Below, one piece after another: positions 1 through 64,000 of a stretch of 64,000 nucleotides of DNA. Under the pieces are notes generated by a model. The model searched no databases and was not told where the DNA came from. It saw only the letters and a program-made list of their open reading frames with translations. Source of the DNA: Saccharothrix sp. NRRL B-16314 (GTDB lineage Bacteria > Actinomycetota > Actinomycetes > Mycobacteriales > Pseudonocardiaceae); contig NZ_JNXC01000036.1 in the NCBI RefSeq assembly GCF_000716595.1, positions 7,585 through 71,584 on the forward strand, in the 5' to 3' direction. The translations under genes and the position numbers were made by a program. The stretch's first letter is position 1. Every line of letters begins with the position of its first letter.

Positions 1-1005
1 GAGTCGGTGGAGCCGCAGAGCTGGCGGTGGGTGTTCTGGGTGAACCTGCCGCTCGCCGCTATCGCGGTGGTGGTCGTGCAGCTGACCGTGCCGCGGTCCG
101 CCCGGTCGGCGGTGCGGATCGACTTCGTCGGCGGCGGTTTGCTGGCGTTGGCGCTGTCGTTGCTGGTCGTGGGGCTCTACAACCCCGATCCGGCGCACGC
201 GGTGCTGCCGTCGTGGGGTCTGCCGGTGCTCGGCGCGGCGGCGGTGGTGTTCGTCGGGTTCGTGTGGTGGGAGCGGCGGTCGTCGGTGCGGCTGCTGGAC
301 CCGGCGGGCGTGGCCATGCGGCCGTTCCTGGCGTCGCTGGCCGTGTCGTTGGCGGCCGGTGCGGCGCTGATGGTGACGTTGGTGGACGTGGAGCTGTTCG
401 CGCAGACCGTGCTGGGACGTGACTCGGGCGCGGCGGCGGCGATGCTGGCCCGGTTCCTCATCGCGTTGCCGGTGGGCGCGGTGCTCGGCGGGTGGCTGGC
501 GGCGCGGGTCGGCGACCGGTGGGTGTCGTTCGTCGGGTTGGCGGTGGCCGCGGTCGCGTACGTGCTGATCGCGCAGTGGCCGGCCTCGGTGTCGTCGTTC
601 GTGATCGGGCGGGACCTGGCGGTGGCCGGGTTCGGGTTGGGGCTGGTGATCGCGCCGGTGTCGGCGGCGGTGCTGCGGGTCGTGCCGGCTTCGCAGCACG
701 GTGTCGCGTCGGCCGCCGTGGTGGTCGCGCGGATGACCGGGATGCTCGTCGGCGTGGCCGGGCTGTCGGCGTGGGGCCTGCACCGGTTCCAGGAGCTGAC
801 GGCGGACCTGGACACCCCGCTGCCGTTCGGGATGTCACCGGAGGAGTTCACCGAGAAGGCCGCCGCTTACAAGACGGCGCTGACGGACGCGTTGCTGACG
901 GAGTACCACGAGATCTTCTGGATCACGGCGGTGATCTGCGGCTTGGGCGCGGTGTTCTCGCTCCTGCTGCCCGGACGTCCGTCGGGTGCCGGTTCGCACC
1001 GGTGA
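1..1005 (+). CDS. DHA2-family MFS drug exporter, 5' end outside the window
   Basis: This is the C-terminal part of a 14-helix major facilitator superfamily exporter of the EmrB/QacA (DHA2) type, an inner-membrane proton-coupled drug efflux pump. The reading frame is already open at base 1, so the N-terminal half and true start are missing. The opening motif [11 protein letters not shown] is the hallmark that follows helix 6 in this family. About eight hydrophobic segments follow, and the last helix ends just before the stop. A TetR-family gene begins 31 bases downstream on the same strand, so the pair is probably a self-regulated efflux module. The substrate cannot be inferred. Confidence 0.9.
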
Positions 1006-1024
1006 AAGCAACGGTGCGGTTGGT

Positions 1025-1030
1025 TATCAT
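1025..1030 (+). promoter_or_regulatory. Candidate leaderless -10 box for the TetR gene
   Basis: TATCAT fits the actinobacterial TANNNT -10 consensus and lies six bases before the GTG start of the TetR gene, the spacing expected when transcription begins at the start codon. No Shine-Dalgarno sequence precedes that GTG. Confidence 0.4.
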
Positions 1031-1036
1031 CGCGGC

Positions 1037-1618
1037 GTGGCTTGGAACACCGAGGAGACCCGTCGGCGCCTGAAGGAGGCGGCGGTCGTCGAGTTCGCCG
1101 CGCACGGGCTCGCGGGCACCCGGGTCGAGCGGATCGCGGCACGGGCCGGTGTCAACAAGGAACGGCTCTACAACTACTTCGGCGACAAGGAACGGCTGTT
1201 CGCCACGGTGTTGTCGGACGAGCTGGCGAAGATCGCGGCGGCGGTGCCGTTCGACGAGCTGCGGGACGTCGGCGCGTACGCGGGGCGGTGCTTCGACTAC
1301 CACGTGGCCAACCCGCACCTCGTGCGGTTGTTGCAGTGGGAGGCGCTGGCGTACGGCGACGGCGCGGTGCCCGACGAGGACGTGCGGGCCGCGCACTACG
1401 GGCGCAAGGTGGACGCGTTCCGGGCGGCGCAGGCGGACGGCGTGCTGGCCGCTTCGCCGGACGCCGCCGACCTGGTGCTGATGATCATGTCGTTGACGTC
1501 GTGGTGGCTGGCCGTGCCCCAGGTGTCCCGGATGGTGACCGGTGGGGACGACCTGGCCCGGCGACGTGCGGCCGTGGTCGAGGCCGCGCGTCGCCTCGCG
1601 TCGCCCCCGACCGCTTAG
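1037..1618 (+). CDS. TetR/AcrR-family transcriptional regulator
   Basis: This 193-residue protein is a one-component repressor, probably of the adjacent exporter. The N-terminal helix-turn-helix spans roughly residues 8-55 and contains the typical TetR_N pattern GVNKERLYNYFGDKERLF. The C-terminal half is a helical ligand-binding and dimerisation domain that includes a Trp-rich stretch near residue 155. I chose the GTG at 1037 because the helix-turn-helix starts directly after it and a TANNNT box lies six bases upstream; an earlier in-frame start inside the exporter gene would add unrelated residues. The ligand is unknown. Confidence 0.88.
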   Translation: MAWNTEETRRRLKEAAVVEFAAHGLAGTRVERIAARAGVNKERLYNYFGDKERLFATVLSDELAKIAAAVPFDELRDVGAYAGRCFDYHVANPHLVRLLQWEALAYGDGAVPDEDVRAAHYGRKVDAFRAAQADGVLAASPDAADLVLMIMSLTSWWLAVPQVSRMVTGGDDLARRRAAVVEAARRLASPPTA

Positions 1619-1622
1619 GGCT

Positions 1623-2804
1623 TCAGCCGGCGACCGGCACAGGGGCCGGGCGCGGACCCAGGACGAGGGTGGCCGCGGCGACGAGGAGCAGGCCGGCGAG
1701 GGTCAGGCAGATGACGGCGAACCCGGCGGGTGCCAGCGCGGTGACCAGGACGGGGCTGATGCCGCCGCCCAGGCCGACGAGGAAGGCGTAGGCCGCCAGG
1801 CCCGTCCCCCTCGCCTCGCCGGAAGCCCGTGCCACCAACGACACCAGCGCCGGGATCGTCACGGCGAGTCCCGCCACGAAGATCGCGCTGCCGACCAGCA
1901 GGACCGGCAGCGTGGCGGAGGTGGCTTCGAGGACCAGGCCCGCGGCGGCGACCACGAACGCCGCCGGCGCCACGCGGTGCGCGCCGAAGCGGGTGATCAG
2001 CGGACCGGCGAACAGGCCCAGCGCGATGCCCGGCAGGCCGGGCAGGCGGACGAGCAGCAGGTCCACGGCGTCGTGGATGCCGTAGCGCTCGCCGACGGTG
2101 GCGGTGAGGGCGGTGTACATGCCGACGAACGTCAGCAGCAGGGTGATCGCGCCGACGTAGGCGACCAGCAGCGGCGGGCGGCGCAGGAGTGCGCCGAGCC
2201 GGGTGAAGGTCGTGACCAGTGGAACGGGGGTCGGGCGGGGCGTCGCGGGCAGGCGGGTCAGGAGCGCGGCCACCACCAGCAGGAGCGGCACGAGCAGCCA
2301 GAACACCCAGCGCCAGCCGATCGCCTTGTCGACGCCCAGCGCGTAGGCCTGGCCAACCAGCCCGGCCAGGAGGAACGAGCCGGAGAGCGCCGTGACGCCC
2401 ACCGCGCGGCGGGCCGGCGGCAGCGCTTCGGCGACGTAGGCGAGTGAGACGGCCGGGATCGAGGCGGCCAGGAAGCCTTGTGCGGCACGGGCCACGAGGA
2501 GCGGCGCGAACGCGGGGGACGCGCCCGCGACGATGCCCGCGACCGCGCCGAGGGTCAGGCCGAAGGCCATCACGTGGCGGCGGTCGTAGCGGTCGGAGAG
2601 GGTGCCGAAGACCAGGTTGCCCAGGGCGAAGGCGAACCCGAAGCCACCGCCCACCCAGGCGGCCGTGGCGAGGGGGACGTCGTACCGGTCGGCGACGCCG
2701 GGCAGCAGGGGCACCGTCAGGTAGAGCTGGCCCACCGCGAGGATCACGGCCGCGACCAGGATCGAGACGAGCACGGGTGGGCGGCTGAGGGTAGTGCGCA
2801 ACAC
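1623..2804 (-). CDS. MFS transporter, 12-helix exporter type
   Basis: This 393-residue membrane protein has twelve predicted hydrophobic segments. The loop motif GTLSDRYDRRHVMAFG after helix 2 is the MFS signature (G-x-L-x-D-R-x-x-R-R), and the two halves are separated by a short charged linker at about residue 205. It resembles the YnfM/arabinose-efflux branch of the superfamily. Its stop lies four bases from the stop of the convergent TetR gene. It starts at an ATG with no strong ribosome site, downstream of an inverted-repeat region that separates it from nadE. The substrate is unknown. Confidence 0.85.
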   Translation of the reverse strand: MLRTTLSRPPVLVSILVAAVILAVGQLYLTVPLLPGVADRYDVPLATAAWVGGGFGFAFALGNLVFGTLSDRYDRRHVMAFGLTLGAVAGIVAGASPAFAPLLVARAAQGFLAASIPAVSLAYVAEALPPARRAVGVTALSGSFLLAGLVGQAYALGVDKAIGWRWVFWLLVPLLLVVAALLTRLPATPRPTPVPLVTTFTRLGALLRRPPLLVAYVGAITLLLTFVGMYTALTATVGERYGIHDAVDLLLVRLPGLPGIALGLFAGPLITRFGAHRVAPAAFVVAAAGLVLEATSATLPVLLVGSAIFVAGLAVTIPALVSLVARASGEARGTGLAAYAFLVGLGGGISPVLVTALAPAGFAVICLTLAGLLLVAAATLVLGPRPAPVPVAG

Positions 2805-2929
2805 CGATCTCCAACCTGGGGTGCGAGGAGGCGCCTGATTCCAACCTTGGCGTTGGATTCAGGCTACGACCGGTCGCGGGCAAACTCCAACGGTGGAGAT
2901 GGAATGTGGGCCGGGTCACCCCCGAAGCC

Positions 2930-3072
2930 GCGTGAGTCCTACATCCAGAACGCGTGAGTCCTACGTTCGGAACCCCTGAGTTCAACGCTCAGTACAAGAT
3001 CCACTGTTCTGAGCGTTGAACTCGGGGGTCGTGAACGTAGGACTCACGCGTTCCGAACGTAGGACTCACGGT
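2930..3072. repeat. Mirror-image array of 22-bp repeats (large inverted repeat)
   Basis: Two type A units (core GTGAGTCCTACGTTC) at 2930-2973 and one type B unit (core GAGTTCAACGCTCAG) at 2974-2995 are followed, after a short spacer, by their reverse complements at 3005-3072. The whole stretch can fold into one long hairpin. It lies directly after the nadE stop codon and before the next gene on the same strand, so it may end nadE transcription. The same units recur as a direct array at 32.1 kb. Confidence 0.85.
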
Positions 3073-3082
3073 CCTTGTGGGG

Positions 3083-4798
3083 TCAGCCTTCGCGCCAGCC
3101 GCTGGTGATGGGCAACCGGCGGTCGCGGCCGAAGGCCTTGAACGTGATCTTGGTGCCCGGCGGGTACTGGCGGCGCTTGTACTCGGCCTTGTCGACCATG
3201 CGCAGGACCCTGTCGACCAGCTCGTGCGAGAACCCCATGGCGATCAGGTCGCGGTAGCCCTTGTCGCCCTCGACGTAGTCGTCCAGGACGGAGTCGAGCA
3301 GGTCGTAGTCCGGCAGCGAGTCGGTGTCGACCTGACCCGGTCGCAGCTCGGCCGACGGCGGCTTGGCGATCGAGTTCTCCGGGATCGGCGGCAGCTCGCC
3401 CAGCTTCTCGGCCTGCGCGTTGCGCCACCGCGCCAAGTCCCAGACCAACGTCTTCAGCACGTCCTTGATCGGCGCGAACCCGCCGACCGCGTCCCCGTAG
3501 ATCGTCGAGTAGCCGACCGCCAGTTCGGTCTTGTTGCCGGTGGCGAGCACCAGGTGGCCGTGCTGGTTCGACAGGCCCATCAACGTGACGCCGCGACACC
3601 GCGCCTGGACGTTCTCCTCCGCCAGCCCGGTCAGCCCGAGCTGGTCGACGAACACGCTGACCATGTCCGCGATCGGCTGCTCCGAGTAGTGGCAGCCGGT
3701 GCGCTGGGCCAGGTCGTACGCGTCGGACTTCGAGTGGTCCGACGAGTACACCGACGGCATCGACACGGCGTAGACGTGGTCCGCTCCGAGGGCGTCGACC
3801 GCCAGGGCCGCGACGACCGCCGAGTCGATACCGCCCGAGAGCCCGAACACCACCGAGTGGAAGCCGTTCTTGTGCACGTAGTCGCGCAGGCCGGTGACCA
3901 GCGCGTGCCACACCTCTGCCTCGTCGGACAGCGGCTCGGCCGACTGCGGCACGGGCAGCGGCTCGTAGGCCGGGAGCGGTTCGTCGGACACCGTCCGGCG
4001 GTGGACCGTGAACCCGCCGTACGCGCCTTCGGTGCGCGGCGTGCCGCCGGGCAGGTCGAGGTCCAGCACCACCAGGTGCTCCACGAACTGCGGCGCGCGC
4101 GTGATCAGCGTGCCGTCGGCGGTGACCACCATCGTGTCACCGTCGAACACCAGCTCGTCCTGCCCGCCGATCAGGTTCACGTAGGCGAGCGGCGCACCGG
4201 CCTCGGCCGCGCGACGGGCCACCAGCGGCAGTCGGGCGTCGTCCTTCTTCCGCTCGTACGGCGAGGCGTTCGGCGAGACCACGAGGTCCACGCCCGCCTC
4301 ACCGAGGGCGGCGATCGGGCCACCGTCCTGCCACAGGTCCTCGCAGATCACCATGCCGACTTCGAGCCCGTGCACGCGGACGACGTCCAGCGTGTCGCCC
4401 GGCGTGAAGTAGCGGCGCTCGTCGAACACGCCGTAGTTCGGCAGGTGGTGCTTGTTCTGCCGCGCCACCACCTCTCCCCGGTGCAGCACGGCGGCGGCGT
4501 TTCGCATCCCGTGCTCGTCGCGGTCGAGGTAGCCGACGAACACCGCCAGGTCGCCGCACCCCGCCTCGTCCAGCCTGGTCGCGAGCTTGGTCAACGCCTC
4601 TTTGGACGCCTCGGCGAACGACACCCGCAGGGCCAGGTCCTCGACCGGGTACCCGGTCAGCGCCATCTCGGGGAAGACGGCCAGGTGGGCGCCCGCCTCG
4701 ACGGCCTTGCGCGACCACTCGACGACGAGTTCGGTGTTGCCCGCCAGGTCGCCGACACAGGCGTTCACCTGGGCGAGGGCGAGTCGGAGCTGTGGCAT
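3083..4798 (-). CDS. nadE: Glutamine-dependent NAD+ synthetase
   Basis: This cytoplasmic enzyme converts deamido-NAD to NAD using ATP, with ammonia drawn from glutamine, as the last step of NAD synthesis. The 571-residue length fits the fused form. The N-terminal CN-hydrolase (glutaminase) domain shows the Glu-Lys-Cys triad at E44 (VFPEMALTGYP), K116 (QNKHHLPNYG) and C152 (VICEDLW). The C-terminal synthetase domain has the ATP pyrophosphatase loop GLSGGIDSAVVAALAV and the conserved TGNKTELAVGYSTIYGD. I chose the ATG at 4798 because the domain begins with PQLRLALAQ right after it; an earlier in-frame GTG adds 20 residues without homology. It is divergent from the lipoprotein gene at 4870. Confidence 0.95.
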   Translation of the reverse strand: MPQLRLALAQVNACVGDLAGNTELVVEWSRKAVEAGAHLAVFPEMALTGYPVEDLALRVSFAEASKEALTKLATRLDEAGCGDLAVFVGYLDRDEHGMRNAAAVLHRGEVVARQNKHHLPNYGVFDERRYFTPGDTLDVVRVHGLEVGMVICEDLWQDGGPIAALGEAGVDLVVSPNASPYERKKDDARLPLVARRAAEAGAPLAYVNLIGGQDELVFDGDTMVVTADGTLITRAPQFVEHLVVLDLDLPGGTPRTEGAYGGFTVHRRTVSDEPLPAYEPLPVPQSAEPLSDEAEVWHALVTGLRDYVHKNGFHSVVFGLSGGIDSAVVAALAVDALGADHVYAVSMPSVYSSDHSKSDAYDLAQRTGCHYSEQPIADMVSVFVDQLGLTGLAEENVQARCRGVTLMGLSNQHGHLVLATGNKTELAVGYSTIYGDAVGGFAPIKDVLKTLVWDLARWRNAQAEKLGELPPIPENSIAKPPSAELRPGQVDTDSLPDYDLLDSVLDDYVEGDKGYRDLIAMGFSHELVDRVLRMVDKAEYKRRQYPPGTKITFKAFGRDRRLPITSGWREG

Positions 4799-4857
4799 GG
4801 GGGCATTCTCGCTCACTCGGAGGGGCCATGGCGGGCGTTGTGGCCGACGAGTCACCA

Positions 4858-4863
4858 TACGAT
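4858..4863 (+). promoter_or_regulatory. Candidate leaderless -10 box for the secreted peptidase gene
   Basis: TACGAT matches TANNNT and ends six bases before the GTG at 4870. No ribosome site precedes that GTG, which is consistent with a leaderless transcript. Confidence 0.4.
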
Positions 4864-4869
4864 CGAACC

Positions 4870-6432
4870 GTGCGCCGTCGGATGATGCTCCTCCTCGCCC
4901 TCCCGCTCCTCGCCTCGTGCACGAGCGTGGTCACCGGGTCGCCCACCGCCGGGACGGCACTGGAGCAGAGAGGGCCGGCCGGCGTCGTGCCCGCCGGCTT
5001 GGAGCGGTTCTACGGGCAGCGCCTCGGCTGGGAGGACTGCGCGCCCTACGCCACCACCGGGTCGACGACGACGCTCTACAAGACCAAGAAGTCGATCGAG
5101 TGCGCCCGGATGGAGGTGCCGCTCGACTACACCAAGCCCGAGGGCCGCACCATCAAGATCGGACTGCTGCGGCAGCGCGCGGCCGGTGAGCGGATCGGGT
5201 CGTTGATCATCAACCCGGGTGGTCCCGGCGCGTCCGGCATGTCGGCGGCGGCGAGCCTCGGCTCGGAGGTCAAGGCGACTGATCTGGGCGACCGGTTCGA
5301 CCTGGTCGGGTTCGACCCGCGCGGTGTCGGGGCGAGCCAGCCGCAGGTCAAGTGCCTGACCGACGCGGAACGGGACACCGATCGGCTGGACGACGACCTG
5401 GACACGTCACCGGCGGGCGTGGCGCAGACCGAGGCGGAGAACAAGCAGTACGCGGAGAAGTGCGCCGCGTCGACCGGCGTCGACGTGCTGGCCAACGTCG
5501 GCACCAGGGACGTGGTGCGGGACCTGGACGTGATGCGGTCGGCGCTCGGCGACGAGAAGCTGACCTACCTGGGTTACTCGTACGGCACGCACATCGGCGC
5601 CGCGTACGCGCAGGCGTTCCCCGGCAACGTGCGGGCGCTCGTGCTGGACGGCGCGGTGGACCCGACGCAGGGCCAGGTCGAGTCGCTGATCGCGCAGGCC
5701 GCCGGGTTCCAGAAGTCGTTCGACGCGTTCGCGGCGTGGTGCGCGACCCGGCAGGACTGCGCGCTGGGCAGCGACCCGTCGAAGGCCAACCAGGTGTTCC
5801 GCGACCTGACGTTGCCGCTGGTGCAGCGGCCGGTGGCGGTCGGCGACCGGAAGCTGTCGTACAACGACGCGATCACCGGCGTCATCCAGGCGATGTACAC
5901 CGAGGAGCTGTGGGCGCCGCTGAACACCGGGTTGACCGAGCTGAAGAACAACCGCGGTGACGTGCTGATGCTGTTGGCGGACAACTACTTCGACCGGGAC
6001 AAGGAAGGTCGGTACTCCACCATCACGGACGCGTTCACCGCGGTGAAGTGCGTGGACGAGCCGCGGGTGACCGACAAGGCCCTGCTGGACGACCTGGCGC
6101 GCCGGTACAAGGCGGCGGCGCCGTTCCTGGACGACGGTCAGCCGGCCGCGGCGGCGCTGGACACGTGCGCGTTCTGGCCCGTGCCGCCGAGCGTGCAGGA
6201 GCACAAGGCCGTGGCCGGGCTGCCGCCGGTGCTGGTGATCTCCACGACCGGTGACCCGGCGACGCCGTACGAGGCGGGCGTGAGCCTGGCGAAGGCGTTG
6301 GGCGGCGGGCTGCTGACGTACGAGGGGAACCAGCACACCGTGTACCTGCACGGCAACGAGTGCGTGGACGACGCCGGGCACGAGTACCTGATCAACCTGA
6401 AGCTGCCCGCCGACGGGACGCGCTGCTCTTAG
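4870..6432 (+). CDS. Secreted tripeptidyl aminopeptidase-type lipoprotein (alpha/beta hydrolase)
   Basis: This 520-residue protein is a serine peptidase of the S33 TAP/SlpD/SlpE type that removes short peptides from the N-termini of substrates outside the cell. A lipoprotein signal ends in the lipobox LLASC with C17 as lipid-modified residue. The oxyanion region IINPGGPGASG is at about 113-123. The triad reads S237 (nucleophile elbow GYSYG), D462 (TTGDPATP) and H489 (EGNQHTVY), with the TAP-like C-terminal domain from about 420. Mycobacterial relatives include the Hip1/CaeA family. The GTG at 4870 places the basic residues directly before the signal core; an ATG at 4882 is also possible. Confidence 0.9.
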   Translation: MRRRMMLLLALPLLASCTSVVTGSPTAGTALEQRGPAGVVPAGLERFYGQRLGWEDCAPYATTGSTTTLYKTKKSIECARMEVPLDYTKPEGRTIKIGLLRQRAAGERIGSLIINPGGPGASGMSAAASLGSEVKATDLGDRFDLVGFDPRGVGASQPQVKCLTDAERDTDRLDDDLDTSPAGVAQTEAENKQYAEKCAASTGVDVLANVGTRDVVRDLDVMRSALGDEKLTYLGYSYGTHIGAAYAQAFPGNVRALVLDGAVDPTQGQVESLIAQAAGFQKSFDAFAAWCATRQDCALGSDPSKANQVFRDLTLPLVQRPVAVGDRKLSYNDAITGVIQAMYTEELWAPLNTGLTELKNNRGDVLMLLADNYFDRDKEGRYSTITDAFTAVKCVDEPRVTDKALLDDLARRYKAAAPFLDDGQPAAAALDTCAFWPVPPSVQEHKAVAGLPPVLVISTTGDPATPYEAGVSLAKALGGGLLTYEGNQHTVYLHGNECVDDAGHEYLINLKLPADGTRCS

Positions 6433-6477
6433 CCCGTTTCCGGCCGTCGTGGACCACGATCGTGGAAAACTTCGATC

Positions 6478-7530
6478 ATGCTTCCGGAGCCGACCGTCAG
6501 GGCCGATGCCGTGGACCACTACGCCGCGCTGTTGGCGGACAACGGGTGGCCGGACGAGATGATGTGCCTGACGGTGGTGCGGGGGCTGTCCGTCGAAGAG
6601 GCGCTGGTCCGCTTCGACGGCGTGGCCACAGGCCGTGAGGCGACGCTCGTCGACGCCGGTCGGGCCGCGATGTCGGCTTTCCCCGAGGACCTGCGGCTGG
6701 TGGTCGCCGACGTCCTCGACGGGTGGGTGGTGCTGGCCGAGCACAACGGTTACCACGGGTCCATGCCCGAGGTCTTGTCCCGGTTGTCCGCCGGCACGGT
6801 GGCCGCGAGCGCCTACTGGAACGTCAACATGGTCTCGCAGATCACTCTCGCCCACGACGGTGCGGTGGTCGACGACTTCGACCCCGTGACCGACGAGCCG
6901 CCCGCCGAGGGTGCGTTGGAGCCGTTCGTCCGGGGCTTGGACTTCGAGGAGCTGACGTGCGAGTCGGCGCTGGCCGTCCTCGAACGAGTGAGCGGCGTGC
7001 GAGTGCCGATCGAGTGGGCGAGCCGGCCGCACCCCGCCTCGGTGATCGGCGGATTCCCGTGGCTCGACCTGTCGGACCCGGTGAAGTGGGTGGAGGTCGG
7101 CGCGCCGGGGCTGCACGCCGCCCTGTCCACGGCCGGTGGCGCCCAACTGCGTTCGGCGGCCACCCTGGCTGTCACCTCGGCCTGTGAGACGGCGGGTGTC
7201 GACGATCCCGTCGTGCTCGACAGCCTCGCCCGGGACGTCGACTCCCTGTCGGCGGCCGAACGCACCGATCTCCGCGAGCGCCTGGCGAACCGCGCCCAGG
7301 AGGCGTATCGGCAGGCCTTGACCCTGCGCTGGGACCGCTGCCGCACGTCAGCCTCCTCCGACCTGCCGACAGAGCACGGCCTCGTCTCCCGCGCACATGC
7401 CATGGCGGCGGCTCACGGCCGGCTGGTGGACGACGCGCGCGTCGGCCTGAGCCTGGCGGTCGCCAACGCCTGCCAGATCGACAAGACGACCTGGCCCGAC
7501 CTCCGCGACCGCCTTGCCCAGGCCCTCTGA
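6478..7530 (+). CDS. DUF6461 family protein
   Basis: This is a 350-residue soluble protein without signal peptide or membrane segment. The first 180 residues match the pattern of DUF6461 proteins as I remember them (an acidic alpha/beta domain with the WNVNMVSQITLAHDG region at about residues 120-134). The rest is an alpha-helical acidic tail. Such genes are frequent in actinomycete accessory regions, often near polymorphic toxin or immunity-like genes, but no function has been established. The start is an ATG with no clear ribosome site. Its stop lies inside a terminator hairpin shared with the convergent gene. Confidence 0.7.
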   Translation: MLPEPTVRADAVDHYAALLADNGWPDEMMCLTVVRGLSVEEALVRFDGVATGREATLVDAGRAAMSAFPEDLRLVVADVLDGWVVLAEHNGYHGSMPEVLSRLSAGTVAASAYWNVNMVSQITLAHDGAVVDDFDPVTDEPPAEGALEPFVRGLDFEELTCESALAVLERVSGVRVPIEWASRPHPASVIGGFPWLDLSDPVKWVEVGAPGLHAALSTAGGAQLRSAATLAVTSACETAGVDDPVVLDSLARDVDSLSAAERTDLRERLANRAQEAYRQALTLRWDRCRTSASSDLPTEHGLVSRAHAMAAAHGRLVDDARVGLSLAVANACQIDKTTWPDLRDRLAQAL

Positions 7531-7552
7531 CCACCCGCGGTTCGGTCAGAGG
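7524..7552. terminator. Bidirectional terminator hairpin
   Basis: CCTCTGACC and GGTCAGAGG form a perfect 9-bp stem around an 11-base loop. It overlaps the last codons of the DUF6461 gene and sits between two convergent genes. There is no U-tract, as is common in high-GC actinobacteria. Confidence 0.65.
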
Positions 7553-7557
7553 TCCGA

Positions 7558-8523
7558 TCAGAGATCCCAGCGGGCGCGCAGGACGCCGTCGTCATCGGGC
7601 AGCACGGCGGCGAGCAGTGGGTGGCGGTCGCGCGCGTACCCGGAGATCGCCAACGCCGCGCGAGCGTCGGCCAGGAGCGCGGGCAGCTCCGGGTAGTGCT
7701 CGTCCTCGGCGTGGCAGCTGGTGATCCGCCCGTCCCGGTGCTCCCAGACGATCTCCGAGCAGTCCTCCGGCAGTTCGCGCAGGACGGCGGCCACGTCGTC
7801 GTCGAGGTCGGGCCACACCCACAGCCTCGACCGAGGGGTGAGCCGGGCTCGGATCGCGTCGACGTCGGAGGCGGCGACGCGATGCCAGCGGCAGGCGTTG
7901 AGGACGTAGCCCTCTTCCAAGGTCACCACGCCGCGATGGGTGGCGAGGTCGGTCAGCTCGGTCCAGAAGGCGTCGTCGGCCGGCCGCTGCGGAGGAGGGC
8001 GTTCGAGGCTCCGATAGTAGTGGTCGGGATCCATCGATTCCGGGAACAGCCCGAGTGACCGGGTGCGGGAGATCGCGTTCTCGCAGGGCTCCGCGCTGCC
8101 GATGACCATGTACTGGTCGAAGCTGACGTGGACGAAGAACCTCTCGTCCACCTCCAGGTCGCACGAGGCGCCGTTGTCACGCAGCATCGCCCGCAGGAGT
8201 TCGAGCCCGGTGGCCAGGTCGACCTCCGCGCCGTCGTGGAAGCCGGTCAGGTCCGGCGGGAAGAGCCCGGCCAACCCCCAGCCCTCGATCGGCGCCTCCA
8301 CGCCGAAGGTGACGACGCCCGGGAGCAGGGGGTCGCGGATGGCCAGGCGGGTCACCCCGGTGTCCTCGGCGAAGGCGGCCATGGCGGAGAGGTAGGCCGC
8401 TTCCACGACTCCGTGATCACTCGTGACGTCCTCGGGCCCGTGGTAGCGGCCGTGTTCGTCGCGATCAGCCGGGTCGTACTTGGTGACTTGGAAGACGTGT
8501 GGCAGGGGCACGGGGCACATCAT
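7558..8523 (-). CDS. Conserved hypothetical protein
   Basis: This is a 321-residue soluble acidic protein. The opening PLPHVFQVTKYDPADRDEHG recalls a family common in Streptomyces and relatives that is sometimes labelled RNA-binding in databases; I see no RNA-binding motif that would support that name. The central part contains the paired patterns DERFFVHVSFDQYMVIG and VWEHRDGRITSCHAEDEHYP. The annotated start is an ATG doublet; a GTG at 8511, directly before PLPHVF, is an equally good choice. The 5' end overlaps the upstream small gene by about 59 bases, so the two are probably co-transcribed. Confidence 0.7.
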   Translation of the reverse strand: MMCPVPLPHVFQVTKYDPADRDEHGRYHGPEDVTSDHGVVEAAYLSAMAAFAEDTGVTRLAIRDPLLPGVVTFGVEAPIEGWGLAGLFPPDLTGFHDGAEVDLATGLELLRAMLRDNGASCDLEVDERFFVHVSFDQYMVIGSAEPCENAISRTRSLGLFPESMDPDHYYRSLERPPPQRPADDAFWTELTDLATHRGVVTLEEGYVLNACRWHRVAASDVDAIRARLTPRSRLWVWPDLDDDVAAVLRELPEDCSEIVWEHRDGRITSCHAEDEHYPELPALLADARAALAISGYARDRHPLLAAVLPDDDGVLRARWDL

Positions 8524-8734
8524 CGACCCACATCAGCTCCGAACCGCGGAAGAGGTGCAGGCAGCTGTCCGGGCCTTGCAGGTTCATGCGCAGGGTGCCG
8601 TCCTCGGAGACGACCTGGGCGCTGTCCTCGAACGCCAGGCCCCACGCCGCCACCTGGAACTCGGGGTCGCGCTCCACCACGGCGAACAGGCGCGGAGCCT
8701 CCTCCACCACCCATTCACGCTCTTCATCGGTCAT
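8465..8734 (-). CDS. Small hypothetical protein overlapping the downstream gene
   Basis: This is an 89-residue acidic protein beginning TDEEREWVVEEAPRLF. No family is recognised. Its last 19 codons overlap the start of the 321-residue gene in another frame, unusually long for a coupled pair, which could mean that the downstream gene starts later than assigned. I chose the ATG at 8734 over a TTG six bases upstream because a TANNNT box sits six bases before the ATG on this strand. Codon third positions are GC-biased, supporting real coding. Confidence 0.6.
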   Translation of the reverse strand: MTDEEREWVVEEAPRLFAVVERDPEFQVAAWGLAFEDSAQVVSEDGTLRMNLQGPDSCLHLFRGSELMWVDDVPRAPATRLPSHQVRPG

Positions 8735-8740
8735 GGCCAA

Positions 8741-8746
8741 ACGCTA
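8741..8746 (-). promoter_or_regulatory. Candidate leaderless -10 box
   Basis: Read on the minus strand this is TAGCGT, matching TANNNT, six bases before the ATG of the 89-residue gene. No Shine-Dalgarno sequence is present. Confidence 0.4.
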
Positions 8747-8841
8747 AAGCTGAACACTCAGGTTGAGTAGTCGCCTGATCAGGTGACGAGATCGTGGGCG
8801 GGGCTCGGGCAGACTGTCGGCGATCTACGTCGAGGAGACCC

Positions 8842-9672
8842 ATGACCACCAGCGGTCAGAGCCCGACCGACTACCGCACGCGGCTCGCCGAACGGCTCAA
8901 GGAGCTGATGCGGCGCAGCGGCAAGGACCGCGCGGACATCATGCGGACGCTGGGCTGTTCGGTGTCGAAGGTCGGCACGATCCTGCGCGGCGACACCTCG
9001 GTGCCGCCGCTGGAGTTGGCGGCCCTGCTCGACCTCTTCGACGTGCAGGACGAGGAGCGGGCGGACCTCCTGCACCTGGGCGAGGAGGCACGTCGGCGGC
9101 GGCCCAAGACGCCGTGGGGTTCGGCCATCCCCGACCGGCTGCGGAAGTTCTTCAACACCGAGGAGACCGCGCGGCGCATCGAGTTGTACCGGCCGGATCT
9201 GTTGCACGGCTTGGTGCAGACCGAGGCCTATGCACGGGCGGTGATCGAGACGAACTCGGCGCTGCGGCCCGCCGACGTCGAACGCCTGGTGCAGGCGAGG
9301 ATGGCCCGGCAGGCTCGCATCACCGGGCAGAACCCGCCGGACTACACGCTGGTGATCCGGCAGTCGGTGTTGCGGGCTCCGGTCGGGTCGGAGGAAACCA
9401 GGGTCGAGCAGATCGCGCACTTGAGGAAGCTGGCGGAGCTGCCCCACGTCACCATCCGGATCATCCCGGACAGTGTCGGACTGACGAGCGCGCTGTACTT
9501 CCCTTTCATGATCCTCACCCCGCCGGAGGACCGCGCCAAGACCGTGTACGTCGAGACGTTGACCGACGGGCTGCTGGTGGACGAGGAGAGCCGGATCTCC
9601 CACTACGAAGCCGTTTTCCAGGAGCTGTTGGCGGTTTCGAGCACGGATTTGCTTGCTAGCGTTGAGCCATGA
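8842..9672 (+). CDS. XRE-family regulator with DUF5753 domain
   Basis: This 276-residue protein is a helix-turn-helix DNA-binding protein of the family that in Streptomyces pairs with a DUF397 partner (BldB/WhiJ-like logic). The XRE helix-turn-helix lies at about residues 10-65 (DIMRTLGCSVSKVGTILRG). The DUF5753 domain covers roughly residues 95-270 and contains the characteristic IELYRPDLLHGLVQTEAYA and IRIIPDSVG segments. The ATG at 8842 has a GAGGAG ribosome site five bases upstream. Its TGA overlaps the ATG of the DUF397 gene (ATGA), so the two are translationally coupled. Confidence 0.92.
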   Translation: MTTSGQSPTDYRTRLAERLKELMRRSGKDRADIMRTLGCSVSKVGTILRGDTSVPPLELAALLDLFDVQDEERADLLHLGEEARRRRPKTPWGSAIPDRLRKFFNTEETARRIELYRPDLLHGLVQTEAYARAVIETNSALRPADVERLVQARMARQARITGQNPPDYTLVIRQSVLRAPVGSEETRVEQIAHLRKLAELPHVTIRIIPDSVGLTSALYFPFMILTPPEDRAKTVYVETLTDGLLVDEESRISHYEAVFQELLAVSSTDLLASVEP

Positions 9673-9845
9673 CCTGGAGGAAGAGCAGCTACAGCGGGAA
9701 CAGTGGTGGTGATTGTGTCGAGTTGCGGGCGGGATTGGGCGCCGTGCGCGACTCGAAGAACGTCGACGGGCCGGTGCTGGAAGTCAGGCCTGCTGCTCTG
9801 AGGGCGTTCCTGAAGGCTCTGCGGACCAGCTGGCCAGCAGCTTGA
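9669..9845 (+). CDS. DUF397 domain protein
   Basis: This 58-residue protein is encoded by a short gene starting in the ATGA overlap with the preceding DUF5753 regulator gene. It shows the full DUF397 pattern: WRKSSYSGNSGGDCVEL, then VRDSKNVDGPVLEV and the closing helix PAALRAFLKAL. In Streptomyces such proteins act with their XRE partner in developmental or antibiotic regulation; a toxin-antitoxin-like role has also been proposed. The last 62 bases overlap the 3' end of the convergent MmyB-like gene. It is complete despite its small size. Confidence 0.9.
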   Translation: MTWRKSSYSGNSGGDCVELRAGLGAVRDSKNVDGPVLEVRPAALRAFLKALRTSWPAA

Positions 9846-10629
9846 GGCGTTCCTCGGTCGGCGAGCCGACCCGGGCCGTGTACATGGCCAGGACCACGTC
9901 CGGGTCGCCGGTGGGTTGCAGGGTCTCGTAGTCGAGGTCCAGGTCGCCCACCACCTGGTGGTGGATGAGCTTGGTGCCGTGCGTCTTCTCCATCACCCGG
10001 TGCTGCGCCCACAGCTTGCGGAACGTCTCGTCCTTGACCGACAGCTCCCCCACCAGCGCGGCGAGCCTGGCGTCGTCGGGGTAGCGGCCCGCGTCCAGCC
10101 TGAGGAACGCCACCATGTCCTCGGCGACGGTGGGCCAGTCGCGGTAGAAGGTGCGGGCTTCCGGGCGCAGGAACGTGTGCCTGGCGGCGTTGCGGTCCTC
10201 CGGCGCCTGTCCGGTGAAGCCGTAGAGGGCGTCGGCCAGCGGGTTCCACGCGAGGATGTCCGCCCGGCGGCCCATCACGAACGCCGGCACGTCGTCGGCC
10301 ATGGCGAGCAGCCGCCGCAGGCCGGGGCGGACGTGCTGGGGCGCGGGGCGTTTCGACGGGACCGGGCGGACGAGGTTGCGCAGGTGGGCGCGTTCGGTCT
10401 CGTCCAGGCGGAGCACGCGGGCGACGGCGTCCAGGACCGAGTCGGAGATCGCGGGAGCCCGCCCTTGCTCCAGTCGCATGTAGTAGTCCACGCTCACGCC
10501 CGCCAGCATCGCCAGCTCCTCGCGGCGCAGGCCTGGGACGCGGCGGCGGCCACCACCGGGCAGGCCCACGTCGTCCGGGCGCACGCGAGCCCGGCGGCTG
10601 CGGAGGAATTCGCCGACGTCGTGGTTCAC
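9784..10629 (-). CDS. Helix-turn-helix regulator with MmyB-like ligand-binding domain
   Basis: This is a 281-residue regulator. An XRE helix-turn-helix at about residues 12-75 (LRREELAMLAGVSVDYYMRLEQG) is followed by the MmyB-like ligand-binding domain, recognisable from DILAWNPLADALYGF and FLRPEARTFYRDW. Related proteins bind a lipid or fatty-acid-like ligand and usually control a divergently transcribed dehydrogenase/reductase gene, as here with the SDR gene at 10750. I chose the GTG at 10629 because DVGEFLRSRRARVRP is the family's normal N-terminus. The 3' end overlaps the DUF397 gene on the other strand. Confidence 0.9.
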   Translation of the reverse strand: MNHDVGEFLRSRRARVRPDDVGLPGGGRRRVPGLRREELAMLAGVSVDYYMRLEQGRAPAISDSVLDAVARVLRLDETERAHLRNLVRPVPSKRPAPQHVRPGLRRLLAMADDVPAFVMGRRADILAWNPLADALYGFTGQAPEDRNAARHTFLRPEARTFYRDWPTVAEDMVAFLRLDAGRYPDDARLAALVGELSVKDETFRKLWAQHRVMEKTHGTKLIHHQVVGDLDLDYETLQPTGDPDVVLAMYTARVGSPTEERLKLLASWSAEPSGTPSEQQA

Positions 10630-10655
10630 CTGTCCAGTATGGGTGCCTCGGACCG

Positions 10656-10684
10656 CCCTAGCCTGGGTACTGCCAGACCTAGGG
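10656..10684. promoter_or_regulatory. Candidate operator between the MmyB-like regulator and the SDR gene
   Basis: Two nested inverted repeats lie in the divergent intergenic region: outer arms CCCTAG and CTAGGG, and inner arms CTGG and CCAG spaced by six bases. Position and symmetry suit binding by a dimeric regulator. The assignment to the neighbouring regulator is inference. Confidence 0.35.
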
Positions 10685-10749
10685 AACGGCTCTCCACAGG
10701 TGGCGCAGGGCCTCTGGTACCGGCGGCGACCGGCCCCAGTGTTGTTGCC

Positions 10750-11499
10750 ATGACCTACGACCTGAACAACCGCACTGCCGTCGTCACCGGTGCCGCGAGT
10801 GGCATCGGCGCCGAGATCGCGCTCGTCCTCGCCCGGTCCGGGGCGAAGGTCGCGCTGCTGGCCCGCCGCGCGGACCGGCTCACCGAACTGGCCGGGAAGA
10901 TCGCTGCCGAGGGTGGGCAGGCGCTCGCGGTCGCCGCCGACGTGACGGGTGACCTCACCGAGGCCGTGGAGGCGATCCACACCGCTTTCGGGCGGGTCGA
11001 CCTGGTGGTGAACAACGCCGGCGTGATGCTGGCCAACCCGATCACCGAGGGCCGCGACGACGAGTGGCACCGGATGATCGACACCAACGTCAAGGGCCTG
11101 CTCAACGTGACCAGGGCGTTCACCGGAGACCTGGTCGCAGCCGGCGCGGAGGGCACGGCGGACCTGGTGAACATCTCGTCCGTCGGCGCGCACATCACCT
11201 TCCCCAACTACGGCGTCTACACCGCGACGAAGGCCGCCGTCACGCACCTGTCGGCGAACCTGCGCACCGAGTTCGGCCCGCTGGGCGTGCGGGTGACCAA
11301 CGTCGAACCCGGCCTGGTCAACAGCGAGCTGGCCGACCACATGGACAACCCGGAGGTGGACGCGCACCTGGAGGCGTGGCGGGAGCAGGTGCCGCCGCTG
11401 AACCCGGCCGACATCGGCGACGTGGTCGGGTACGCCACCAGCCGACCGAAGCAGGTGAACCTGCGGCAGCTCATCGTGCTGCCGACCGTCCAGGTCTGA
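10750..11499 (+). CDS. Short-chain dehydrogenase/reductase
   Basis: This 249-residue classical SDR is an NAD(P)-dependent oxidoreductase of the cytoplasm. It shows the cofactor motif TGAASGIG at about residues 14-21, NNAG near residue 87, the catalytic Ser in NISSVGA and the YTATK catalytic Tyr-Lys pair near residues 158-162. The C-terminal PxxVNS region (VEPGLVNSELADHM) is intact. The sequence is closest to the clavaldehyde-dehydrogenase-like/YdfG group. It is divergent from the MmyB-like regulator that probably controls it. A strong terminator begins at its stop codon. The substrate is unknown. Confidence 0.9.
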   Translation: MTYDLNNRTAVVTGAASGIGAEIALVLARSGAKVALLARRADRLTELAGKIAAEGGQALAVAADVTGDLTEAVEAIHTAFGRVDLVVNNAGVMLANPITEGRDDEWHRMIDTNVKGLLNVTRAFTGDLVAAGAEGTADLVNISSVGAHITFPNYGVYTATKAAVTHLSANLRTEFGPLGVRVTNVEPGLVNSELADHMDNPEVDAHLEAWREQVPPLNPADIGDVVGYATSRPKQVNLRQLIVLPTVQV

Positions 11500-11560
11500 C
11501 GACTGGACAAGCGCCGCCCATCGACCCCTCCGTCGGGGCCGATGGGCGGTTCCAGTCGTC
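11498..11560. terminator. Strong bidirectional terminator
   Basis: Outer arms GACGACTGGA and TCCAGTCGTC enclose inner arms CCGCCCATCG and CGATGGGCGG, giving a long stem with only small interior bulges. It includes the SDR stop codon and ends 17 bases before the stop of the convergent lipoprotein gene, so it can serve both. Confidence 0.8.
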
Positions 11561-11577
11561 GCCCGGCGTCCGCGCCA

Positions 11578-12405
11578 TCACTCTTCGTGCCACACGACGT
11601 CCCTGATGATCATCCGCCCCAGGTTGGGGTCCGCGTAGCACTCGACGGTTCCACCGGCGAGCCTCGGTTCCGCGATGGGCCGCTCGGAGAACTTGGCCTT
11701 CGCGCTGTCGCCCGGCTGAAGCTCGGCCATGGCCTTGCCGTCCATGCCGCCCACGATGACGCCGTCGGCATCCCGCACCACCGCTGTCGCTTTCGGCTTC
11801 AGCGGGACGTCGTAGGTGTTGGTCACCTCGACCGTGACCGACTCGGCCCTGCTGTTCCGCTCGCCGGCGACCGGGTCACCCGTCTTCAACTCGGTGTAGG
11901 AGCCAGGCGGCTTCCGGTACCGCTTGCCATCCGGGGTGTCCAGCGCCTGGATCATGGTGATCTTGACGTTCATGCCGGCGATGGCCGGGCGGTCGCCACC
12001 GGGGGCCGGGCCGGCGAACAGGTCGGTGCGTCCGGCGCCCATCTGCCGACCGGGCAGCACGACGCTGAACTCGCTGCCTCCGGTTTTCAGGTCCGGGATG
12101 GGGTCGCCCGCCGCGTCGGTGAACTCCACCTTGACCCGGACGGTGAGGGCCACCTCGTCGGTGACGTTCTCGATGACGTACCCGTAGCTCACGTAGTCGC
12201 TCTCGACACCGGGCTTGACGAGGCGGTAGGTGAGGAAGCCCTGGTCCACGACCTTGATCACCTCATCGGCGCTGGTGATCGCCTTCGGCTTGCCGGCGTC
12301 GCCTGTGCCGCCCCCGGCTGACGACCCACCCCCGTCACCGCACGCGGTCGTCACGGCCAGTGCGGCGACAGCGACCGCGACGATCTTCCTGGTTCGATGC
12401 CCCAT
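11578..12405 (-). CDS. Secreted lipoprotein of unknown function
   Basis: This is a 275-residue lipoprotein. The signal peptide ends in the lipobox AVTTAC with C22 as the anchor, followed by a Gly/Ser-rich linker. The mature part looks like one or two immunoglobulin-like beta-sandwich domains: YVSYGYVIENVTDEVALTVR and VTVEVTNTYDVPLKPKATAV are the alternating patterns seen in FxLYD-type domains, which bind or display surface ligands. A role at the cell envelope is likely, but no specific function can be assigned. The start is an ATG followed by RTRK, a typical positively charged n-region. Confidence 0.75.
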   Translation of the reverse strand: MGHRTRKIVAVAVAALAVTTACGDGGGSSAGGGTGDAGKPKAITSADEVIKVVDQGFLTYRLVKPGVESDYVSYGYVIENVTDEVALTVRVKVEFTDAAGDPIPDLKTGGSEFSVVLPGRQMGAGRTDLFAGPAPGGDRPAIAGMNVKITMIQALDTPDGKRYRKPPGSYTELKTGDPVAGERNSRAESVTVEVTNTYDVPLKPKATAVVRDADGVIVGGMDGKAMAELQPGDSAKAKFSERPIAEPRLAGGTVECYADPNLGRMIIRDVVWHEE

Positions 12406-12483
12406 GGAGCCGGAACCTATTGCCGATGACGAGGCGAGCGTGTCAGGCGTTCGCTCTACACGCCCCCGTGGACCTGACCACGG

Positions 12484-13299
12484 TCAGTTCGCCTTGCGTT
12501 TGCGGTAGGCGCGCTGTTGGCACCCGCGCGAGCAGTACGCGCGGGGCCTCCCGGACGTCGGTTGCTCGACCGGTTCGCCACACATCCGACAGGTTTCATC
12601 ACGCTTTACATCACGCTCGCGGATGAGTATTTCGATACCGTCGAGCAGCCGGGCCAGGCCGAACTCGAACGGCGACACGGACTGGTCGAAGCCACCGGCC
12701 TCCCACAGCCCGGTCAGCACCGGGTAGCGGTCGAACCGGGCGTAGAGCGTGTCGCGGGCACCCCACCACTCGTCGTCGCTCATGCCGGTGCTCTGCTCCG
12801 CGCGTACCGCCTCGACCAGCGCCAGCGCCTCGGCGTCCACGAACCGGGCGACCAGGCCGACCGCCGCGACCACCTCGGCCGGGGTGAGGCCGGTGTCCAC
12901 GAGGATGCCGAGCGCGTGCTCGTAGTGGGCGAGCGCGTGGGGACCGGGCACGTGCCGACCTCGCACCTCAGCCAGCCACTGATGCCGTTTCCGCTGATCC
13001 AAGGCCTGCCGGGCGAAGTCCGCCAGCCTGGACCGCCAGTCGCCGCCGGACGCCTCGACCGGCTGCCCCAGCACGGCGTCGCGCATGAGGTCCACCAGGT
13101 GCGCGCGGCCCGGCACGTGGCGGTAGAGCGCCATGGAGGTGAAGCCGAGCCGTTCGGCGACCTTGCGCATGGACAGGCCGGCCAACCCCTCGGCGTCGGC
13201 CACCTCGACCGCGGCGGCGACGATCCGGTCCAGGCTCAACGCCGGCCGGTCGTCCCACAGCAGCTCGACCCCGCGGTCGGGATCGTCGGCTTTCCCCAT
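12484..13299 (-). CDS. TetR-family regulator with C-terminal Cys-rich tail
   Basis: This protein of about 271 residues starts after a clear GGAGGT ribosome site; a GTG one codon earlier is also possible. The TetR helix-turn-helix is at about residues 25-70 (GLSMRKVAERLGFTSMALYRHV), and the helical TetR_C ligand domain follows (SDDEWWGARDTLYARF region). Unusually, the last 35 residues form a CxxC-x(n)-CxxxC module (CRMCGEP then YCSRGCQQRAYRKRK) resembling a zinc knuckle or ribbon with a basic end. It is divergent from the beta-helix gene at 13366, and a 17-bp palindrome lies between them. The ligand is unknown. Confidence 0.88.
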   Translation of the reverse strand: MGKADDPDRGVELLWDDRPALSLDRIVAAAVEVADAEGLAGLSMRKVAERLGFTSMALYRHVPGRAHLVDLMRDAVLGQPVEASGGDWRSRLADFARQALDQRKRHQWLAEVRGRHVPGPHALAHYEHALGILVDTGLTPAEVVAAVGLVARFVDAEALALVEAVRAEQSTGMSDDEWWGARDTLYARFDRYPVLTGLWEAGGFDQSVSPFEFGLARLLDGIEILIRERDVKRDETCRMCGEPVEQPTSGRPRAYCSRGCQQRAYRKRKAN

Positions 13300-13333
13300 C
13301 ACGCACCTCCGCGCCCATGGTATACATCAACAC

Positions 13334-13350
13334 TGTTTACGCCATAAACA
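13334..13350. promoter_or_regulatory. Candidate TetR operator
   Basis: TGTTTAcgccaTAAACA is a perfect 6-bp inverted repeat with a 5-base spacer. It lies between the TetR gene and the divergent beta-helix gene, 15 bases before the start of the latter. AT-rich half-sites of this kind are typical for TetR proteins with this C-terminal domain. Confidence 0.6.
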
Positions 13351-13365
13351 AGGGAAGGTGTGCTC

Positions 13366-15061
13366 ATGATCGAGTTCCACGTCTCCCCGACCGGGCACGA
13401 TGCCACGTCGGGCACCGCCGACCGGCCGTTCGCCACCCTGGAACGTGCGCGGCGGGCGGCCCGCGAGGCGACCGGTGATGTGGTCGTGCACCTCAGAACG
13501 GGCACGCACGTGCTCACCGAGCCGTTCGAGCTGACCGAGGACGACTCCGGCGGCGACGGCCACCGGATCGTCTACCAGGCGTTCGGCTACGGCACCGACG
13601 CGCGGGAGGAGGTCGTGATCAGCGGCGGACGGGAGGTCACCGGCCACCGCACGGCGGAAGGGGTGTGGCTGGCCGAGGTCGGCGACCTGGTCACCCGCCA
13701 CCTCGCGGTGAACGGCCGGCGGGCCGAGCGCGCCGGTGTCGACGGGCTGCCCGGCGACGTGCGCCGGACGCCGACCGGTTACGTCACGGACCACCCGTTG
13801 GACTGGCGGAACGCGGCGGGCGTCGAGTTCGTGCACCGGGGCGTCTACCCGTGGACGGAGGCACGCCTGGCCGTCGCCGAGGTCACCCGCGAGGGCGACG
13901 AGACCGTGATCACCATGGCGCGGCCCGCGTTCGACCGGGCCCTGGACCTGTACAACGCCGAGTGGTACGGCCAGGTGACCGCCGGTCCACCGGCGCCGAC
14001 CCGCGTCGAGAACGACCCGGCGCTCCTCACCGAGCCCGGCACGTTCGCCCTGGACCGGTCGCGGCCGGGCGGGCACGTCCTGCACTACCTCCCGCGCCAG
14101 GACGAGGACCCGCACGTGGTCGTGCCCGCGCTGGAAGTGCTGGTGCACGCCACCGGCACGCGGAACGTGACGTTCCGGGGCCTGACGTTCGCCGACACGA
14201 CGTGGCTGCGGCCGGGCAGCGACGACGGCTTCCCGCACTACCACGGCAACGGCTACTACGACGGCGGCCCGATCGAGAAGATCGAGATGGGCGAGGGCGC
14301 GTGGCTGACCGCGCCGAGCGGGCAGGAGCAGGTCCCGGCCTGCGTGCGGCTCGACGGCACCACCGGGATGAGGTTCGAGGGCTGCCGCTTCACCCGCCTG
14401 GGCGCCACCGGCCTCGGCGCGACCGGCGGCGCGGACCTCGTGGTGCGCGGTTGCGACTTCGACACGCTGGCCGCCTCCGCCGTCGCGGTCACCGGCAGCC
14501 GGGCCGTGCTGATCGAGGACAACCTCATCGCGCACGTCGGCCTCGACCACTCCGGCTCACCCGGCGTCACCGTCCTGGGCACCGAGGACTGCACGATCAC
14601 GCACAACCACGTCCACGACGTGCCGCACAACGGCATCGTCGCCGGTCCGGGCCGGAGCACCCGGATCACGCACAACCTGGTGATCGGCGCCATGGGCGTG
14701 CTGGCCGACGGCGGCGGGATCTACCTGTCCGGCCCGCAGGGCGACGCCGACAACCGCTCGGTGATCAGCGGGAACGTCATCGAGGACGTCCGCACGCCGT
14801 ACAACTTCGGCCTCTACACCGATTACGGGGCGAGCTGGGTCACGGTCGAGGAGAACGTGGTCGCCCGCGCGGACAACACGTCCGTCCTGCACGTCAGCCC
14901 GCCGTTGGAGCACGTCGTCTACCGGGGCAACTTCTGGGACGCCGACCCGGTCGGCGGCGACGCCGTGCCGGCGGGCGTCACGTACGAGGGGAACACCACG
15001 ATCGTCGACGCCGCCGCGCTCGACGCCGCCACGGCGGACATCCGGGCCCGCGCCGGCCTCC

Positions 15062-15078
<17 letters not shown>
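13366..15078 (+). CDS. Right-handed parallel beta-helix protein, probable polysaccharide-active enzyme
   Basis: This 570-residue protein opens with FHVSPTGHDATSGTADRPFATLERARRA in pieces that match glycoside hydrolase or lyase beta-helix proteins (GH120/GH141-like). The region ISGGREVTG follows, and repeated NNV/DNL/HNHVHDV-type turns from about residue 340 are pectate-lyase-like coils. There is no signal peptide, so the protein is predicted cytoplasmic, acting on imported oligosaccharides. I chose the ATG at 13366 since AGGGAAGG lies eight bases upstream; a GTG at 13360 is too close to that site. It is probably repressed by the divergent TetR. Its last 17 bases overlap the convergent lysX gene. 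The exact substrate is unknown. Confidence 0.75.
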
Positions 15079-18325
<3,247 letters not shown>

Positions 18326-18616
18326 CCGGCCACCGCCACGACGCGTTCCAAGAAATCCGGTTGTCCGCCATGATCGCCTCCCTCGCCGATCGCGACCACG
18401 TGAACGCGTCCGGATCCCCCCGACGGGCCGGTGGTCGTGCTCGGCTCGGCGGGGTTTTCCGGATCGGTGCAGTCGGATTCGGCCCCGAACGCGGGCCGTG
18501 TGAAGCACCTCGCACTCCGCGCAATTCCTCCCGCGACGGTGTCACGCTGGTCCGGTAACCGTGCAACAAGGCCCGGGGACCCGCGACGACGCAGGCCCCG
18601 AGGGAGGACGGTCGAC

Positions 18617-20486
<1,870 letters not shown>

Positions 20487-20519
20487 ACCCCAGGGCCTGA
20501 ACGCTCAGGGCCTGAACGC

Positions 20520-21275
20520 TCAGGGCCGGAGCGCGGTCTCCAGGGCGGTGCGCGCCTCGACCAGCGACGGGCCGTACCAGGTGAGGTAGCGGCCGGAGAC
20601 GTGCACCGGGCGCAGGCCGGGGAAGTACTGGGGTCCGTCGTCCGGGGTGAACAGGTAGGGCTCGTCGGGCAGCACGGCGAGGTCGGCGTCCTGGAGTTCG
20701 TCGAGGCGGGGACGCGGGTAGCGCTCGGGGTGGTCCGCGAAGGCGTTGACCACTCCGAGGCGCAGCAGGACGTCGCCGGCGAACGTGTCGCGGCCCAGGA
20801 TCACCCACGGCTTGCGCCACACCGGGATCACCGCACGCGTCCACGGCGGGGTCACCTCGCGCCACAGCTCTTCCGCTTCGACCAGCCAGCCCGGCTCCAC
20901 GTCCCACGCCGTGCCGAGCAGGCGGCGCAGCGAGCCGAGGGCGGCGGGGACGGTGGCGGGCGCGGCCGTGACCCACACCGGGATGCCGTCGGCCCGGAGG
21001 CGTTCGACGTCCTCGTGACGGTTCTCCTCGCTGTTCGCCAGCACGAGGTCCGGCCGGAGAGCGAGCACCCGGTCCACGTCCGGGTACTTCGAGCCGCCGA
21101 CCCTCGTCACGTCGAGGTCCGGCGGGTGCGTGCAGTAGTCCGTCGCGCCGATCAGCACGGCCGGGTCGACCGCGTCGGTGACCAGCGCTTCGGTGAGCGA
21201 CGGCACCAGGCTGACCACGCGCCGCGGCGGGCCGGGCAGCACGACCGGCTCGCCGAGGTCGTCGACGGGGAGCAT
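20520..21275 (-). CDS. Helical-backbone metal/corrinoid receptor-like protein without signal peptide
   Basis: This 251-residue protein matches the TroA/BtuF-like receptor fold: RRVVSLVPSLTEALVT at the start of the N-lobe, GATDYCTHP, then RVGGSKYPDVDRVLALRPDLVLANSEENR and the C-lobe. BtuF relatives capture vitamin B12 or metal chelates for ABC importers. No signal peptide or lipobox is present, so it appears cytoplasmic, and no permease or ATPase gene is nearby. The ATG overlaps the stop of npdG (TGATG), so the two are coupled. It could instead be a sensing or storage protein. Confidence 0.8.
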   Translation of the reverse strand: MLPVDDLGEPVVLPGPPRRVVSLVPSLTEALVTDAVDPAVLIGATDYCTHPPDLDVTRVGGSKYPDVDRVLALRPDLVLANSEENRHEDVERLRADGIPVWVTAAPATVPAALGSLRRLLGTAWDVEPGWLVEAEELWREVTPPWTRAVIPVWRKPWVILGRDTFAGDVLLRLGVVNAFADHPERYPRPRLDELQDADLAVLPDEPYLFTPDDGPQYFPGLRPVHVSGRYLTWYGPSLVEARTALETALRP

Positions 21276-21943
21276 CAGATGTCGGTGATCTTCAGGCCGG
21301 CGTGCGCCTTGTACCGGCGGTTGATGGCGATGAGGTTCGCGGTGAACGCCTCGACCTGGTGGGCGTTGCGCAGCCGGCCGCCGTAGACGCCGCGGAAGCC
21401 CGGGATCGCCTCGGCCAGCGCGCGGACCAGGTCGGTGGCCTCGCGGTCGTCGCCGAGGACCAGCACGTCGTTGTCGACCCGCTCGATGGCCAGGTCGGCC
21501 AGGTTGACCGCGGACACGTGGTGGAACGCGGCCGTGACGCGGGAGTCCGGCAGGAGCGCGGCGGCCTGCTGGGCGGCGCTGCCCTCCGGCACGGGCAGGG
21601 CGAACGGGCCCTGCTTGTCGAAGCCGAGCGGGTTCACGCAGTCGATGACGATCTTGCCCTGGAGGGGTTCGCGCAGCGAGGCCACGGTGTCGGCGTGCCC
21701 GTCCCACGGCACCGCGATCAGCACGACGTCCGCCTGCGCCGCGCACCCCTCGTTGTCCGCGCCGCTGACGTGGCCGACGCCGGCCTGCTCGCGCACCTCT
21801 TCGGCGGCGGCCTCGGCGCGTTCGGCGTTGCGCGACCCGATGACGACCTTCAGTCCCGCCTTGGCCCACCGCAGCGCCAGGCCCTTGCCCTGCGCACCCG
21901 TACCACCCAGGACCCCGACGGTGAGCTCACGAATATCAGTCAC
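21275..21943 (-). CDS. npdG: NADPH-dependent F420 reductase
   Basis: This 222-residue enzyme exchanges hydride between NADP(H) and cofactor F420. The N-terminal Rossmann motif GVLGGTGAQGKGLALRWA with the following SRN (NADP phosphate recognition) is characteristic of Fno/NpdG. VLIAVPWDGH, DCVNPLGFDKQGPF and AFHHVSAVNL, the F420-binding side, are also present. The start is a GTG. It is co-transcribed with the downstream receptor-like gene through a one-base overlap. An F420-related partner gene is not visible in this window. Confidence 0.92.
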   Translation of the reverse strand: MTDIRELTVGVLGGTGAQGKGLALRWAKAGLKVVIGSRNAERAEAAAEEVREQAGVGHVSGADNEGCAAQADVVLIAVPWDGHADTVASLREPLQGKIVIDCVNPLGFDKQGPFALPVPEGSAAQQAAALLPDSRVTAAFHHVSAVNLADLAIERVDNDVLVLGDDREATDLVRALAEAIPGFRGVYGGRLRNAHQVEAFTANLIAINRRYKAHAGLKITDI

Positions 21944-21968
21944 CGGGCCATCACATCACACGCGCACA

Positions 21969-23375
21969 TCACACGCGTTCGAAGACGACCTTCCGGCGCT
22001 CGGGGTCGGCTTCGACCAGCCGCACCGCGATGCGTTCGCCTTCCGGCAGGTTCTCGCCCGTGCAGCGGCCCATCACCGGCGGGTTGGCGACGAAGACGTC
22101 CGCGTCGTTCGTGTCCGCCCGCAGCACCACCGCCTCGAACCGCTGGCCCACCCGGTCGGCGAGGACCCACGCCTCCACCTGGTCCAGGCACGCCCGGTCC
22201 ACCTTGCTCGCGAGGGTGTCCGAGCTGCCCATCAGGCCCGGCAGCAGGGGCAACGCCTTGACCAGCCACTCCGGGACCTCCTCGCCGGCGGTGACGGCCA
22301 GGCACACCTCGGTGGCGAAGCGGTCGACCAGGCGGCGCAGCGGAGCGGTCACGTGCGCGTACGGCGCGGCCAGGCCGGCGTGCGTGGAGACGGTGGGCAC
22401 CGCGCCGTTGAACGCCGTGTACCCGGCGCCGCGCAGCAGCCGGGTCGCGTCCACGAACAGCGCCAGCGCCTCCGGTCGGCTCGGGTCGAGGCTCGCCAGC
22501 AGCCTGGACGGGGTCGTGCCGTCCGGCCACTCCACCCCCAGCGCGTGCGCGGACCGGCGCAACGCGTCCACCGCGCCGTCGTCCGCGTCGGGCAGGGTGC
22601 GGAGCACGCCCACCTTCGCCGACAGCATGATCTTCGCCGCCGCCATGCCGGTGAGCAGCGAGACCTCGGCGTTCCAGGAGTCGACGTCCGCGCGGGGGCG
22701 GACCGCGAGCTTCCAGTCACCGTCGCCGTTCGGCACGATCTCCTGCTCGGGCAGCTGCAACTCGACCGCACCGCGTTCGGCCGCGCGCTCCCGGCGCAAC
22801 CGGCCGAAGTCCGGCAGTGCCTCGATCGACGGGTGCGGGTTCCCGGCCTCGAACGACGCCTGGACTCCCTCGTAGTCGAACTGCGCGGTGGAGCGCACCA
22901 TCGCGCGGCGCACCCGCACGTCGACCGGCTCGCCGTCCGGGCCGCACTCGAACGTCCACAGCACCGACGGCCGCGTCTGACCGGGCAGCAGGCTCGCCGC
23001 GCCCTCGGACAGCACCGGCGGGTGCAGCGGCACGTTGCCGTCCGGCAGGTAGAGGGTCTGGCCGCGCTTGCGCACCTCGGCGTCCAGCGCGCCGCCGGGC
23101 ACCACGAACGCGCCGAGGTCGGCGATCGCGTAGTGCACCCGGAAACCGGAGCCGACGCGTTCCACCAGCAGCGCCTGGTCCAGGTCCTTCGCGCCGGGCG
23201 GGTCGATCGTCACGAACGGCAGCGCGGTGGCGTCCTCGCGCTCGGCCGGGCCGATGTCGCGGGACACGGCGGTCTGTGCCTCGGCGAGCGCCGCCGCCGG
23301 GAACTCCCGGGGCAGGCCGAACTCGGTCCGGACGCCGGCGAAGTCCAGGTCCGCTCGGCCGGTGCGGATCAGCAT
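21969..23375 (-). CDS. RNB-domain exoribonuclease
   Basis: This 468-residue enzyme of the RNase II/RNase R superfamily degrades RNA 3' to 5'. The catalytic RNB motif is ATALPFVTIDPPGAKDLDQA, with the conserved Asp residues that bind magnesium, followed by VHYAIADLGAFV. The conserved arginine/Asp region THAGLAAPYAHVTAPLRRLVDR is near residue 330. The N-terminal cold-shock domains of RNase R are missing, as in the short actinobacterial paralogues, and a small beta-barrel ends the protein. I chose the ATG at 23375; an in-frame GTG nine bases upstream is an alternative. Confidence 0.88.
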   Translation of the reverse strand: MLIRTGRADLDFAGVRTEFGLPREFPAAALAEAQTAVSRDIGPAEREDATALPFVTIDPPGAKDLDQALLVERVGSGFRVHYAIADLGAFVVPGGALDAEVRKRGQTLYLPDGNVPLHPPVLSEGAASLLPGQTRPSVLWTFECGPDGEPVDVRVRRAMVRSTAQFDYEGVQASFEAGNPHPSIEALPDFGRLRRERAAERGAVELQLPEQEIVPNGDGDWKLAVRPRADVDSWNAEVSLLTGMAAAKIMLSAKVGVLRTLPDADDGAVDALRRSAHALGVEWPDGTTPSRLLASLDPSRPEALALFVDATRLLRGAGYTAFNGAVPTVSTHAGLAAPYAHVTAPLRRLVDRFATEVCLAVTAGEEVPEWLVKALPLLPGLMGSSDTLASKVDRACLDQVEAWVLADRVGQRFEAVVLRADTNDADVFVANPPVMGRCTGENLPEGERIAVRLVEADPERRKVVFERV

Positions 23376-23396
23376 GTCCTGCACCCTAGGCCGGCC

Positions 23397-23585
23397 TCAG
23401 CGCTTGCCCCACTCCTTATCCGATTTGTCCTCGGCTTTGGTCCGCTCCCGTGCCAGGTCCAGCGCGCGCTGCGCGGTGGCCTCGTCCGGGTAGGGGCCCA
23501 TCCGGTCCCCGCCCCGGCAGCCCACACCGTGCTCGACCGTCTGGTGGGTCAGGCAGTAGTACCAAGCGTTCGGATCAGAAGCCAT
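23397..23585 (-). CDS. Small conserved protein, SPOR-like fold possible
   Basis: This 62-residue protein contains WYYCLTHQTVEHGVGCRGGDRMGPY in pieces, followed by an amphipathic helix rich in Arg and Lys. The pattern (two cysteines, GPYPDEATAQRAL) recurs in small conserved actinobacterial proteins of unknown function; the GPY-x-AxxAL helix is reminiscent of SPOR-type peptidoglycan-binding modules. The ATG at 23585 gives the normal N-terminus. It is likely transcribed with the genes upstream on the same strand. Confidence 0.7.
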   Translation of the reverse strand: MASDPNAWYYCLTHQTVEHGVGCRGGDRMGPYPDEATAQRALDLARERTKAEDKSDKEWGKR

Positions 23586-23622
23586 GCCTCCAGGTTTCCA
23601 TGCACCGGAGCGCATGTCATGT

Positions 23623-24150
23623 TCACCACCGGGGTGTCGGAGGCGCCTGGACCGGGAGAGGACCCGACTGGGGGTACGTCGGCTGCGGCACCACCGGCGG
23701 CTGCGGGAAGCCGCGGGGCGGGGTGTTCTGGTTGGCGTTGGCGAAGTCGCCCGGGATCGGGTCGAGCACCGACACCAGCACGTTCTGGTGCTCGGGATCG
23801 GTGATCAGGGCTCCGCTGCGGTCCCGGTACACCAGCTCGCCGTCCACGTCGAGCTCCGCGATCGCGCCGACCTCGGCCAGCTGCTCCTCGTCCAGGTCGA
23901 CCAGCCGTTCCACCCGGGACGGCACCACCCGGTACACCGGCCAGTCGAGGTGCGCGTAGGCGCGGTGGAAGTCGGACAGCAGGTGCGCCATCTGCTGCTG
24001 CCACGGCAGCGGCATCGCCTCGACCAGCGACCGCGGCAGCACCGCGTACGACTGGTCGGTGCCGGGCGGCCTGGTGTTCAGGTAGTCCCGCGCCGGGGTG
24101 CTCGACGCGGGTGGCCCGGACGGGCGCTGGATGGGTTCGGGGTTGAACAC
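23623..24150 (-). CDS. Proline-rich hypothetical protein at the end of the secretion locus
   Basis: This 175-residue soluble protein has Pro-rich ends and an ordered centre at about residues 35-130 (YAVLPRSLVEAMPLPWQQQM, then a GELVYRDRSG segment). It starts at a GTG. It lies 13 bases after the NlpC/P60 gene and closes the row of type IV secretion-like genes, so it is probably part of the same transcript. The proline-rich tail (PPVVPQPTYPQ) is typical of proteins that cross or interact with the cell wall, but no signal peptide is present. No family is recognised. Confidence 0.65.
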   Translation of the reverse strand: MFNPEPIQRPSGPPASSTPARDYLNTRPPGTDQSYAVLPRSLVEAMPLPWQQQMAHLLSDFHRAYAHLDWPVYRVVPSRVERLVDLDEEQLAEVGAIAELDVDGELVYRDRSGALITDPEHQNVLVSVLDPIPGDFANANQNTPPRGFPQPPVVPQPTYPQSGPLPVQAPPTPRW

Positions 24151-24162
24151 CGTCGTGCCTCC

Positions 24163-25164
24163 CTACACGCCCGGCCGGACGGCCAGCGGCATCAACTCGT
24201 GATAGTTCCAGTTGATCTTGCTGATCTTCACCACGTCACCCGTCTGCGGCGCGTGGATGTACTCGTCGTTGCCCAGGTACATGGCGACGTGGTGGACGGT
24301 GACCGGGTTCGCCGGGTTGGTCGCCCAGAAGATCAGGTCACCGGCCTTGGCCTCGCGCACCGGCAGGTACGCGCCGCCGGCCATGTACTGGTCGTTCGCC
24401 ACGCGGGGGATCTTCACGCCGGCCTTGGCGAAGGCCTTGACCAGGATGCCGGAGCAGTCCCAGCGGTCCGGGCCGTTGCCGCCCCACAGGTACTCCTCGC
24501 CCAACTGCTCCTTGGTGAACTCGATCGCGGTACCCGCCGCGTTCGACGCCAGCAGGTAGCCGCCCGCGCCCTCGCCGCAGCCGGCCGGGTCGCTCACGTC
24601 GCCTTCCTTGCCGATCAGGAAGGCGGCCATGGCCTCCCAGCGGTGGTACCGGTCCGGGAACGCGGACCTCTCCACGTCCTGCGCCGAGTCACCGGGACGC
24701 TGCTCCTCCCAGTTCGGGAGCTTGAGCAGCACGTCGTAGAACTTGCGGATCGCGTAGTCGGGGTTCGTGACCTCCGCGGGCGTGCCCCAGCCCATCGACG
24801 GCCGCATCTGGAAGATGCCCAGCGAGTCGCGGTCGCCGTAGTCGAGGCTGCGCAGCCCCGATTCGGTCATGCCCGCCTGGATGGCGATCTGCCACGCCAG
24901 CGGGGGCAGCCCGCGCTGACGGCCGATGGAGATGATGTTGGCGACGGTGGTCAGCTGCTCCTTGGTGAGCCGTTCCGCGTCGCCGCGGCCCTTCTCCTCA
25001 CCGCCGGCCGTCCACGGGCCGATCGAGGCGTTGCAGCTCGCCATCCGGATGTTGGCGGCTTCCTCCGACGGCGTGTTCTCGTTGATCACGGTGGAGACAC
25101 CGTTGGTCACGGCCACGGCGATCACAGCCACCACCGCGACGACCACGAGCCCGATCTTCAGCAT
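24163..25164 (-). CDS. Membrane-anchored NlpC/P60 peptidoglycan hydrolase with lysozyme-like domain
   Basis: This 333-residue cell-wall enzyme opens local gaps in peptidoglycan, in this context for a secretion channel. One N-terminal membrane segment (residues 3-24) is followed by a lysozyme/transglycosylase-like helical domain at about 70-190 (AIQAGMTESGLRSLDYGDRDS, candidate Glu E101). An NlpC/P60 endopeptidase domain is at 205-330, with catalytic C237 (WDCSG) and H291/H292 (VHHVAMYLG). The two-domain layout matches the hydrolases of conjugation systems (TcpG/Orf14-like). It starts one base after the stop of the VirB8/TcpC-like gene, so it is tightly coupled. Confidence 0.88.
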   Translation of the reverse strand: MLKIGLVVVAVVAVIAVAVTNGVSTVINENTPSEEAANIRMASCNASIGPWTAGGEEKGRGDAERLTKEQLTTVANIISIGRQRGLPPLAWQIAIQAGMTESGLRSLDYGDRDSLGIFQMRPSMGWGTPAEVTNPDYAIRKFYDVLLKLPNWEEQRPGDSAQDVERSAFPDRYHRWEAMAAFLIGKEGDVSDPAGCGEGAGGYLLASNAAGTAIEFTKEQLGEEYLWGGNGPDRWDCSGILVKAFAKAGVKIPRVANDQYMAGGAYLPVREAKAGDLIFWATNPANPVTVHHVAMYLGNDEYIHAPQTGDVVKISKINWNYHELMPLAVRPGV

Positions 25165-25165
25165 G

Positions 25166-25777
25166 TCACCCCACCTTGTCGAACTCGTGCACGCGCCAAC
25201 CCTCGGGGAGCTTCACCACGGTCACGACGAGCTTGCCGTCCTCCAGCCGCGCTTCGAACTCCGCCGAATCGGTGAACGACTTGACCGCCTTGACCGGCTG
25301 GTCGATCACGACGGGCACGTTCGCCGGCTCGATCGACTCCAATCGGGGGAACAGCTCCTCCGACGTGTGAGGTTTGAGGTCGGCCAGCCACTTGTCCTTG
25401 GTCGTCTTGCCCGGTTCGAAGGAGCCGAACGCGTCCACCCACATGTCGGCGACCAGCTGGGCGTTCGCGTTCACCGGAGCCGAACTGGGTGCCGCGGTGG
25501 GGCTCGGCGCCTTGGTCGGCAGCGGCGTGGACGTGGTGGAGGGCAGCACGCCGACCTGGTTGCCGCCGCCGGCGACCGACCGCGTGGTCGACGTGGTGGC
25601 GCCGCCCTGGCCACCGGCGGACCGCTGGTTGACCGCGTTCGGGATGACGACGCTGATCGTGGTGACCAGCACGGTCACGCCGACGATCGTCGCCACCAGG
25701 TGCTTCGGCGAGCGCAGCGGCCAGCCCCACAGGCGTCGGTACACGGCCGCCCGGCCGCGATTGGTCCGGATCGGCAT
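25166..25777 (-). CDS. VirB8/TcpC-like bitopic membrane protein
   Basis: This 203-residue protein has a short cytoplasmic Arg-rich N-terminus, one membrane segment at residues 28-48 and a Ser/Thr/Pro linker. The extracytoplasmic domain at about 100-203 (NAQLVADMWVDAFGSFEPG and KLVVTVVKLPEGWRVHEFD) has the NTF2-like alpha/beta appearance of VirB8 and TcpC assembly factors. Only one such domain is present, while TcpC has two. The ATG overlaps the stop of the VirB6-like gene by one base. The role is inferred from topology and context. Confidence 0.7.
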   Translation of the reverse strand: MPIRTNRGRAAVYRRLWGWPLRSPKHLVATIVGVTVLVTTISVVIPNAVNQRSAGGQGGATTSTTRSVAGGGNQVGVLPSTTSTPLPTKAPSPTAAPSSAPVNANAQLVADMWVDAFGSFEPGKTTKDKWLADLKPHTSEELFPRLESIEPANVPVVIDQPVKAVKSFTDSAEFEARLEDGKLVVTVVKLPEGWRVHEFDKVG

Positions 25778-27684
25778 CAGCTGTCCCTGACTTCGAGCCC
25801 GCGTGACGGCCGGTAGATCACGTGGACCTGGCGGCCCGCCACGACCTCCGTCTCGGCGCGGCGCGGGGCAGGCAGGACGTGCGCGTCCGCGACCCGGTTG
25901 AACCCGTTGGTGCGCGACGGCACCAGCACCGCGTCGTCCGCCCGGTCGTAGCTCCGGTCGGCGACGGGCGGCGCGTCGACCACCCGCGACCGCCCCGACG
26001 GCAACGCCGCCCGCGGACCGCCCTGCGCACCGACGGGCAGCGCCGCGGCGCCGTTCCGGCCGACACCCATGCCCAACTCCCCCACGCTGTTCCCGGCCCG
26101 GTCCAGCCGCTGCGCGGTCGCCGCCACCGGGTTGGTCGCCTCCGGCCGCACCCGCCGCCGATCCCGCTGCGGCACCTCCGGACCGTCCGGGTCCGTGTCG
26201 CGCACGGTGTCCCAGAACTCCTCCTGCGGCGACGGCCCTTCCTGCTTCTTGCGCAGCCTCGACAAGATCCCGCCCCGCATCGGCAACGCGTTGCTCGCCG
26301 ACCCGATCGACATCTCGACCATCTGCCACATCCGGCGCAGCGGTTTGCCGACCATGAAGCAGACGAGCGTCAGCATCAGCCCGAGCAGGGTCCTCGTCAG
26401 CAAGGACAACCCGGTCGCGTTGAAGATCGCCTGGAGCAGCAGTGCGTGCGTGCCGGCCAGGACCGCGAGCACCAGCACGTTGAACACCGTCACGGCCGCC
26501 GCGCGGGCGACCTTGCGCAGCAGGTCGTGGTGGATCAACGCGACCAGGCCGATGAGCGGGCCCGCCAGCGTGAGCACCCGCAGCAGCAACTGCGCCAGCA
26601 GCACGGCGGCCTTCGCGAACAGCTGGAACAACGAGAACGCGACGGCTTGCAGCAGGGACAGGAACCCGGCGCCGGTCCGGCCGCCGTCCTCACCGCTGAA
26701 GTAGCCCTTCGTCGGGCCGAGCTGCGCGTAGATGTTCTTGTACTCGGCCTTCTTCGCGTCGAGCGCGGCCTGGTCGCCGTCCTTGTGCTCGCCGAGCTCC
26801 TGCACCGTCCACGCCTGCGCGGCCAGCAGCTTCGGGCCGAACTCGGCCGCCTGCGGCGCCTCGGGCGCGCCGAACTCGCCGCGCAGCCAGCTCTGGTAGA
26901 CGACGGAGTCGTGCAGCCGCGACGGCAGCACGTCGAGGTTGTCCTGGCTCTCGTCCACGTTGATGAAACCGGCCTGGATCTCGGACGTCTTGCTGACCAG
27001 CGTGTTGTCGAGCAGGTCGTAGAACTGGGGCAGCGCCAGGGTGGACGTCGCCAGCCACATCGCGGCCAGCGCCCACAGCCCCCGCTTGCTGATCGACGCC
27101 AGGTCGCCCTGCCAGATCTGGCGGAACATCAACACCGCCAGGATCAGCGCCACCAGGCCGAACCAGCGCAGGTAGACGTTGTCGTAGACCTTCTGGACGC
27201 CTTCCTTCACCGCCTCGTCCAGCGGCTGGAGCAGACCCTGGCCGACGACCGTGTAGTGCAGGGCGTTCGTCGCGCCGACGATGTTCTTGCCGACGTTGAA
27301 CAGCTCGTTGCCCATCCAGGTGTCCAGCACCGGGGTGGCGTTGGGCACCAGGCACTTCTCCTGGTAGGTGTGCCAGACCATGCCCGCGTACCCGTAGGTC
27401 AGGTACGGCGTGCCCGGCATGCCGTTGCCGATCGGCGGGTCGATCGCACCGACCATGCCCGAGCCGGGCCGTTCCGGGTTCGGCGCGTCACCGCACGGCG
27501 CGGCCTGCGCGGGCGCGGCCCCGATGACGGCCTGGAGGCCGACGATCGCCACCACCACGGCCATCGCGCGCCACCGGGCACGGCCCGGTCTGCCTTGCGC
27601 CACCGCCTGTTCCTGCGCGCGTCTGAAACGCCGCCGCGCGTAGAGCGCGACGGCGACCAGCGCCACCAGGAAAAGGGTGCTCAT
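25777..27684 (-). CDS. VirB6/TrbL-like polytopic membrane protein
   Basis: This 635-residue membrane protein has two N-terminal hydrophobic segments and a periplasmic loop with Cys (APCGDAPN, EKCLVPNA). A membrane block at about 180-240 and a cluster of five or so helices at 345-470 (LLAQLLLRVLTLAGPLIGLVALIHHDLL) follow. A long disordered Pro/Arg-rich cytoplasmic tail runs from about residue 490. This layout is that of VirB6/TrbL/TcpH channel proteins of type IV secretion. The ATG overlaps the end of a 26-codon mini-ORF that bridges to the ATPase gene. Strict homology needs a profile search. Confidence 0.75.
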   Translation of the reverse strand: MSTLFLVALVAVALYARRRFRRAQEQAVAQGRPGRARWRAMAVVVAIVGLQAVIGAAPAQAAPCGDAPNPERPGSGMVGAIDPPIGNGMPGTPYLTYGYAGMVWHTYQEKCLVPNATPVLDTWMGNELFNVGKNIVGATNALHYTVVGQGLLQPLDEAVKEGVQKVYDNVYLRWFGLVALILAVLMFRQIWQGDLASISKRGLWALAAMWLATSTLALPQFYDLLDNTLVSKTSEIQAGFINVDESQDNLDVLPSRLHDSVVYQSWLRGEFGAPEAPQAAEFGPKLLAAQAWTVQELGEHKDGDQAALDAKKAEYKNIYAQLGPTKGYFSGEDGGRTGAGFLSLLQAVAFSLFQLFAKAAVLLAQLLLRVLTLAGPLIGLVALIHHDLLRKVARAAAVTVFNVLVLAVLAGTHALLLQAIFNATGLSLLTRTLLGLMLTLVCFMVGKPLRRMWQMVEMSIGSASNALPMRGGILSRLRKKQEGPSPQEEFWDTVRDTDPDGPEVPQRDRRRVRPEATNPVAATAQRLDRAGNSVGELGMGVGRNGAAALPVGAQGGPRAALPSGRSRVVDAPPVADRSYDRADDAVLVPSRTNGFNRVADAHVLPAPRRAETEVVAGRQVHVIYRPSRGLEVRDS

Positions 27685-27761
27685 CGACCCACCTCGCCGG
27701 GGTTCGGCGCGGCAGGTGCGCAGTGCCCCGCACTGGACGATTCGCTCACGAGCCCGTTCAT
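27681..27761 (-). CDS. Candidate 26-codon mini-ORF bridging the ATPase and VirB6-like genes
   Basis: The frame starts at an ATG overlapping the ATPase stop (ATGA) and ends at a TGA overlapping the ATG of the VirB6-like gene (ATGA). The peptide MNGLVSESSSAGHCAPAAP plus seven residues has no recognised family. The four-base overlaps at both ends suggest it keeps ribosomes moving between the two large genes, or that it encodes a small accessory peptide. No independent evidence of translation is available. Confidence 0.35.
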   Translation of the reverse strand: MNGLVSESSSAGHCAPAAPNPGEVGR

Positions 27762-30619
27762 GCCGCGCCTTCCCGGCCCGGTCGGCGGTTTCCTCCCTCG
27801 CCGTGCGCCGAGTCGACCAGCTCGTCGGCCAGGCCGACTTCCAGGTCGGCGGCCAGTTCGTCGTCGTACTCGTCGCTGTACTGCTCGGCGTACGCGAACG
27901 GGTCCTGCGGCGGGGAGGAGACCTCGACCTCGGCGGGCGCCGCACCGTCGCGCAACGCGTCCGGGGTGGTGTCGAGGCCGTTGCGCAGGTGCTCCAGGTG
28001 CGGTCCGGAGAAGTCGATCCGGATGCGCTCCACGCCGCCCGCGCCGTCGGCGAAGATGAACTGGCGGGGCGCGCGGTCGCGTTCGAGGTTGGTGCGGACG
28101 CCGCCGGGGCGACGGCCCAGTGACGCCACGACCTGCTCGTAGCCCGCACCGATCGGCACCTTGAGCAGCCGCAACGCGTCGGCCTGCGCTGAGTCGTCGT
28201 CCAGCCGGCCGACGAACACCGAGTCGAGCAGCGTGACGAAGCCCTGGATCTTCAGGAAGTCCGCCGGGATCTGCGACGACAGCAGCACCCGGACGTTCCA
28301 CTTGCGCGAGTCACGGGCGAAGCGGTTCATCAGCACGCGACCCGTCGGCACTTCGGACAGGAAGAACGCCTCGTCGATCCAGACGCCCTTGCGCAGGTCC
28401 TTCGGCCGCTCGTAGATCGACCGCTGGGTCAGCCACGCGGCGAGGTTCAACATCTCCACGCCGAGCGCTTCCGCGTCCGTCCAGTGCTCGCGGCCGACGC
28501 CGTCCTTCGGCAGGTTCAGCCCCGCCATGGTCAGCACGGTGAGCCGGTCGTCGCGCGCCTCGTTGTACGGGTCCGCGTCCTGCTCGGGGATGAGCAGCGA
28601 CATGCGTTCCCGCATCTCGTCCAGGAAGTCGGCCACCACGACGGCGTGCTCGTGGTGCTCCGAAGCGTCCCGCCGCAGCGCCTCGAACACCTGGCCGGGG
28701 TGCGCGTCGGGCCGGCCGCCGACCGTGCGGACCGCCCGCAGCAGCACGATCCGGGTCTGCGGCAGCCGTGCGACCTCGTACGGCAGCAGGCCGGACAGCA
28801 CGTCCAGCACGAGGCGACGGCGGGTCGCCGCGGCCAGCGCGCGTTCACGCCGCCACGACCGTTCCGGGTCCTCCTCGTCCATGAAGTGCTCGAGCTGCGG
28901 CTCGGCCACCACCCGGTAGGGGTTGAGGATGCCCGCCTGCGCGTTGAGCAGGTTGATCGGCCGCGCGTACGGCTTCAGCTCGGGCAGCTCGCACAGCGCC
29001 GCCAGCGGACCGGACGGGTCGAGCAGCGTCCAGTGCGCCCCGGCGCGGAGCGTCTTGTAGACGATGCCACCGCCGAGGAACGACTTGCCCGCGCCCAGAC
29101 CGGCGACCATCGCGGTCAGGCCGGACGAGTCGCGCAGCTCCTGCGCCATCCACGGGTCCCACGCCACCGGACGCCGGGTCGCGGTGACCGTCTCGCCCAG
29201 CAGGATGCCCCGCCGGTCGCCCACCTCGGCGGTCGCGGTCGGGACGGCGGACGCCGCCCACAGCACCGAGCCGCGCCGCAGGTAGGCCGACGACGACAGC
29301 GGCTCACCGGGGATGAACTCGCGGGCGATGGCGTACTGCGCCTCGGGGTGCTCGATCGCCACCTTCGGCTTGTAGAGGTCGAGCAGGCCCTGGGCGAGGC
29401 GCAGCGCCTCGCGCTCGGTCGGGCCGGACACGGCGAGCCGCCACCAGCTGCGCACGCGCGTGCCCAGCGCCGTGAAGCCCGACGTCATCTCGTCGTCGAT
29501 CTCCAGCACCCGGGACGCCTGGCGGGCCAGCGACTGCGGCGGGTCCAGCTCGTGCTCGTCCGTGTAGTGCCGCACCTGCGAGCGGACCTTGCTCATCTGC
29601 CGCTGGAGTTCACCGGCGACCTCTTCGGGACGCCGAACGTAGATCCGCGCGGACCACTCGACGGACGCGGGCAGCCGGTCCGACCGCTGGATCCACGGGT
29701 CGTCGACCTCGGGGATCTGGAGGCCGTGCATCAGACCGACGGTGAGCACCGCGACGTGCCGCTTGATGCCCGCGTTGGAGCCGGTGCGGCCACGAACGGT
29801 GACCGTCGGCGAGTACGGCTCCTGGTGGAAGTCCGCCGCGTCGGTGAAGCTGGCCAGGTCTTCGGGTTCCCACGGCGCACCGGGGACGGCCGGCAGGTTG
29901 CGCGGCGCGGGCAGGCCCAGCGAGCACGACCGGTGCATCAGCCAGGACATCTCCTCGGACGTGGCCGGACGGCCCTCCAGCCCGGCGGAGCCGATCACCT
30001 GGTCGAGGTGGTCGATCTCGGACTCGATGGCGACCAGCTCGGCGTCCACCGCGTCCGGGAAGACCTTGCGCAGCACGGGAGCGGCGCGTTCGACCGCGCG
30101 GTCCATCATGTTGCGGGTCTGCACCTGGACGCCGAGGTAGACCTCCTTCTCGGCCATCGACCGGCCCATCAGCTGCTGCTGCTCGCCGACCATGTAGTCG
30201 TCGAAGCTCAGCGTGCCGGGCGTGTCGGGCAGCCTGCGCACCGCGTTGTGGACGTGCGCCTCGGCCCACATCCGGATCGGGTACGGGCGGGTCGTCACGC
30301 GCAGGTGCATCCAGCGGCCCTGCAGCTCGGCGTACTGGCCCGCGATCGCCGCGATCAGGTCCTGGCGCTGCGAGTCCGACCGGAACGACCAGCGCTGCGG
30401 CGCGAGCCGGTACCAGGCGTAGACCTCCTGGCCGGTGCGCAGCAGGTGGCCGTCGATGCTGCGGGCCGAGATCGACGGTGTGTAGCTGGGCACGGCCTGC
30501 TCGCCCGGCAGGCGGCGACCGCGCTTGCTGTACACCTTGTGGTCGTCGCGCGCGGCGGCGGCGTGCTGTGCCACGTGCGCAGCGGATCGTCGGTCACGGT
30601 CACGCCGGCGTCCGAACAC
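27758..30619 (-). CDS. VirB4/ConE-like secretion ATPase
   Basis: This 953-residue protein is the energy-coupling ATPase of a type IV secretion-like machine. The N-terminal half has the VirB4 binding region; the C-terminal half is a RecA-like motor with Walker A GLGAGKSFLGGG at about residues 507-518 and Walker B KGVWIDEAFFL at about 745-754. The later LSSQIPADFL resembles the sensor/motif III, and the tail is acidic. The GTG at 30619 follows an excellent GGAGGT ribosome site. Upstream it overlaps the small two-helix protein gene by 20 bases. No relaxase or VirD4 coupling protein is in the window. Confidence 0.88.
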   Translation of the reverse strand: MFGRRRDRDRRSAAHVAQHAAAARDDHKVYSKRGRRLPGEQAVPSYTPSISARSIDGHLLRTGQEVYAWYRLAPQRWSFRSDSQRQDLIAAIAGQYAELQGRWMHLRVTTRPYPIRMWAEAHVHNAVRRLPDTPGTLSFDDYMVGEQQQLMGRSMAEKEVYLGVQVQTRNMMDRAVERAAPVLRKVFPDAVDAELVAIESEIDHLDQVIGSAGLEGRPATSEEMSWLMHRSCSLGLPAPRNLPAVPGAPWEPEDLASFTDAADFHQEPYSPTVTVRGRTGSNAGIKRHVAVLTVGLMHGLQIPEVDDPWIQRSDRLPASVEWSARIYVRRPEEVAGELQRQMSKVRSQVRHYTDEHELDPPQSLARQASRVLEIDDEMTSGFTALGTRVRSWWRLAVSGPTEREALRLAQGLLDLYKPKVAIEHPEAQYAIAREFIPGEPLSSSAYLRRGSVLWAASAVPTATAEVGDRRGILLGETVTATRRPVAWDPWMAQELRDSSGLTAMVAGLGAGKSFLGGGIVYKTLRAGAHWTLLDPSGPLAALCELPELKPYARPINLLNAQAGILNPYRVVAEPQLEHFMDEEDPERSWRRERALAAATRRRLVLDVLSGLLPYEVARLPQTRIVLLRAVRTVGGRPDAHPGQVFEALRRDASEHHEHAVVVADFLDEMRERMSLLIPEQDADPYNEARDDRLTVLTMAGLNLPKDGVGREHWTDAEALGVEMLNLAAWLTQRSIYERPKDLRKGVWIDEAFFLSEVPTGRVLMNRFARDSRKWNVRVLLSSQIPADFLKIQGFVTLLDSVFVGRLDDDSAQADALRLLKVPIGAGYEQVVASLGRRPGGVRTNLERDRAPRQFIFADGAGGVERIRIDFSGPHLEHLRNGLDTTPDALRDGAAPAEVEVSSPPQDPFAYAEQYSDEYDDELAADLEVGLADELVDSAHGEGGNRRPGREGAA

Positions 30620-31070
30620 CGCGCACCTCCTTCTGACGGCGGTCTTGCTGCCCGCGGTGCTGGGATCGGGTGGCGGCGCTCGCGCGTTTCGCCCCCTTGG
30701 GACGTTTACGGGGGCGGTGCGAACTGATCCGGATCCGCGCGGCGCTGGACGCGCCACCACGGCCCGAGGTCGTCTCGCGCGGCGCGGTCAGCTCGCGCAC
30801 CCACATCGTCAGGACCGACGACAGCGGGCGCTCGTGGCTGATCCGCGAGCAGATGAACCTGGTCAGGGCGATCGTGATCACGAAGCCCCAGCCGGTGTTG
30901 ATGAAGTCGAACCCGAAGCCGACCTGCCGCTGGACAGCGGTGACCAGCAGGAACACCACGATGCCGACACCCCACGCGACGTAACGCGCACGCCACGGGA
31001 AGGTCGCTTTGGGCGGGCCGAGCCAGACGGCGTCGACCCGGTAGACCTCGTCGTCAGTGCGTACCCGCAA
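30600..31070 (-). CDS. Small two-helix membrane protein, TcpE/PrgI/VirB3-like
   Basis: This 156-residue protein has two adjacent hydrophobic segments at about 30-45 and 53-72 (VAWGVGIVVFLLVTAVQ, then FINTGWGFVITIALT) and a strongly basic disordered C-terminus. Size, topology and its position before the VirB4-like gene fit the TcpE/PrgI/VirB3 group that anchors the ATPase. The only usable start is a TTG three bases after the stop of the previous gene, an unusual start that implies translational coupling. Its end overlaps the ATPase start. Confidence 0.65.
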   Translation of the reverse strand: MRVRTDDEVYRVDAVWLGPPKATFPWRARYVAWGVGIVVFLLVTAVQRQVGFGFDFINTGWGFVITIALTRFICSRISHERPLSSVLTMWVRELTAPRETTSGRGGASSAARIRISSHRPRKRPKGAKRASAATRSQHRGQQDRRQKEVRGVRTPA

Positions 31071-31073
31071 GGG

Positions 31074-31352
31074 TCACCCGCCGGTGAAGAGGCCGGCGAT
31101 CCACTGGCCGATGTTGGCGCCCGCGTTCGTGGTCACGGCCAGTCCGATGATCGCCAACGCGATGATGACACCGCCCAGGCGACGCATGACCCCGGCGTTG
31201 TCGCCCTTGCCGCCTCCCAGCCAGAGCAGCAGGAGGGCGACGGTCAGCAAGAGCAGCGGAACCAGGTTGTCGAGGATCCACTGGCGCAAGCCGCCTGTGC
31301 CGGGCGCGAGCGGTTGCTGCTGCGCGAGTGTTACCAGGGTCTGGGCGGTCAT
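31074..31352 (-). CDS. Small two-helix membrane protein, possible VirB2-like subunit
   Basis: This 92-residue protein has two hydrophobic helices separated by a short basic loop (LVPLLLLTVALLLLWLG, GKGDNAGVMRR, LGGVIIALAIIGLAVT). This hairpin with a small hydrophilic N-terminus is the size and topology of VirB2/TrbC pilins, though no signal cleavage site is obvious. It is the first gene of the minus-strand secretion operon and has a good AGGAG ribosome site seven bases before its ATG. Confidence 0.65.
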   Translation of the reverse strand: MTAQTLVTLAQQQPLAPGTGGLRQWILDNLVPLLLLTVALLLLWLGGGKGDNAGVMRRLGGVIIALAIIGLAVTTNAGANIGQWIAGLFTGG

Positions 31353-31734
31353 CTCGTACTCCTGAGTACGCAGGACTTCGCCGGGCGAGCCGAGGGGTGC
31401 CCGTCCGGTTGGTGCGCTATCGAGTAGAACACGTCTTCGTCACGAGGTGTATCGGTCGGCTAGCGGTGGGTAGATCAATAACCGTTCCCCTGGCAGTCGA
31501 TTACGTCTAATCTGGCCACGGACATCATGGTTCGGGGGAAGCCGGTGGAGAACCGACCTCTCCGGATTCTCCCGATTGCTGCGATAGTTCACCCGGCTGC
31601 GAACCCCCTGGTCACGCACAGTGTGCACGACCTCCAGCCCTCTGTCCGCCGGCCCTTCGGACTACCCCGTCCGGCCGAGCGTTCGAGCCCGAACGGACCG
31701 CAGCCCGACGTGACGACGCCGAGGAGGCTCGCCG
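31353..31734. promoter_or_regulatory. Divergent intergenic region of the secretion operon and the RHH-like gene
   Basis: No convincing gene is present in this stretch. It is less GC-rich around 31430-31510 (for example TCAATAACCG and GATTACGTCTAATC), as expected for promoters. The palindrome GCACAGTGTGC at 31616-31626 and the inverted pair GGTTC/GAACC at 31530-31553 are possible operators. It should hold the promoters for both directions. Confidence 0.5.
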
Positions 31735-32079
31735 ATGACCCAGCCGCCCGAGGCCGTGCCCGAACCAGCCGCCGGAGTGAACGAAATCACCGTCTCCGTG
31801 ACCGTCTCGGGCAATGATCAGGTTACCGGTGCGGACCGGCAAACCGGGCGGCGGGTGCAGCGGACCGTCAACTTCGACCAGGACGTGTTGGAGCGGGCGC
31901 GGGCGGCGGCGACCTACCTGGCGGCGTACGAGGGCGAGGCCGGGGTGCGGAGCCTGGCCGACATCGTCAACCCGGCCGTCGAGGCCTACGTGGCCGACCT
32001 CGAACGCCGCTACAACAACGGCGAGGCCTTCCGCCCGGTCTTCCGGATGCCCCCCGGCCGCCCCGCCCGCCGCACCTGA
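31735..32079 (+). CDS. Small ribbon-helix-helix-like DNA-binding protein
   Basis: This is a 114-residue protein. After a flexible acidic N-terminus, the segment VQRTVNFDQDVLERARAAA is followed by a long amphipathic helix (SLADIVNPAVEAYVADLERR). One strand and two helices are the pattern of ribbon-helix-helix regulators such as ParG/CopG-type centromere- or operator-binding proteins. A GAGGAGG ribosome site precedes the ATG. It is divergent from the secretion operon, so it is a plausible regulator of it or a partition-type accessory. A 22-bp repeat array follows its stop. Confidence 0.65.
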   Translation: MTQPPEAVPEPAAGVNEITVSVTVSGNDQVTGADRQTGRRVQRTVNFDQDVLERARAAATYLAAYEGEAGVRSLADIVNPAVEAYVADLERRYNNGEAFRPVFRMPPGRPARRT

Positions 32080-32081
32080 CC

Positions 32082-32245
32082 CCGCGAGTCCCACGCTCCC
32101 GTCGCGTGAGTCCTACGTTCAGAACGCGTGAGTCCTACGTTCGGGACGCGTGAGTCCTACGTTCGGGACGGGTGAGTCCTACGTTCGGGACGGGTGAGTC
32201 CTACGTTCGGGACACCCGAGTTCAACGCTCAGAACGCGCGAGTCG
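32082..32245. repeat. Tandem array of a 22-bp repeat
   Basis: Five head-to-tail units of 22 bp (core GTGAGTCCTACGTTC, consensus start GCGTGAGTCC) run from 32104 to 32213. They are followed by one type B unit (core GAGTTCAACGCTCAG) at 32214-32235 and flanked by degenerate copies. The array lies between convergent gene ends. The same two unit types occur near 2.9 kb in mirror-image form, so this is a dispersed intergenic family. Confidence 0.9.
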
Positions 32246-32277
32246 GGCTTCGAGGAGCGGACGGTGAAGCGCCGGAA

Positions 32278-32315
32278 GGGGCCCCTTCCCACCCCCAGGT
32301 GTGGAAGGGACCCCC
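32278..32315. terminator. Terminator hairpin after the DUF6345 gene
   Basis: The arms GGGGCCCCTTCCCAC and GTGGAAGGGACCCC form a long GC-rich stem with one bulge, 14 bases beyond the stop of the minus-strand DUF6345 gene. Confidence 0.65.
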
Positions 32316-32328
32316 TCGGTGCTGCGGG

Positions 32329-33939
32329 TCAGCTGGAGCCGGAGATGCGCCAGAAACCGCCGGTCGGCAGGGTGTCCGGTCCGACCGGGCCCTTGTTCCA
32401 GAAGTAGTCGTTGAAGTTGGCGAGCCCGCCGCTGCCGATCGGCCCCATGGTCGCCCACCGGACCTGCGCCGGCTGGGTGTCGATCGAGGCCTGCGCCCAC
32501 GCGCTGCGGACGTTCATCGGCTTGTTCCACCACAGGAACGGCGTCCGCACCAGGTAGTTGGCGAACCTCCCGCCGTGCACGCCGCTGTGGTACGACACGG
32601 TGTCGAAGCTGTTGATCTGGTGCAGCCCCTTGAACGACTTGCCCCAGCGCTGCGCCCAGCTCAGCCCGCCCGACGAGCTCTTCAGGATCGAGCAGGTGAA
32701 GAGGCTCATCCACTCGACGTCCCGGTTGCCCCAGCGCGCGTCGTTGTTGGACAGGAACGTGTCGGTGTTGCTGCTGCACCCGGCGAACGAGAAGCCGGTC
32801 GGCGAACCGTGCCCCTGCCAATACGTCATGTCCACGTCATCCGCGTACACGTGGTCGAGGCCGCCGAAGAACGCCGGGTCCTTGAAGTCCCGCTCCCACG
32901 CGTTGGCGTTGAGCCAGCTGAACTGCACCGGCACGCCGGCCGCGGTGAACCGGTTGTTGAACGCGGCCAGGTTGTTCCCCGTCAACGGCAGGCCCGAGCA
33001 CGACCCGGTGCCCTCGCTGCCGACGTCGATCCGGTTGGTCCACTGCGGGCTGACGGCGCTCTCCGAACGCGGCGGCTGCACCGGGTCCGGCTCCGGCAGC
33101 CGCGTGTCGAAGGTCGCGCCCACGATGACGGACTGGACGTCGGCGCCGTCGGCGTTGACACCGTCACAGCGGAACCCGGGCTCCAGCTTGTCGACCCGCG
33201 CGGACAACGCCGGCGCCTCGTAGACATAGGACACGCCGGTCGGCTTCACGCTCGACCCGAGCGCCTTCGCGCACCGATCCCGACCCTCGTCCAGGCTGAG
33301 CACCGGCACGGTGCCGACCTTGACCACGTCACGGGTGCTGTAGCTGAGGCCGGCGACGCCGCCCCGGCCGTCGAACGCGATCCTGATCTTGGCGCCGGGT
33401 CCTTCCAGCGGCACGCCGTCGAGGGTGAAGGCGAACGACACCGCGGTGTCCAGCGGCGCGGAGATCACCGGCTTGTCGTACGCGTCGACGACCTCGAACG
33501 TCGTCTGCTTGGCGGTCGGGGTGGCGTTGGCGGGCAGCAGGCCGATCCCGCGCAGGCTTTCGAGGGCCTTCTTGGTGGCGTCCTCGACGGGGATGGCGGT
33601 GAGGCGACGCAGGGCTTCGACGTCGAGCAGCGTCTGCGTGGTCTCGCTGCCGTCCTCGTCCGGCTTGCCCGCGCCCTTGTCCAGGCCGGGGACGTGCAGG
33701 TAGGTGGACTCGTCGGCGAACGCGACGGAGCCGTCGTCGGCCAGGTGGACGTCCTTGAGGCCGAACGCGCGTTGCAGGGCGGCGGCCTGGTCCGGGTTGA
33801 GCCCGGCGGACCGGACCCCGTACACCGGCAGCTCCGCCGATGCGGCCGTGGCGGTGGCGGCGGACCCGGTGATCGCCGCGGCACCCAACAGGCCGGTCAG
33901 GGCGAGCCAGGTGGTGGCGCGCCTCGTCGTAGTGGACAT
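32329..33939 (-). CDS. Secreted DUF6345-type protein, possible clan CD-like cysteine peptidase fold
   Basis: This 536-residue secreted protein has a signal peptide (basic start, hydrophobic core ALTGLLGAAAIT, AXA-type site near residue 35). Residues 40-280 are a propeptide-like region. The C-terminal domain carries YWQGHGSPTGF with H377 and WMSLFTCSIL with C416. A His-Gly followed some 40 residues later by a Cys after a hydrophobic strand is the arrangement of clan CD peptidases (caspase, gingipain), so catalysis is plausible but not shown. The ATG at 33939 has a GAGGAGGG ribosome site. It stands alone, with repeats and a terminator downstream. Confidence 0.75.
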   Translation of the reverse strand: MSTTTRRATTWLALTGLLGAAAITGSAATATAASAELPVYGVRSAGLNPDQAAALQRAFGLKDVHLADDGSVAFADESTYLHVPGLDKGAGKPDEDGSETTQTLLDVEALRRLTAIPVEDATKKALESLRGIGLLPANATPTAKQTTFEVVDAYDKPVISAPLDTAVSFAFTLDGVPLEGPGAKIRIAFDGRGGVAGLSYSTRDVVKVGTVPVLSLDEGRDRCAKALGSSVKPTGVSYVYEAPALSARVDKLEPGFRCDGVNADGADVQSVIVGATFDTRLPEPDPVQPPRSESAVSPQWTNRIDVGSEGTGSCSGLPLTGNNLAAFNNRFTAAGVPVQFSWLNANAWERDFKDPAFFGGLDHVYADDVDMTYWQGHGSPTGFSFAGCSSNTDTFLSNNDARWGNRDVEWMSLFTCSILKSSSGGLSWAQRWGKSFKGLHQINSFDTVSYHSGVHGGRFANYLVRTPFLWWNKPMNVRSAWAQASIDTQPAQVRWATMGPIGSGGLANFNDYFWNKGPVGPDTLPTGGFWRISGSS

Positions 33940-34652
33940 GGGATTCCCTCCTCGTGGTACCGCGGGGCAGGGCCCGTGGTCTGCGAGGAGGATCGGCACC
34001 GGGCCGGGTTGATACGAGGAACCACTCGAACGGCCTCACTTGTGTAACAACGTTGGCGCGCAAGGGATTTACCAGGCGGACAGGTAGGTCGATCGGACTG
34101 GGCCGCGGGTCACGCCGGGCCGGATTGTCGGACCCTGCCGGCAGAATGAAGATCAGGGGTCCCCCTGGAGAGGACCCCTGCGAAGCGTTCGATCGGTGGA
34201 GGGTGTGGGCTGTCGGGCCGGGGGGCGCTGGGGTCTCGGCGAGGAGCGCGGGGCCGAGGAGGTTCCTGCGGGCCAAGCGGCTCGGGGCGGGTTGGGCCGG
34301 GCGGGGGCCGGTGGGCCACGCGTCGGAGGGCGGGAGCCGGGGTACGACGGCCGCGACTGACTGGCGGACACCACACACTGGAGACGAGAGCCGGGATACG
34401 ACGACCCCGAGTGACTGGCGGACACCGCGCAACGGGGGCGAGACCGGGCCGAGGGGAACCGGTGGATCACGCACGGGAAGCCGAGAGCCGAAGGGCGGTG
34501 CCTGGAAGGATCGGCGAACCGGGCAACAGGAGCCGACGGCCAGGTAGCCGGAACCGAAGGCAGGCACCGGCAACTGGAGGCAGGCACCGGCAACCGAAGG
34601 CCACGGAGCGGGAGCCGAGGCCTGGAGGAGCCGGCAGGGACCGGCTGGATCG
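33940..34652. other. Long non-coding region with G-rich low-complexity sequence and a hairpin
   Basis: No convincing gene is seen in these 713 bases. The part next to the DUF6345 start probably holds its promoter. A hairpin with arms AGGGGTCC and GGACCCCT lies at 34155-34179. From 34180 to rnpB the plus strand is G/A-rich and contains short repeats. Long frames exist on the minus strand but follow the repeats and show no normal codon pattern. Confidence 0.6.
34332..34438. repeat. Tandem 54-bp imperfect repeat
   Basis: Two copies beginning AGCCGGG and sharing GACTGGCGGACACC are offset by 54 bases in the non-coding stretch next to rnpB. A second small repeat (GGCAGGCACCGGCAAC) occurs near 34560-34590. 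Confidence 0.6.
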
Positions 34653-35061
34653 GGCGGATGAGTCGGCATGTAAGCCGGATTCTGTTCCCGGGTGCCTTGC
34701 GGCGGTCCCGTTCGGCGGCCATCCATCTCGGCCTGCCGTTGCCGACAGGCTCTTGCGGCCTACCCGCAGGCATCGGGCGGGCCGCCCTCGATCGCCTGCG
34801 CAGGTGCCCGGAGGCACCCTCTTGGCCTTGCTCCGGGTGGGGTTTACCTAGCCGCTCCCGTCACCGGGAGCGCTGGTGGTCTCTTACACCACCGTTTCAC
34901 CCTTACCCCGGCTCGCGCCGAGGCGGTCTGTTCTCTGTGGCACTGTCCCGAGGGTCGCCCCTGGTTGCCGTTGACAACCACCCTGCCCTGTGGAGTCCGG
35001 ACTTTCCTCGGCGACGGATCGGAATCCGTCGACGCGGCCGCCCTGCCGACTCATCCGCCCC
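34653..35061 (-). ncRNA. rnpB: RNase P RNA, bacterial class A
   Basis: This is the catalytic RNA that removes 5' leaders from pre-tRNAs. The universally conserved P4-region sequence GAGGAAAGTCCGGAC is read on the minus strand from 35009 to 34995, and the 3' conserved ACAGAATCCGGCTTA lies near 34671-34686. The ends pair as GGATGAGTCGGCA with TGCCGACTCATCC, forming helix P1. The segment GTAAGGGTGAAACGGTG is the expected P9-P11 region. The length of about 409 nt fits actinobacteria. Exact ends are estimated from P1. Confidence 0.95.
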
Positions 35062-35126
35062 ACCAGGATACCGGCGTGTTCCCAGGCCGTGGCACCAGGC
35101 CGGTCCCCGGAGCGGACTGCGCGGAC

Positions 35127-36239
35127 CTATGCCAGGTGCGACGTGTCGTTGACCAGCCGCACGGAGGCGTGCCCGTCGGGGTAGAACTCGACCACCGACA
35201 ACGACGCCAGGTCCAGGTGCAGCCGGAACAGCAGGGACGGGCCGACGTCCAAGCCCATCCGCAGCAACGACTTGATCGGCGTGACGTGGCTGACCACGAC
35301 GACGTTGGCACCGCCGAACCGGGACACGACGGCGTTGCGCGCCCGCCGCACCCGGTGGTGCACCTGGTCGAAGCTCTCGCCACCCGGCGCGGGCACGGAC
35401 GGGTCGCCGAGCCACCGCCGGTGCACGTCGGGGTCGCGTTCGGCGGCTTCGGCGAAGGTCAGGCCCTCCCACGCGCCGAAGTCGGTCTCGATCAGGTCCT
35501 CGTCCACCGCGACCTCGACCCCGGTGGCCGCCGCGACGGCCCGCGCCGTCTCCTGGGCCCGCGCCAACGGGGACGCCACCACCGCGCTCAGGCCTTCGAT
35601 CTTCGCCAGCCGACGTGCCGCGGCCTCGGCCTGCCCGCGCCCGATGTCGGTCAACGGCGGGTTGCCGCGCCCGGAGTACCGGCGGGCCACCGACAGCTCG
35701 GTCTGCCCGTGCCGCAGCAGGTACAGCCGCGTCGGCTCACCGACCGCGCCCGTCCACGACGTGGGTGACTGCGTCGCCGCCACGTCCGGCTGCTGGGGCT
35801 CCGGCCGCGCCGCTGTCTGCTTCTCCGGCCGCGCCACGCCCGCCTGCTCGTCCATCGCCTGGTTCGCCAGCCGGTCCGCGCGCTGGTTGCGCTCGCGCGG
35901 GATCCACTCGTAGCCCACCCGGTCGAACGCCCGCGCCAGCTCACGGGCCTGCGCGACCAGCGGCTGCATGGACGGGTGCTTCACCTTCCACCGGCCGGAC
36001 ATCTGCTCGACCACGAGCTTGGAGTCCATCCGCACGTCGACCTCGGACGCGCCGACCTCCGCCGCCGCCCGCAGGCCCGCGAGGAGCCCTTGGTACTCGG
36101 CGACGTTGTTGGTCGCGACCCCGATGCCCTCGGACCGCTCGGCCACGACCGCGCCGGACTCGTCCAGCACCACGGCCCCGTACCCGGCGGGCCCGGGGTT
36201 GCCGCGCGAGCCGCCGTCGGCCTCGACGACGACCCTCAC
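35127..36239 (-). CDS. rnhC: Bifunctional RNase HI/histidine acid phosphatase
   Basis: This 370-residue two-domain protein has an N-terminal RNase HI domain (residues 1-135) that degrades RNA in RNA-DNA hybrids, with VEADGGSRGNPGPAGYGAV, VAEYQGLLAGL, and the Asp in VRMDSKLVVEQM. The C-terminal phosphoglycerate-mutase-like phosphatase (about 170-370) has LYLLRHGQTELS and the second His in VVVVSHVTPIK; in mycobacteria this half has alpha-ribazole phosphatase activity for B12 synthesis. It corresponds to Rv2228c. The GTG at 36239 overlaps the stop of the upstream zinc-ribbon gene. Confidence 0.93.
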   Translation of the reverse strand: MRVVVEADGGSRGNPGPAGYGAVVLDESGAVVAERSEGIGVATNNVAEYQGLLAGLRAAAEVGASEVDVRMDSKLVVEQMSGRWKVKHPSMQPLVAQARELARAFDRVGYEWIPRERNQRADRLANQAMDEQAGVARPEKQTAARPEPQQPDVAATQSPTSWTGAVGEPTRLYLLRHGQTELSVARRYSGRGNPPLTDIGRGQAEAAARRLAKIEGLSAVVASPLARAQETARAVAAATGVEVAVDEDLIETDFGAWEGLTFAEAAERDPDVHRRWLGDPSVPAPGGESFDQVHHRVRRARNAVVSRFGGANVVVVSHVTPIKSLLRMGLDVGPSLLFRLHLDLASLSVVEFYPDGHASVRLVNDTSHLA

Positions 36240-36973
36240 AGACCCGATTCCCCGGTCCGCACCATGATCGCGCCGCACTCCTCGCACTGGATGACCTCGT
36301 CCGGCGCTGCTTCCTTGATCTGGGCGAACGCGTTGCGGTCGAGTTCGATGCGGCACGCGCCGCAGCGGCGTGACTGGAGCAGCGCCGCGCCGATGCCCTT
36401 GTGCGTGCGCACCCGGTCGTACAGCGCGAGCAGCGGCGCGGTGAACTGGCCGACCATGAGCTTGCGGTCGGCGGCGCGCTTGGTCTCGGTCGACTCCAGG
36501 TCGGCCAACGCGCTGTCCCGGCGGCGCGCGGCGTCGGACATCGCCTCCTGGGCCTTGTCCAGGGCGACCCGGGCGTGCTGGCCGTCCGCTTCGACGGCTT
36601 CGCGGCGTTCCATGAGCTCCAGCAGGTCGTCCTCCAGCGCGCCGCGGCGGCGGCCGAGGGTGGCCAGCTCGTGCTCCAGGTCGGTCAGCTGCTTGGCGCC
36701 GACGGTGCCCTCGCGGAGCAGCTTGCGGTCGCGCTCCTCGCGGGCGCGGACCTGGTCGATCTCGGTCTCCTGCCGCTTGACCTCGCGGTTCAGGTCGCCG
36801 AGCGTGGTCTCGATCGTGGTCAGCGCGTCCTGCTTGGCGCGGAACTGCTTCTCCGCCTCGGCGATCTCCGCGATCTCGGGCAGCGTGCGGCGTCGATGGA
36901 GGACGCGCGACAGTTCGGCGTCGACCTGCGCGAGGTCGAGCAGCCTGCGCTGCACGGCGGGATCGGCTTTCAC
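36236..36973 (-). CDS. C4-type zinc ribbon coiled-coil protein (CT398/Rv2229c family)
   Basis: This 245-residue protein is a long helical coiled coil (residues 1-185; LEHELATLGRRRGALEDDLL) followed by a C4 zinc ribbon (CGACRIEL then CEECGAIM). Members of this family act as adaptor or regulatory proteins; the chlamydial relative CT398/CdsZ binds sigma-54 and secretion components. The actinobacterial role is unknown. The GTG at 36973 has AGGAGG upstream. It overlaps the next gene by four bases on both sides, as in the M. tuberculosis block. Confidence 0.9.
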   Translation of the reverse strand: MKADPAVQRRLLDLAQVDAELSRVLHRRRTLPEIAEIAEAEKQFRAKQDALTTIETTLGDLNREVKRQETEIDQVRAREERDRKLLREGTVGAKQLTDLEHELATLGRRRGALEDDLLELMERREAVEADGQHARVALDKAQEAMSDAARRRDSALADLESTETKRAADRKLMVGQFTAPLLALYDRVRTHKGIGAALLQSRRCGACRIELDRNAFAQIKEAAPDEVIQCEECGAIMVRTGESGL

Positions 36974-37845
36974 TGGGATGATCCTCCTGTTCGGCTCGTC
37001 ACGCCGACGGTCCACGGGTCGGTCCGGCGGGTCGAGACGAGGACTTCGACCGTACCGCCGAGCGCGGCGCGCACGACGTCTGCAGCCTGTCCGCACCACG
37101 GCCACTCACTGGCCCAGTGCGCGACGTCGACCAGTGCCGGGCCGCCCGCGGCCAGGTGCTCGCCCGCCGGGTGGTGGCGCAGGTCGGCGGTGACGTAGGC
37201 GTCGACGCCGGCGCGGGACGCGGCGGCCAGGTAGCTGTCGCCCGCGCCGCCGCACACCGCCACCCGCCGGACGGGTCGATCGGGGTCGCCCGCCGAGCGC
37301 ACGCCCCACGCCGTCGCGGGCAGGGCGTCGGCGACGCGGCGGGTGAACCGGTGCAGCGGTTCGGGCCGGTCCAGCTCGCCGATCCGGCCGATGCCGGTGC
37401 GTGAGTCAGTGCGTGAGTCGGTGTCGGTGCGTGAGTCGGTGTGTGAGTCGGTGTCGGGGTGGGGCACGAGCGGGCCGGTGACGCGCAGGCCGATGGCCTG
37501 GGCCAGGGCGTCCGAGACGCCGGGGTTGGCCGTGTCGGCGTTGGTGTGCGCGGTGTAGAGGGCGACGCCGGACCGGATGAGCCGGTGGACCAGCCCGCCC
37601 TTCGGGTCGTCGGCGGGCACGCCGGTGACGCCGCGCAGCATCAGCGGGTGGTGCGCCACCAGGAGTTGCGCGCCCACCTCCAGCGCCTCGTCCACTGTGG
37701 ACTCGACCGGGTCGACGCAGAACAGCACCCTGGACACCGGTTCGGCGCGGTCGCCGCAGACCAGGCCCACGGCGTCCCAGGACTCGGCGGTCGCGGGCGG
37801 GTAGGCGGCCTCCAGGGCTGCCAGCACGTCGCCGAGCGTCGTCAC
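36970..37845 (-). CDS. Nif3-like dinuclear metal-centre protein
   Basis: This 291-residue protein is of the NIF3/YbgI family, a toroidal dinuclear metal protein once annotated as GTP cyclohydrolase type 1 type 2. It has metal ligands in LLVAHHPLMLRG, the Asp/His in TAHTNADTANPG and the C-terminal DVAHWASEWP. Between the two halves is an in-frame insertion of about 18 residues of DSHTDSRTDTDSRTD type, encoded by a GTGAGTC-rich minisatellite, where relatives have only a short loop. It corresponds to Rv2230c and overlaps both neighbours by four bases. Confidence 0.9.
   Translation of the reverse strand: MTTLGDVLAALEAAYPPATAESWDAVGLVCGDRAEPVSRVLFCVDPVESTVDEALEVGAQLLVAHHPLMLRGVTGVPADDPKGGLVHRLIRSGVALYTAHTNADTANPGVSDALAQAIGLRVTGPLVPHPDTDSHTDSRTDTDSRTDSRTGIGRIGELDRPEPLHRFTRRVADALPATAWGVRSAGDPDRPVRRVAVCGGAGDSYLAAASRAGVDAYVTADLRHHPAGEHLAAGGPALVDVAHWASEWPWCGQAADVVRAALGGTVEVLVSTRRTDPWTVGVTSRTGGSSQ
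37399..37458. repeat. In-frame minisatellite within the Nif3-like gene
   Basis: Four or five copies of (GT)GCGTGAGTC(G/A)GT with interspersed GTGTCG give an in-frame Asp-Ser-Arg-Thr repeat. The unit shares GCGTGAGTC with the 22-bp intergenic repeats at 2.9 and 32.1 kb. Confidence 0.8.
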
Positions 37846-38885
37846 CGCTCCTCCAGCACCACTCGCAGGGCGTCCACAAGGGACGCGAACTCCCCGGGCG
37901 CGCGGACCGCGACCCGCAGGTGGTCGGGGGTCAGGCCGGGGAACGTGTCACCGCGCCGCACCGCGATCCCCTTGTCCCGCAACGCTTGCCGCACCCGTTC
38001 ACCCTCGGGCACGCGCAGCAGCACGAACGGCGCGTCGGGCGGCACGACCACGAGGTCACCGAGCTGGGACACGGCGTGCGCGGTGTGCTCACGCGCCTCA
38101 CGCGCCAACGCCTCTGCCTCGGCCACGGCGTCCGGCTCGCAGCACGCGACGACGGCCTCCAGCACCAGGCTGCCCACCGGCCACTGGGGACGCGGCAGGG
38201 CGAGCCGGGCCAGCAGCTCCGGCGCGCCGAGCAGGTAGCCCGCGCGCAGACCCGCGAGCCCCCACGTCTTGGTCAGGCTCCGCAGCACCAGCAGACCCGG
38301 CACGTCGGCGCGGCCGGCGAGCGACTCCGGCTCACCGGGGATCGTGTCGGCGAACGCCTCGTCCACCACCAGCACCCGACCGGGCCTGCTCAGCGAGGCC
38401 ACGACCGCCGCCGGGTGCAGCACGGACGTCGGGTTGGTCGGGTTGCCGAGCACGACCAGGTCGGCTTCCTCCGGCACCAGTTCGGGCCGCAGCGCGTAGT
38501 CGTCCTCGGGCCACAGCTGCACCCGGTGCACGGGCACGCCCGCGTCCCGCAACGCCACCTCGGGCTCGGTGAACGACGGGTGCACCACCGCGGCCAGGCA
38601 CGGGTGCAGGTTCGGCAGCAGCGCGAACCCCTCCGCGGCACCGTTGAGCACCAGGACCTCGTCGGCGGCACGGCCGTGCCTCGCCGCGACGGCTTGACGG
38701 GCGCGTTCTTCGGCGGCGGCAGACGGGTAGGAGCCGAGGTCGTCCAGCGCGGCGACCAGCCGGTCGCGCAGCCACGCGGGCGGCGCGGGCAGCCGCACGT
38801 TCACCGCGAAGTCCGCGAGTCCGGGCGCGGCGTCGACGTCCCCGTGGTGGCGCAGGAGCGCCCGGCCGGAATCCTGGCTGGTCAT
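37842..38885 (-). CDS. cobC: CobC-like PLP-dependent aminotransferase/threonine-phosphate decarboxylase
   Basis: This 347-residue fold-type I PLP enzyme resembles CobC/CobD-type L-threonine-O-3-phosphate decarboxylase, which supplies aminopropanol phosphate for cobalamin, and also histidinol-phosphate aminotransferases. It has NGAAEGFALL, LGNPTNPTSV (PLP-binding Asn), VVDEAFAD and the Schiff-base Lys in SLTKTWGLAGLRAGY. A C-terminal Arg for the substrate carboxylate or phosphate is in LRVAVRAP. It corresponds to Rv2231c. Neighbouring RNase H/phosphatase and CobD genes also point to B12. It starts at 38885 and overlaps the Nif3-like gene. Confidence 0.85.
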   Translation of the reverse strand: MTSQDSGRALLRHHGDVDAAPGLADFAVNVRLPAPPAWLRDRLVAALDDLGSYPSAAAEERARQAVAARHGRAADEVLVLNGAAEGFALLPNLHPCLAAVVHPSFTEPEVALRDAGVPVHRVQLWPEDDYALRPELVPEEADLVVLGNPTNPTSVLHPAAVVASLSRPGRVLVVDEAFADTIPGEPESLAGRADVPGLLVLRSLTKTWGLAGLRAGYLLGAPELLARLALPRPQWPVGSLVLEAVVACCEPDAVAEAEALAREAREHTAHAVSQLGDLVVVPPDAPFVLLRVPEGERVRQALRDKGIAVRRGDTFPGLTPDHLRVAVRAPGEFASLVDALRVVLEER

Positions 38886-38895
38886 CGCCGCGAGT

Positions 38896-39888
38896 CTAGG
38901 CGATCTGGGACGCCGCCCAGTCCAGGTAGGCCCCGGGCAGCTCGCGCAGCACGCCGAGCGCCTCCGACTCGGGCAGGTCCGGCAGTCCGCGCACCGCCTG
39001 CGCGGCCAGCGACGTGCAGTGGGCGAGGGTGTCCGCGACCAGGCTGGTGTCGCGCAGCTCCATCAGCAGGTGGTCGAGCTCCGCGTCCGTCAGGTCGCGG
39101 CCCCGCTTCTCGAGCAGCGCTCGCTGGTCCGAGGTCATCGCCCTGAGCAGCGGGAACGTGTAGACGCCCTGGCGGATGTCGTTGCCGACCGGCTTGCCCA
39201 GCCGTTCCGCAGTGGACGCCAGGTCCAGCAGGTCGTCGAGGATCTGGAACATCAGGCCGAACAGCGCGCCGTACTGGGACAGCGCGGCGGCGGTGGCGTC
39301 GTCGGCGTCGGCGCAGTGCGCGGCCAGCACGCAGCCCACCTCGAACAGGGCGCCGGTCTTCAGCTCGATGGACCGCAGGGCGTTGTCCGGGGTGCGGTGC
39401 GCGTTGTAGAGGTCGAGCACCTCCAGCACCTGGCCCTCGACCAGCTGGGTGACCGACTGCGCCATCACGCTCGCGGCGTACGGGGAGATCTGGTCGAGCG
39501 CGGCCTGGCTGGCGCGGGCGAGCATGAAGTCGCCGACGAGGACGGCGGGGCCGACGCCCCAGTCCGCGTTGACGGTGCGCACGCCGCGGCGTTCCTCGGC
39601 GTTGTCCATCAGGTCGTCGTGCACCAGTGAGCCCGCGTGCAGCAGCTCGACGCAGGCCGCGGAGGTGATGCCCTTGTCGGTGATCATGCCCGACGCGGCC
39701 AGCTCGCCGGCCAGGATCAGCACCGAGCGGAGTCGCTTGCCGCCCGCCGCGGTGATGCGGCCGGTGTAGGTGTTGACGATCGGTAATGACGACGACGTCG
39801 CCAGGGCCCGGATCTCGTCCTCGACCTTCGGCAGCGCCCGGGCGAGCGCCGGCATGGTCGGCATGGTCGACGGCTTCACGGTGGACAC
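38896..39888 (-). CDS. Long-chain polyprenyl diphosphate synthase
   Basis: This 330-residue trans-prenyltransferase elongates isoprenoid diphosphates, probably to the side chain of menaquinone. The first Asp-rich motif is SLVHDDLMDNAEERRG, and the chain-length-determining residues before it (ELLHAGSLVHDD) lack bulky aromatics, arguing for a long product. The second Asp-rich motif is FQILDDLLDL. Lys/Arg residues in TAAGGKRLRS bind the diphosphate. It starts at a GTG. It resembles GrcC/IspB-type enzymes. It lies 10 bases before the cobC-like gene in the same direction, but has no clear pathway link to it. Confidence 0.9.
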   Translation of the reverse strand: MSTVKPSTMPTMPALARALPKVEDEIRALATSSSLPIVNTYTGRITAAGGKRLRSVLILAGELAASGMITDKGITSAACVELLHAGSLVHDDLMDNAEERRGVRTVNADWGVGPAVLVGDFMLARASQAALDQISPYAASVMAQSVTQLVEGQVLEVLDLYNAHRTPDNALRSIELKTGALFEVGCVLAAHCADADDATAAALSQYGALFGLMFQILDDLLDLASTAERLGKPVGNDIRQGVYTFPLLRAMTSDQRALLEKRGRDLTDAELDHLLMELRDTSLVADTLAHCTSLAAQAVRGLPDLPESEALGVLRELPGAYLDWAASQIA

Positions 39889-40022
39889 GGGTTGATCGTC
39901 TCGCGTCGCACCTGAGAGCGCACTGAGATTGTCGAAACCCGAAGCCGCGCGCGGCGGACCGGCCGGGTGCCGCCGAAACGGCTCACAACCCCGTGACCTG
40001 CGAGTTCCGAGTCAGGGGCCGT

Positions 40023-40133
40023 TCAGACCATCGAGCTGGCCATGGCGAAGAACACCATGGCGAGGCTCATGACCAGGTGCGTGAGCGAGGGCACCTCGCA
40101 CCTGTTCCACCGGCACAGCGACGGCTCGTTCAC
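40023..40133 (-). CDS. Candidate 36-codon small protein with membrane segment
   Basis: The frame begins at a GTG and encodes NEPSLCRWNRCEVPSLTHLV followed by a short hydrophobic end (MSLAMVFFAMASSMV). Every codon ends in G or C, which strongly suggests real coding, while the sequence upstream of the GTG loses that bias. The helix looks like one segment of a DUF5134-type multi-helix protein, so it could be a remnant, or a genuine small membrane peptide. No ribosome site is obvious. Confidence 0.4.
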   Translation of the reverse strand: MNEPSLCRWNRCEVPSLTHLVMSLAMVFFAMASSMV

Positions 40134-40295
40134 CGGTCCCCGACCTTCCTCGGCCGCCCGGACACCCCGGTGCGCCCCGGCGCCACCCGCTCCGAATAGG
40201 ACGGACGAACCCGGCGCACGACACATGTGCGAGTCATTCACTTTCCTTCCCGACGCATTCCCCACACATTGGCGTCGGAATTACGGGCTCGTTCG

Positions 40296-40763
40296 TTACC
40301 CGTTCTCGCGCTTTCGCAGGCTCTCCTCCGCCGCGGACAGCAGCCGGGCCCGGTCCTGCCTGGCCAGCAGTCTCCGATCCCGCTCACGAACCCAGGTCAG
40401 CACGTCGTCGGGCCCCAGCCCGGCCGCCTCGCGATAGAACTCGTCCCGGTACCACCACCACGTTCGAATGCCGTGCCGGGCAATGCGCACAGGCTGTTCC
40501 CGACGCAACACGTCGAGTGACCGGAAATCGGTGACGAGGACCGGCGGGCAGCCCGTGCCGACGAAGAAATGCCTTTTCCGGAACAGCAAACCGCGGTGGG
40601 TGAAGAATCCGGCGTCCGGGTCGCGGGCAGGTCCGCCGGGCGACGTCACGGGGCGTGGTCTGGCGAACGCGGGCGTCTCGGGCCAGGACCGGCGGCGCAC
40701 CGCGACCACCACGGCGACCGTGGCCGCGAGCAGCACGACGACACCGACCAGCACCCCCGACAT
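40296..40763 (-). CDS. Conserved hypothetical membrane protein
   Basis: This 155-residue protein has one N-terminal membrane helix (GVLVGVVVLLAATVAVVVAV) and a cytoplasmic domain with WWWYRDEFYREAAGLGPDDVL and a C-terminal helical, highly charged stretch. It starts at the ATG directly before the membrane helix. It is divergent from the ptpA-like gene across 73 bases. It occupies a position similar to Rv2232/Rv2233 in M. tuberculosis but is not recognisably related to PtkA. No function is known. Confidence 0.65.
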   Translation of the reverse strand: MSGVLVGVVVLLAATVAVVVAVRRRSWPETPAFARPRPVTSPGGPARDPDAGFFTHRGLLFRKRHFFVGTGCPPVLVTDFRSLDVLRREQPVRIARHGIRTWWWYRDEFYREAAGLGPDDVLTWVRERDRRLLARQDRARLLSAAEESLRKRENG

Positions 40764-40836
40764 GCGGACCCCCCACGAACGCCGGCCGATTCGAGTGGCG
40801 AGGACCCGGGCCGCACACCTGGCAGACTCACCTGCC

Positions 40837-41298
40837 GTGACGCTGACCGTCTCGTTCATCTGCACCGGCAACATCTGCCGTTCCCCCGTAGCCGCGATCA
40901 TATTCCGCGAGCACCTGCGCCGGGCCGGGTTGGGTGATCTTGTGGAGGTGACCAGCGCGGGCACCGGGGGCTGGCACGTGGGCGACCCGGCCGACCCCCG
41001 GGCGGCGAAGTCGCTGGCCGACAACGGCTACCCGACCGACCACGCCGCGGCACAGGTCGGTGAGGACCACCTCGACGCGGACCTGCTGGTGGCGCTGGAC
41101 TCCGGGCACGCGCGGGCGTTGCGGCGGATGGTCCCCGAACCGGAGCGGGTGCGGCTGCTGCGCTCGTTCGACCCGGACGCGGACGGCGTGGACGTGCCCG
41201 ATCCCTATTACGGCGACAAGGCCGGGTTCGACGCGGTGGTGGGGATGGTCGAGGCCTCCGTGCCGGGGCTGCTGGCGTGGGTGCGCGAACGGCTGTGA
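40837..41298 (+). CDS. ptpA: Low-molecular-weight protein tyrosine phosphatase
   Basis: This 153-residue enzyme dephosphorylates phosphotyrosine; the mycobacterial counterpart PtpA is secreted and inhibits phagosome acidification. The P-loop C-x5-R is CTGNICRS (C9-R15) directly after the first strand (TVSFI), and the general acid is in VPDPYYGD. TSAGTGGWHVGDPAD and the D-P-R pattern are typical. I chose the GTG at 40837 because the protein must begin with the P-loop strand. It corresponds to Rv2234. The following kinase-like gene starts 28 bases later. Confidence 0.93.
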   Translation: MTLTVSFICTGNICRSPVAAIIFREHLRRAGLGDLVEVTSAGTGGWHVGDPADPRAAKSLADNGYPTDHAAAQVGEDHLDADLLVALDSGHARALRRMVPEPERVRLLRSFDPDADGVDVPDPYYGDKAGFDAVVGMVEASVPGLLAWVRERL

Positions 41299-41326
41299 CC
41301 AGCGGTCCGGGCCACCGGGGACGACG

Positions 41327-42157
41327 GTGACAGCCGCCGAAGCGGCGGGTGGGCTGACCGGGGTGCGCGCGGTCGGGGCGCGGCGGTTGGGCGGCGACGT
41401 GTGGGAAGTCGACCTGGCCGACGGTGACCTGGTGGTGGCCAAGCGGCACGACGACCCGGACGCGGTGTCGGCCGAGGCGGCGTCCTTGGCGTGGTTGGCC
41501 GAGCCGGCAGGACCGCCGGTGCCGAGGGTGCGCGGCCACCGGGGGCACTGGCTGGTGCTGGACCGGGTGGAGCGCGGCCGACCAACACCGAGTGCTGCCG
41601 AGGAGTTCGGGCGTCGGCTCGCCGCCCTGCACGCGACGGGCGCGCCCGCGTTCGGCGCTCCCCCGCCCCACGGGCCGGTGAACGCGGCGATCGGGCTCGC
41701 ACCGATGCGGAACACCCCGTCCGCGACCTGGGCGGACTGGTTCAAGGAGCACCGGATCGCCTACTACGCCCGCCTCGCCGTGGACGCGGGCGCGTTGACC
41801 GCCCGAGAAGCCCGGATCTTCGACGCCGTGGCGGTCGAGGCCCCCGACGAGCCACCGGCCCGGCTGCACGGCGACCTCTGGAACGGCAACGTGCACTGGG
41901 CCGCCGACGGCCGCGCCTGGCTCATCGACCCCGCCGCCCACGGCGGTCACCGGGAGAGCGACCTGGCCATGCTCGCCCTGTTCGGCTGCCCCCACCTGGA
42001 CCGCGTCCTCGCCGCCTACGACGAGGCGGCACCGCTCGGCGACGGCTGGCGCGGCCGGTTCCCGCTGCACCAGCTCTTCCCGGTGCTCGTCCACGCTGCG
42101 CTGTTCGGCCGTGGTTACGCACAACAGGCGTTGTCCACGGCACGTTCGCTGACATGA
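41327..42157 (+). CDS. Fructosamine kinase-family protein
   Basis: This 276-residue protein has an aminoglycoside/fructosamine-3-kinase fold. Fructosamine kinases phosphorylate sugars attached to protein amines and so help to reverse glycation. It shows a nucleotide-binding start with an AKRHD Lys, the catalytic loop RLHGDLWNGNVHW and the metal-binding LIDPAAHGGHRESDLAML, which is the family diagnostic. The GTG at 41327 follows GGGGACG. Its end overlaps the start of the DUF1349 gene by four bases. Confidence 0.88.
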   Translation: MTAAEAAGGLTGVRAVGARRLGGDVWEVDLADGDLVVAKRHDDPDAVSAEAASLAWLAEPAGPPVPRVRGHRGHWLVLDRVERGRPTPSAAEEFGRRLAALHATGAPAFGAPPPHGPVNAAIGLAPMRNTPSATWADWFKEHRIAYYARLAVDAGALTAREARIFDAVAVEAPDEPPARLHGDLWNGNVHWAADGRAWLIDPAAHGGHRESDLAMLALFGCPHLDRVLAAYDEAAPLGDGWRGRFPLHQLFPVLVHAALFGRGYAQQALSTARSLT

Positions 42158-42729
42158 TGTCGCACATGGGGATCAAGGCGTTCGACCGCGACGACTGGCG
42201 GTGGCTCAACGAGCCCCGCGCCTGGAGCGACCAGGACGGGCTGAGCATCACCAGCGACCCGGACTCCGACTTCTGGCGGACCACGCACTACGGCTACGTC
42301 CGCGACAGCGGGCACGTGCTCGGGGTGCCGCTGACCGGCGACTTCACCATCGTGGCCTCGTTCACCGCCGACTACGCCGCCCAGTACGACCAGGCCGGCA
42401 TCGCGCTGTGGGTCGACGGCCGGAACTGGATCAAGGCGGGCGTCGAGCTGGTGGACGACGAGTTCCAGGTCAGCACGGTCGTCACGCGCGACGTGTCGGA
42501 CTGGTCCGTGGTGCCCGGCGGGCCGGTGCAGCGGGCGACGATCTCCGCCGTGCGCGAGGGCGACGCGGTGACCGTCCGCTACGGCATGGGTGACGCCGAG
42601 CCGACCACGATGCTGCGCCTCGCCTACTTCCCGCCCGAGGTGGAGGCGCTGGTCGGGGTGATGGCGGCGGCACCGACCGGCCCCGGTTTCACCACGCGAT
42701 TCGACCGGGTGCAGGTCACAACGGCCTAG
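42154..42729 (+). CDS. DUF1349 family protein
   Basis: This 191-residue soluble protein has the concanavalin-like jelly-roll pattern of DUF1349: WTxAPR-like start (DDWRWLNEPRAWSDQDGL), ITSDPDSDFWRTTHYGY, then DFTIVASFTADYAAQYDQAG and GIALWVDGRNWIKAGVELVD. Family members are predicted carbohydrate-binding or sugar-modifying proteins without proven role. ATG codons at 42154 and 42157 are both possible, overlapping the fructosamine-kinase stop, so translation is coupled. The two may act on the same sugar adduct (inference). Confidence 0.85.
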   Translation: MMSHMGIKAFDRDDWRWLNEPRAWSDQDGLSITSDPDSDFWRTTHYGYVRDSGHVLGVPLTGDFTIVASFTADYAAQYDQAGIALWVDGRNWIKAGVELVDDEFQVSTVVTRDVSDWSVVPGGPVQRATISAVREGDAVTVRYGMGDAEPTTMLRLAYFPPEVEALVGVMAAAPTGPGFTTRFDRVQVTTA

Positions 42730-42733
42730 GGCT

Positions 42734-42739
42734 TACCGT
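42734..42739 (+). promoter_or_regulatory. Candidate leaderless -10 box for SURF1
   Basis: TACCGT fits TANNNT and lies six bases before the GTG at 42746; no ribosome site is visible there. Confidence 0.4.
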
Positions 42740-42745
42740 GGTCAC

Positions 42746-43558
42746 GTGCGGTTGAAGTTCCTGTTGCAACCCGGCTGGCTGGCCTTGACGCTGGTGGTCT
42801 GGGTGTTCGCGGGCGCGTGCTTCACGCTGCTCGCACCGTGGCAGTTCAGCCGCGACGTGGAGCGCGAGGCGCAAAACAGCGCGGTCACCTCGTCCGTCCG
42901 CACCGATCCGGTGCCCGTCACCACGCTGCTCGACCGGCCGAACGCCGACGTCGAGTGGCGGCGCGTCACGCTGACCGGCCGCTACCTGCCCGAGGGGCAG
43001 GCCGTGGCACGGCTGCGGACCGTCCAGGGCGAGGCGGCGTTCGAGGTGCTGACCCCGTTCCAGCTGACCGGTGGTCCGATCGTGCTGGTCGACCGGGGCT
43101 ACGTGCGGCCCGTCAACGGCATCAAGGTGCCCGGGTTGAAGCCCGTGCCGACCGACGAGGTGACCCTGGTCGCGTTGGTCCGGCGTGAGGAGTCGGACCA
43201 GCGCGAGGCGTTCCAGGAGGACCAGCACCGCCAGGTGTACTCGGTGAACGCGGCCGTGGTCGGGCGCGCGGCGGGGCTGGACATCCGGCCGGGCTACTTC
43301 CAGCTCACCGAGGGCCAGCCCGGCGTCGAGGAGTCGTTGCCGCTGCCGAAGCTCGACGCGGGGCCGTTCTTCTCCTACGCGTTGCAGTGGATCGCGTTCG
43401 GCGCGATGGCGCTCGGCGGCTGGCTGTACTTCACCGTCCGCGAGGTCCGGCCCGGCGGCGCGCTGGACGACCGCGACCGGGACCAGGGCAAGACCAAGGT
43501 CAGGCGGAAGTCCGTCGCCGAGCAGCTCGCCGAAGACGAGGCCGCACCAGCGCGATGA
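42746..43558 (+). CDS. SURF1-like cytochrome oxidase assembly protein
   Basis: This 270-residue protein has one N-terminal and one C-terminal membrane helix enclosing an extracytoplasmic domain, the fold of SURF1/Shy1, which helps insert haem a into cytochrome c oxidase. It shows the conserved WQFSRDVER (in APWQFSRD), WRRVTLTGRYLP, VLVDRGYVRPVNG and the closing LQWIAFGAMALGGWLYF. A basic disordered cytoplasmic tail follows. It corresponds to Rv2235. Its 3' end overlaps the convergent cobD gene by 59 bases. Confidence 0.93.
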   Translation: MRLKFLLQPGWLALTLVVWVFAGACFTLLAPWQFSRDVEREAQNSAVTSSVRTDPVPVTTLLDRPNADVEWRRVTLTGRYLPEGQAVARLRTVQGEAAFEVLTPFQLTGGPIVLVDRGYVRPVNGIKVPGLKPVPTDEVTLVALVRREESDQREAFQEDQHRQVYSVNAAVVGRAAGLDIRPGYFQLTEGQPGVEESLPLPKLDAGPFFSYALQWIAFGAMALGGWLYFTVREVRPGGALDDRDRDQGKTKVRRKSVAEQLAEDEAAPAR

Positions 43559-44468
43559 CCGCGGTCACGGCCGCCGCCGAGGCGCCGACGACCCGGGACA
43601 GCTCCACCGCCCGCGTCACGTGGCCCGCGTCGGGGTTGCGGCCGTGGCCGAGCACCGGCCGGTCCTCCGCGCCGTGCGCGTACACGGTCCGCCCACCCAG
43701 CCGGACCTCCAACGCCCCCGCGAACGCCGCCTCCACCTGACCCGCGTTGGGGCTGGGGTGCGCCGCCGCGTCGCGTCGCCACGTCCGCCAAGCCTCACCC
43801 GCGGACCCGCCGACGACCGGCGCGCCCGCCGTCGTGAGCAGTGCCGCCAGCCGTGACGGCACGAGGTTCGCCACGTCGTCCAACCGGGCCGCCGACCAGC
43901 CGAACCGCAGGTAGCGCTCGTTGCGGTGGCCGACCATGGCGTCCAGGGTGTTCGCCGCGCGGTAGCCGAGCAGACCGGGCACGCCCGCGACCGCTCCCCA
44001 GAAGAGCGGGGCCACCACCGCGTCGGACGTGTTCTCCGCCACGGACTCGACGGTCGCCTTCGCCAGGCCCAGCGTGTCCAGCTTGCGCGGCTCACGCCCG
44101 CACAGGTTGGGCAAACGATTGCGCGCCGCTTCGAGGTCGCCGCCGTCCAGCTCGCGGCCCATCGCGGTGCCCTCGTCGGCCAACGACGACCCGCCGAGCA
44201 CGATCCACGTCGCCGCGGCCGTGGTCAGGGCCTGCGCCACCTGGCTGCGCCGGCCCAGCCGTTCCACCGCGACACCGGCCAGCACGGTGCCGCCGACCAG
44301 CGCCACCGTGTGCGCGACCCCCGCCGCCTTGTGGTCGCGGTGCAGCTTGCGCTCCAGCGCCGCCGCAGCCCGCCCGAATCCCGCTACCGGGTGATACTTC
44401 CGGGGGTCGCCGAACACCGCGTCGGCGGCCACGCCCAGCACCAACCCCACCGCCCGCCCCAGACTCAC
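43500..44468 (-). CDS. cobD: Cobalamin biosynthesis protein CobD/CbiB
   Basis: This 322-residue integral membrane protein attaches aminopropanol (or its phosphate) to adenosylcobyric acid, making adenosylcobinamide. It shows DAVFGDPRKYHPVAGFGRA at the N-terminus, NRLPNLCGREPRKLDTLGL, and the diagnostic ATVESVAENTSDAVVAPLFW followed by GYRAANTLDAMVGH. Five or so hydrophobic segments are present. It starts at a GTG. It corresponds to Rv2236c and ends the block syntenic with M. tuberculosis. Confidence 0.93.
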   Translation of the reverse strand: MSLGRAVGLVLGVAADAVFGDPRKYHPVAGFGRAAAALERKLHRDHKAAGVAHTVALVGGTVLAGVAVERLGRRSQVAQALTTAAATWIVLGGSSLADEGTAMGRELDGGDLEAARNRLPNLCGREPRKLDTLGLAKATVESVAENTSDAVVAPLFWGAVAGVPGLLGYRAANTLDAMVGHRNERYLRFGWSAARLDDVANLVPSRLAALLTTAGAPVVGGSAGEAWRTWRRDAAAHPSPNAGQVEAAFAGALEVRLGGRTVYAHGAEDRPVLGHGRNPDAGHVTRAVELSRVVGASAAAVTAVIALVRPRLRRAARRRTSA

Positions 44469-44505
44469 ACCGGCACGGTAGCCCGCAGGTGTCGGACCGC
44501 CGCAT

Positions 44506-44511
44506 TAGGGT
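44506..44511 (+). promoter_or_regulatory. Candidate leaderless -10 box for the jet operon
   Basis: TAGGGT fits TANNNT and lies eight bases before the GTG of jetA. There are only 50 bases between cobD and jetA, so the operon promoter must lie here. Confidence 0.4.
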
Positions 44512-44519
44512 GGCCCACC

Positions 44520-46001
44520 GTGGAACCAGCCGGCCGCCTCAAGCTCTACGCCTACCTGGACGCGCGCGACCACCAGCGCACGTACCTGGCGATCATGCGG
44601 CTGTTCACCTCGACACTGCTGGCCGACCTGTCCGCGGGCGAGGTCGCGGGCGCCCTGGCCGGCGCCGAGCGCGAGGGCCGGGTCGAGCCGGGCGAGTCGC
44701 GCATCGAGAACGTGATCAACCGGCTCCGGCAGCTGGTCGAGTGGGGCAACCTGGTGCAGGGCCGGCGCGAGGTGGTGGCGTCGAGCATCGCCGAGTTCCA
44801 GCACGGCAGCGTGCGCTACCAGGTCAGCAAGCTCGCGGTCCGGGTGCAGCGCGACGTGGACGAACTGCTGCGCGTGCCCGAGGGCGCGCGGGAGGTGTCC
44901 CGGGAGCTGCTGCCCGCCGTGGAACGCGGTCTGGGCGGGCTGGGGCAGTCGCTGTCGGAGGCGTTGATCAGCGGCGGTCGCCGGCCGCGCGAGGTGCTGG
45001 CCGAGCAGGTCACCACGCTGTTCCTGCAGCACGCCGAGCTGGCCGCGACCGTGCGCGACTTCTACGCGTACCTGGGTCAGGTCGTGACGCGGCACCACCT
45101 GGCGCCGGAGGAGATCTCGGGGTTCCGGAACCTGCTGGTCGAGTACATCCAGATGGTCGTGGAGGACGTGCTGCGGCACACCCCGGCCATCGCGGACGCC
45201 CTGGCGCGGGTGAACTCGGCGCGGTCCGAGCTGCTGCGGCTCCTGGGCCGCGCCGACCTCGGCGAGCAGGTCGAACGAGCGCGCGGGCGGTCCGCCGAGG
45301 ACTGGCAGGAGCTGACGGACTGGTTCGTGGACCGGCCCGGCCGGCCGAGCCAGGTGACGGCGTTGCGCGAGGCCACCGCGCGGGCGATCGGGTCGCTGCT
45401 GGCCAGCGTGAAGCGGGCCACGTCCGGCGGCGGGCTGCTGCCGAGCCGCCGGGCCGAGCTGCTGAAGCTGGCGTCGTGGTTCGACTCCGGGTCCCGGGCG
45501 CAGGCCAACGAGCTGTACGCGGCGGCGTTCGGGCTCTACTCCGCGCGGCACGTCTCGCCGGCGCCCGAGCACGACAGCGACAACGAGCGCACGCCGTGGC
45601 GGGACGGTCCGGTGGTCGACGTCACCGTGAGCGTGCGCAGCCGCAGTGATCGCGGCGCGCGGGGGCGGGCGTCGCGGATCCTGGACGACCCGATGACCGA
45701 GCAGTCGTTGCTGGCCGAGGCGCGGGAGGCGGACGAACGGCGGGCCGCGTCGGTGGCGGAGCTGGCCGCGGCGGCGCCCCGGTTGGCCGAGACGACGTTG
45801 TCCGGTGAGGCCCTGGGCGTGTTGTGCGAGCTGCTGACGCTGGCCATGGCGCAGCGGGACACGGCGTTCGACCCGGGTTCGGCCACCGACCCGGTGCGCG
45901 GCCTGCGGGTCACCGTCGCGCACGCCCGAGGCCGGGAGACCCGCATCCGGTCGGCCGCGGGCACCCTGACCCTGCACGACTCGACGTTGGTGCTCGACTG
46001 A
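44520..46001 (+). CDS. jetA: JetA-like Wadjet subunit, DUF2397 (TIGR02677)
   Basis: This 493-residue protein of the DUF2397 family is the kleisin/MukF-like component of Wadjet systems. It opens with LKLYAYLDARDHQRTYLAIMRLF and contains the winged-helix-like VINRLRQLVEWGNLVQGRR and the helical region with SGFRNLLVEYIQMVVEDV. The final third is Arg/Ala-rich. Length and order (DUF2397, DUF2398, SMC-like, fourth gene) match the four-gene TIGR02677/02678/02680/02679 cassette, which I recall as Wadjet type III. The start is a GTG with a possible leaderless promoter. Its TGA overlaps the ATG of jetB by one base. Confidence 0.9.
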   Translation: MEPAGRLKLYAYLDARDHQRTYLAIMRLFTSTLLADLSAGEVAGALAGAEREGRVEPGESRIENVINRLRQLVEWGNLVQGRREVVASSIAEFQHGSVRYQVSKLAVRVQRDVDELLRVPEGAREVSRELLPAVERGLGGLGQSLSEALISGGRRPREVLAEQVTTLFLQHAELAATVRDFYAYLGQVVTRHHLAPEEISGFRNLLVEYIQMVVEDVLRHTPAIADALARVNSARSELLRLLGRADLGEQVERARGRSAEDWQELTDWFVDRPGRPSQVTALREATARAIGSLLASVKRATSGGGLLPSRRAELLKLASWFDSGSRAQANELYAAAFGLYSARHVSPAPEHDSDNERTPWRDGPVVDVTVSVRSRSDRGARGRASRILDDPMTEQSLLAEAREADERRAASVAELAAAAPRLAETTLSGEALGVLCELLTLAMAQRDTAFDPGSATDPVRGLRVTVAHARGRETRIRSAAGTLTLHDSTLVLD

Positions 46002-47167
46002 TGTTCGACGACCTCTCCGAGATCGACGCGGCGAACGCGGTGCGGTGCGCCCGCACCCTGCTGCGCCGGCCGTTGCTGCGCGCGGACGGCCCGGACGGCG
46101 AGCTGCTGTCGCTGGTCTACCGGCACCGGGCCGCGTTGCAGGACCTGTTCGCCCGGACGCTCGGGTACCGGCTGGCGGTGGAGCGGCGGTTCGCCCGGCT
46201 CTACAAGTCCGGGCCGGGCGCCGACGACTCCCGCGGCGTGCTCGGCATGTCACCGCGCGGGTACGCGTACGTGGCGTTGACGATGGCGGTGCTGACCGGG
46301 GTCGGCCGGCAGACGCTGCTGTCGCGGCTGGTGGCGGACATCCGCGCGGCGGCGGCGGAGGCCGGGATCACCGTCGTGGACGACGTGGCGGACCGGCGCG
46401 CGTTGACGGCGGCGTTGCGGCACCTGGTGTCGCTGGGCGTGCTGCACGAGACCGAGGGCACGGTGGACGCGCAGGCCGAGGCGTTGATCACCATCGACAC
46501 GGACCTGCTCGGGCAGCTGCTCACCGGTCCGGTGGCCGAGGCGACGTCGCCCGATCAGCTGGTGGCGCTGGCCGCCCGGCCGGGTCCGCGCGGTGTCGAG
46601 CACGCGGTGCGGCGCAAGCTGGTGGAGAACCCGGTGGTGCTGTACGCGGACCTGCCGGCCGAGCAGGCGGACTGGCTGCGGCGCAACCAGCGCAAGGAGT
46701 CCGCGCTGCTGGAGACGTGCTTCGGGCTCCACACCGAGTGCCGGGTGGAAGGCGTGCTGGCCGCCGACCCGGAGGACTACCTGACGGACCTGTACTTCCC
46801 CGGCACGTCCACGGTCGCGCGGATCGCGTTGCTGGCGCTGCCCGAGCTGCTGTCCGCGGACCCGCGCCCCGACGGCCGGCACGCGGTCGAGCGCGCGGAG
46901 TTGCGGTCGGTGTGCGAGCAGTTGGTGGAGGACTACCCTGCCGCGTGGTCGAAGCAGTTCACCGAGGACCTGGACCGGCTGACCGACGAGGTGCTGGAAC
47001 TGCTGCGCCGCATGGGGTTGGCGGTGCCAGGGGATGACGGGTGGCTGCTCAACGCCGCCGCGCACCGCTGGATACCGCAGCCCGACGGCGATCCGGAACG
47101 GGAAGCGGAGCCCGTCGTCGTCCCCGAAGTGCCGAGCTGGTCGTTGTTCGATGAGGAGACCGCGTGA
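46001..47167 (+). CDS. jetB: JetB-like Wadjet subunit, DUF2398 (TIGR02678)
   Basis: This 388-residue protein of the DUF2398 family is the KITE/MukE-like component that bridges JetA and the SMC ATPase. It contains FARTLGYRLAVERRFARLYK and the diagnostic GMSPRGYAYVALTMAVL, then winged-helix segments (ALRHLVSLGVLHETEG) and a C-terminal WLLNAAAHRWIPQ. Its start overlaps jetA by one base and its end overlaps jetC by four bases (GTGA), so the three are made in fixed ratio. It contains no catalytic residues, as expected. Confidence 0.9.
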   Translation: MFDDLSEIDAANAVRCARTLLRRPLLRADGPDGELLSLVYRHRAALQDLFARTLGYRLAVERRFARLYKSGPGADDSRGVLGMSPRGYAYVALTMAVLTGVGRQTLLSRLVADIRAAAAEAGITVVDDVADRRALTAALRHLVSLGVLHETEGTVDAQAEALITIDTDLLGQLLTGPVAEATSPDQLVALAARPGPRGVEHAVRRKLVENPVVLYADLPAEQADWLRRNQRKESALLETCFGLHTECRVEGVLAADPEDYLTDLYFPGTSTVARIALLALPELLSADPRPDGRHAVERAELRSVCEQLVEDYPAAWSKQFTEDLDRLTDEVLELLRRMGLAVPGDDGWLLNAAAHRWIPQPDGDPEREAEPVVVPEVPSWSLFDEETA

Positions 47168-50100
47168 ACAGGTGGCGGCTGCACAGGGGCGGCATCGTCA
47201 ACATCTGGCAGTACACCGAGCAGTCGTTCGACTTCTCCGGTGGGCGCGCGATCTTCCAGGGCACCAACGGGTCCGGCAAGTCGCGCACGCTGGAGCTGCT
47301 GCTGCCGCTGTGCCTGGACGGCGACCTGCGGCAGGTCGGCTCCAAGGGCTTCGACACGGTGTCGCTGCGGCGGCTCATGCTGGACGACTACGACGGCGGG
47401 CCGAACCGCATCGGGTACGCGTGGGTCGAGCTGGAACGCGAGGGCGAGTTCCTGACGTGCGGGTTGGGCGTGAAGGCGTCCAAGACGTCGCAGGCGATCA
47501 CCGACTCGTGGCGGTTCATCACGCCCCTGCGAGTGGGGCACGACCTGGCGCTGGTGGGCGCGGAGCGGACGCCGCTGGGCCCGGTGCAGCTGCGCGACCT
47601 GGTCGGCGCGGACTGCGTGCTGGAGGAGGCCGCGTTCCGGGCTCGCGTGGCGGAGACCGTGTACGGCGTGCCCGCGGCCCGGTACGGCGACCTCCTGCAC
47701 CTCCAGCGGACGCTGCGCAACCCGGACGTCGGGCTGAAGGTGCTGGAAGGGCAGCTGGAGCAGATCCTGTCCGACGCGCTGCCGCCGTTGGACCAGGTGA
47801 TGGTGGAGCAGCTGGCGACGTCGTTCGACGACCTGGAGTCGATCCGGGAGAACATCACCCGGCTGTCGTCGGCGGACGCGGCGCTGGGGACGTTCCTCAA
47901 GACGTACTCCGACTACGCGTTCGGCGGTTTGCGCACGGCGGCCGAGCGGTTGGGCTCGGCCGAGGACGGGGTGCGGAAGCTGGAACGGGCGTCGGCTCGG
48001 CTGTCGGCGTCCTTGACCGGGTCGCTGGCGGCCCGTGCGGCGGCGGAGCAGTCGCTGTCGGAGCTGGAAGCCGGTGAGCAGCGGGCCGAGGAGACCATCG
48101 GCGCGCTGAAGGAGCTGCCCGCGTTCCGGGATCTCCAGGACTTGCAGACGCGCGAGAAGCTGGTGGCGGAGAAGCGTTCGTCGGCCGTGGCGGCGTTGGA
48201 CATGGCGAACAAGCAGCGGTTGCAGGAGGACGGCGCGGTCGACGGCGTGCTGCGGCTGTTGCGGCGGCTGGCCGAGGACCTGGGCTCGGCGGAGGAGCTG
48301 GTGGAGCCGCTGCGCCACCACCTGCGCGCGGCCGGCCTCTCCCCCGCGGCGGTGCCGGACGTCCCCCGGGTGTCCACTTTGGACGCCATGGTGCGGACGG
48401 AGTCGGTGCGGGCCAAGCCTGATCCGGAAGCCGAGCCGCTGCCGATCGAACGCCGCGTGCCGCCGGCGTTGGACGAGCAGGGGTTGGACGAGCCGGCGTT
48501 GGACGACCTCGTGTCGCGCACGTCGTCGATCGCGTCTTCGGCACGGCAGCGGGGTGCCCTGGCGCTCGCGCTGGCCGCGCAGGCGGCTGAGCTGGACACC
48601 GCGCAACGCCAGGTGGACGCCCTCCAGCTGACCGCGCGGGACGCGCAGCGCGCGGCCACGGAGGCGGCGGCGTTGCGCAACCAGGAGGCGCAGGAGCTGG
48701 CCGAGGTCGCGCAGGCGTGGCTGGCGGACGTGGAGGCCTGGCAGGACGCCGGGCCGACCCGGCCGGAAGGCGGGCTGGCGCTGCCCGCGTCGGTGGACCC
48801 GTCCACGGCGCGGGCGTTGGCCGGTGCGGCTCGTGAGTGGGTCGGGCCCCTGGTGACGGCGGCGCGGGAGCGCGCGCACGCGATCGGGCAGCGGAACGCC
48901 GAGCTGAGCCGGACCATCGACGCGCGGGACGCCGAGTTGACCGGCCTCCGGTCGGGCACGGCGCAGGCGCCCGCGCGGGGGCGTTTCGTGGCGGCCGACC
49001 GTGATCCGTCGACCGGGGCGCCGTTCTACCGGCTGGTGGACTTCCAGGCGGGCGTGGACGTGGAGCAGCGCGCCGGACTGGAGGCGGCCCTCGAAGCGTC
49101 CGGGCTGTTGGACGCGTGGGTCGGGCCGACCGGGGCGGTGGACGGCGATGTCGTCGCCGTCGCGGCCGACCCCGTGGACGGACCGTCGCTGGCGTCGGTC
49201 CTGGTGCCCACGGTCGAGCCCGACTCGCCGGTGTCCCCTTCGGTGGTCGCCGGCCTGCTCGCGTCGGTGTCGCTCGACCGGGGCGCGTTCGCGGTGTCCG
49301 TCGACGGCCGGTGGCAGGCGGGCGTGCTGACGGGCGGCTGGCGCAAGGAGATGGCCGAGTTCATCGGCGCCGGCGCGAGGGAAGCGGCCCGGCAGCGGCG
49401 GATCGGCGAGCTGGAGGACGAGCTGTCGGCGTTGCGGGCCGACCTGGGCGTCGCGGCGGCCGACCTGCTGGCGGCACGCGGTCTGGTCGAGGAGTGGGAG
49501 CAGTACGTCGACCGGTTCCCGTCCGACCGGGACCTGCTCGCGCGGCACGGGCGGCTCCACACGGCGCGGGAGACGGCCGACCGCGCCGCCGCCCACGCGG
49601 AGAAGCTGCGGGCCGAGCTGGAAGCGGCTCAAGCGCGTTACGAGGCGTCACGTGCCGCCGTGGTCCGGCAGGCGGGCGAGGCCGAGCTGCCGGCGGACAC
49701 GGAAGGGCTCCGGAGCGCGCAGGGCGACGCGGCCGAGGCCCAGCGCATCGCGGACCGGCTCGGTGACGTGCTGCGCCGTCAGTGCCAGGCCACCGTGCGG
49801 GACCTGACCGACGCGACGCACCGCTACCACGCGGCCGTGGACGACCGGGTGGCCGCCGAGTCCGAGGCCGAGGCGCGGTGCCGGGACTACGGGACGCAGG
49901 CGTCGACCCTGGCCGAGCTGACCGACGCGATCGGCGGTGAGGCGCGGGAGATCGCCGAGCAGCTGTCCGGTGTGGAGCGTTCACGGGTGCAGATCCGGGC
50001 CGACTTGAAGCGGGTGCGGGAGGACGTCACGTCGGCGCGCGAGGAGGCGGCGAAGCTCAAGGCGCAGATCGAGACGGCGGCGGAGCAGCTGGCGTCGGCG

Positions 50101-51195
50101 CAGGACGTGTCGGCACGCGCGGCGGAGCACTTCAAGGCGGCGCTCGACGCGCCCGGTGTGCTGGCCGCCGCGCTGCCGGACGGGCCGGTGGACGTGCCGG
50201 TGGACGTGCCTTCGGTGCGCGAAGCCCTGGCCGGGAGCGACCGGCGCGGTGCGGGTGAGGCGACGGTGATCGCCAAGTTGCAGGCGTTGCAGACGTCGTT
50301 GGCCGGCAGTCACGACATCACCGCCGACCAGCACGCGGGGCTGCTGACGGTGATGGTCAGCGGTGAGGAAGGCGCCCGGCCGGTCGCGGCGGCGGCGCGG
50401 CAGGTGACGACGAAGCTCGGCGAGCAGCGCGGTCTGCTGGACAGCCAGTACCAGGTGATCTTCGCCGACTACCTGATCCGCGACCTGGCCGAGTGGTTGC
50501 GCGGCCAGATCGCGGTGGCCGAGGACCTGTGCAAGCGGATGAACGGCGTGCTGTCGCGGGCGCGGTCGAGCCAGGGTGTGCACGTCAAGCTGGCGTGGAA
50601 GCACTCGGCAGCGCTGGACGAGGCGACCCGGGACGCGTTGACGCTGGTCCGCTTGCCGTACGCGGAGCGGACGCCGGAGCAGGACGCGACCCTGCGGCGG
50701 GTGTTCACGGAGCGGATCGAGGAGGAGCGGGACCGGCACAGCGGCAACTACGCGGACGTCCTGTCCCGTGCGCTGGACTACCGGACCTGGCACCAGTTCA
50801 CCGTGACCGTCGCCGACACCGCGCCGGACGGCGGTCCCCGTGAACGCCGGCTGCGGCAGCTGTCGTCCGGTGAGACGCGGTTGATCTCGTACGTGACGCT
50901 GTTCGCCGCTGCCGCTTCGTTCTACGACGCGGTGAGCGGCGACTCGTCGCCGTTGCGCCTGGTGCTGCTGGACGAGGCGTTCGAACGGCTGGACGACCCC
51001 ACGATCGCCCGCATGCTGGGTCTCCTGGTCGACCTGGACATGGACTGGGTGATCACCTGGCCGAGCGGCTGGGGCGTCTCCGACAAGATCCCCCGGATGC
51101 ACATCTACGACGTCCTCCGCCCCCGCAACGGCCGCGGCGTCGCCTGCACCCAGACCACCTGGGACGGCGCCGCCCTCGACCGCGTCGATCCCTAG
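47164..51195 (+). CDS. jetC: JetC-like SMC/SbcC ATPase, TIGR02680
   Basis: This 1343-residue SMC-like protein is the motor that extrudes DNA loops in Wadjet complexes. It has Walker A GTNGSGKSRTLELLLPL at residues 33-49, a long coiled coil with an interrupting hinge-like globular part at about 600-740 (FVAADRDPSTGAPFYRLVDF), a second coiled coil, the ABC signature QLSSGETRLISYV near 1233 and Walker B RLVLLDEAFERLDD near 1265. Its length is that of the TIGR02680 family. It starts at a GTG inside the jetB stop. A 37-base gap, unlike the overlaps before, separates it from the TIR gene. Confidence 0.92.
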   Translation: MNRWRLHRGGIVNIWQYTEQSFDFSGGRAIFQGTNGSGKSRTLELLLPLCLDGDLRQVGSKGFDTVSLRRLMLDDYDGGPNRIGYAWVELEREGEFLTCGLGVKASKTSQAITDSWRFITPLRVGHDLALVGAERTPLGPVQLRDLVGADCVLEEAAFRARVAETVYGVPAARYGDLLHLQRTLRNPDVGLKVLEGQLEQILSDALPPLDQVMVEQLATSFDDLESIRENITRLSSADAALGTFLKTYSDYAFGGLRTAAERLGSAEDGVRKLERASARLSASLTGSLAARAAAEQSLSELEAGEQRAEETIGALKELPAFRDLQDLQTREKLVAEKRSSAVAALDMANKQRLQEDGAVDGVLRLLRRLAEDLGSAEELVEPLRHHLRAAGLSPAAVPDVPRVSTLDAMVRTESVRAKPDPEAEPLPIERRVPPALDEQGLDEPALDDLVSRTSSIASSARQRGALALALAAQAAELDTAQRQVDALQLTARDAQRAATEAAALRNQEAQELAEVAQAWLADVEAWQDAGPTRPEGGLALPASVDPSTARALAGAAREWVGPLVTAARERAHAIGQRNAELSRTIDARDAELTGLRSGTAQAPARGRFVAADRDPSTGAPFYRLVDFQAGVDVEQRAGLEAALEASGLLDAWVGPTGAVDGDVVAVAADPVDGPSLASVLVPTVEPDSPVSPSVVAGLLASVSLDRGAFAVSVDGRWQAGVLTGGWRKEMAEFIGAGAREAARQRRIGELEDELSALRADLGVAAADLLAARGLVEEWEQYVDRFPSDRDLLARHGRLHTARETADRAAAHAEKLRAELEAAQARYEASRAAVVRQAGEAELPADTEGLRSAQGDAAEAQRIADRLGDVLRRQCQATVRDLTDATHRYHAAVDDRVAAESEAEARCRDYGTQASTLAELTDAIGGEAREIAEQLSGVERSRVQIRADLKRVREDVTSAREEAAKLKAQIETAAEQLASAQDVSARAAEHFKAALDAPGVLAAALPDGPVDVPVDVPSVREALAGSDRRGAGEATVIAKLQALQTSLAGSHDITADQHAGLLTVMVSGEEGARPVAAAARQVTTKLGEQRGLLDSQYQVIFADYLIRDLAEWLRGQIAVAEDLCKRMNGVLSRARSSQGVHVKLAWKHSAALDEATRDALTLVRLPYAERTPEQDATLRRVFTERIEEERDRHSGNYADVLSRALDYRTWHQFTVTVADTAPDGGPRERRLRQLSSGETRLISYVTLFAAAASFYDAVSGDSSPLRLVLLDEAFERLDDPTIARMLGLLVDLDMDWVITWPSGWGVSDKIPRMHIYDVLRPRNGRGVACTQTTWDGAALDRVDP

Positions 51196-51220
51196 CCCGG
51201 GACCTTTCCCGCCGTCTCGG

Positions 51221-51226
51221 TAATGT
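51221..51226 (+). promoter_or_regulatory. Candidate leaderless promoter of the TIR-effector gene
   Basis: TAATGT fits TANNNT very well, ending six bases before the GTG at 51233. No Shine-Dalgarno sequence precedes the GTG. The effector may therefore be transcribed separately from jetABC. Confidence 0.45.
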
Positions 51227-51232
51227 CGGCAA

Positions 51233-52357
51233 GTGACCTTGAGCAAGGCCGATGTCCACCAGTTGTACGGCGGGGAGTCCTATCGGGGGCTCTGGGAGAA
51301 GGCGCTCAACGCGATCGAGTCGGACGATGTGAGCTTCAAGCTGCACACCGGCGATGTGCGCACCGCCAACGACATCAGCGGCCTTCTCGGTGCGTTCGAC
51401 CGGCCCAAACCGGCGCGAAGGGCCGTTCGCCCGGGAACGCGGACGACGGTGACCGTTGCCGAGCTCGACACTCGGCTACGCCGCGGCAAGTTCGGCGGCG
51501 GCCTGCGCGAACTGCTCGAACTGCTCACGGGCAAGCCGGTGCTGACCCGGGCCGAACGCCGGGCGATCTTCGAATCGGAACTGGCCCGGGTCGGCCTGGC
51601 CAGGGATCACTGGGCGGACGCGTGGCTCGATCACTGCCGGAATCCGAAGCGCATGGACGCGACGGAAGTGCGGACGACCGCACGGCAGTGCGCCGCGGTA
51701 CTGGCGGAGTTGGTCCTCGACCCCTCCGCGCGCACCGACGAGCACAAGCCGCTGGAAAGCTTCGCCGAGATCTTCACCGGCAGCGCCAACGGCTTGAGCA
51801 CGCGGGAGCTCGCCGGGCAGCTCGTGCTCAGGGCGCTGGCCCTGGCTCACGGCAGGTCGACTCCGGTGACATCGCACGAACGCTGGCTGCTGTGGTTGAA
51901 ATCCGGGGTGATCATGGACGACAAGTCGACATGGGACGTTTTCATCAGTCACGCCCACGAGGACAAGGACGACTTCGTCCGCCCACTCGCCGCCGAACTG
52001 GACCGCGCCGGACTGCGCGTCTGGTACGACGAGTTCACCATGGTGCCCGGTGACAGCGTTCGGGAGTCGATCGACCGCGGCATCCGGCGGTCCCAGGCCG
52101 GAATCCTGATCATGAGTGCCCACTTCTTCCACAAGTTCTGGACCAAGCAGGAGACGAACGGCCTGTTCAGCATGGCGAGCAGCCACGGCACCAGGTTGAT
52201 CCCGGTCCTCCACGAGCTGGACCCGAAGGAACTCGTGAACCACTCACCGATGTTGGCCGACCTGTACGCGATCCGGTCGGAGGTCGGCATGGAAGCGGTG
52301 GTGGCCGGCGCGCTGCGTGCGGTCGGCAAGCGGGCCGGGGGCTCCCCGACCGGTTAG
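51233..52357 (+). CDS. JetD-like N-terminal arm (DUF3323-like) fused to a TIR domain
   Basis: This 374-residue protein occupies the jetD position. Residues 1-230 follow the pattern I know from DUF3323/TIGR02679 proteins: a start like VHQLYGGESYRGLWEKAL, then TVTVAELDTRLRRGKFGGGL, RAERRAIFESELARV, and TRELAGQLVLRALALAHGR and ERWLLWLKSGVIMDD just before the place where DUF2399 (TOPRIM) normally begins. Instead residues 233-370 are a TIR domain: TWDVFISHAHEDKDDFVRPL, LRVWYDEFTMVPGDSVRESI, and FFHKFWTKQETNGLF with candidate catalytic E307. TIR enzymes of defence systems cleave NAD or make NAD-derived signals. No TOPRIM motif is present. The GTG start may be leaderless; the end overlaps the ROK gene. 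Confidence 0.85.
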   Translation: MTLSKADVHQLYGGESYRGLWEKALNAIESDDVSFKLHTGDVRTANDISGLLGAFDRPKPARRAVRPGTRTTVTVAELDTRLRRGKFGGGLRELLELLTGKPVLTRAERRAIFESELARVGLARDHWADAWLDHCRNPKRMDATEVRTTARQCAAVLAELVLDPSARTDEHKPLESFAEIFTGSANGLSTRELAGQLVLRALALAHGRSTPVTSHERWLLWLKSGVIMDDKSTWDVFISHAHEDKDDFVRPLAAELDRAGLRVWYDEFTMVPGDSVRESIDRGIRRSQAGILIMSAHFFHKFWTKQETNGLFSMASSHGTRLIPVLHELDPKELVNHSPMLADLYAIRSEVGMEAVVAGALRAVGKRAGGSPTG

Positions 52358-53556
52358 ACCACGCGGGTGGGGGTGCGGTGGCGGACGCCGCCCGCGGCGA
52401 GGAACTCGGCCACCGGCAGGGTCGCCGCGCCCAGCGCGACCGACTCGGGGCCCAGTTCGCACAACGTGATGGACGCCTGCTCGAACGGCCGGTGCAGGGC
52501 GTGGCGGGCGGCTTCGGCGCGCACGTCCTCCAGGATCTCCGGCCCGAGGAGCAGCCCCGCCCAGCCGCCCACTATCACCTGCGACGGGTTGAACAGGTTG
52601 ATCAGGTTCGCGATGCCCACCCCGGTGTACCGGGCGGTCTCGGCCAGGACGTGCCGGGCTTCCGGCGAACCGTCGACCACCAGCGCCGCCAACGCCGCCT
52701 CCTGCTCGGCCGGCGCATCGGCCCGCACGGCCCGGTACCGCTCGACCACCGCCGACGCGCCGATGTACGCCTCAAGGCACCCCTGCGCGCCACACCGGCA
52801 CGGACGGCCGTCCAGCGCGATGGTCGTGTGACCCCACTCCCCCGCGCCACCGGACGAACCGCGGTACAGCACGCCGCCCGCGATGACGCTCGCACCGACG
52901 CCCGACCCGATCAACGCCACCACGGCGTCACCCGTGCCGCGGCCCGCGCCGAACCAGACCTCCGCCTGCCCCAACGTGTTCGCGCCGTTGTCCAAGAACA
53001 GCGGCAGCTCGGTCCCGTCCCTGAGCATCCGCTCCAACGCGACCCCGTGCCAGCCGACGGTCTGCGCGTACACCCGGCCCCGCTCGACCTGACCGGGCAC
53101 GCCGATCCCGACGCCGAGCACGTCACCCACCCCGCTGTCCGCGAGGCAGCGGTCGAGCCCGGCCAGCACCCGCCGCGCCACGTCGTCCGCCGAGTGGACG
53201 TCCGGCTCCATCGGGATCGTCGCCTCGGCCAGGCGCTGCAACGTCAGGTCGAACACCTCGACCAGCACGTGCGTCTCGCCGACATCGACACCGACCACCG
53301 CCGCGAAAGCCGGGTTGACCCGCAGCAGGATCCGCGGCCGGCCGCCGTCCGAGTCGACCTGCCCGGCCTCGACCACCACGCCGTCCGAGAGGAGTTCCGC
53401 GACCACCGTGCTGACCGACGCCTGGCTCAGCCCGGTCACGCCCGCGATCTCCTGGCGGCTGCGCGGCTGGTCGAAGTACAGCGCGCGCAGCACCCGCGCC
53501 CGGTTACCGGCACGCAGGTCGCGCACGGTCAGCTTGCGGTGCACGGCGACCCCCAT
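52354..53556 (-). CDS. ROK-family transcriptional regulator
   Basis: This 400-residue protein couples an N-terminal winged helix-turn-helix (about 15-75; PRSRQEIAGVTGLSQASVS) to a ROK sugar-kinase-like domain that senses a sugar or sugar phosphate. It shows VVGVDVGETHVLVEVFD (phosphate-1 loop), GIGVPGQVERGRV, the Asp in FLDNGANTLGQAE, and the zinc signature GHTTIALDGRPCRCGAQGC. It probably represses a carbohydrate uptake or catabolic operon, but none lies beside it; it may be autoregulated. Its stop overlaps that of the TIR gene by four bases. It starts at an ATG. Confidence 0.9.
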   Translation of the reverse strand: MGVAVHRKLTVRDLRAGNRARVLRALYFDQPRSRQEIAGVTGLSQASVSTVVAELLSDGVVVEAGQVDSDGGRPRILLRVNPAFAAVVGVDVGETHVLVEVFDLTLQRLAEATIPMEPDVHSADDVARRVLAGLDRCLADSGVGDVLGVGIGVPGQVERGRVYAQTVGWHGVALERMLRDGTELPLFLDNGANTLGQAEVWFGAGRGTGDAVVALIGSGVGASVIAGGVLYRGSSGGAGEWGHTTIALDGRPCRCGAQGCLEAYIGASAVVERYRAVRADAPAEQEAALAALVVDGSPEARHVLAETARYTGVGIANLINLFNPSQVIVGGWAGLLLGPEILEDVRAEAARHALHRPFEQASITLCELGPESVALGAATLPVAEFLAAGGVRHRTPTRVV

Positions 53557-53605
53557 CGGGCGAGTTGGACCACGGCCGCCACACGGGCGTGTCGAAGTCC
53601 CGACG

Positions 53606-54079
53606 TTAGTCGGTTGCGAACCGCTTGGCGTCCCATTTGGCGTGCGCCTCCAGCAGTTTTCGCCCGATGCGCTTCAGGTCCGCGACGTCGCGGTCACTCA
53701 GCGGCGCGGCGAACTCCTCGGCGACCGCCTCCCGGTACGCGGGGGCGCTCGTGGCCGCCAGGACCTGCCGCCCGTCGTCGGTCAGCACGGCGTGGACGAC
53801 CCGGCGGTTCTCCGGCGGCTGCTCGCGCGCGACCCAGCCGCGCCGCACCAGCCGTTCGACCAGCCGCGTGACGCCGCTCGGGCTGACCGCGAGCAGGTCG
53901 GACAGCTCGGACATCAGCAGGCGGCCGTTCATGTCGATCCGGTACAGCGCCTCGTGCTCCAGCAGCGAGCACCCGGCGACGGCCTCGATCCGCCGTTCCA
54001 CCGCGACCCGCACCGCGTCCACGCCCTGCTGCGCGTAGAGCCACGCCAGCAGCGCGTCGCCCGGCTCGTGTCGGCTCAT
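53606..54079 (-). CDS. MarR-family transcriptional regulator
   Basis: This 157-residue winged-helix regulator has the recognition region MSELSDLLAVSPSGVTRLVERLVRRGWVAREQ and the wing NRRVVHAVLTDDGRQVL, characteristic of MarR. The N-terminal dimerisation helices are short. It is divergent from the NmrA-like gene at 54138, which it most likely represses. The intergenic region has an inverted pair TTGAC ... GTCAA separated by 17 bases, a possible operator. The ligand is unknown, possibly phenolic or oxidative as in most MarR proteins. Confidence 0.9.
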   Translation of the reverse strand: MSRHEPGDALLAWLYAQQGVDAVRVAVERRIEAVAGCSLLEHEALYRIDMNGRLLMSELSDLLAVSPSGVTRLVERLVRRGWVAREQPPENRRVVHAVLTDDGRQVLAATSAPAYREAVAEEFAAPLSDRDVADLKRIGRKLLEAHAKWDAKRFATD

Positions 54080-54137
54080 ACCCGGACCCTACCAAATTGA
54101 CTTGACCGGCGAACACTTTCAGCGTCAACCTTTGCTC

Positions 54138-55001
54138 ATGGAACCTATCCTCGTCACCGGCGCGACCGGCGCCCAAGGCGGAGCCGTGGCACGCGCCCTC
54201 CTGACCCGCGGCCACCACGTCCGAGCCCTCACCCGCACCCCGCACAGCGTTGCGGCGCAACGACTCCGACAGCTCGGAGCGGACGTCGTCCACGGTGATT
54301 TCGACGACCCCGCCTCCCTCGGCGCGGCCCTGCGCGACGTCCGCGCCGTGTTCGCCGTCACCACGCCGTTCGGCAGCGACACCGACGCCGAAACCCGCCA
54401 CGGCATCGCGCTGGTCGACGCGGCCCGGGACGTGGACCACGTCGTGTTCACCTCGGCGTCCAACGCGGACCGCGGCACCGGCGTCCCGCACTTCGACAGC
54501 AAGCAGCGCATCGAGGAGCACCTGGCCACCGCCGGTCCGCGGTGGACGGCCCTCGGGCCGGCGGCGTTCATCGACGACAAGTTCGGCGAGTGGACGCTGG
54601 CGGGCCTGCGCGAGGGCACCTTCCACCTGCCTATGCCGTCGGACCGCGAACAGCACCTCGTCGCCGTGCGGGACATCGCGGACGTCGCGGTGCTGGCCCT
54701 GGAGCAGCCGGCGCGGTTCGCGGGCAGGCGGCTCGACCTGGCAGGCGAGGCCCTGACCCCGACGGCCATGGCGGAAGCCTTGACGGCGGCCATCGGCCAC
54801 CCGGTCCGCCACCACCGCCCGCCGCTGGACGTGGTGGCGCGCTACTCGGCGGACCTGGCCGCGATGTTCGGCTACTTCACCGAGGTGGGCACCGACATCG
54901 ACCTGCGCCGGCTGCACGCCGAACTGCCGGAGATCACGTGGCGCCGGTACGCCGACTTCGTCCGCCTGCTGCCGTGGCCGGAGCTGCTGCAACCGGCCTG
55001 A
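54138..55001 (+). CDS. NmrA-like NAD(P)-binding protein
   Basis: This 287-residue atypical SDR has ILVTGATGAQGGAVARALL (GxxGxxG Rossmann start), the VFTSASNADRGTGVPHFDSK region and HLVAVRDIADVAVLAL. It resembles NmrA/HSCARG-type sensors of NADPH/NADP and also NAD(P)H azoreductase-like proteins of the same family. The catalytic YxxxK is not obvious, so a sensing role is possible. The ATG at 54138 directly precedes the Rossmann strand; an earlier in-frame ATG would overlap the promoter. It is probably regulated by the divergent MarR. Confidence 0.88.
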   Translation: MEPILVTGATGAQGGAVARALLTRGHHVRALTRTPHSVAAQRLRQLGADVVHGDFDDPASLGAALRDVRAVFAVTTPFGSDTDAETRHGIALVDAARDVDHVVFTSASNADRGTGVPHFDSKQRIEEHLATAGPRWTALGPAAFIDDKFGEWTLAGLREGTFHLPMPSDREQHLVAVRDIADVAVLALEQPARFAGRRLDLAGEALTPTAMAEALTAAIGHPVRHHRPPLDVVARYSADLAAMFGYFTEVGTDIDLRRLHAELPEITWRRYADFVRLLPWPELLQPA

Positions 55002-55020
55002 CCTGCGACGTCGCGCCGGG

Positions 55021-55971
55021 TCAGCCCGCCGCCACCCATGACTGGATCATCCGGTAGGCGATCGAGGCGCCCGGCGCGAGCAGCAGGTCCGGCACGCTGC
55101 CCGGCTCGGCGAGCGCCTGCCGCACGTCCGCCCGGCTGACCCACCGCGCCTGCGCGATCTCGCCCTCCGCGAGCCGCAGCGGCTCGGTCGGGTCGCCCAC
55201 CGCCTCGAACCCCACCATCAACGACCGGGGGAACGGCCACGGCTGGCTGCCGAGGTAGCGGATGCCGCCGACCTCGACGCCGACCTCCTCCGCGATCTCC
55301 CGCGCCACGCACGCCTCCAGCGACTCGCCCGCCTCGACGAACCCGGCCAGCACCGAGTACCGCGACTCGGGCCACCCCTCGCCTCGGGCGAGCAGCACCT
55401 GGTCCGCGCCGTCGTGCACCAGGCAGATCACCGCCGCGTCGGTGCGCGGGTACTCCTCGCGCCCGCACTGCTCGCAGGACCGCGCCCACCCCGACTTGAT
55501 CGACTCCGTCCGCCCGCCGCACGCCGCGCAGAACTTCGCCGACCGGTGCCAGTGGAACAACGCCACCGCCGACGTGAACAGACCCGCACCGGTGTCGTCC
55601 AGCATCGCGCCGCACGCCCGAAGGTCCAGCCACTGCGGCTCGTCCGTCAGGTCCGGCCCGCTCCACGCCCGACCGCTGGGCGCCTTGACGTCCGTCTCGT
55701 CCTCGGTCAGCGGAACCGCCCAGTACGCCACGCCGTCCTGCTCGCCGAGCAGCACGGCGGTGTCCGGCGGACCGTCGCCGAACTCCGTGGCGGGGTGGTC
55801 GACCAGGCGCGAGGCCTGGTCGGCCACCAACGTGCGGCCCTGCGCGTCCACCGTGATGACGCGCGCCTTCGGCCACAACTGCTCGATGCGCCGCGCGTCG
55901 CCGCGCAACGGCTCCTGCCGGTCCACGGTGAACCGCGAGAGGGCCGGCAGCTCCACCAGCTCGAAGCTCAC
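55021..55971 (-). CDS. nudC: NADH pyrophosphatase / NAD-capped RNA decapping Nudix hydrolase
   Basis: This 316-residue enzyme splits NADH to NMNH and AMP and can remove NAD caps from RNA 5' ends. It has an N-terminal domain, a zinc ribbon (CAACGGRTE then [11 protein letters not shown]), the Nudix box [23 protein letters not shown] with the NADH-pyrophosphatase [11 protein letters not shown] motif immediately after (SQPWPFPxS is diagnostic of NudC). I chose the GTG at 55971. Its start overlaps the stop of the M16 gene by four bases (GTGA), so it is co-translated with it. Confidence 0.95.
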
Positions 55972-57356
55972 GGCAGGGTCACGCCGCCCAACGCCCGCAG
56001 CTGCGGCGCCAGCAGGTCGGCGTCGCCCACCAGCACGCCGGTGAACGCGGTCGGCGCGAAGAACTCCAGCGCCACCTCGGTGACCTGCTCGACGGTGACG
56101 GCCGCCAGCCTGGCCGGGTGCCCGGTGAACCACTCGACGTCCAGGCCCAGACCGGCGAGGTTCATCAGGAACGACGCCAAGCCGCCCTGCGACGACGTCG
56201 CCGTCAGCAGCGACCCGATCGCGTACCGGCGCGCGGTGTCCACTTCGGACTCCGACGGCGGCGCCAGGCCGAGTCGGCCCAGCTCGTACCGGGTCTCCAG
56301 CAGCGCCGCCGCGGTCACCTCGCTCGCCGTGTCGGCGTCCACCAGCAGCGTCGCCCCGCCCGGCGTGAACTCCGAGTGCGAGCGCGCGCTGTACGTGTAG
56401 CCCTTGTCCTCGCGGATGTTCTCCACCAGCCGGGACGAGAAGAACCCGCCGAACACCAGGTTCGCCAGCTGGAACGCCGGGTAGCGCTCGTCGGTGCGCA
56501 CCATGCCGCGCCCGGCCAGCCGGATCTGCGACTGCACGGCACCTGGCCGGTGCACCAGCAGCACGTCACCGCCCTGGACGACGGGCAACGGCGACAACGT
56601 CACCGCGGTGCCCTCACCGGTCCAGCCGCCCAGCGCGCCCTCGACCGCGCGCACCGCCGCGTCCGGCTCCATGTCGCCCACGACCACCATCACCGCACCG
56701 CGCGGCAACACGGCCGACGAGTGCAGCGCGCGGACGTCCTCCTGCGACACCGCCGCGACCTCGTCCGCCTCCGGTATCTCCTTGGCGAACGGGTGGTCGC
56801 CGTACAGGTGCCGCTGCAACGCCTCGCGCGCGATCACGTTCGGCTGCGACCGCGCCAACCTGATCCGCTCCACCAGCCGCGCCCGCTCGCGCTCGACCTC
56901 GCCGACCGGGTAGGTCGCGCCGGTGAGCACGTCCCGCAGCACGTCCAGCACGGTGTCGAAACCGGACATCAGCGCGTTGCCGGAGAACGCCAGGCGCTCC
57001 GGGTCGACCACCGCGTCCAGCTCGCCGCCGACGAGCGCCAGCTCGGTGTCCACGTCCACGCGGCTGCGGGTCGCGGTGCCGGTGAGGACCGTGTTCGCCA
57101 GCACCTCGGCACGCGCCGAGTGGGTCGAGCCGACGCTGCTGGCGGCCGGGTCGCCGAACGGGATGCGCAGGCGCACCTCCACCATCGGCACGGACGACCG
57201 GCGCACCGCGATCACGCGCAGGCCGTTGGCCAGCGTGGTGTCGACGGTCTCCATGTCCGCGGCGGCCCGCTGCTCGCCCAGCTCCGGGAACGGGCGAGGC
57301 CCGAGCGCCGTACGGCCGATCTCCTCGGCGCTGCGGTGCTTGGTCGGGGCGCTCAC
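55968..57356 (-). CDS. M16 peptidase-like subunit lacking the zinc motif
   Basis: This 462-residue protein has the two-lobed insulinase/M16 fold: [56 protein letters not shown] and [21 protein letters not shown] (substrate-binding R/Y pair). The HxxEH motif expected at the N-terminus is absent ([15 protein letters not shown] in its place), so it is the non-catalytic subunit of an M16B heterodimer with the next upstream gene. It starts at a GTG overlapping the stop of that gene by four bases. Confidence 0.9.
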
Positions 57357-58678
57357 TCGGTACCTCCGTCGGCGGTGGTCTGTGCGGTCTCGTTCGGGTC
57401 GGCGTCCTGGGCGGGCTTGAGGAGCAGCACGGCGCGCGCGTCCGGCCGCAGCGCCTTGGCCGCCGCGGCCACCTCGTCGGTGGTGATGCCGGCCAGCTTC
57501 GCGGGCAGCTCGTACAGCAGCTCGGCCTGACCGAACAGCAGCTCGGCCGACCCGAGGCCCAGCGTCCGGCTGGTCAGCCGGTCGTGCTCGCGGTGCATGG
57601 TGGACACCCAGCGGGCGGTGACCTTCGCCAGCTCCTGCTCGGTCGGCCCTTCCTCGGCCAGCCGCAGCAGCTCCTCGTCCACCGCCGCGACGACCTGCTC
57701 GGAGGTGATCTCCGGCGGGTGGATCGCGGTGATGCTGAACGTGTCGGGGTCGCGCGCCTCCAACGGCCCGAACAGACCGCACCCGGCGCCCACGTCCACC
57801 ACGATCGCGTCACGGTGCACCAGCCGCTGCTGCAGCCGCGACCCGTCGCCGTCGGTGAGCACACCGGCCAGCACCAGGTAGCTGAGGTAGGCGTCCACCT
57901 CGGTCACCGGGTCCGGGATGCGGTAGCCCAGGGCGATCGCCGGCATCGGCGCGTGCTTGTCGGTGTGCTCGGCGCGCAGCTCGCCCTTCGGCGCGGCCTC
58001 GGCGAACGACGGCCGTGGCGGCACCGGACGGGCGGGCACGTCACCGAAGTGCTTCTCGACGAGTGCCTTCGCGCCCTCGGTGTCGAAGTCGCCCGCCACC
58101 GTCAGCACGGCGTTGCCCGGCGCGTAGTAGGTGTCGAAGAACGCGGCGCAGTCGTCCACTGTGGCGTTCTCGAGGTCGGTGAAGTCGCCGTAGCCGTTGT
58201 GCGCGTTCGGGAACGTCTGGAACAGGACCGGCGGCAGCAGGATCCAGGGGAACCCGCCGTACGGTCGGTTGAGGACGTTGAGCCGGATCTCCTCCTTCAC
58301 CACGTCGATCTGGTTGCGGAGGTTCTCCTCGGTCAGCTTCGGCGCCCGCATGCGGTCCGCTTCGAGGAACAGCGCGCGCTCCAGCGCCGCAGACGGCAGC
58401 ACCTGGTAGTAGTCGGTGTAATCGGGGTGGGTGGACCCGTTGAACGTGCCACCCGACGACTGCACGTGCCGGAAGTGGGCCAGCTTCTCCAGGCTCTCGC
58501 TGCCCTGGAACATGAGGTGCTCGAAGAGGTGCGCGAACCCCGTCCGCCCCTCGGGCTCGGAGCGGAAGCCCACGTCGTAGTGCACGCTCACCCCCACGAC
58601 CGGGGCGCTGCGATCGGGTGCGAGCACCACCCGCAGACCGTTGGGGAGCGTGAACCTGTGCAGTTCGGGTAGCGCCAT
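57353..58678 (-). CDS. M16B zinc peptidase, catalytic subunit
   Basis: This 441-residue insulinase-family (M16B) peptidase has the inverted zinc motif HLFEH in GFAHLFEHLMFQGS (residues 49-53), the remote Glu in EEIRLNVLNRP and the second-lobe RLQQRLVHRD. It pairs with the motif-less subunit encoded next, as in many bacteria, to form a clamshell peptidase that degrades small peptides in the cytoplasm. It starts at the ATG, with no signal peptide. The 3' end overlaps the partner gene. Confidence 0.93.
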   Translation of the reverse strand: MALPELHRFTLPNGLRVVLAPDRSAPVVGVSVHYDVGFRSEPEGRTGFAHLFEHLMFQGSESLEKLAHFRHVQSSGGTFNGSTHPDYTDYYQVLPSAALERALFLEADRMRAPKLTEENLRNQIDVVKEEIRLNVLNRPYGGFPWILLPPVLFQTFPNAHNGYGDFTDLENATVDDCAAFFDTYYAPGNAVLTVAGDFDTEGAKALVEKHFGDVPARPVPPRPSFAEAAPKGELRAEHTDKHAPMPAIALGYRIPDPVTEVDAYLSYLVLAGVLTDGDGSRLQQRLVHRDAIVVDVGAGCGLFGPLEARDPDTFSITAIHPPEITSEQVVAAVDEELLRLAEEGPTEQELAKVTARWVSTMHREHDRLTSRTLGLGSAELLFGQAELLYELPAKLAGITTDEVAAAAKALRPDARAVLLLKPAQDADPNETAQTTADGGTE

Positions 58679-58806
58679 GCACGCAGCCTACGGGTTGACC
58701 CGGCGACCGGGCTCGATGGTCACCCGGCCTCCGCCGCACGCCGCTACGCCCAGCGCGAACGACCGGCTGCCGGCCGGGCCGCCGCCTGCGGACCAGCGGC
58801 CGTTCA

Positions 58807-58936
58807 GTTCAGCGAGCGCAGGTGCCCCGCCTGGGCCAGCACGCCGTCCAGTTCAGCGAACGCAGGTGCCCCGCTTGGCCAGCACGCCGTTCAGTTCAGC
58901 GAGCGCAGGTGCCCCGCCTGGGCCAGCACGCCGTCC
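58807..58936. repeat. Triplicated 44-bp unit spanning a gene 3' end
   Basis: Three near-identical copies of a 44-bp unit (begin GTTCAGCGAGCGCAGGTGCC, end about CAGCACGCCGTCCA) start at 58807, 58851 and 58894 (one copy is a base shorter). The last contains the final codons of the DUF2207 gene; the first two lie beyond its stop. The unit thus looks like an expansion of the gene end into the intergenic stretch. Confidence 0.85.
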
Positions 58937-60528
58937 AGCGCACCGAGGAACGCCGGGAACCGCTGGGCGAACCGCCGCAGGTCCCCGCCCTCCTCGGCCT
59001 CGCCGAACCAGTACAGCCCCGGCCGGGTGCCGGCGAACGTCGCCAACCACCGCTCCGTCTCCCCCAGCACCACCGCGTAGGGCAGCGACCGCGAGAACAC
59101 CATCTCCCGGTCGCCGTCCGGGATGTCCTGCGGAGTCGCCGTCCGGAGGTACCCGCGCAAACCGCGCACGTGCTCCAGCAGCGCACTGCCCCGCTTCGTC
59201 CGCGCCGGCATCGAGCGCGCGCCCACGGCCAACGCCACACCGGCGACCACGACCACCAGCCCGAACAACGCCGCCGCCCCGACCAGCGCCAGCACCACCG
59301 TCAGCGCCACGCCGGCCACCCCCAGCCCGACACCGGCCCACCACCAGAGGTTGCGCTCCGCGTCCGGCCGCCGGGCGAACCAGTTCTTCGCCACCACGTC
59401 GGCGTACAGCTCGTCCCGCACCCGGGACAGGTCGATCCGCCTGCCCCGCAGCCCGGACAGCAGGACCACGTCCTCCCCTTCGGGCAGCAACACCTCGTAC
59501 ACAGCTCGCTCGTACCCGGACAGCGACGGGTCGGCGGGGTTGCGCCGCACGAACCGCCAGTCGTGCCCGTCGACCTCCTCGATCCACACGTAGTTGCGCA
59601 CCGCGAGGTCCACGACCGTGGCGGTCACGTCCACCACGTCCACGTGCTCGTCCACCACGGTGCCGACCTGGCCGGGCAGCACGCCGTCCGGAGAGGCGAA
59701 CACGACCCGTCCCGAACCGTCGGTGACCAGCACGTTCACCGATCCGACGGCACCACCCAGCGCCCGCGAGTCACGACCGCGGAGGTACCACAGCGCCATC
59801 CCGCCGGCGAGCAGCAGCAGGACGAGCCCGCCGAGCCCGGCGCCGGTCGCCGGGGTCAGCGCGAACGCCGCCAGCAACCCGGACGTCTCCTCCACCCGCG
59901 CGTTGGCGGGCACGGCGCCCTCCTGCAACCCGACCGTCAGGTCCACCCGCTCGCCGGCGCCGAGGCCGATCTCGGCCGCCCGCACGCCGCGGCCGTCGCC
60001 CAGGTCGGCGCTGGTGCACGGCTTGGCGGTGCCCGGCTCGCCGGCCAGGCAGCTCACCGACTTCGGCACGTCCGGCGTGATCACGGAGACCTTCACCGAG
60101 TCGAGCGCGGTGTCCCAGCCGCTCGCGGGCTGCCAGCGCAGCTCCAGCGTGTCACCGATCTTCGCGACGGTGCCCAGGACCGAGTACTTGACCGTCGACG
60201 TGCCCGCCTGCAGTGCGATCGTCAGCTCGTCGGCCGATGCTGTAGCCGTGCCCTTGCCGTCCACCGTCACGTCGGAGACCTCGAACACCCGGTCGCGGTG
60301 GTCGGCGACCGGGACGTGCAGCGGGACGACGCGGGTGGCGGTCGCGCCGTCGGGGACGGTGACCACCTCGGTCACGCTCAGCCTGCCGTCGCGCTCCAGC
60401 TTGAGCCGCACGTCGGCGCCGACCGTCCCGGGCAGACCGGCGGTACTGCCCGGTTGCGCCGCCGCTGTGCCGACGCCCGCGCACAGCGCGACCGCGCAGA
60501 TGGCCGCCGCTCCCCAGTTTTTCAACAC
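58891..60528 (-). CDS. DUF2207-type membrane protein
   Basis: This protein of about 545 residues is secreted into the membrane: signal peptide AAAICAVALCAGVGTAAAQ, then an extracytoplasmic DUF2207 beta-domain (VSDVTVDGKGTATASADELT), and membrane segments at about 240-260 and 395-440. A cytoplasmic C-terminal region (RTKRGSALLEHVRGLRGYLRT, YAVVLGETERWLATF) follows. DUF2207 proteins are of unknown function. I chose the GTG at 60528 because it leaves a short basic n-region and a TATTCT box lies eight bases before it; an ATG at 60579 would add 17 residues and leave almost no promoter. Confidence 0.85.
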   Translation of the reverse strand: MLKNWGAAAICAVALCAGVGTAAAQPGSTAGLPGTVGADVRLKLERDGRLSVTEVVTVPDGATATRVVPLHVPVADHRDRVFEVSDVTVDGKGTATASADELTIALQAGTSTVKYSVLGTVAKIGDTLELRWQPASGWDTALDSVKVSVITPDVPKSVSCLAGEPGTAKPCTSADLGDGRGVRAAEIGLGAGERVDLTVGLQEGAVPANARVEETSGLLAAFALTPATGAGLGGLVLLLLAGGMALWYLRGRDSRALGGAVGSVNVLVTDGSGRVVFASPDGVLPGQVGTVVDEHVDVVDVTATVVDLAVRNYVWIEEVDGHDWRFVRRNPADPSLSGYERAVYEVLLPEGEDVVLLSGLRGRRIDLSRVRDELYADVVAKNWFARRPDAERNLWWWAGVGLGVAGVALTVVLALVGAAALFGLVVVVAGVALAVGARSMPARTKRGSALLEHVRGLRGYLRTATPQDIPDGDREMVFSRSLPYAVVLGETERWLATFAGTRPGLYWFGEAEEGGDLRRFAQRFPAFLGALDGVLAQAGHLRSLN

Positions 60529-60536
60529 GGCCGCGG

Positions 60537-60542
60537 AGAATA
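60537..60542 (-). promoter_or_regulatory. Candidate leaderless -10 box for the DUF2207 gene
   Basis: On the minus strand this reads TATTCT, matching TANNNT, with eight bases to the GTG. It supports the later start for the gene. Confidence 0.4.
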
Positions 60543-60603
60543 GCGGAGTTCCCCTAAGCTCTTGTGCTGATTCGGGCATCCGCGATATGGGGGACCACCA
60601 GCG

Positions 60604-62019
60604 ATGACGCAACCACCGCCGCCGGGTGGCTGGCCGCCGCCACGTCCGGTCGGGCCGCCGCCGATGCCCGCACCTCTGCACCCCCAACAGCCACACCAGG
60701 CACCCCCGGCCCAGCAGCCCCAACCGACCCGTCAGTGGCCCGCGCAGCAGCCTCCGACCCAGCAGCCCCAGCAGCCCCAGACGCAGCAGTACCCGGCTCA
60801 GCAGCCTCAGCAGCCCCCGGTTCAGTACCCGCAAACCGGGCCACAGCCGCAACAGCAGCCCCAGCAGCAGCCGTGGCCCCGCCAGGACTCCTGGCCGCAG
60901 CAGGCACCCGTGACGCCGTCGCCCCTGGCTCCGCCGTCCATGGCTCCGCCGCCGATGGCCGCTCCGCAGCCGCCGCCCGCGAACTGGGGCCCGCCGCCCG
61001 GACCGCCACCGGGCTGGGGTCCGCCGCCGATGCCGTACCCGCCGATGCCGCGGAAGAAGAGCAGCGGCCCGCTGGTGGCGATGCTGATGATCGGCTTCCT
61101 CGTGGTCGCCATCGCCGCCGTCGGCATCATCGCCGCGAACCGCGACTCCAAGCAGGCGCGCGATTCCGGCACCGCCGGGTACGCGAGCTACACCTACACG
61201 CCCGAGCCGACGACGAGGACGACGACCAGCGCCACCACGACGACCACGACGGCGAGCAGCAGGCGTTCCACGTCGACCAGCGAGCCGAAGGCCGGTCCCA
61301 AGGCCGTCATCGCTTTGGGTGACAACCCGATCCACGCGGCCGGCCTCGGCGCGTTCAACATCGAGGGCTGCCCGCTGCCCGGGATGGACTACTCGCCCGC
61401 GGGCCAGGACCGGTTCCTGCGGGCCGCGCTGCCGTGCATCGAGGCGATGTGGAAGCCGTCGTTCCAGCGCGCGAACCTGCCCTACCAGCCGGTAGAGCTC
61501 GTCATGGTGACGTCCCAGACCACCAACACGTGCGGCTCCATGGGCCCGGACCGCACCGCCATGTACTGCGACGGCACGATCTACTGGACGCCGAACCACT
61601 ACGCGAACGAGCAGGGCGCGGCGAACCCGAACCACCCCGGCAAGTACCTCGGGCAGCTCGCCCACGAGTACGGCCACCACGTCCAGTGGCTGTCCGGCAT
61701 CCTGCGCGCGTCCGGCCAGGCCCAGTACGACAAGGGCGGCTGGGACACCCCGGAAGGCCTCGACCTCAACCGGCGCAAGGAGCTCCAGGCGACGTGCTTC
61801 GGCGGCATGACGCTGGCGCCCCTGTCGCACGGCGCGGTGCCCGCGGACGTCATCTCGGTGGCCCTGACGGACGCCGGCAACCGTGGTGACTACCCGATTT
61901 ACCCCAACCGGGACCACGGGGCGCCCGAGCGCAACTCCGCGTGGGTGAACCACGGCTTCAAAAACAACGAGACGAGCGCGTGCAACACTTGGGTAGCGAG
62001 CGCGGCGGACGTCAGCTGA
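60604..62019 (+). CDS. Membrane-anchored neutral zinc metallopeptidase with Pro/Gln-rich cytoplasmic arm
   Basis: This 471-residue protein has residues 1-150 made of Pro/Gln repeats (PAQQPQPTRQWPAQQPPTQQ), a membrane helix at about 158-178, a Thr/Ser-rich linker and an extracytoplasmic zinc peptidase domain (neutral zinc metallopeptidase family). The HExxH motif is in LAHEYGHHVQWL, with the third ligand probably the Glu of RRKELQATCFGG. Cys pairs (EGCPL, LPCIE, TNTCGS, MYCDG) suggest disulfides outside the cell. A second gene of the same family follows 15 bases later. The start is an ATG after GGGGGACC. Confidence 0.88.
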   Translation: MTQPPPPGGWPPPRPVGPPPMPAPLHPQQPHQAPPAQQPQPTRQWPAQQPPTQQPQQPQTQQYPAQQPQQPPVQYPQTGPQPQQQPQQQPWPRQDSWPQQAPVTPSPLAPPSMAPPPMAAPQPPPANWGPPPGPPPGWGPPPMPYPPMPRKKSSGPLVAMLMIGFLVVAIAAVGIIAANRDSKQARDSGTAGYASYTYTPEPTTRTTTSATTTTTTASSRRSTSTSEPKAGPKAVIALGDNPIHAAGLGAFNIEGCPLPGMDYSPAGQDRFLRAALPCIEAMWKPSFQRANLPYQPVELVMVTSQTTNTCGSMGPDRTAMYCDGTIYWTPNHYANEQGAANPNHPGKYLGQLAHEYGHHVQWLSGILRASGQAQYDKGGWDTPEGLDLNRRKELQATCFGGMTLAPLSHGAVPADVISVALTDAGNRGDYPIYPNRDHGAPERNSAWVNHGFKNNETSACNTWVASAADVS

Positions 62020-62034
62020 CCCGACTGGAGGACC

Positions 62035-62934
62035 GTGCACACGCCCGAGGAGCCCAGGAACAACCCGATCGCCCTCATCGGCGTGTTCTCGTTGATCGTG
62101 TTGTGCGTGCTGGGTCTCGGCGGGATCACGCAGCTCGAAACGTCCCGGCGGATCAGCGGGCGGCCGGTGGCCGCGCCGGGTGCGCTTGTCGCGCAGTCCA
62201 CCCCGACCGAGCCGCCCAGGCCGCGCGCGGTGCACCGGCTGGCCGACCACCCGCTGCTCGCCACGGCCACCCGTCTGCCCGCGGTGACGTGCGCGTTGCC
62301 GGCGTTCGGGCTGTCGGACGCAGAGCTGTCGGCGTACTACAAGGCCGGGGTCACGTGCCTGGACCAGGCGTGGCAGCCGGTGCTGGTGCAGGCGAACCTG
62401 CCGTTCGACCCGCCCGCGCTGGACACGGCGCCGGACCTGACCGACGGTCCGTGCGGCACGGCGCCCGCGGAGAGCGAGGCGGTCGCCTACTACTGCGGTC
62501 GCAACAGGACGATCTACATGCCTACGCGGCGGCTGCGTGACAACGGTGGCGGTGAGCGCGCGGGGTCGCACCTGGCGACGTTGGCGCACGAGTACGGGCA
62601 CCACGTGCAGGCGTTGACGGGATTGCTGCGGGCAGCGGACAGCAAGATCGTGGACGCGGGCGAGGAGACGCCGGCGGGCCTGGAGATGTCGCGGCGGATC
62701 GAGCTCCAGGCGAACTGCTTCGCGGGGATGTTCCTGGTGGCGGCGTCCGGATCGATCGGGCAGGGGCTGGCCGAAGAGGCGGCGGACGACTTCCACTACG
62801 CGGTGGAGGAGCCCCCGGAGAAGAACGCGCACGGCAGCCCGGACAATCAGGGCGAGTGGGCGTCGCACGGGTTCACGACGGGTGTCACGACGTCGTGCAA
62901 CACCTACGCGGCTTCGGCGGACGCGGTCGGCTGA
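62035..62934 (+). CDS. Membrane-anchored neutral zinc metallopeptidase, shorter paralogue
   Basis: This 299-residue protein has a membrane helix at residues 12-31 and an extracytoplasmic peptidase domain with LAHEYGHHVQALTGLLRA as the zinc motif and RRIELQANCFAGMFL as the third-ligand region. It is the same family as the preceding gene but lacks the Pro/Gln-rich arm. The shared C-terminal NTYAAS/NTWVAS pattern (TTSCNTYAASADAVG) shows that the two arose by tandem duplication. The GTG at 62035 follows GGAGG. The last 31 bases overlap the convergent gene. Confidence 0.88.
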   Translation: MHTPEEPRNNPIALIGVFSLIVLCVLGLGGITQLETSRRISGRPVAAPGALVAQSTPTEPPRPRAVHRLADHPLLATATRLPAVTCALPAFGLSDAELSAYYKAGVTCLDQAWQPVLVQANLPFDPPALDTAPDLTDGPCGTAPAESEAVAYYCGRNRTIYMPTRRLRDNGGGERAGSHLATLAHEYGHHVQALTGLLRAADSKIVDAGEETPAGLEMSRRIELQANCFAGMFLVAASGSIGQGLAEEAADDFHYAVEEPPEKNAHGSPDNQGEWASHGFTTGVTTSCNTYAASADAVG

Positions 62935-63341
62935 CCACGGGTGGTCCACAGGTAGGCGTAAAGGCCGCCGGCGAGGCCGCTCAGGCACATCAGCATCACG
63001 GTCAGCCTGGTTTCGAGCGGCATTCCCTCGGGGGTGCTGGCAGCGGCTTGGACCGTGAACTCGCCGTTCGTGTCGGCGGGGACCACCACCTCCACCACCT
63101 CGTTCCGCTGGTGGCCGCAACCGTCGAGCTTCGCGGTGTGGGTCCGGTCGCCGACCTTGAGTTCCACCCGGTCGTAGGCGTCCACGTCGCCGCAGGAGGC
63201 GGGGGCGACGACGGTCGCGGCGACCCGGTGGACCTCGGTGGACGTTCGCGGCCACCACAACGCGACCGCTGCCGCGATGCCTGCCAGACCCACGACCAGC
63301 AGCACCAGCGCCCATGCGACCGGGCTTCGCGGAACCGCCAC
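62904..63341 (-). CDS. Small two-helix membrane protein of unknown function
   Basis: This 145-residue protein has membrane helices near both ends (SPVAWALVLLVVGLAGIAAAVAL and LTVMLMCLSGLAGGLYAYLW) and an extracytoplasmic domain with two Cys residues (PASCGDVD, KLDGCGHQR), possibly forming a disulfide. No family is recognised. I chose the GTG at 63341 because it leaves a short n-region before the first helix; an earlier in-frame ATG adds an Arg/Ser-rich stretch. Its end overlaps the zinc peptidase gene on the other strand. Confidence 0.65.
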   Translation of the reverse strand: MAVPRSPVAWALVLLVVGLAGIAAAVALWWPRTSTEVHRVAATVVAPASCGDVDAYDRVELKVGDRTHTAKLDGCGHQRNEVVEVVVPADTNGEFTVQAAASTPEGMPLETRLTVMLMCLSGLAGGLYAYLWTTRGQPTASAEAA

Positions 63342-64000
63342 AGCGTGGATGGTCGCAGACGGAGTGGCAGGTTGTCGTGTGGGCGAGGGGTGTTCTCTGC
63401 GGGCTGGAACATCACTCGATCGTGATCTTGCACACCTCGAACGCCAGTTCGACACTGGAGTCATGAACTTCAGCACTCAAGCCGTTGCGAAACCCATCAC
63501 GACCCCCACCGCGCCCGCCGTCAGGCACGCCGTCACGCACGCCCCCAAGAACGCCACGGAGCTCACCCGCCACCCGAGCCGCCCCCCAACCCGCCGCCGA
63601 ATGCCGTACCGAGCCCGTCGCCGAGACGCCCGACCCCGGGTCGGCTCGCAGTGGCGCAGTGGCGCAGCACCCGACCAGAACCGCCAGACCCGACCACCCC
63701 GAATCCAGACCCGCCCAAGATCGCCCGACCAAGCCGGCCCGACCCCGACTCAGACCCCAACCCAGACCTCGACCTCGACCTGCCGCCGGCCCGGCAACCA
63801 CCTGGGTATCTCGTAGAGCCGCACCAACCGCCCACCGCCGCCGCAGCCCACAGCACCACAGCACCACAGCGCAGTCCACATCGGATTCTTCCGACCCACC
63901 CCACCAACCGCCGCACACCCGCCCCACACACACCCACCGCCCACACACCCACCGCACCCCGCACACCCACCGCACCCACCACACCCACCACCGCCCACCC
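63342..64000. other. Low-complexity C-rich tail without a convincing gene
   Basis: From about 63480 the plus strand is very C-rich and G-poor, and from 63800 it is largely CACCC, CCACA and CACCG repeats. Long frames exist on the minus strand but consist of Gly/Val/Trp low complexity and lack normal codon use. A gene may continue beyond the window; none can be supported here, apart from a 29-codon candidate listed separately. Confidence 0.6.
63477..63566 (-). CDS. Candidate 29-codon hydrophobic peptide
   Basis: A GTG-initiated frame (SSVAFLGACVTACLTAGAVG then VVMGFATA) encodes one membrane-spanning stretch; 26 of 29 codons end in G or C. A GGTGG lies shortly upstream of the GTG. The frame remains open upstream, so it may also be the end of a larger degenerate gene. 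No family is recognised. Confidence 0.3.
   Translation of the reverse strand: MSSVAFLGACVTACLTAGAVGVVMGFATA

Follow-up and report, generated by a model that had tools for sequence, protein, structure and literature searches.

Wadjet systems sense the shape of DNA by loop extrusion and then cut it. In the type II systems (JetABCD), a DUF2397 protein, a DUF2398 protein and a TIGR02680-type SMC ATPase are accompanied by JetD, a DUF3323-DUF2399 protein in which an arm precedes a TOPRIM nuclease domain. According to the accessible parts of one review (PMC10586767), JetD has several points of contact with JetABC, and a nuclease that is probably kept switched off gains its shape sensing from JetABC. 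The window analysed here, a stretch of 64,000 nucleotides from Saccharothrix sp. NRRL B-16314, contains jetABC genes of this type followed by a gene that joins a JetD arm to a TIR domain. On balance we consider it probable that this fusion, which stands in the D slot of a type II Wadjet operon, carries on its JetD arm a predicted TIR NADase in place of the TOPRIM, and that it is the likely effector switched on by JetABC at foreign DNA, cleaving NAD instead of DNA. The genes and sites concerned are the following.

44508..46001, plus strand: jetA (DUF2397, kleisin-like); Pfam PF09660 E 1.1e-122, PADLOC JetA2 E 6.2e-201; start codon chosen by us in a frame that opens at 43926
45995..47167, plus strand: jetB (DUF2398, KITE-like); Pfam PF09661 E 1.7e-100, PADLOC JetB2 E 1.3e-120; start codon chosen by us in a frame that opens at 45824
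47164..51195, plus strand: jetC, SMC ATPase of 1343 aa; TIGR02680 688.7 bits (cut-off 462.85; E 1.8e-206), PADLOC JetC2 1219.9 bits
47260..47283, plus strand: JetC Walker A, GTNGSGKS, by motif pattern
50860..50874, plus strand: JetC ABC signature, LSSGE, by motif pattern
50959..50976, plus strand: JetC Walker B, LVLLDE, by motif pattern
51233..52357, plus strand: arm-TIR fusion gene (JetD-TIR), an open frame of 374 aa with a GTG start
51233..51928, plus strand: JetD arm (DUF3323 / JetD2 N-terminal part), fusion residues 1-232
51929..52354, plus strand: TIR domain, fusion residues 233-374
52151..52153, plus strand: codon of Glu307, the predicted TIR catalytic residue, from its invariance (9/9) and the AbTIR alignment
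52354..53556, minus strand: ROK-family gene, convergent flank marker of the locus, outside the system

The type II Wadjet core, DUF2397 and DUF2398 together with a TIGR02680-type SMC, is present in one operon, and the fusion gene occupies its D slot, as expected from the earlier note, which had placed it behind jetABC-like genes. The gene begins 37 bases past the jetC stop and overlaps the convergent ROK gene by 4 bases at its 3' end; promoter and terminator scans came back empty. JetA matches TIGR02677 with 147 bits, under the cut-off of 165.85, alongside strong Pfam and PADLOC JetA2 matches. JetC scores 32.3 bits against the Lamassu protein LmuB, compared with 1219.9 bits for JetC2, which sets the operon apart from Lamassu. 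The length of JetC varies in the genus, from 1343 aa in the window to 1385 (L032 3918-8075) and 1427 aa (L031 11145-15428), and the difference lies largely in a mid-protein stretch rich in Pro, Thr and Ala.

The two halves of the fusion are recognised by separate profiles. DUF3323 matches residues 43-230 (Pfam E 1.7e-24, 87.3 bits, cut-off 26.6) and JetD2 residues 4-232 (PADLOC E 7.4e-26), TIR_2 matches residues 236-331 (Pfam E 1.3e-23, 84.3 bits, cut-off 28), and Pfam finds no DUF2399 match in the protein. The fusion border ERWLLWLKSGVIMDD aligns with ERRALWERCGVTLDA of canonical JetD, and the TIR domain begins directly after it. The proposal, made from the letters of the sequence, that a JetD arm of the DUF3323 kind is followed by TIR exactly where the DUF2399 TOPRIM should begin is thereby confirmed. 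The parallel assignment to TIGR02679 (NCBIfam) holds for the N-terminal half alone, fusion residues 63-232 matching profile positions 26-199 of 382, but the score of 60.6 bits lies under the whole-protein cut-off of 196. A Foldseek comparison of the arm with solved structures returned nothing at E <= 0.001, and a canonical type II JetD (G152) compared with PDB sequences gave, at E <= 1, just one match at chance level (0.98). Both halves of the fusion are under purifying selection: across the three pairs of the three carrier genomes, dN/dS is 0.22-0.27 in the arm and 0.10-0.21 in the TIR half, which is below the arm in every pair.

The TIR domain is predicted to be of the NADase kind. Its nearest relatives among PDB sequences are PdTIR (4e-34) and then the NAD hydrolase AbTIR (1.2e-32, 1.8e-32), and its model (mean pLDDT 89) matches AbTIR 7uxu with a TM of 0.80 on the target and an E of 3.2e-9, which agrees with the identity first read from the letters. 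The Glu of WxxxE we take to be the catalytic residue in TIR NADases. Trp303 and Glu307 are unchanged in 9/9 fusions, and in the alignment Glu307 pairs with the Glu of the WTNYE motif in AbTIR; its predicted place in the active site, likewise anticipated, is thus supported by conservation and alignment. The best PADLOC match of the TIR part is the candidate family PDC-S66 (1.7e-46), and the literature listing turned up nothing related to it.

The protein database holds eight further full-length fusions with 55-96% identity. Two of them (P0003 and P0004) are the fusions of genomes G215 and G088 and lie inside the jet locus, so the fusion is not an assembly accident. Three of the 25 genus genomes, the host included, carry the gene. 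The earlier note had looked to relatives for the same fusion beside jet genes, as opposed to a random neighbourhood, and the former is what they show: in all three genomes whose locus was seen the fusion lies between jetC and the ROK gene, the order in G215 and G088 being jetA-jetB-jetC-(MerR, OYE)-arm-TIR-ROK. A profile search of 397 genomes of the order at E <= 1e-35, with five candidates scored per genome at first pass and G215 outside the draw, found the full fusion in this genus alone, and a search of 297 genomes of the family at E <= 1e-20, with six candidates per genome, recovered just the three carriers. Searching proteins with the arm alone, where just the candidates sharing most words were scored, returned the same eight fusions and one canonical JetD. 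None of the 324 matching plasmid records covers 80% of the fusion, the five loci matched on viral contigs align with the TIR part alone, and the genome-contig collection yielded three TIR-only loci. The 324 plasmid records contain related TIR domains, and several among the matches listed are annotated DUF1883.

The TIR arms are a single clade of the arm tree (100/99). Together with the family's jetC-linked and orphan arms (56 rows) they are split from four second-Wadjet JetDs (99/98, with a long-branch warning), and the fork of other family arms that excludes the TIR arms is weak (85/89). Acquisition as a finished fusion, or an early split, is the likelier origin. An in-place swap within the genus's own JetD is disfavoured, as the TIR arms form a separate clade and the orphan JetD of the genus groups with the in-operon JetDs of genus g8. 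The JetB tree places the three carriers in one subclade of ten rows with seven non-carriers (support 93, under the 95 mark), and loss and transfer of the fusion are indistinguishable from this tree.

The D slot of the locus varies across the family. Of 150 family genomes, 88 contain a match to the window JetB at 1e-40, and in 81 the match reaches 1e-130 or better. Outside the genus there are 74 loci of the latter grade, of which 73 were fetched and one, at a contig end, was omitted; three extra loci (L218-L220) were chosen for an arm already seen there in a previous search. Among the resulting 100 rows, our own locus and 99 others, 22 have a TOPRIM with Glu and both Asp (three of these being the picked rows), 14 a TOPRIM without Glu (six of them with DxT or DxS as well), three arm-TIR, six the arm only, and 55 no arm gene; the contigs of L164 and L086 stop short of the slot, which leaves 53 of the last group with the slot on the contig. 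Arm proteins beside jetC thus lack an intact nuclease in 23 of 45 cases (14 Glu-less, six arm-only, three arm-TIR), or 23 of 42 minus the picked rows. Most D genes stand directly behind jetC, and those of four g8 rows and G112 lie 1.2-2.4 kb further on. The arm-only genes (L144, L158, L189, L176, L177 and L179; 182-235 aa) follow jetC and stop 7-20 residues past the arm-ending LW..CG/AG, which is where TIR begins in the fusion. L144, L158 and L189 match DUF3323 above the Pfam cut-off and lack DUF2399; three g22 rows with open arm-only frames, of 182-184 residues from chosen starts, were counted as arm-only, and the g22 frame tested against DUF3323 scored 18.8 bits, below the Pfam cut-off. One further JetD in the sample (L159 5221-6924, plus strand), 567 aa in length, lacks the catalytic Glu and has its arm and TOPRIM separated by a long insert of low complexity.

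The substitutions E236A and D279A drastically impair the nuclease activity of MksG, as stated in the available portion of PMC10123090. Absence of the Glu requires five changes on the JetB tree, at least three of them on starred branches. In a phylum-wide control (396 genomes, own included; neighbours left out), 26 arms were matched outside our own genome at E <= 1e-8; TOPRIM follows the arm in 26/26, Glu is kept in 26/26 and Glu with DxD in 24/26, seven candidates having been scored per genome, so that diverged or arm-only genes may have escaped. Loss of the nuclease therefore looks peculiar to this locus family, and the arm, so often kept here without an intact nuclease, looks like a JetABC adaptor that outlasts it. 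We give about even chances to the broader reading that a type II Wadjet SMC complex has been domesticated and uses the JetD arm as an exchangeable adaptor. The nuclease would have been lost, inactivated or detached on several occasions in the family, and in one lineage the adaptor would carry a TIR NADase, which would make a DNA-shape-sensing loop extruder trigger NAD-depleting abortive immunity and not plasmid cutting.

A separate intact DUF2399 gene serving the operon from elsewhere would have spoken against a TIR effector. The sole DUF2399 match in the host at E <= 1, a 334-aa protein on another contig (C29), has its catalytic Glu changed to Arg and its second Asp to Thr (DxD to DxT), and is predicted to be nuclease-dead. 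Such a 334-aa JetD-like gene with a broken TOPRIM site is found outside the jet locus in 8 of the 25 genus genomes (L033 9257-10261, plus strand; L129-L133, L137, L138), the seven close copies showing the same Glu and Asp losses; in G261 and G268 the copy lies megabases from the core jetB, both on contig C1. It groups in the arm tree with the in-operon short JetD of g8, so it appears to be a former JetD of this locus that was relocated. In G215 DUF2399 finds nothing, and the fusion is the sole arm protein (E <= 1e-5). The single host match to JetD_C (PF09983) lies on C19, in a five-gene operon (L253, G000:C19:155500-175400, 9251-16127, minus strand) that encodes a JetD_C protein of 466 aa, an SMC-like protein of 1022 aa that profiles match only weakly, and three proteins that match nothing. 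The JetD_C protein has a DUF2399 match of 18.8 bits, under the cut-off, and from its gene content the operon is a putative divergent Wadjet-like system distinct from that of the window. Both genes were considered and set aside as a separate nuclease for the window operon, the C29 protein for its broken active site and different contig and the C19 protein for its own SMC operon; either JetD-like protein may serve the window JetABC in trans.

The course of events under an NAD-cleaving effector would be as follows. The arm would dock on JetABC as JetD does, so that the complex presents TIR domains where TOPRIM would be. Recognition of DNA by JetABC would alter the arm and gather the TIR domains. 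TIR NADases work in clusters; the clustered domains would hydrolyse NAD, and the cell would be halted or killed. The interpretation in the earlier note, an SMC complex that senses small circular DNA and triggers NAD depletion or signalling, is thereby partly supported: the swapped domain, the D slot and the NADase-like TIR bear it out, and plasmid sensing and NAD loss are its predicted parts.

A rather unlikely alternative is that JetABC is a resident complex that organises the chromosome, and that the arm-TIR protein guards it, firing upon interference by phage or plasmid factors and not on a small circle. JetB is matched in all 25 genus genomes and, at E <= 1e-130, in 81 of 150 of the family. 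In the genus, 24 core loci of 25 were examined (own, L031, L032, L074-L091 and L215-L217, with G172 left out); 23 of the 24 lie at one syntenic place, and flank genes of the window are shared by 22 of the 23 fetched loci, L077 being the exception. Of the 21 non-carrier loci, 20 extend far enough past jetC to show the slot, and neither tblastn nor a home-made profile detects an arm gene in it; in the 21st, L086, the contig ends before the slot. The genus therefore has a fixed chromosomal locus mostly without JetD, as in a MksBEF-like resident SMC complex, and jetABC looks less like a clear-cut mobile defence module, a point that the earlier note had not foreseen. JetC in the JetD-less genomes is under purifying selection (dN/dS 0.11-0.26 in four pairs, three of which span about half of the protein), and over the family the 55 armless rows of 100, 53 with the slot on the contig, point the same way. 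The MksBEF complex of Pseudomonas aeruginosa is thought to have lost JetD, in the accessible parts of PMC10586767. Against a resident complex stand the related genera, where orthologous jetABC genes hold a canonical JetD in the same slot, and nothing points to a guard mode.

It is distinctly unlikely that the activated TIR makes a cyclic ADPR-type messenger for a distant effector, as in Thoeris. AbTIR-type TIRs produce cyclic ADPR isomers, and the TIR part matches ThsB in PADLOC (E 1e-29), but the host genome has no match to STALD, the ThsA-type receptor, at E <= 0.1, and the neighbours of the operon resemble housekeeping genes in a reading of their translations. No signalling partner was seen among them, and a direct NADase is for this reason favoured over a messenger maker.

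We regard it as very unlikely that the fusion is an accessory TIR gene that settled by chance at a changeable site and has no functional tie to JetABC. The junction between jetC and the ROK gene is indeed variable, with identities as read from the translations: an OYE gene stands there in L079, L085 and L088, a MerR-like gene in L079 and L088, an amidohydrolase-like with a TetR-like gene in L081, and frames without identity in L083, and in L082 nothing separates jetC from ROK, whose frames share 4 bases. Beside jetC in L077, integrase-like and phage-capsid-like frames were read and no window flank genes, from which the junction appears to take up insertions. The third-position G+C of the fusion gene, 0.88, is lower than that of its neighbours (0.95 in jetC), and orphan arm-bearing JetDs occur outside the jetABC locus in 8/25 genomes. 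Chance is opposed by the position of all three visible fusions between jetC and ROK and by the 26/26 other phylum arms joined to TOPRIM, which identify the arm as a part of JetD. That the fusion is a dead-end remnant on its way to loss with no enzymatic role, like the arm-only genes, is barely credible: the TOPRIM or its Glu has been lost repeatedly in the family and most of the genus lacks the fusion, but the TIR half is more constrained than the arm in each pair and keeps W303 and E307 invariant.

Were the reading of an NAD-cleaving effector true, the sensing end of Wadjet could be wired to TIR, which would make sensing and cutting separable, and signalling from JetABC to JetD could be followed through NAD loss and not DNA cleavage. 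The retention of arm-only and Glu-less JetDs beside JetABC also makes the arm's own job testable. The available text of a review of TIR effectors joined to other sensors gives TOPRIM, not TIR, for Wadjet (PMC10952713). In agreement with the earlier note, which knew of no Wadjet with a TIR effector, no description of Wadjet or JetD with TIR was found in the literature searched, parts of which were partial texts, with few subscription papers and no bioRxiv, and this is weak evidence of novelty.

Several known systems share one side of the arrangement. The TIR domain resembles AbTIR and PdTIR (PDB 7uwg, 8g83, 3h16) in sequence, fold and WxxxE, whereas those chains have no JetD arm and the match spans the TIR part alone. 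Related TIR domains occur with different partner halves in RT-TIR retrons, Thoeris ThsB and DUF1883-TIR proteins, and Thoeris differs further by its ThsA-type STALD receptor. MksBEF of P. aeruginosa, as described in the accessible parts of PMC10586767, is an SMC complex thought to have lost JetD, and most of the genus likewise keeps JetABC without it; MksBEF belongs to another lineage, and a chromosome role of the genus JetABC is putative. Lamassu likewise has an SMC-type sensor with an exchangeable effector, LmuA, and the same parts of that account list a TIR variant, which gives an SMC-type sensor with TIR a precedent; there LmuB and LmuC act with an N-terminal LmuA effector, whereas here a full JetABC is paired with a TIR C-terminal to the JetD arm. 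Type II Wadjet has the jetABC genes, their order, the slot and the JetD arm in common with the window; it differs by its TOPRIM nuclease, in place of which TIR stands here, and from the fixed locus of this genus, mostly devoid of JetD. As TOPRIM, a defining part of JetD, is absent, the system is not filed as a canonical Wadjet and is best described as a variant of Wadjet.
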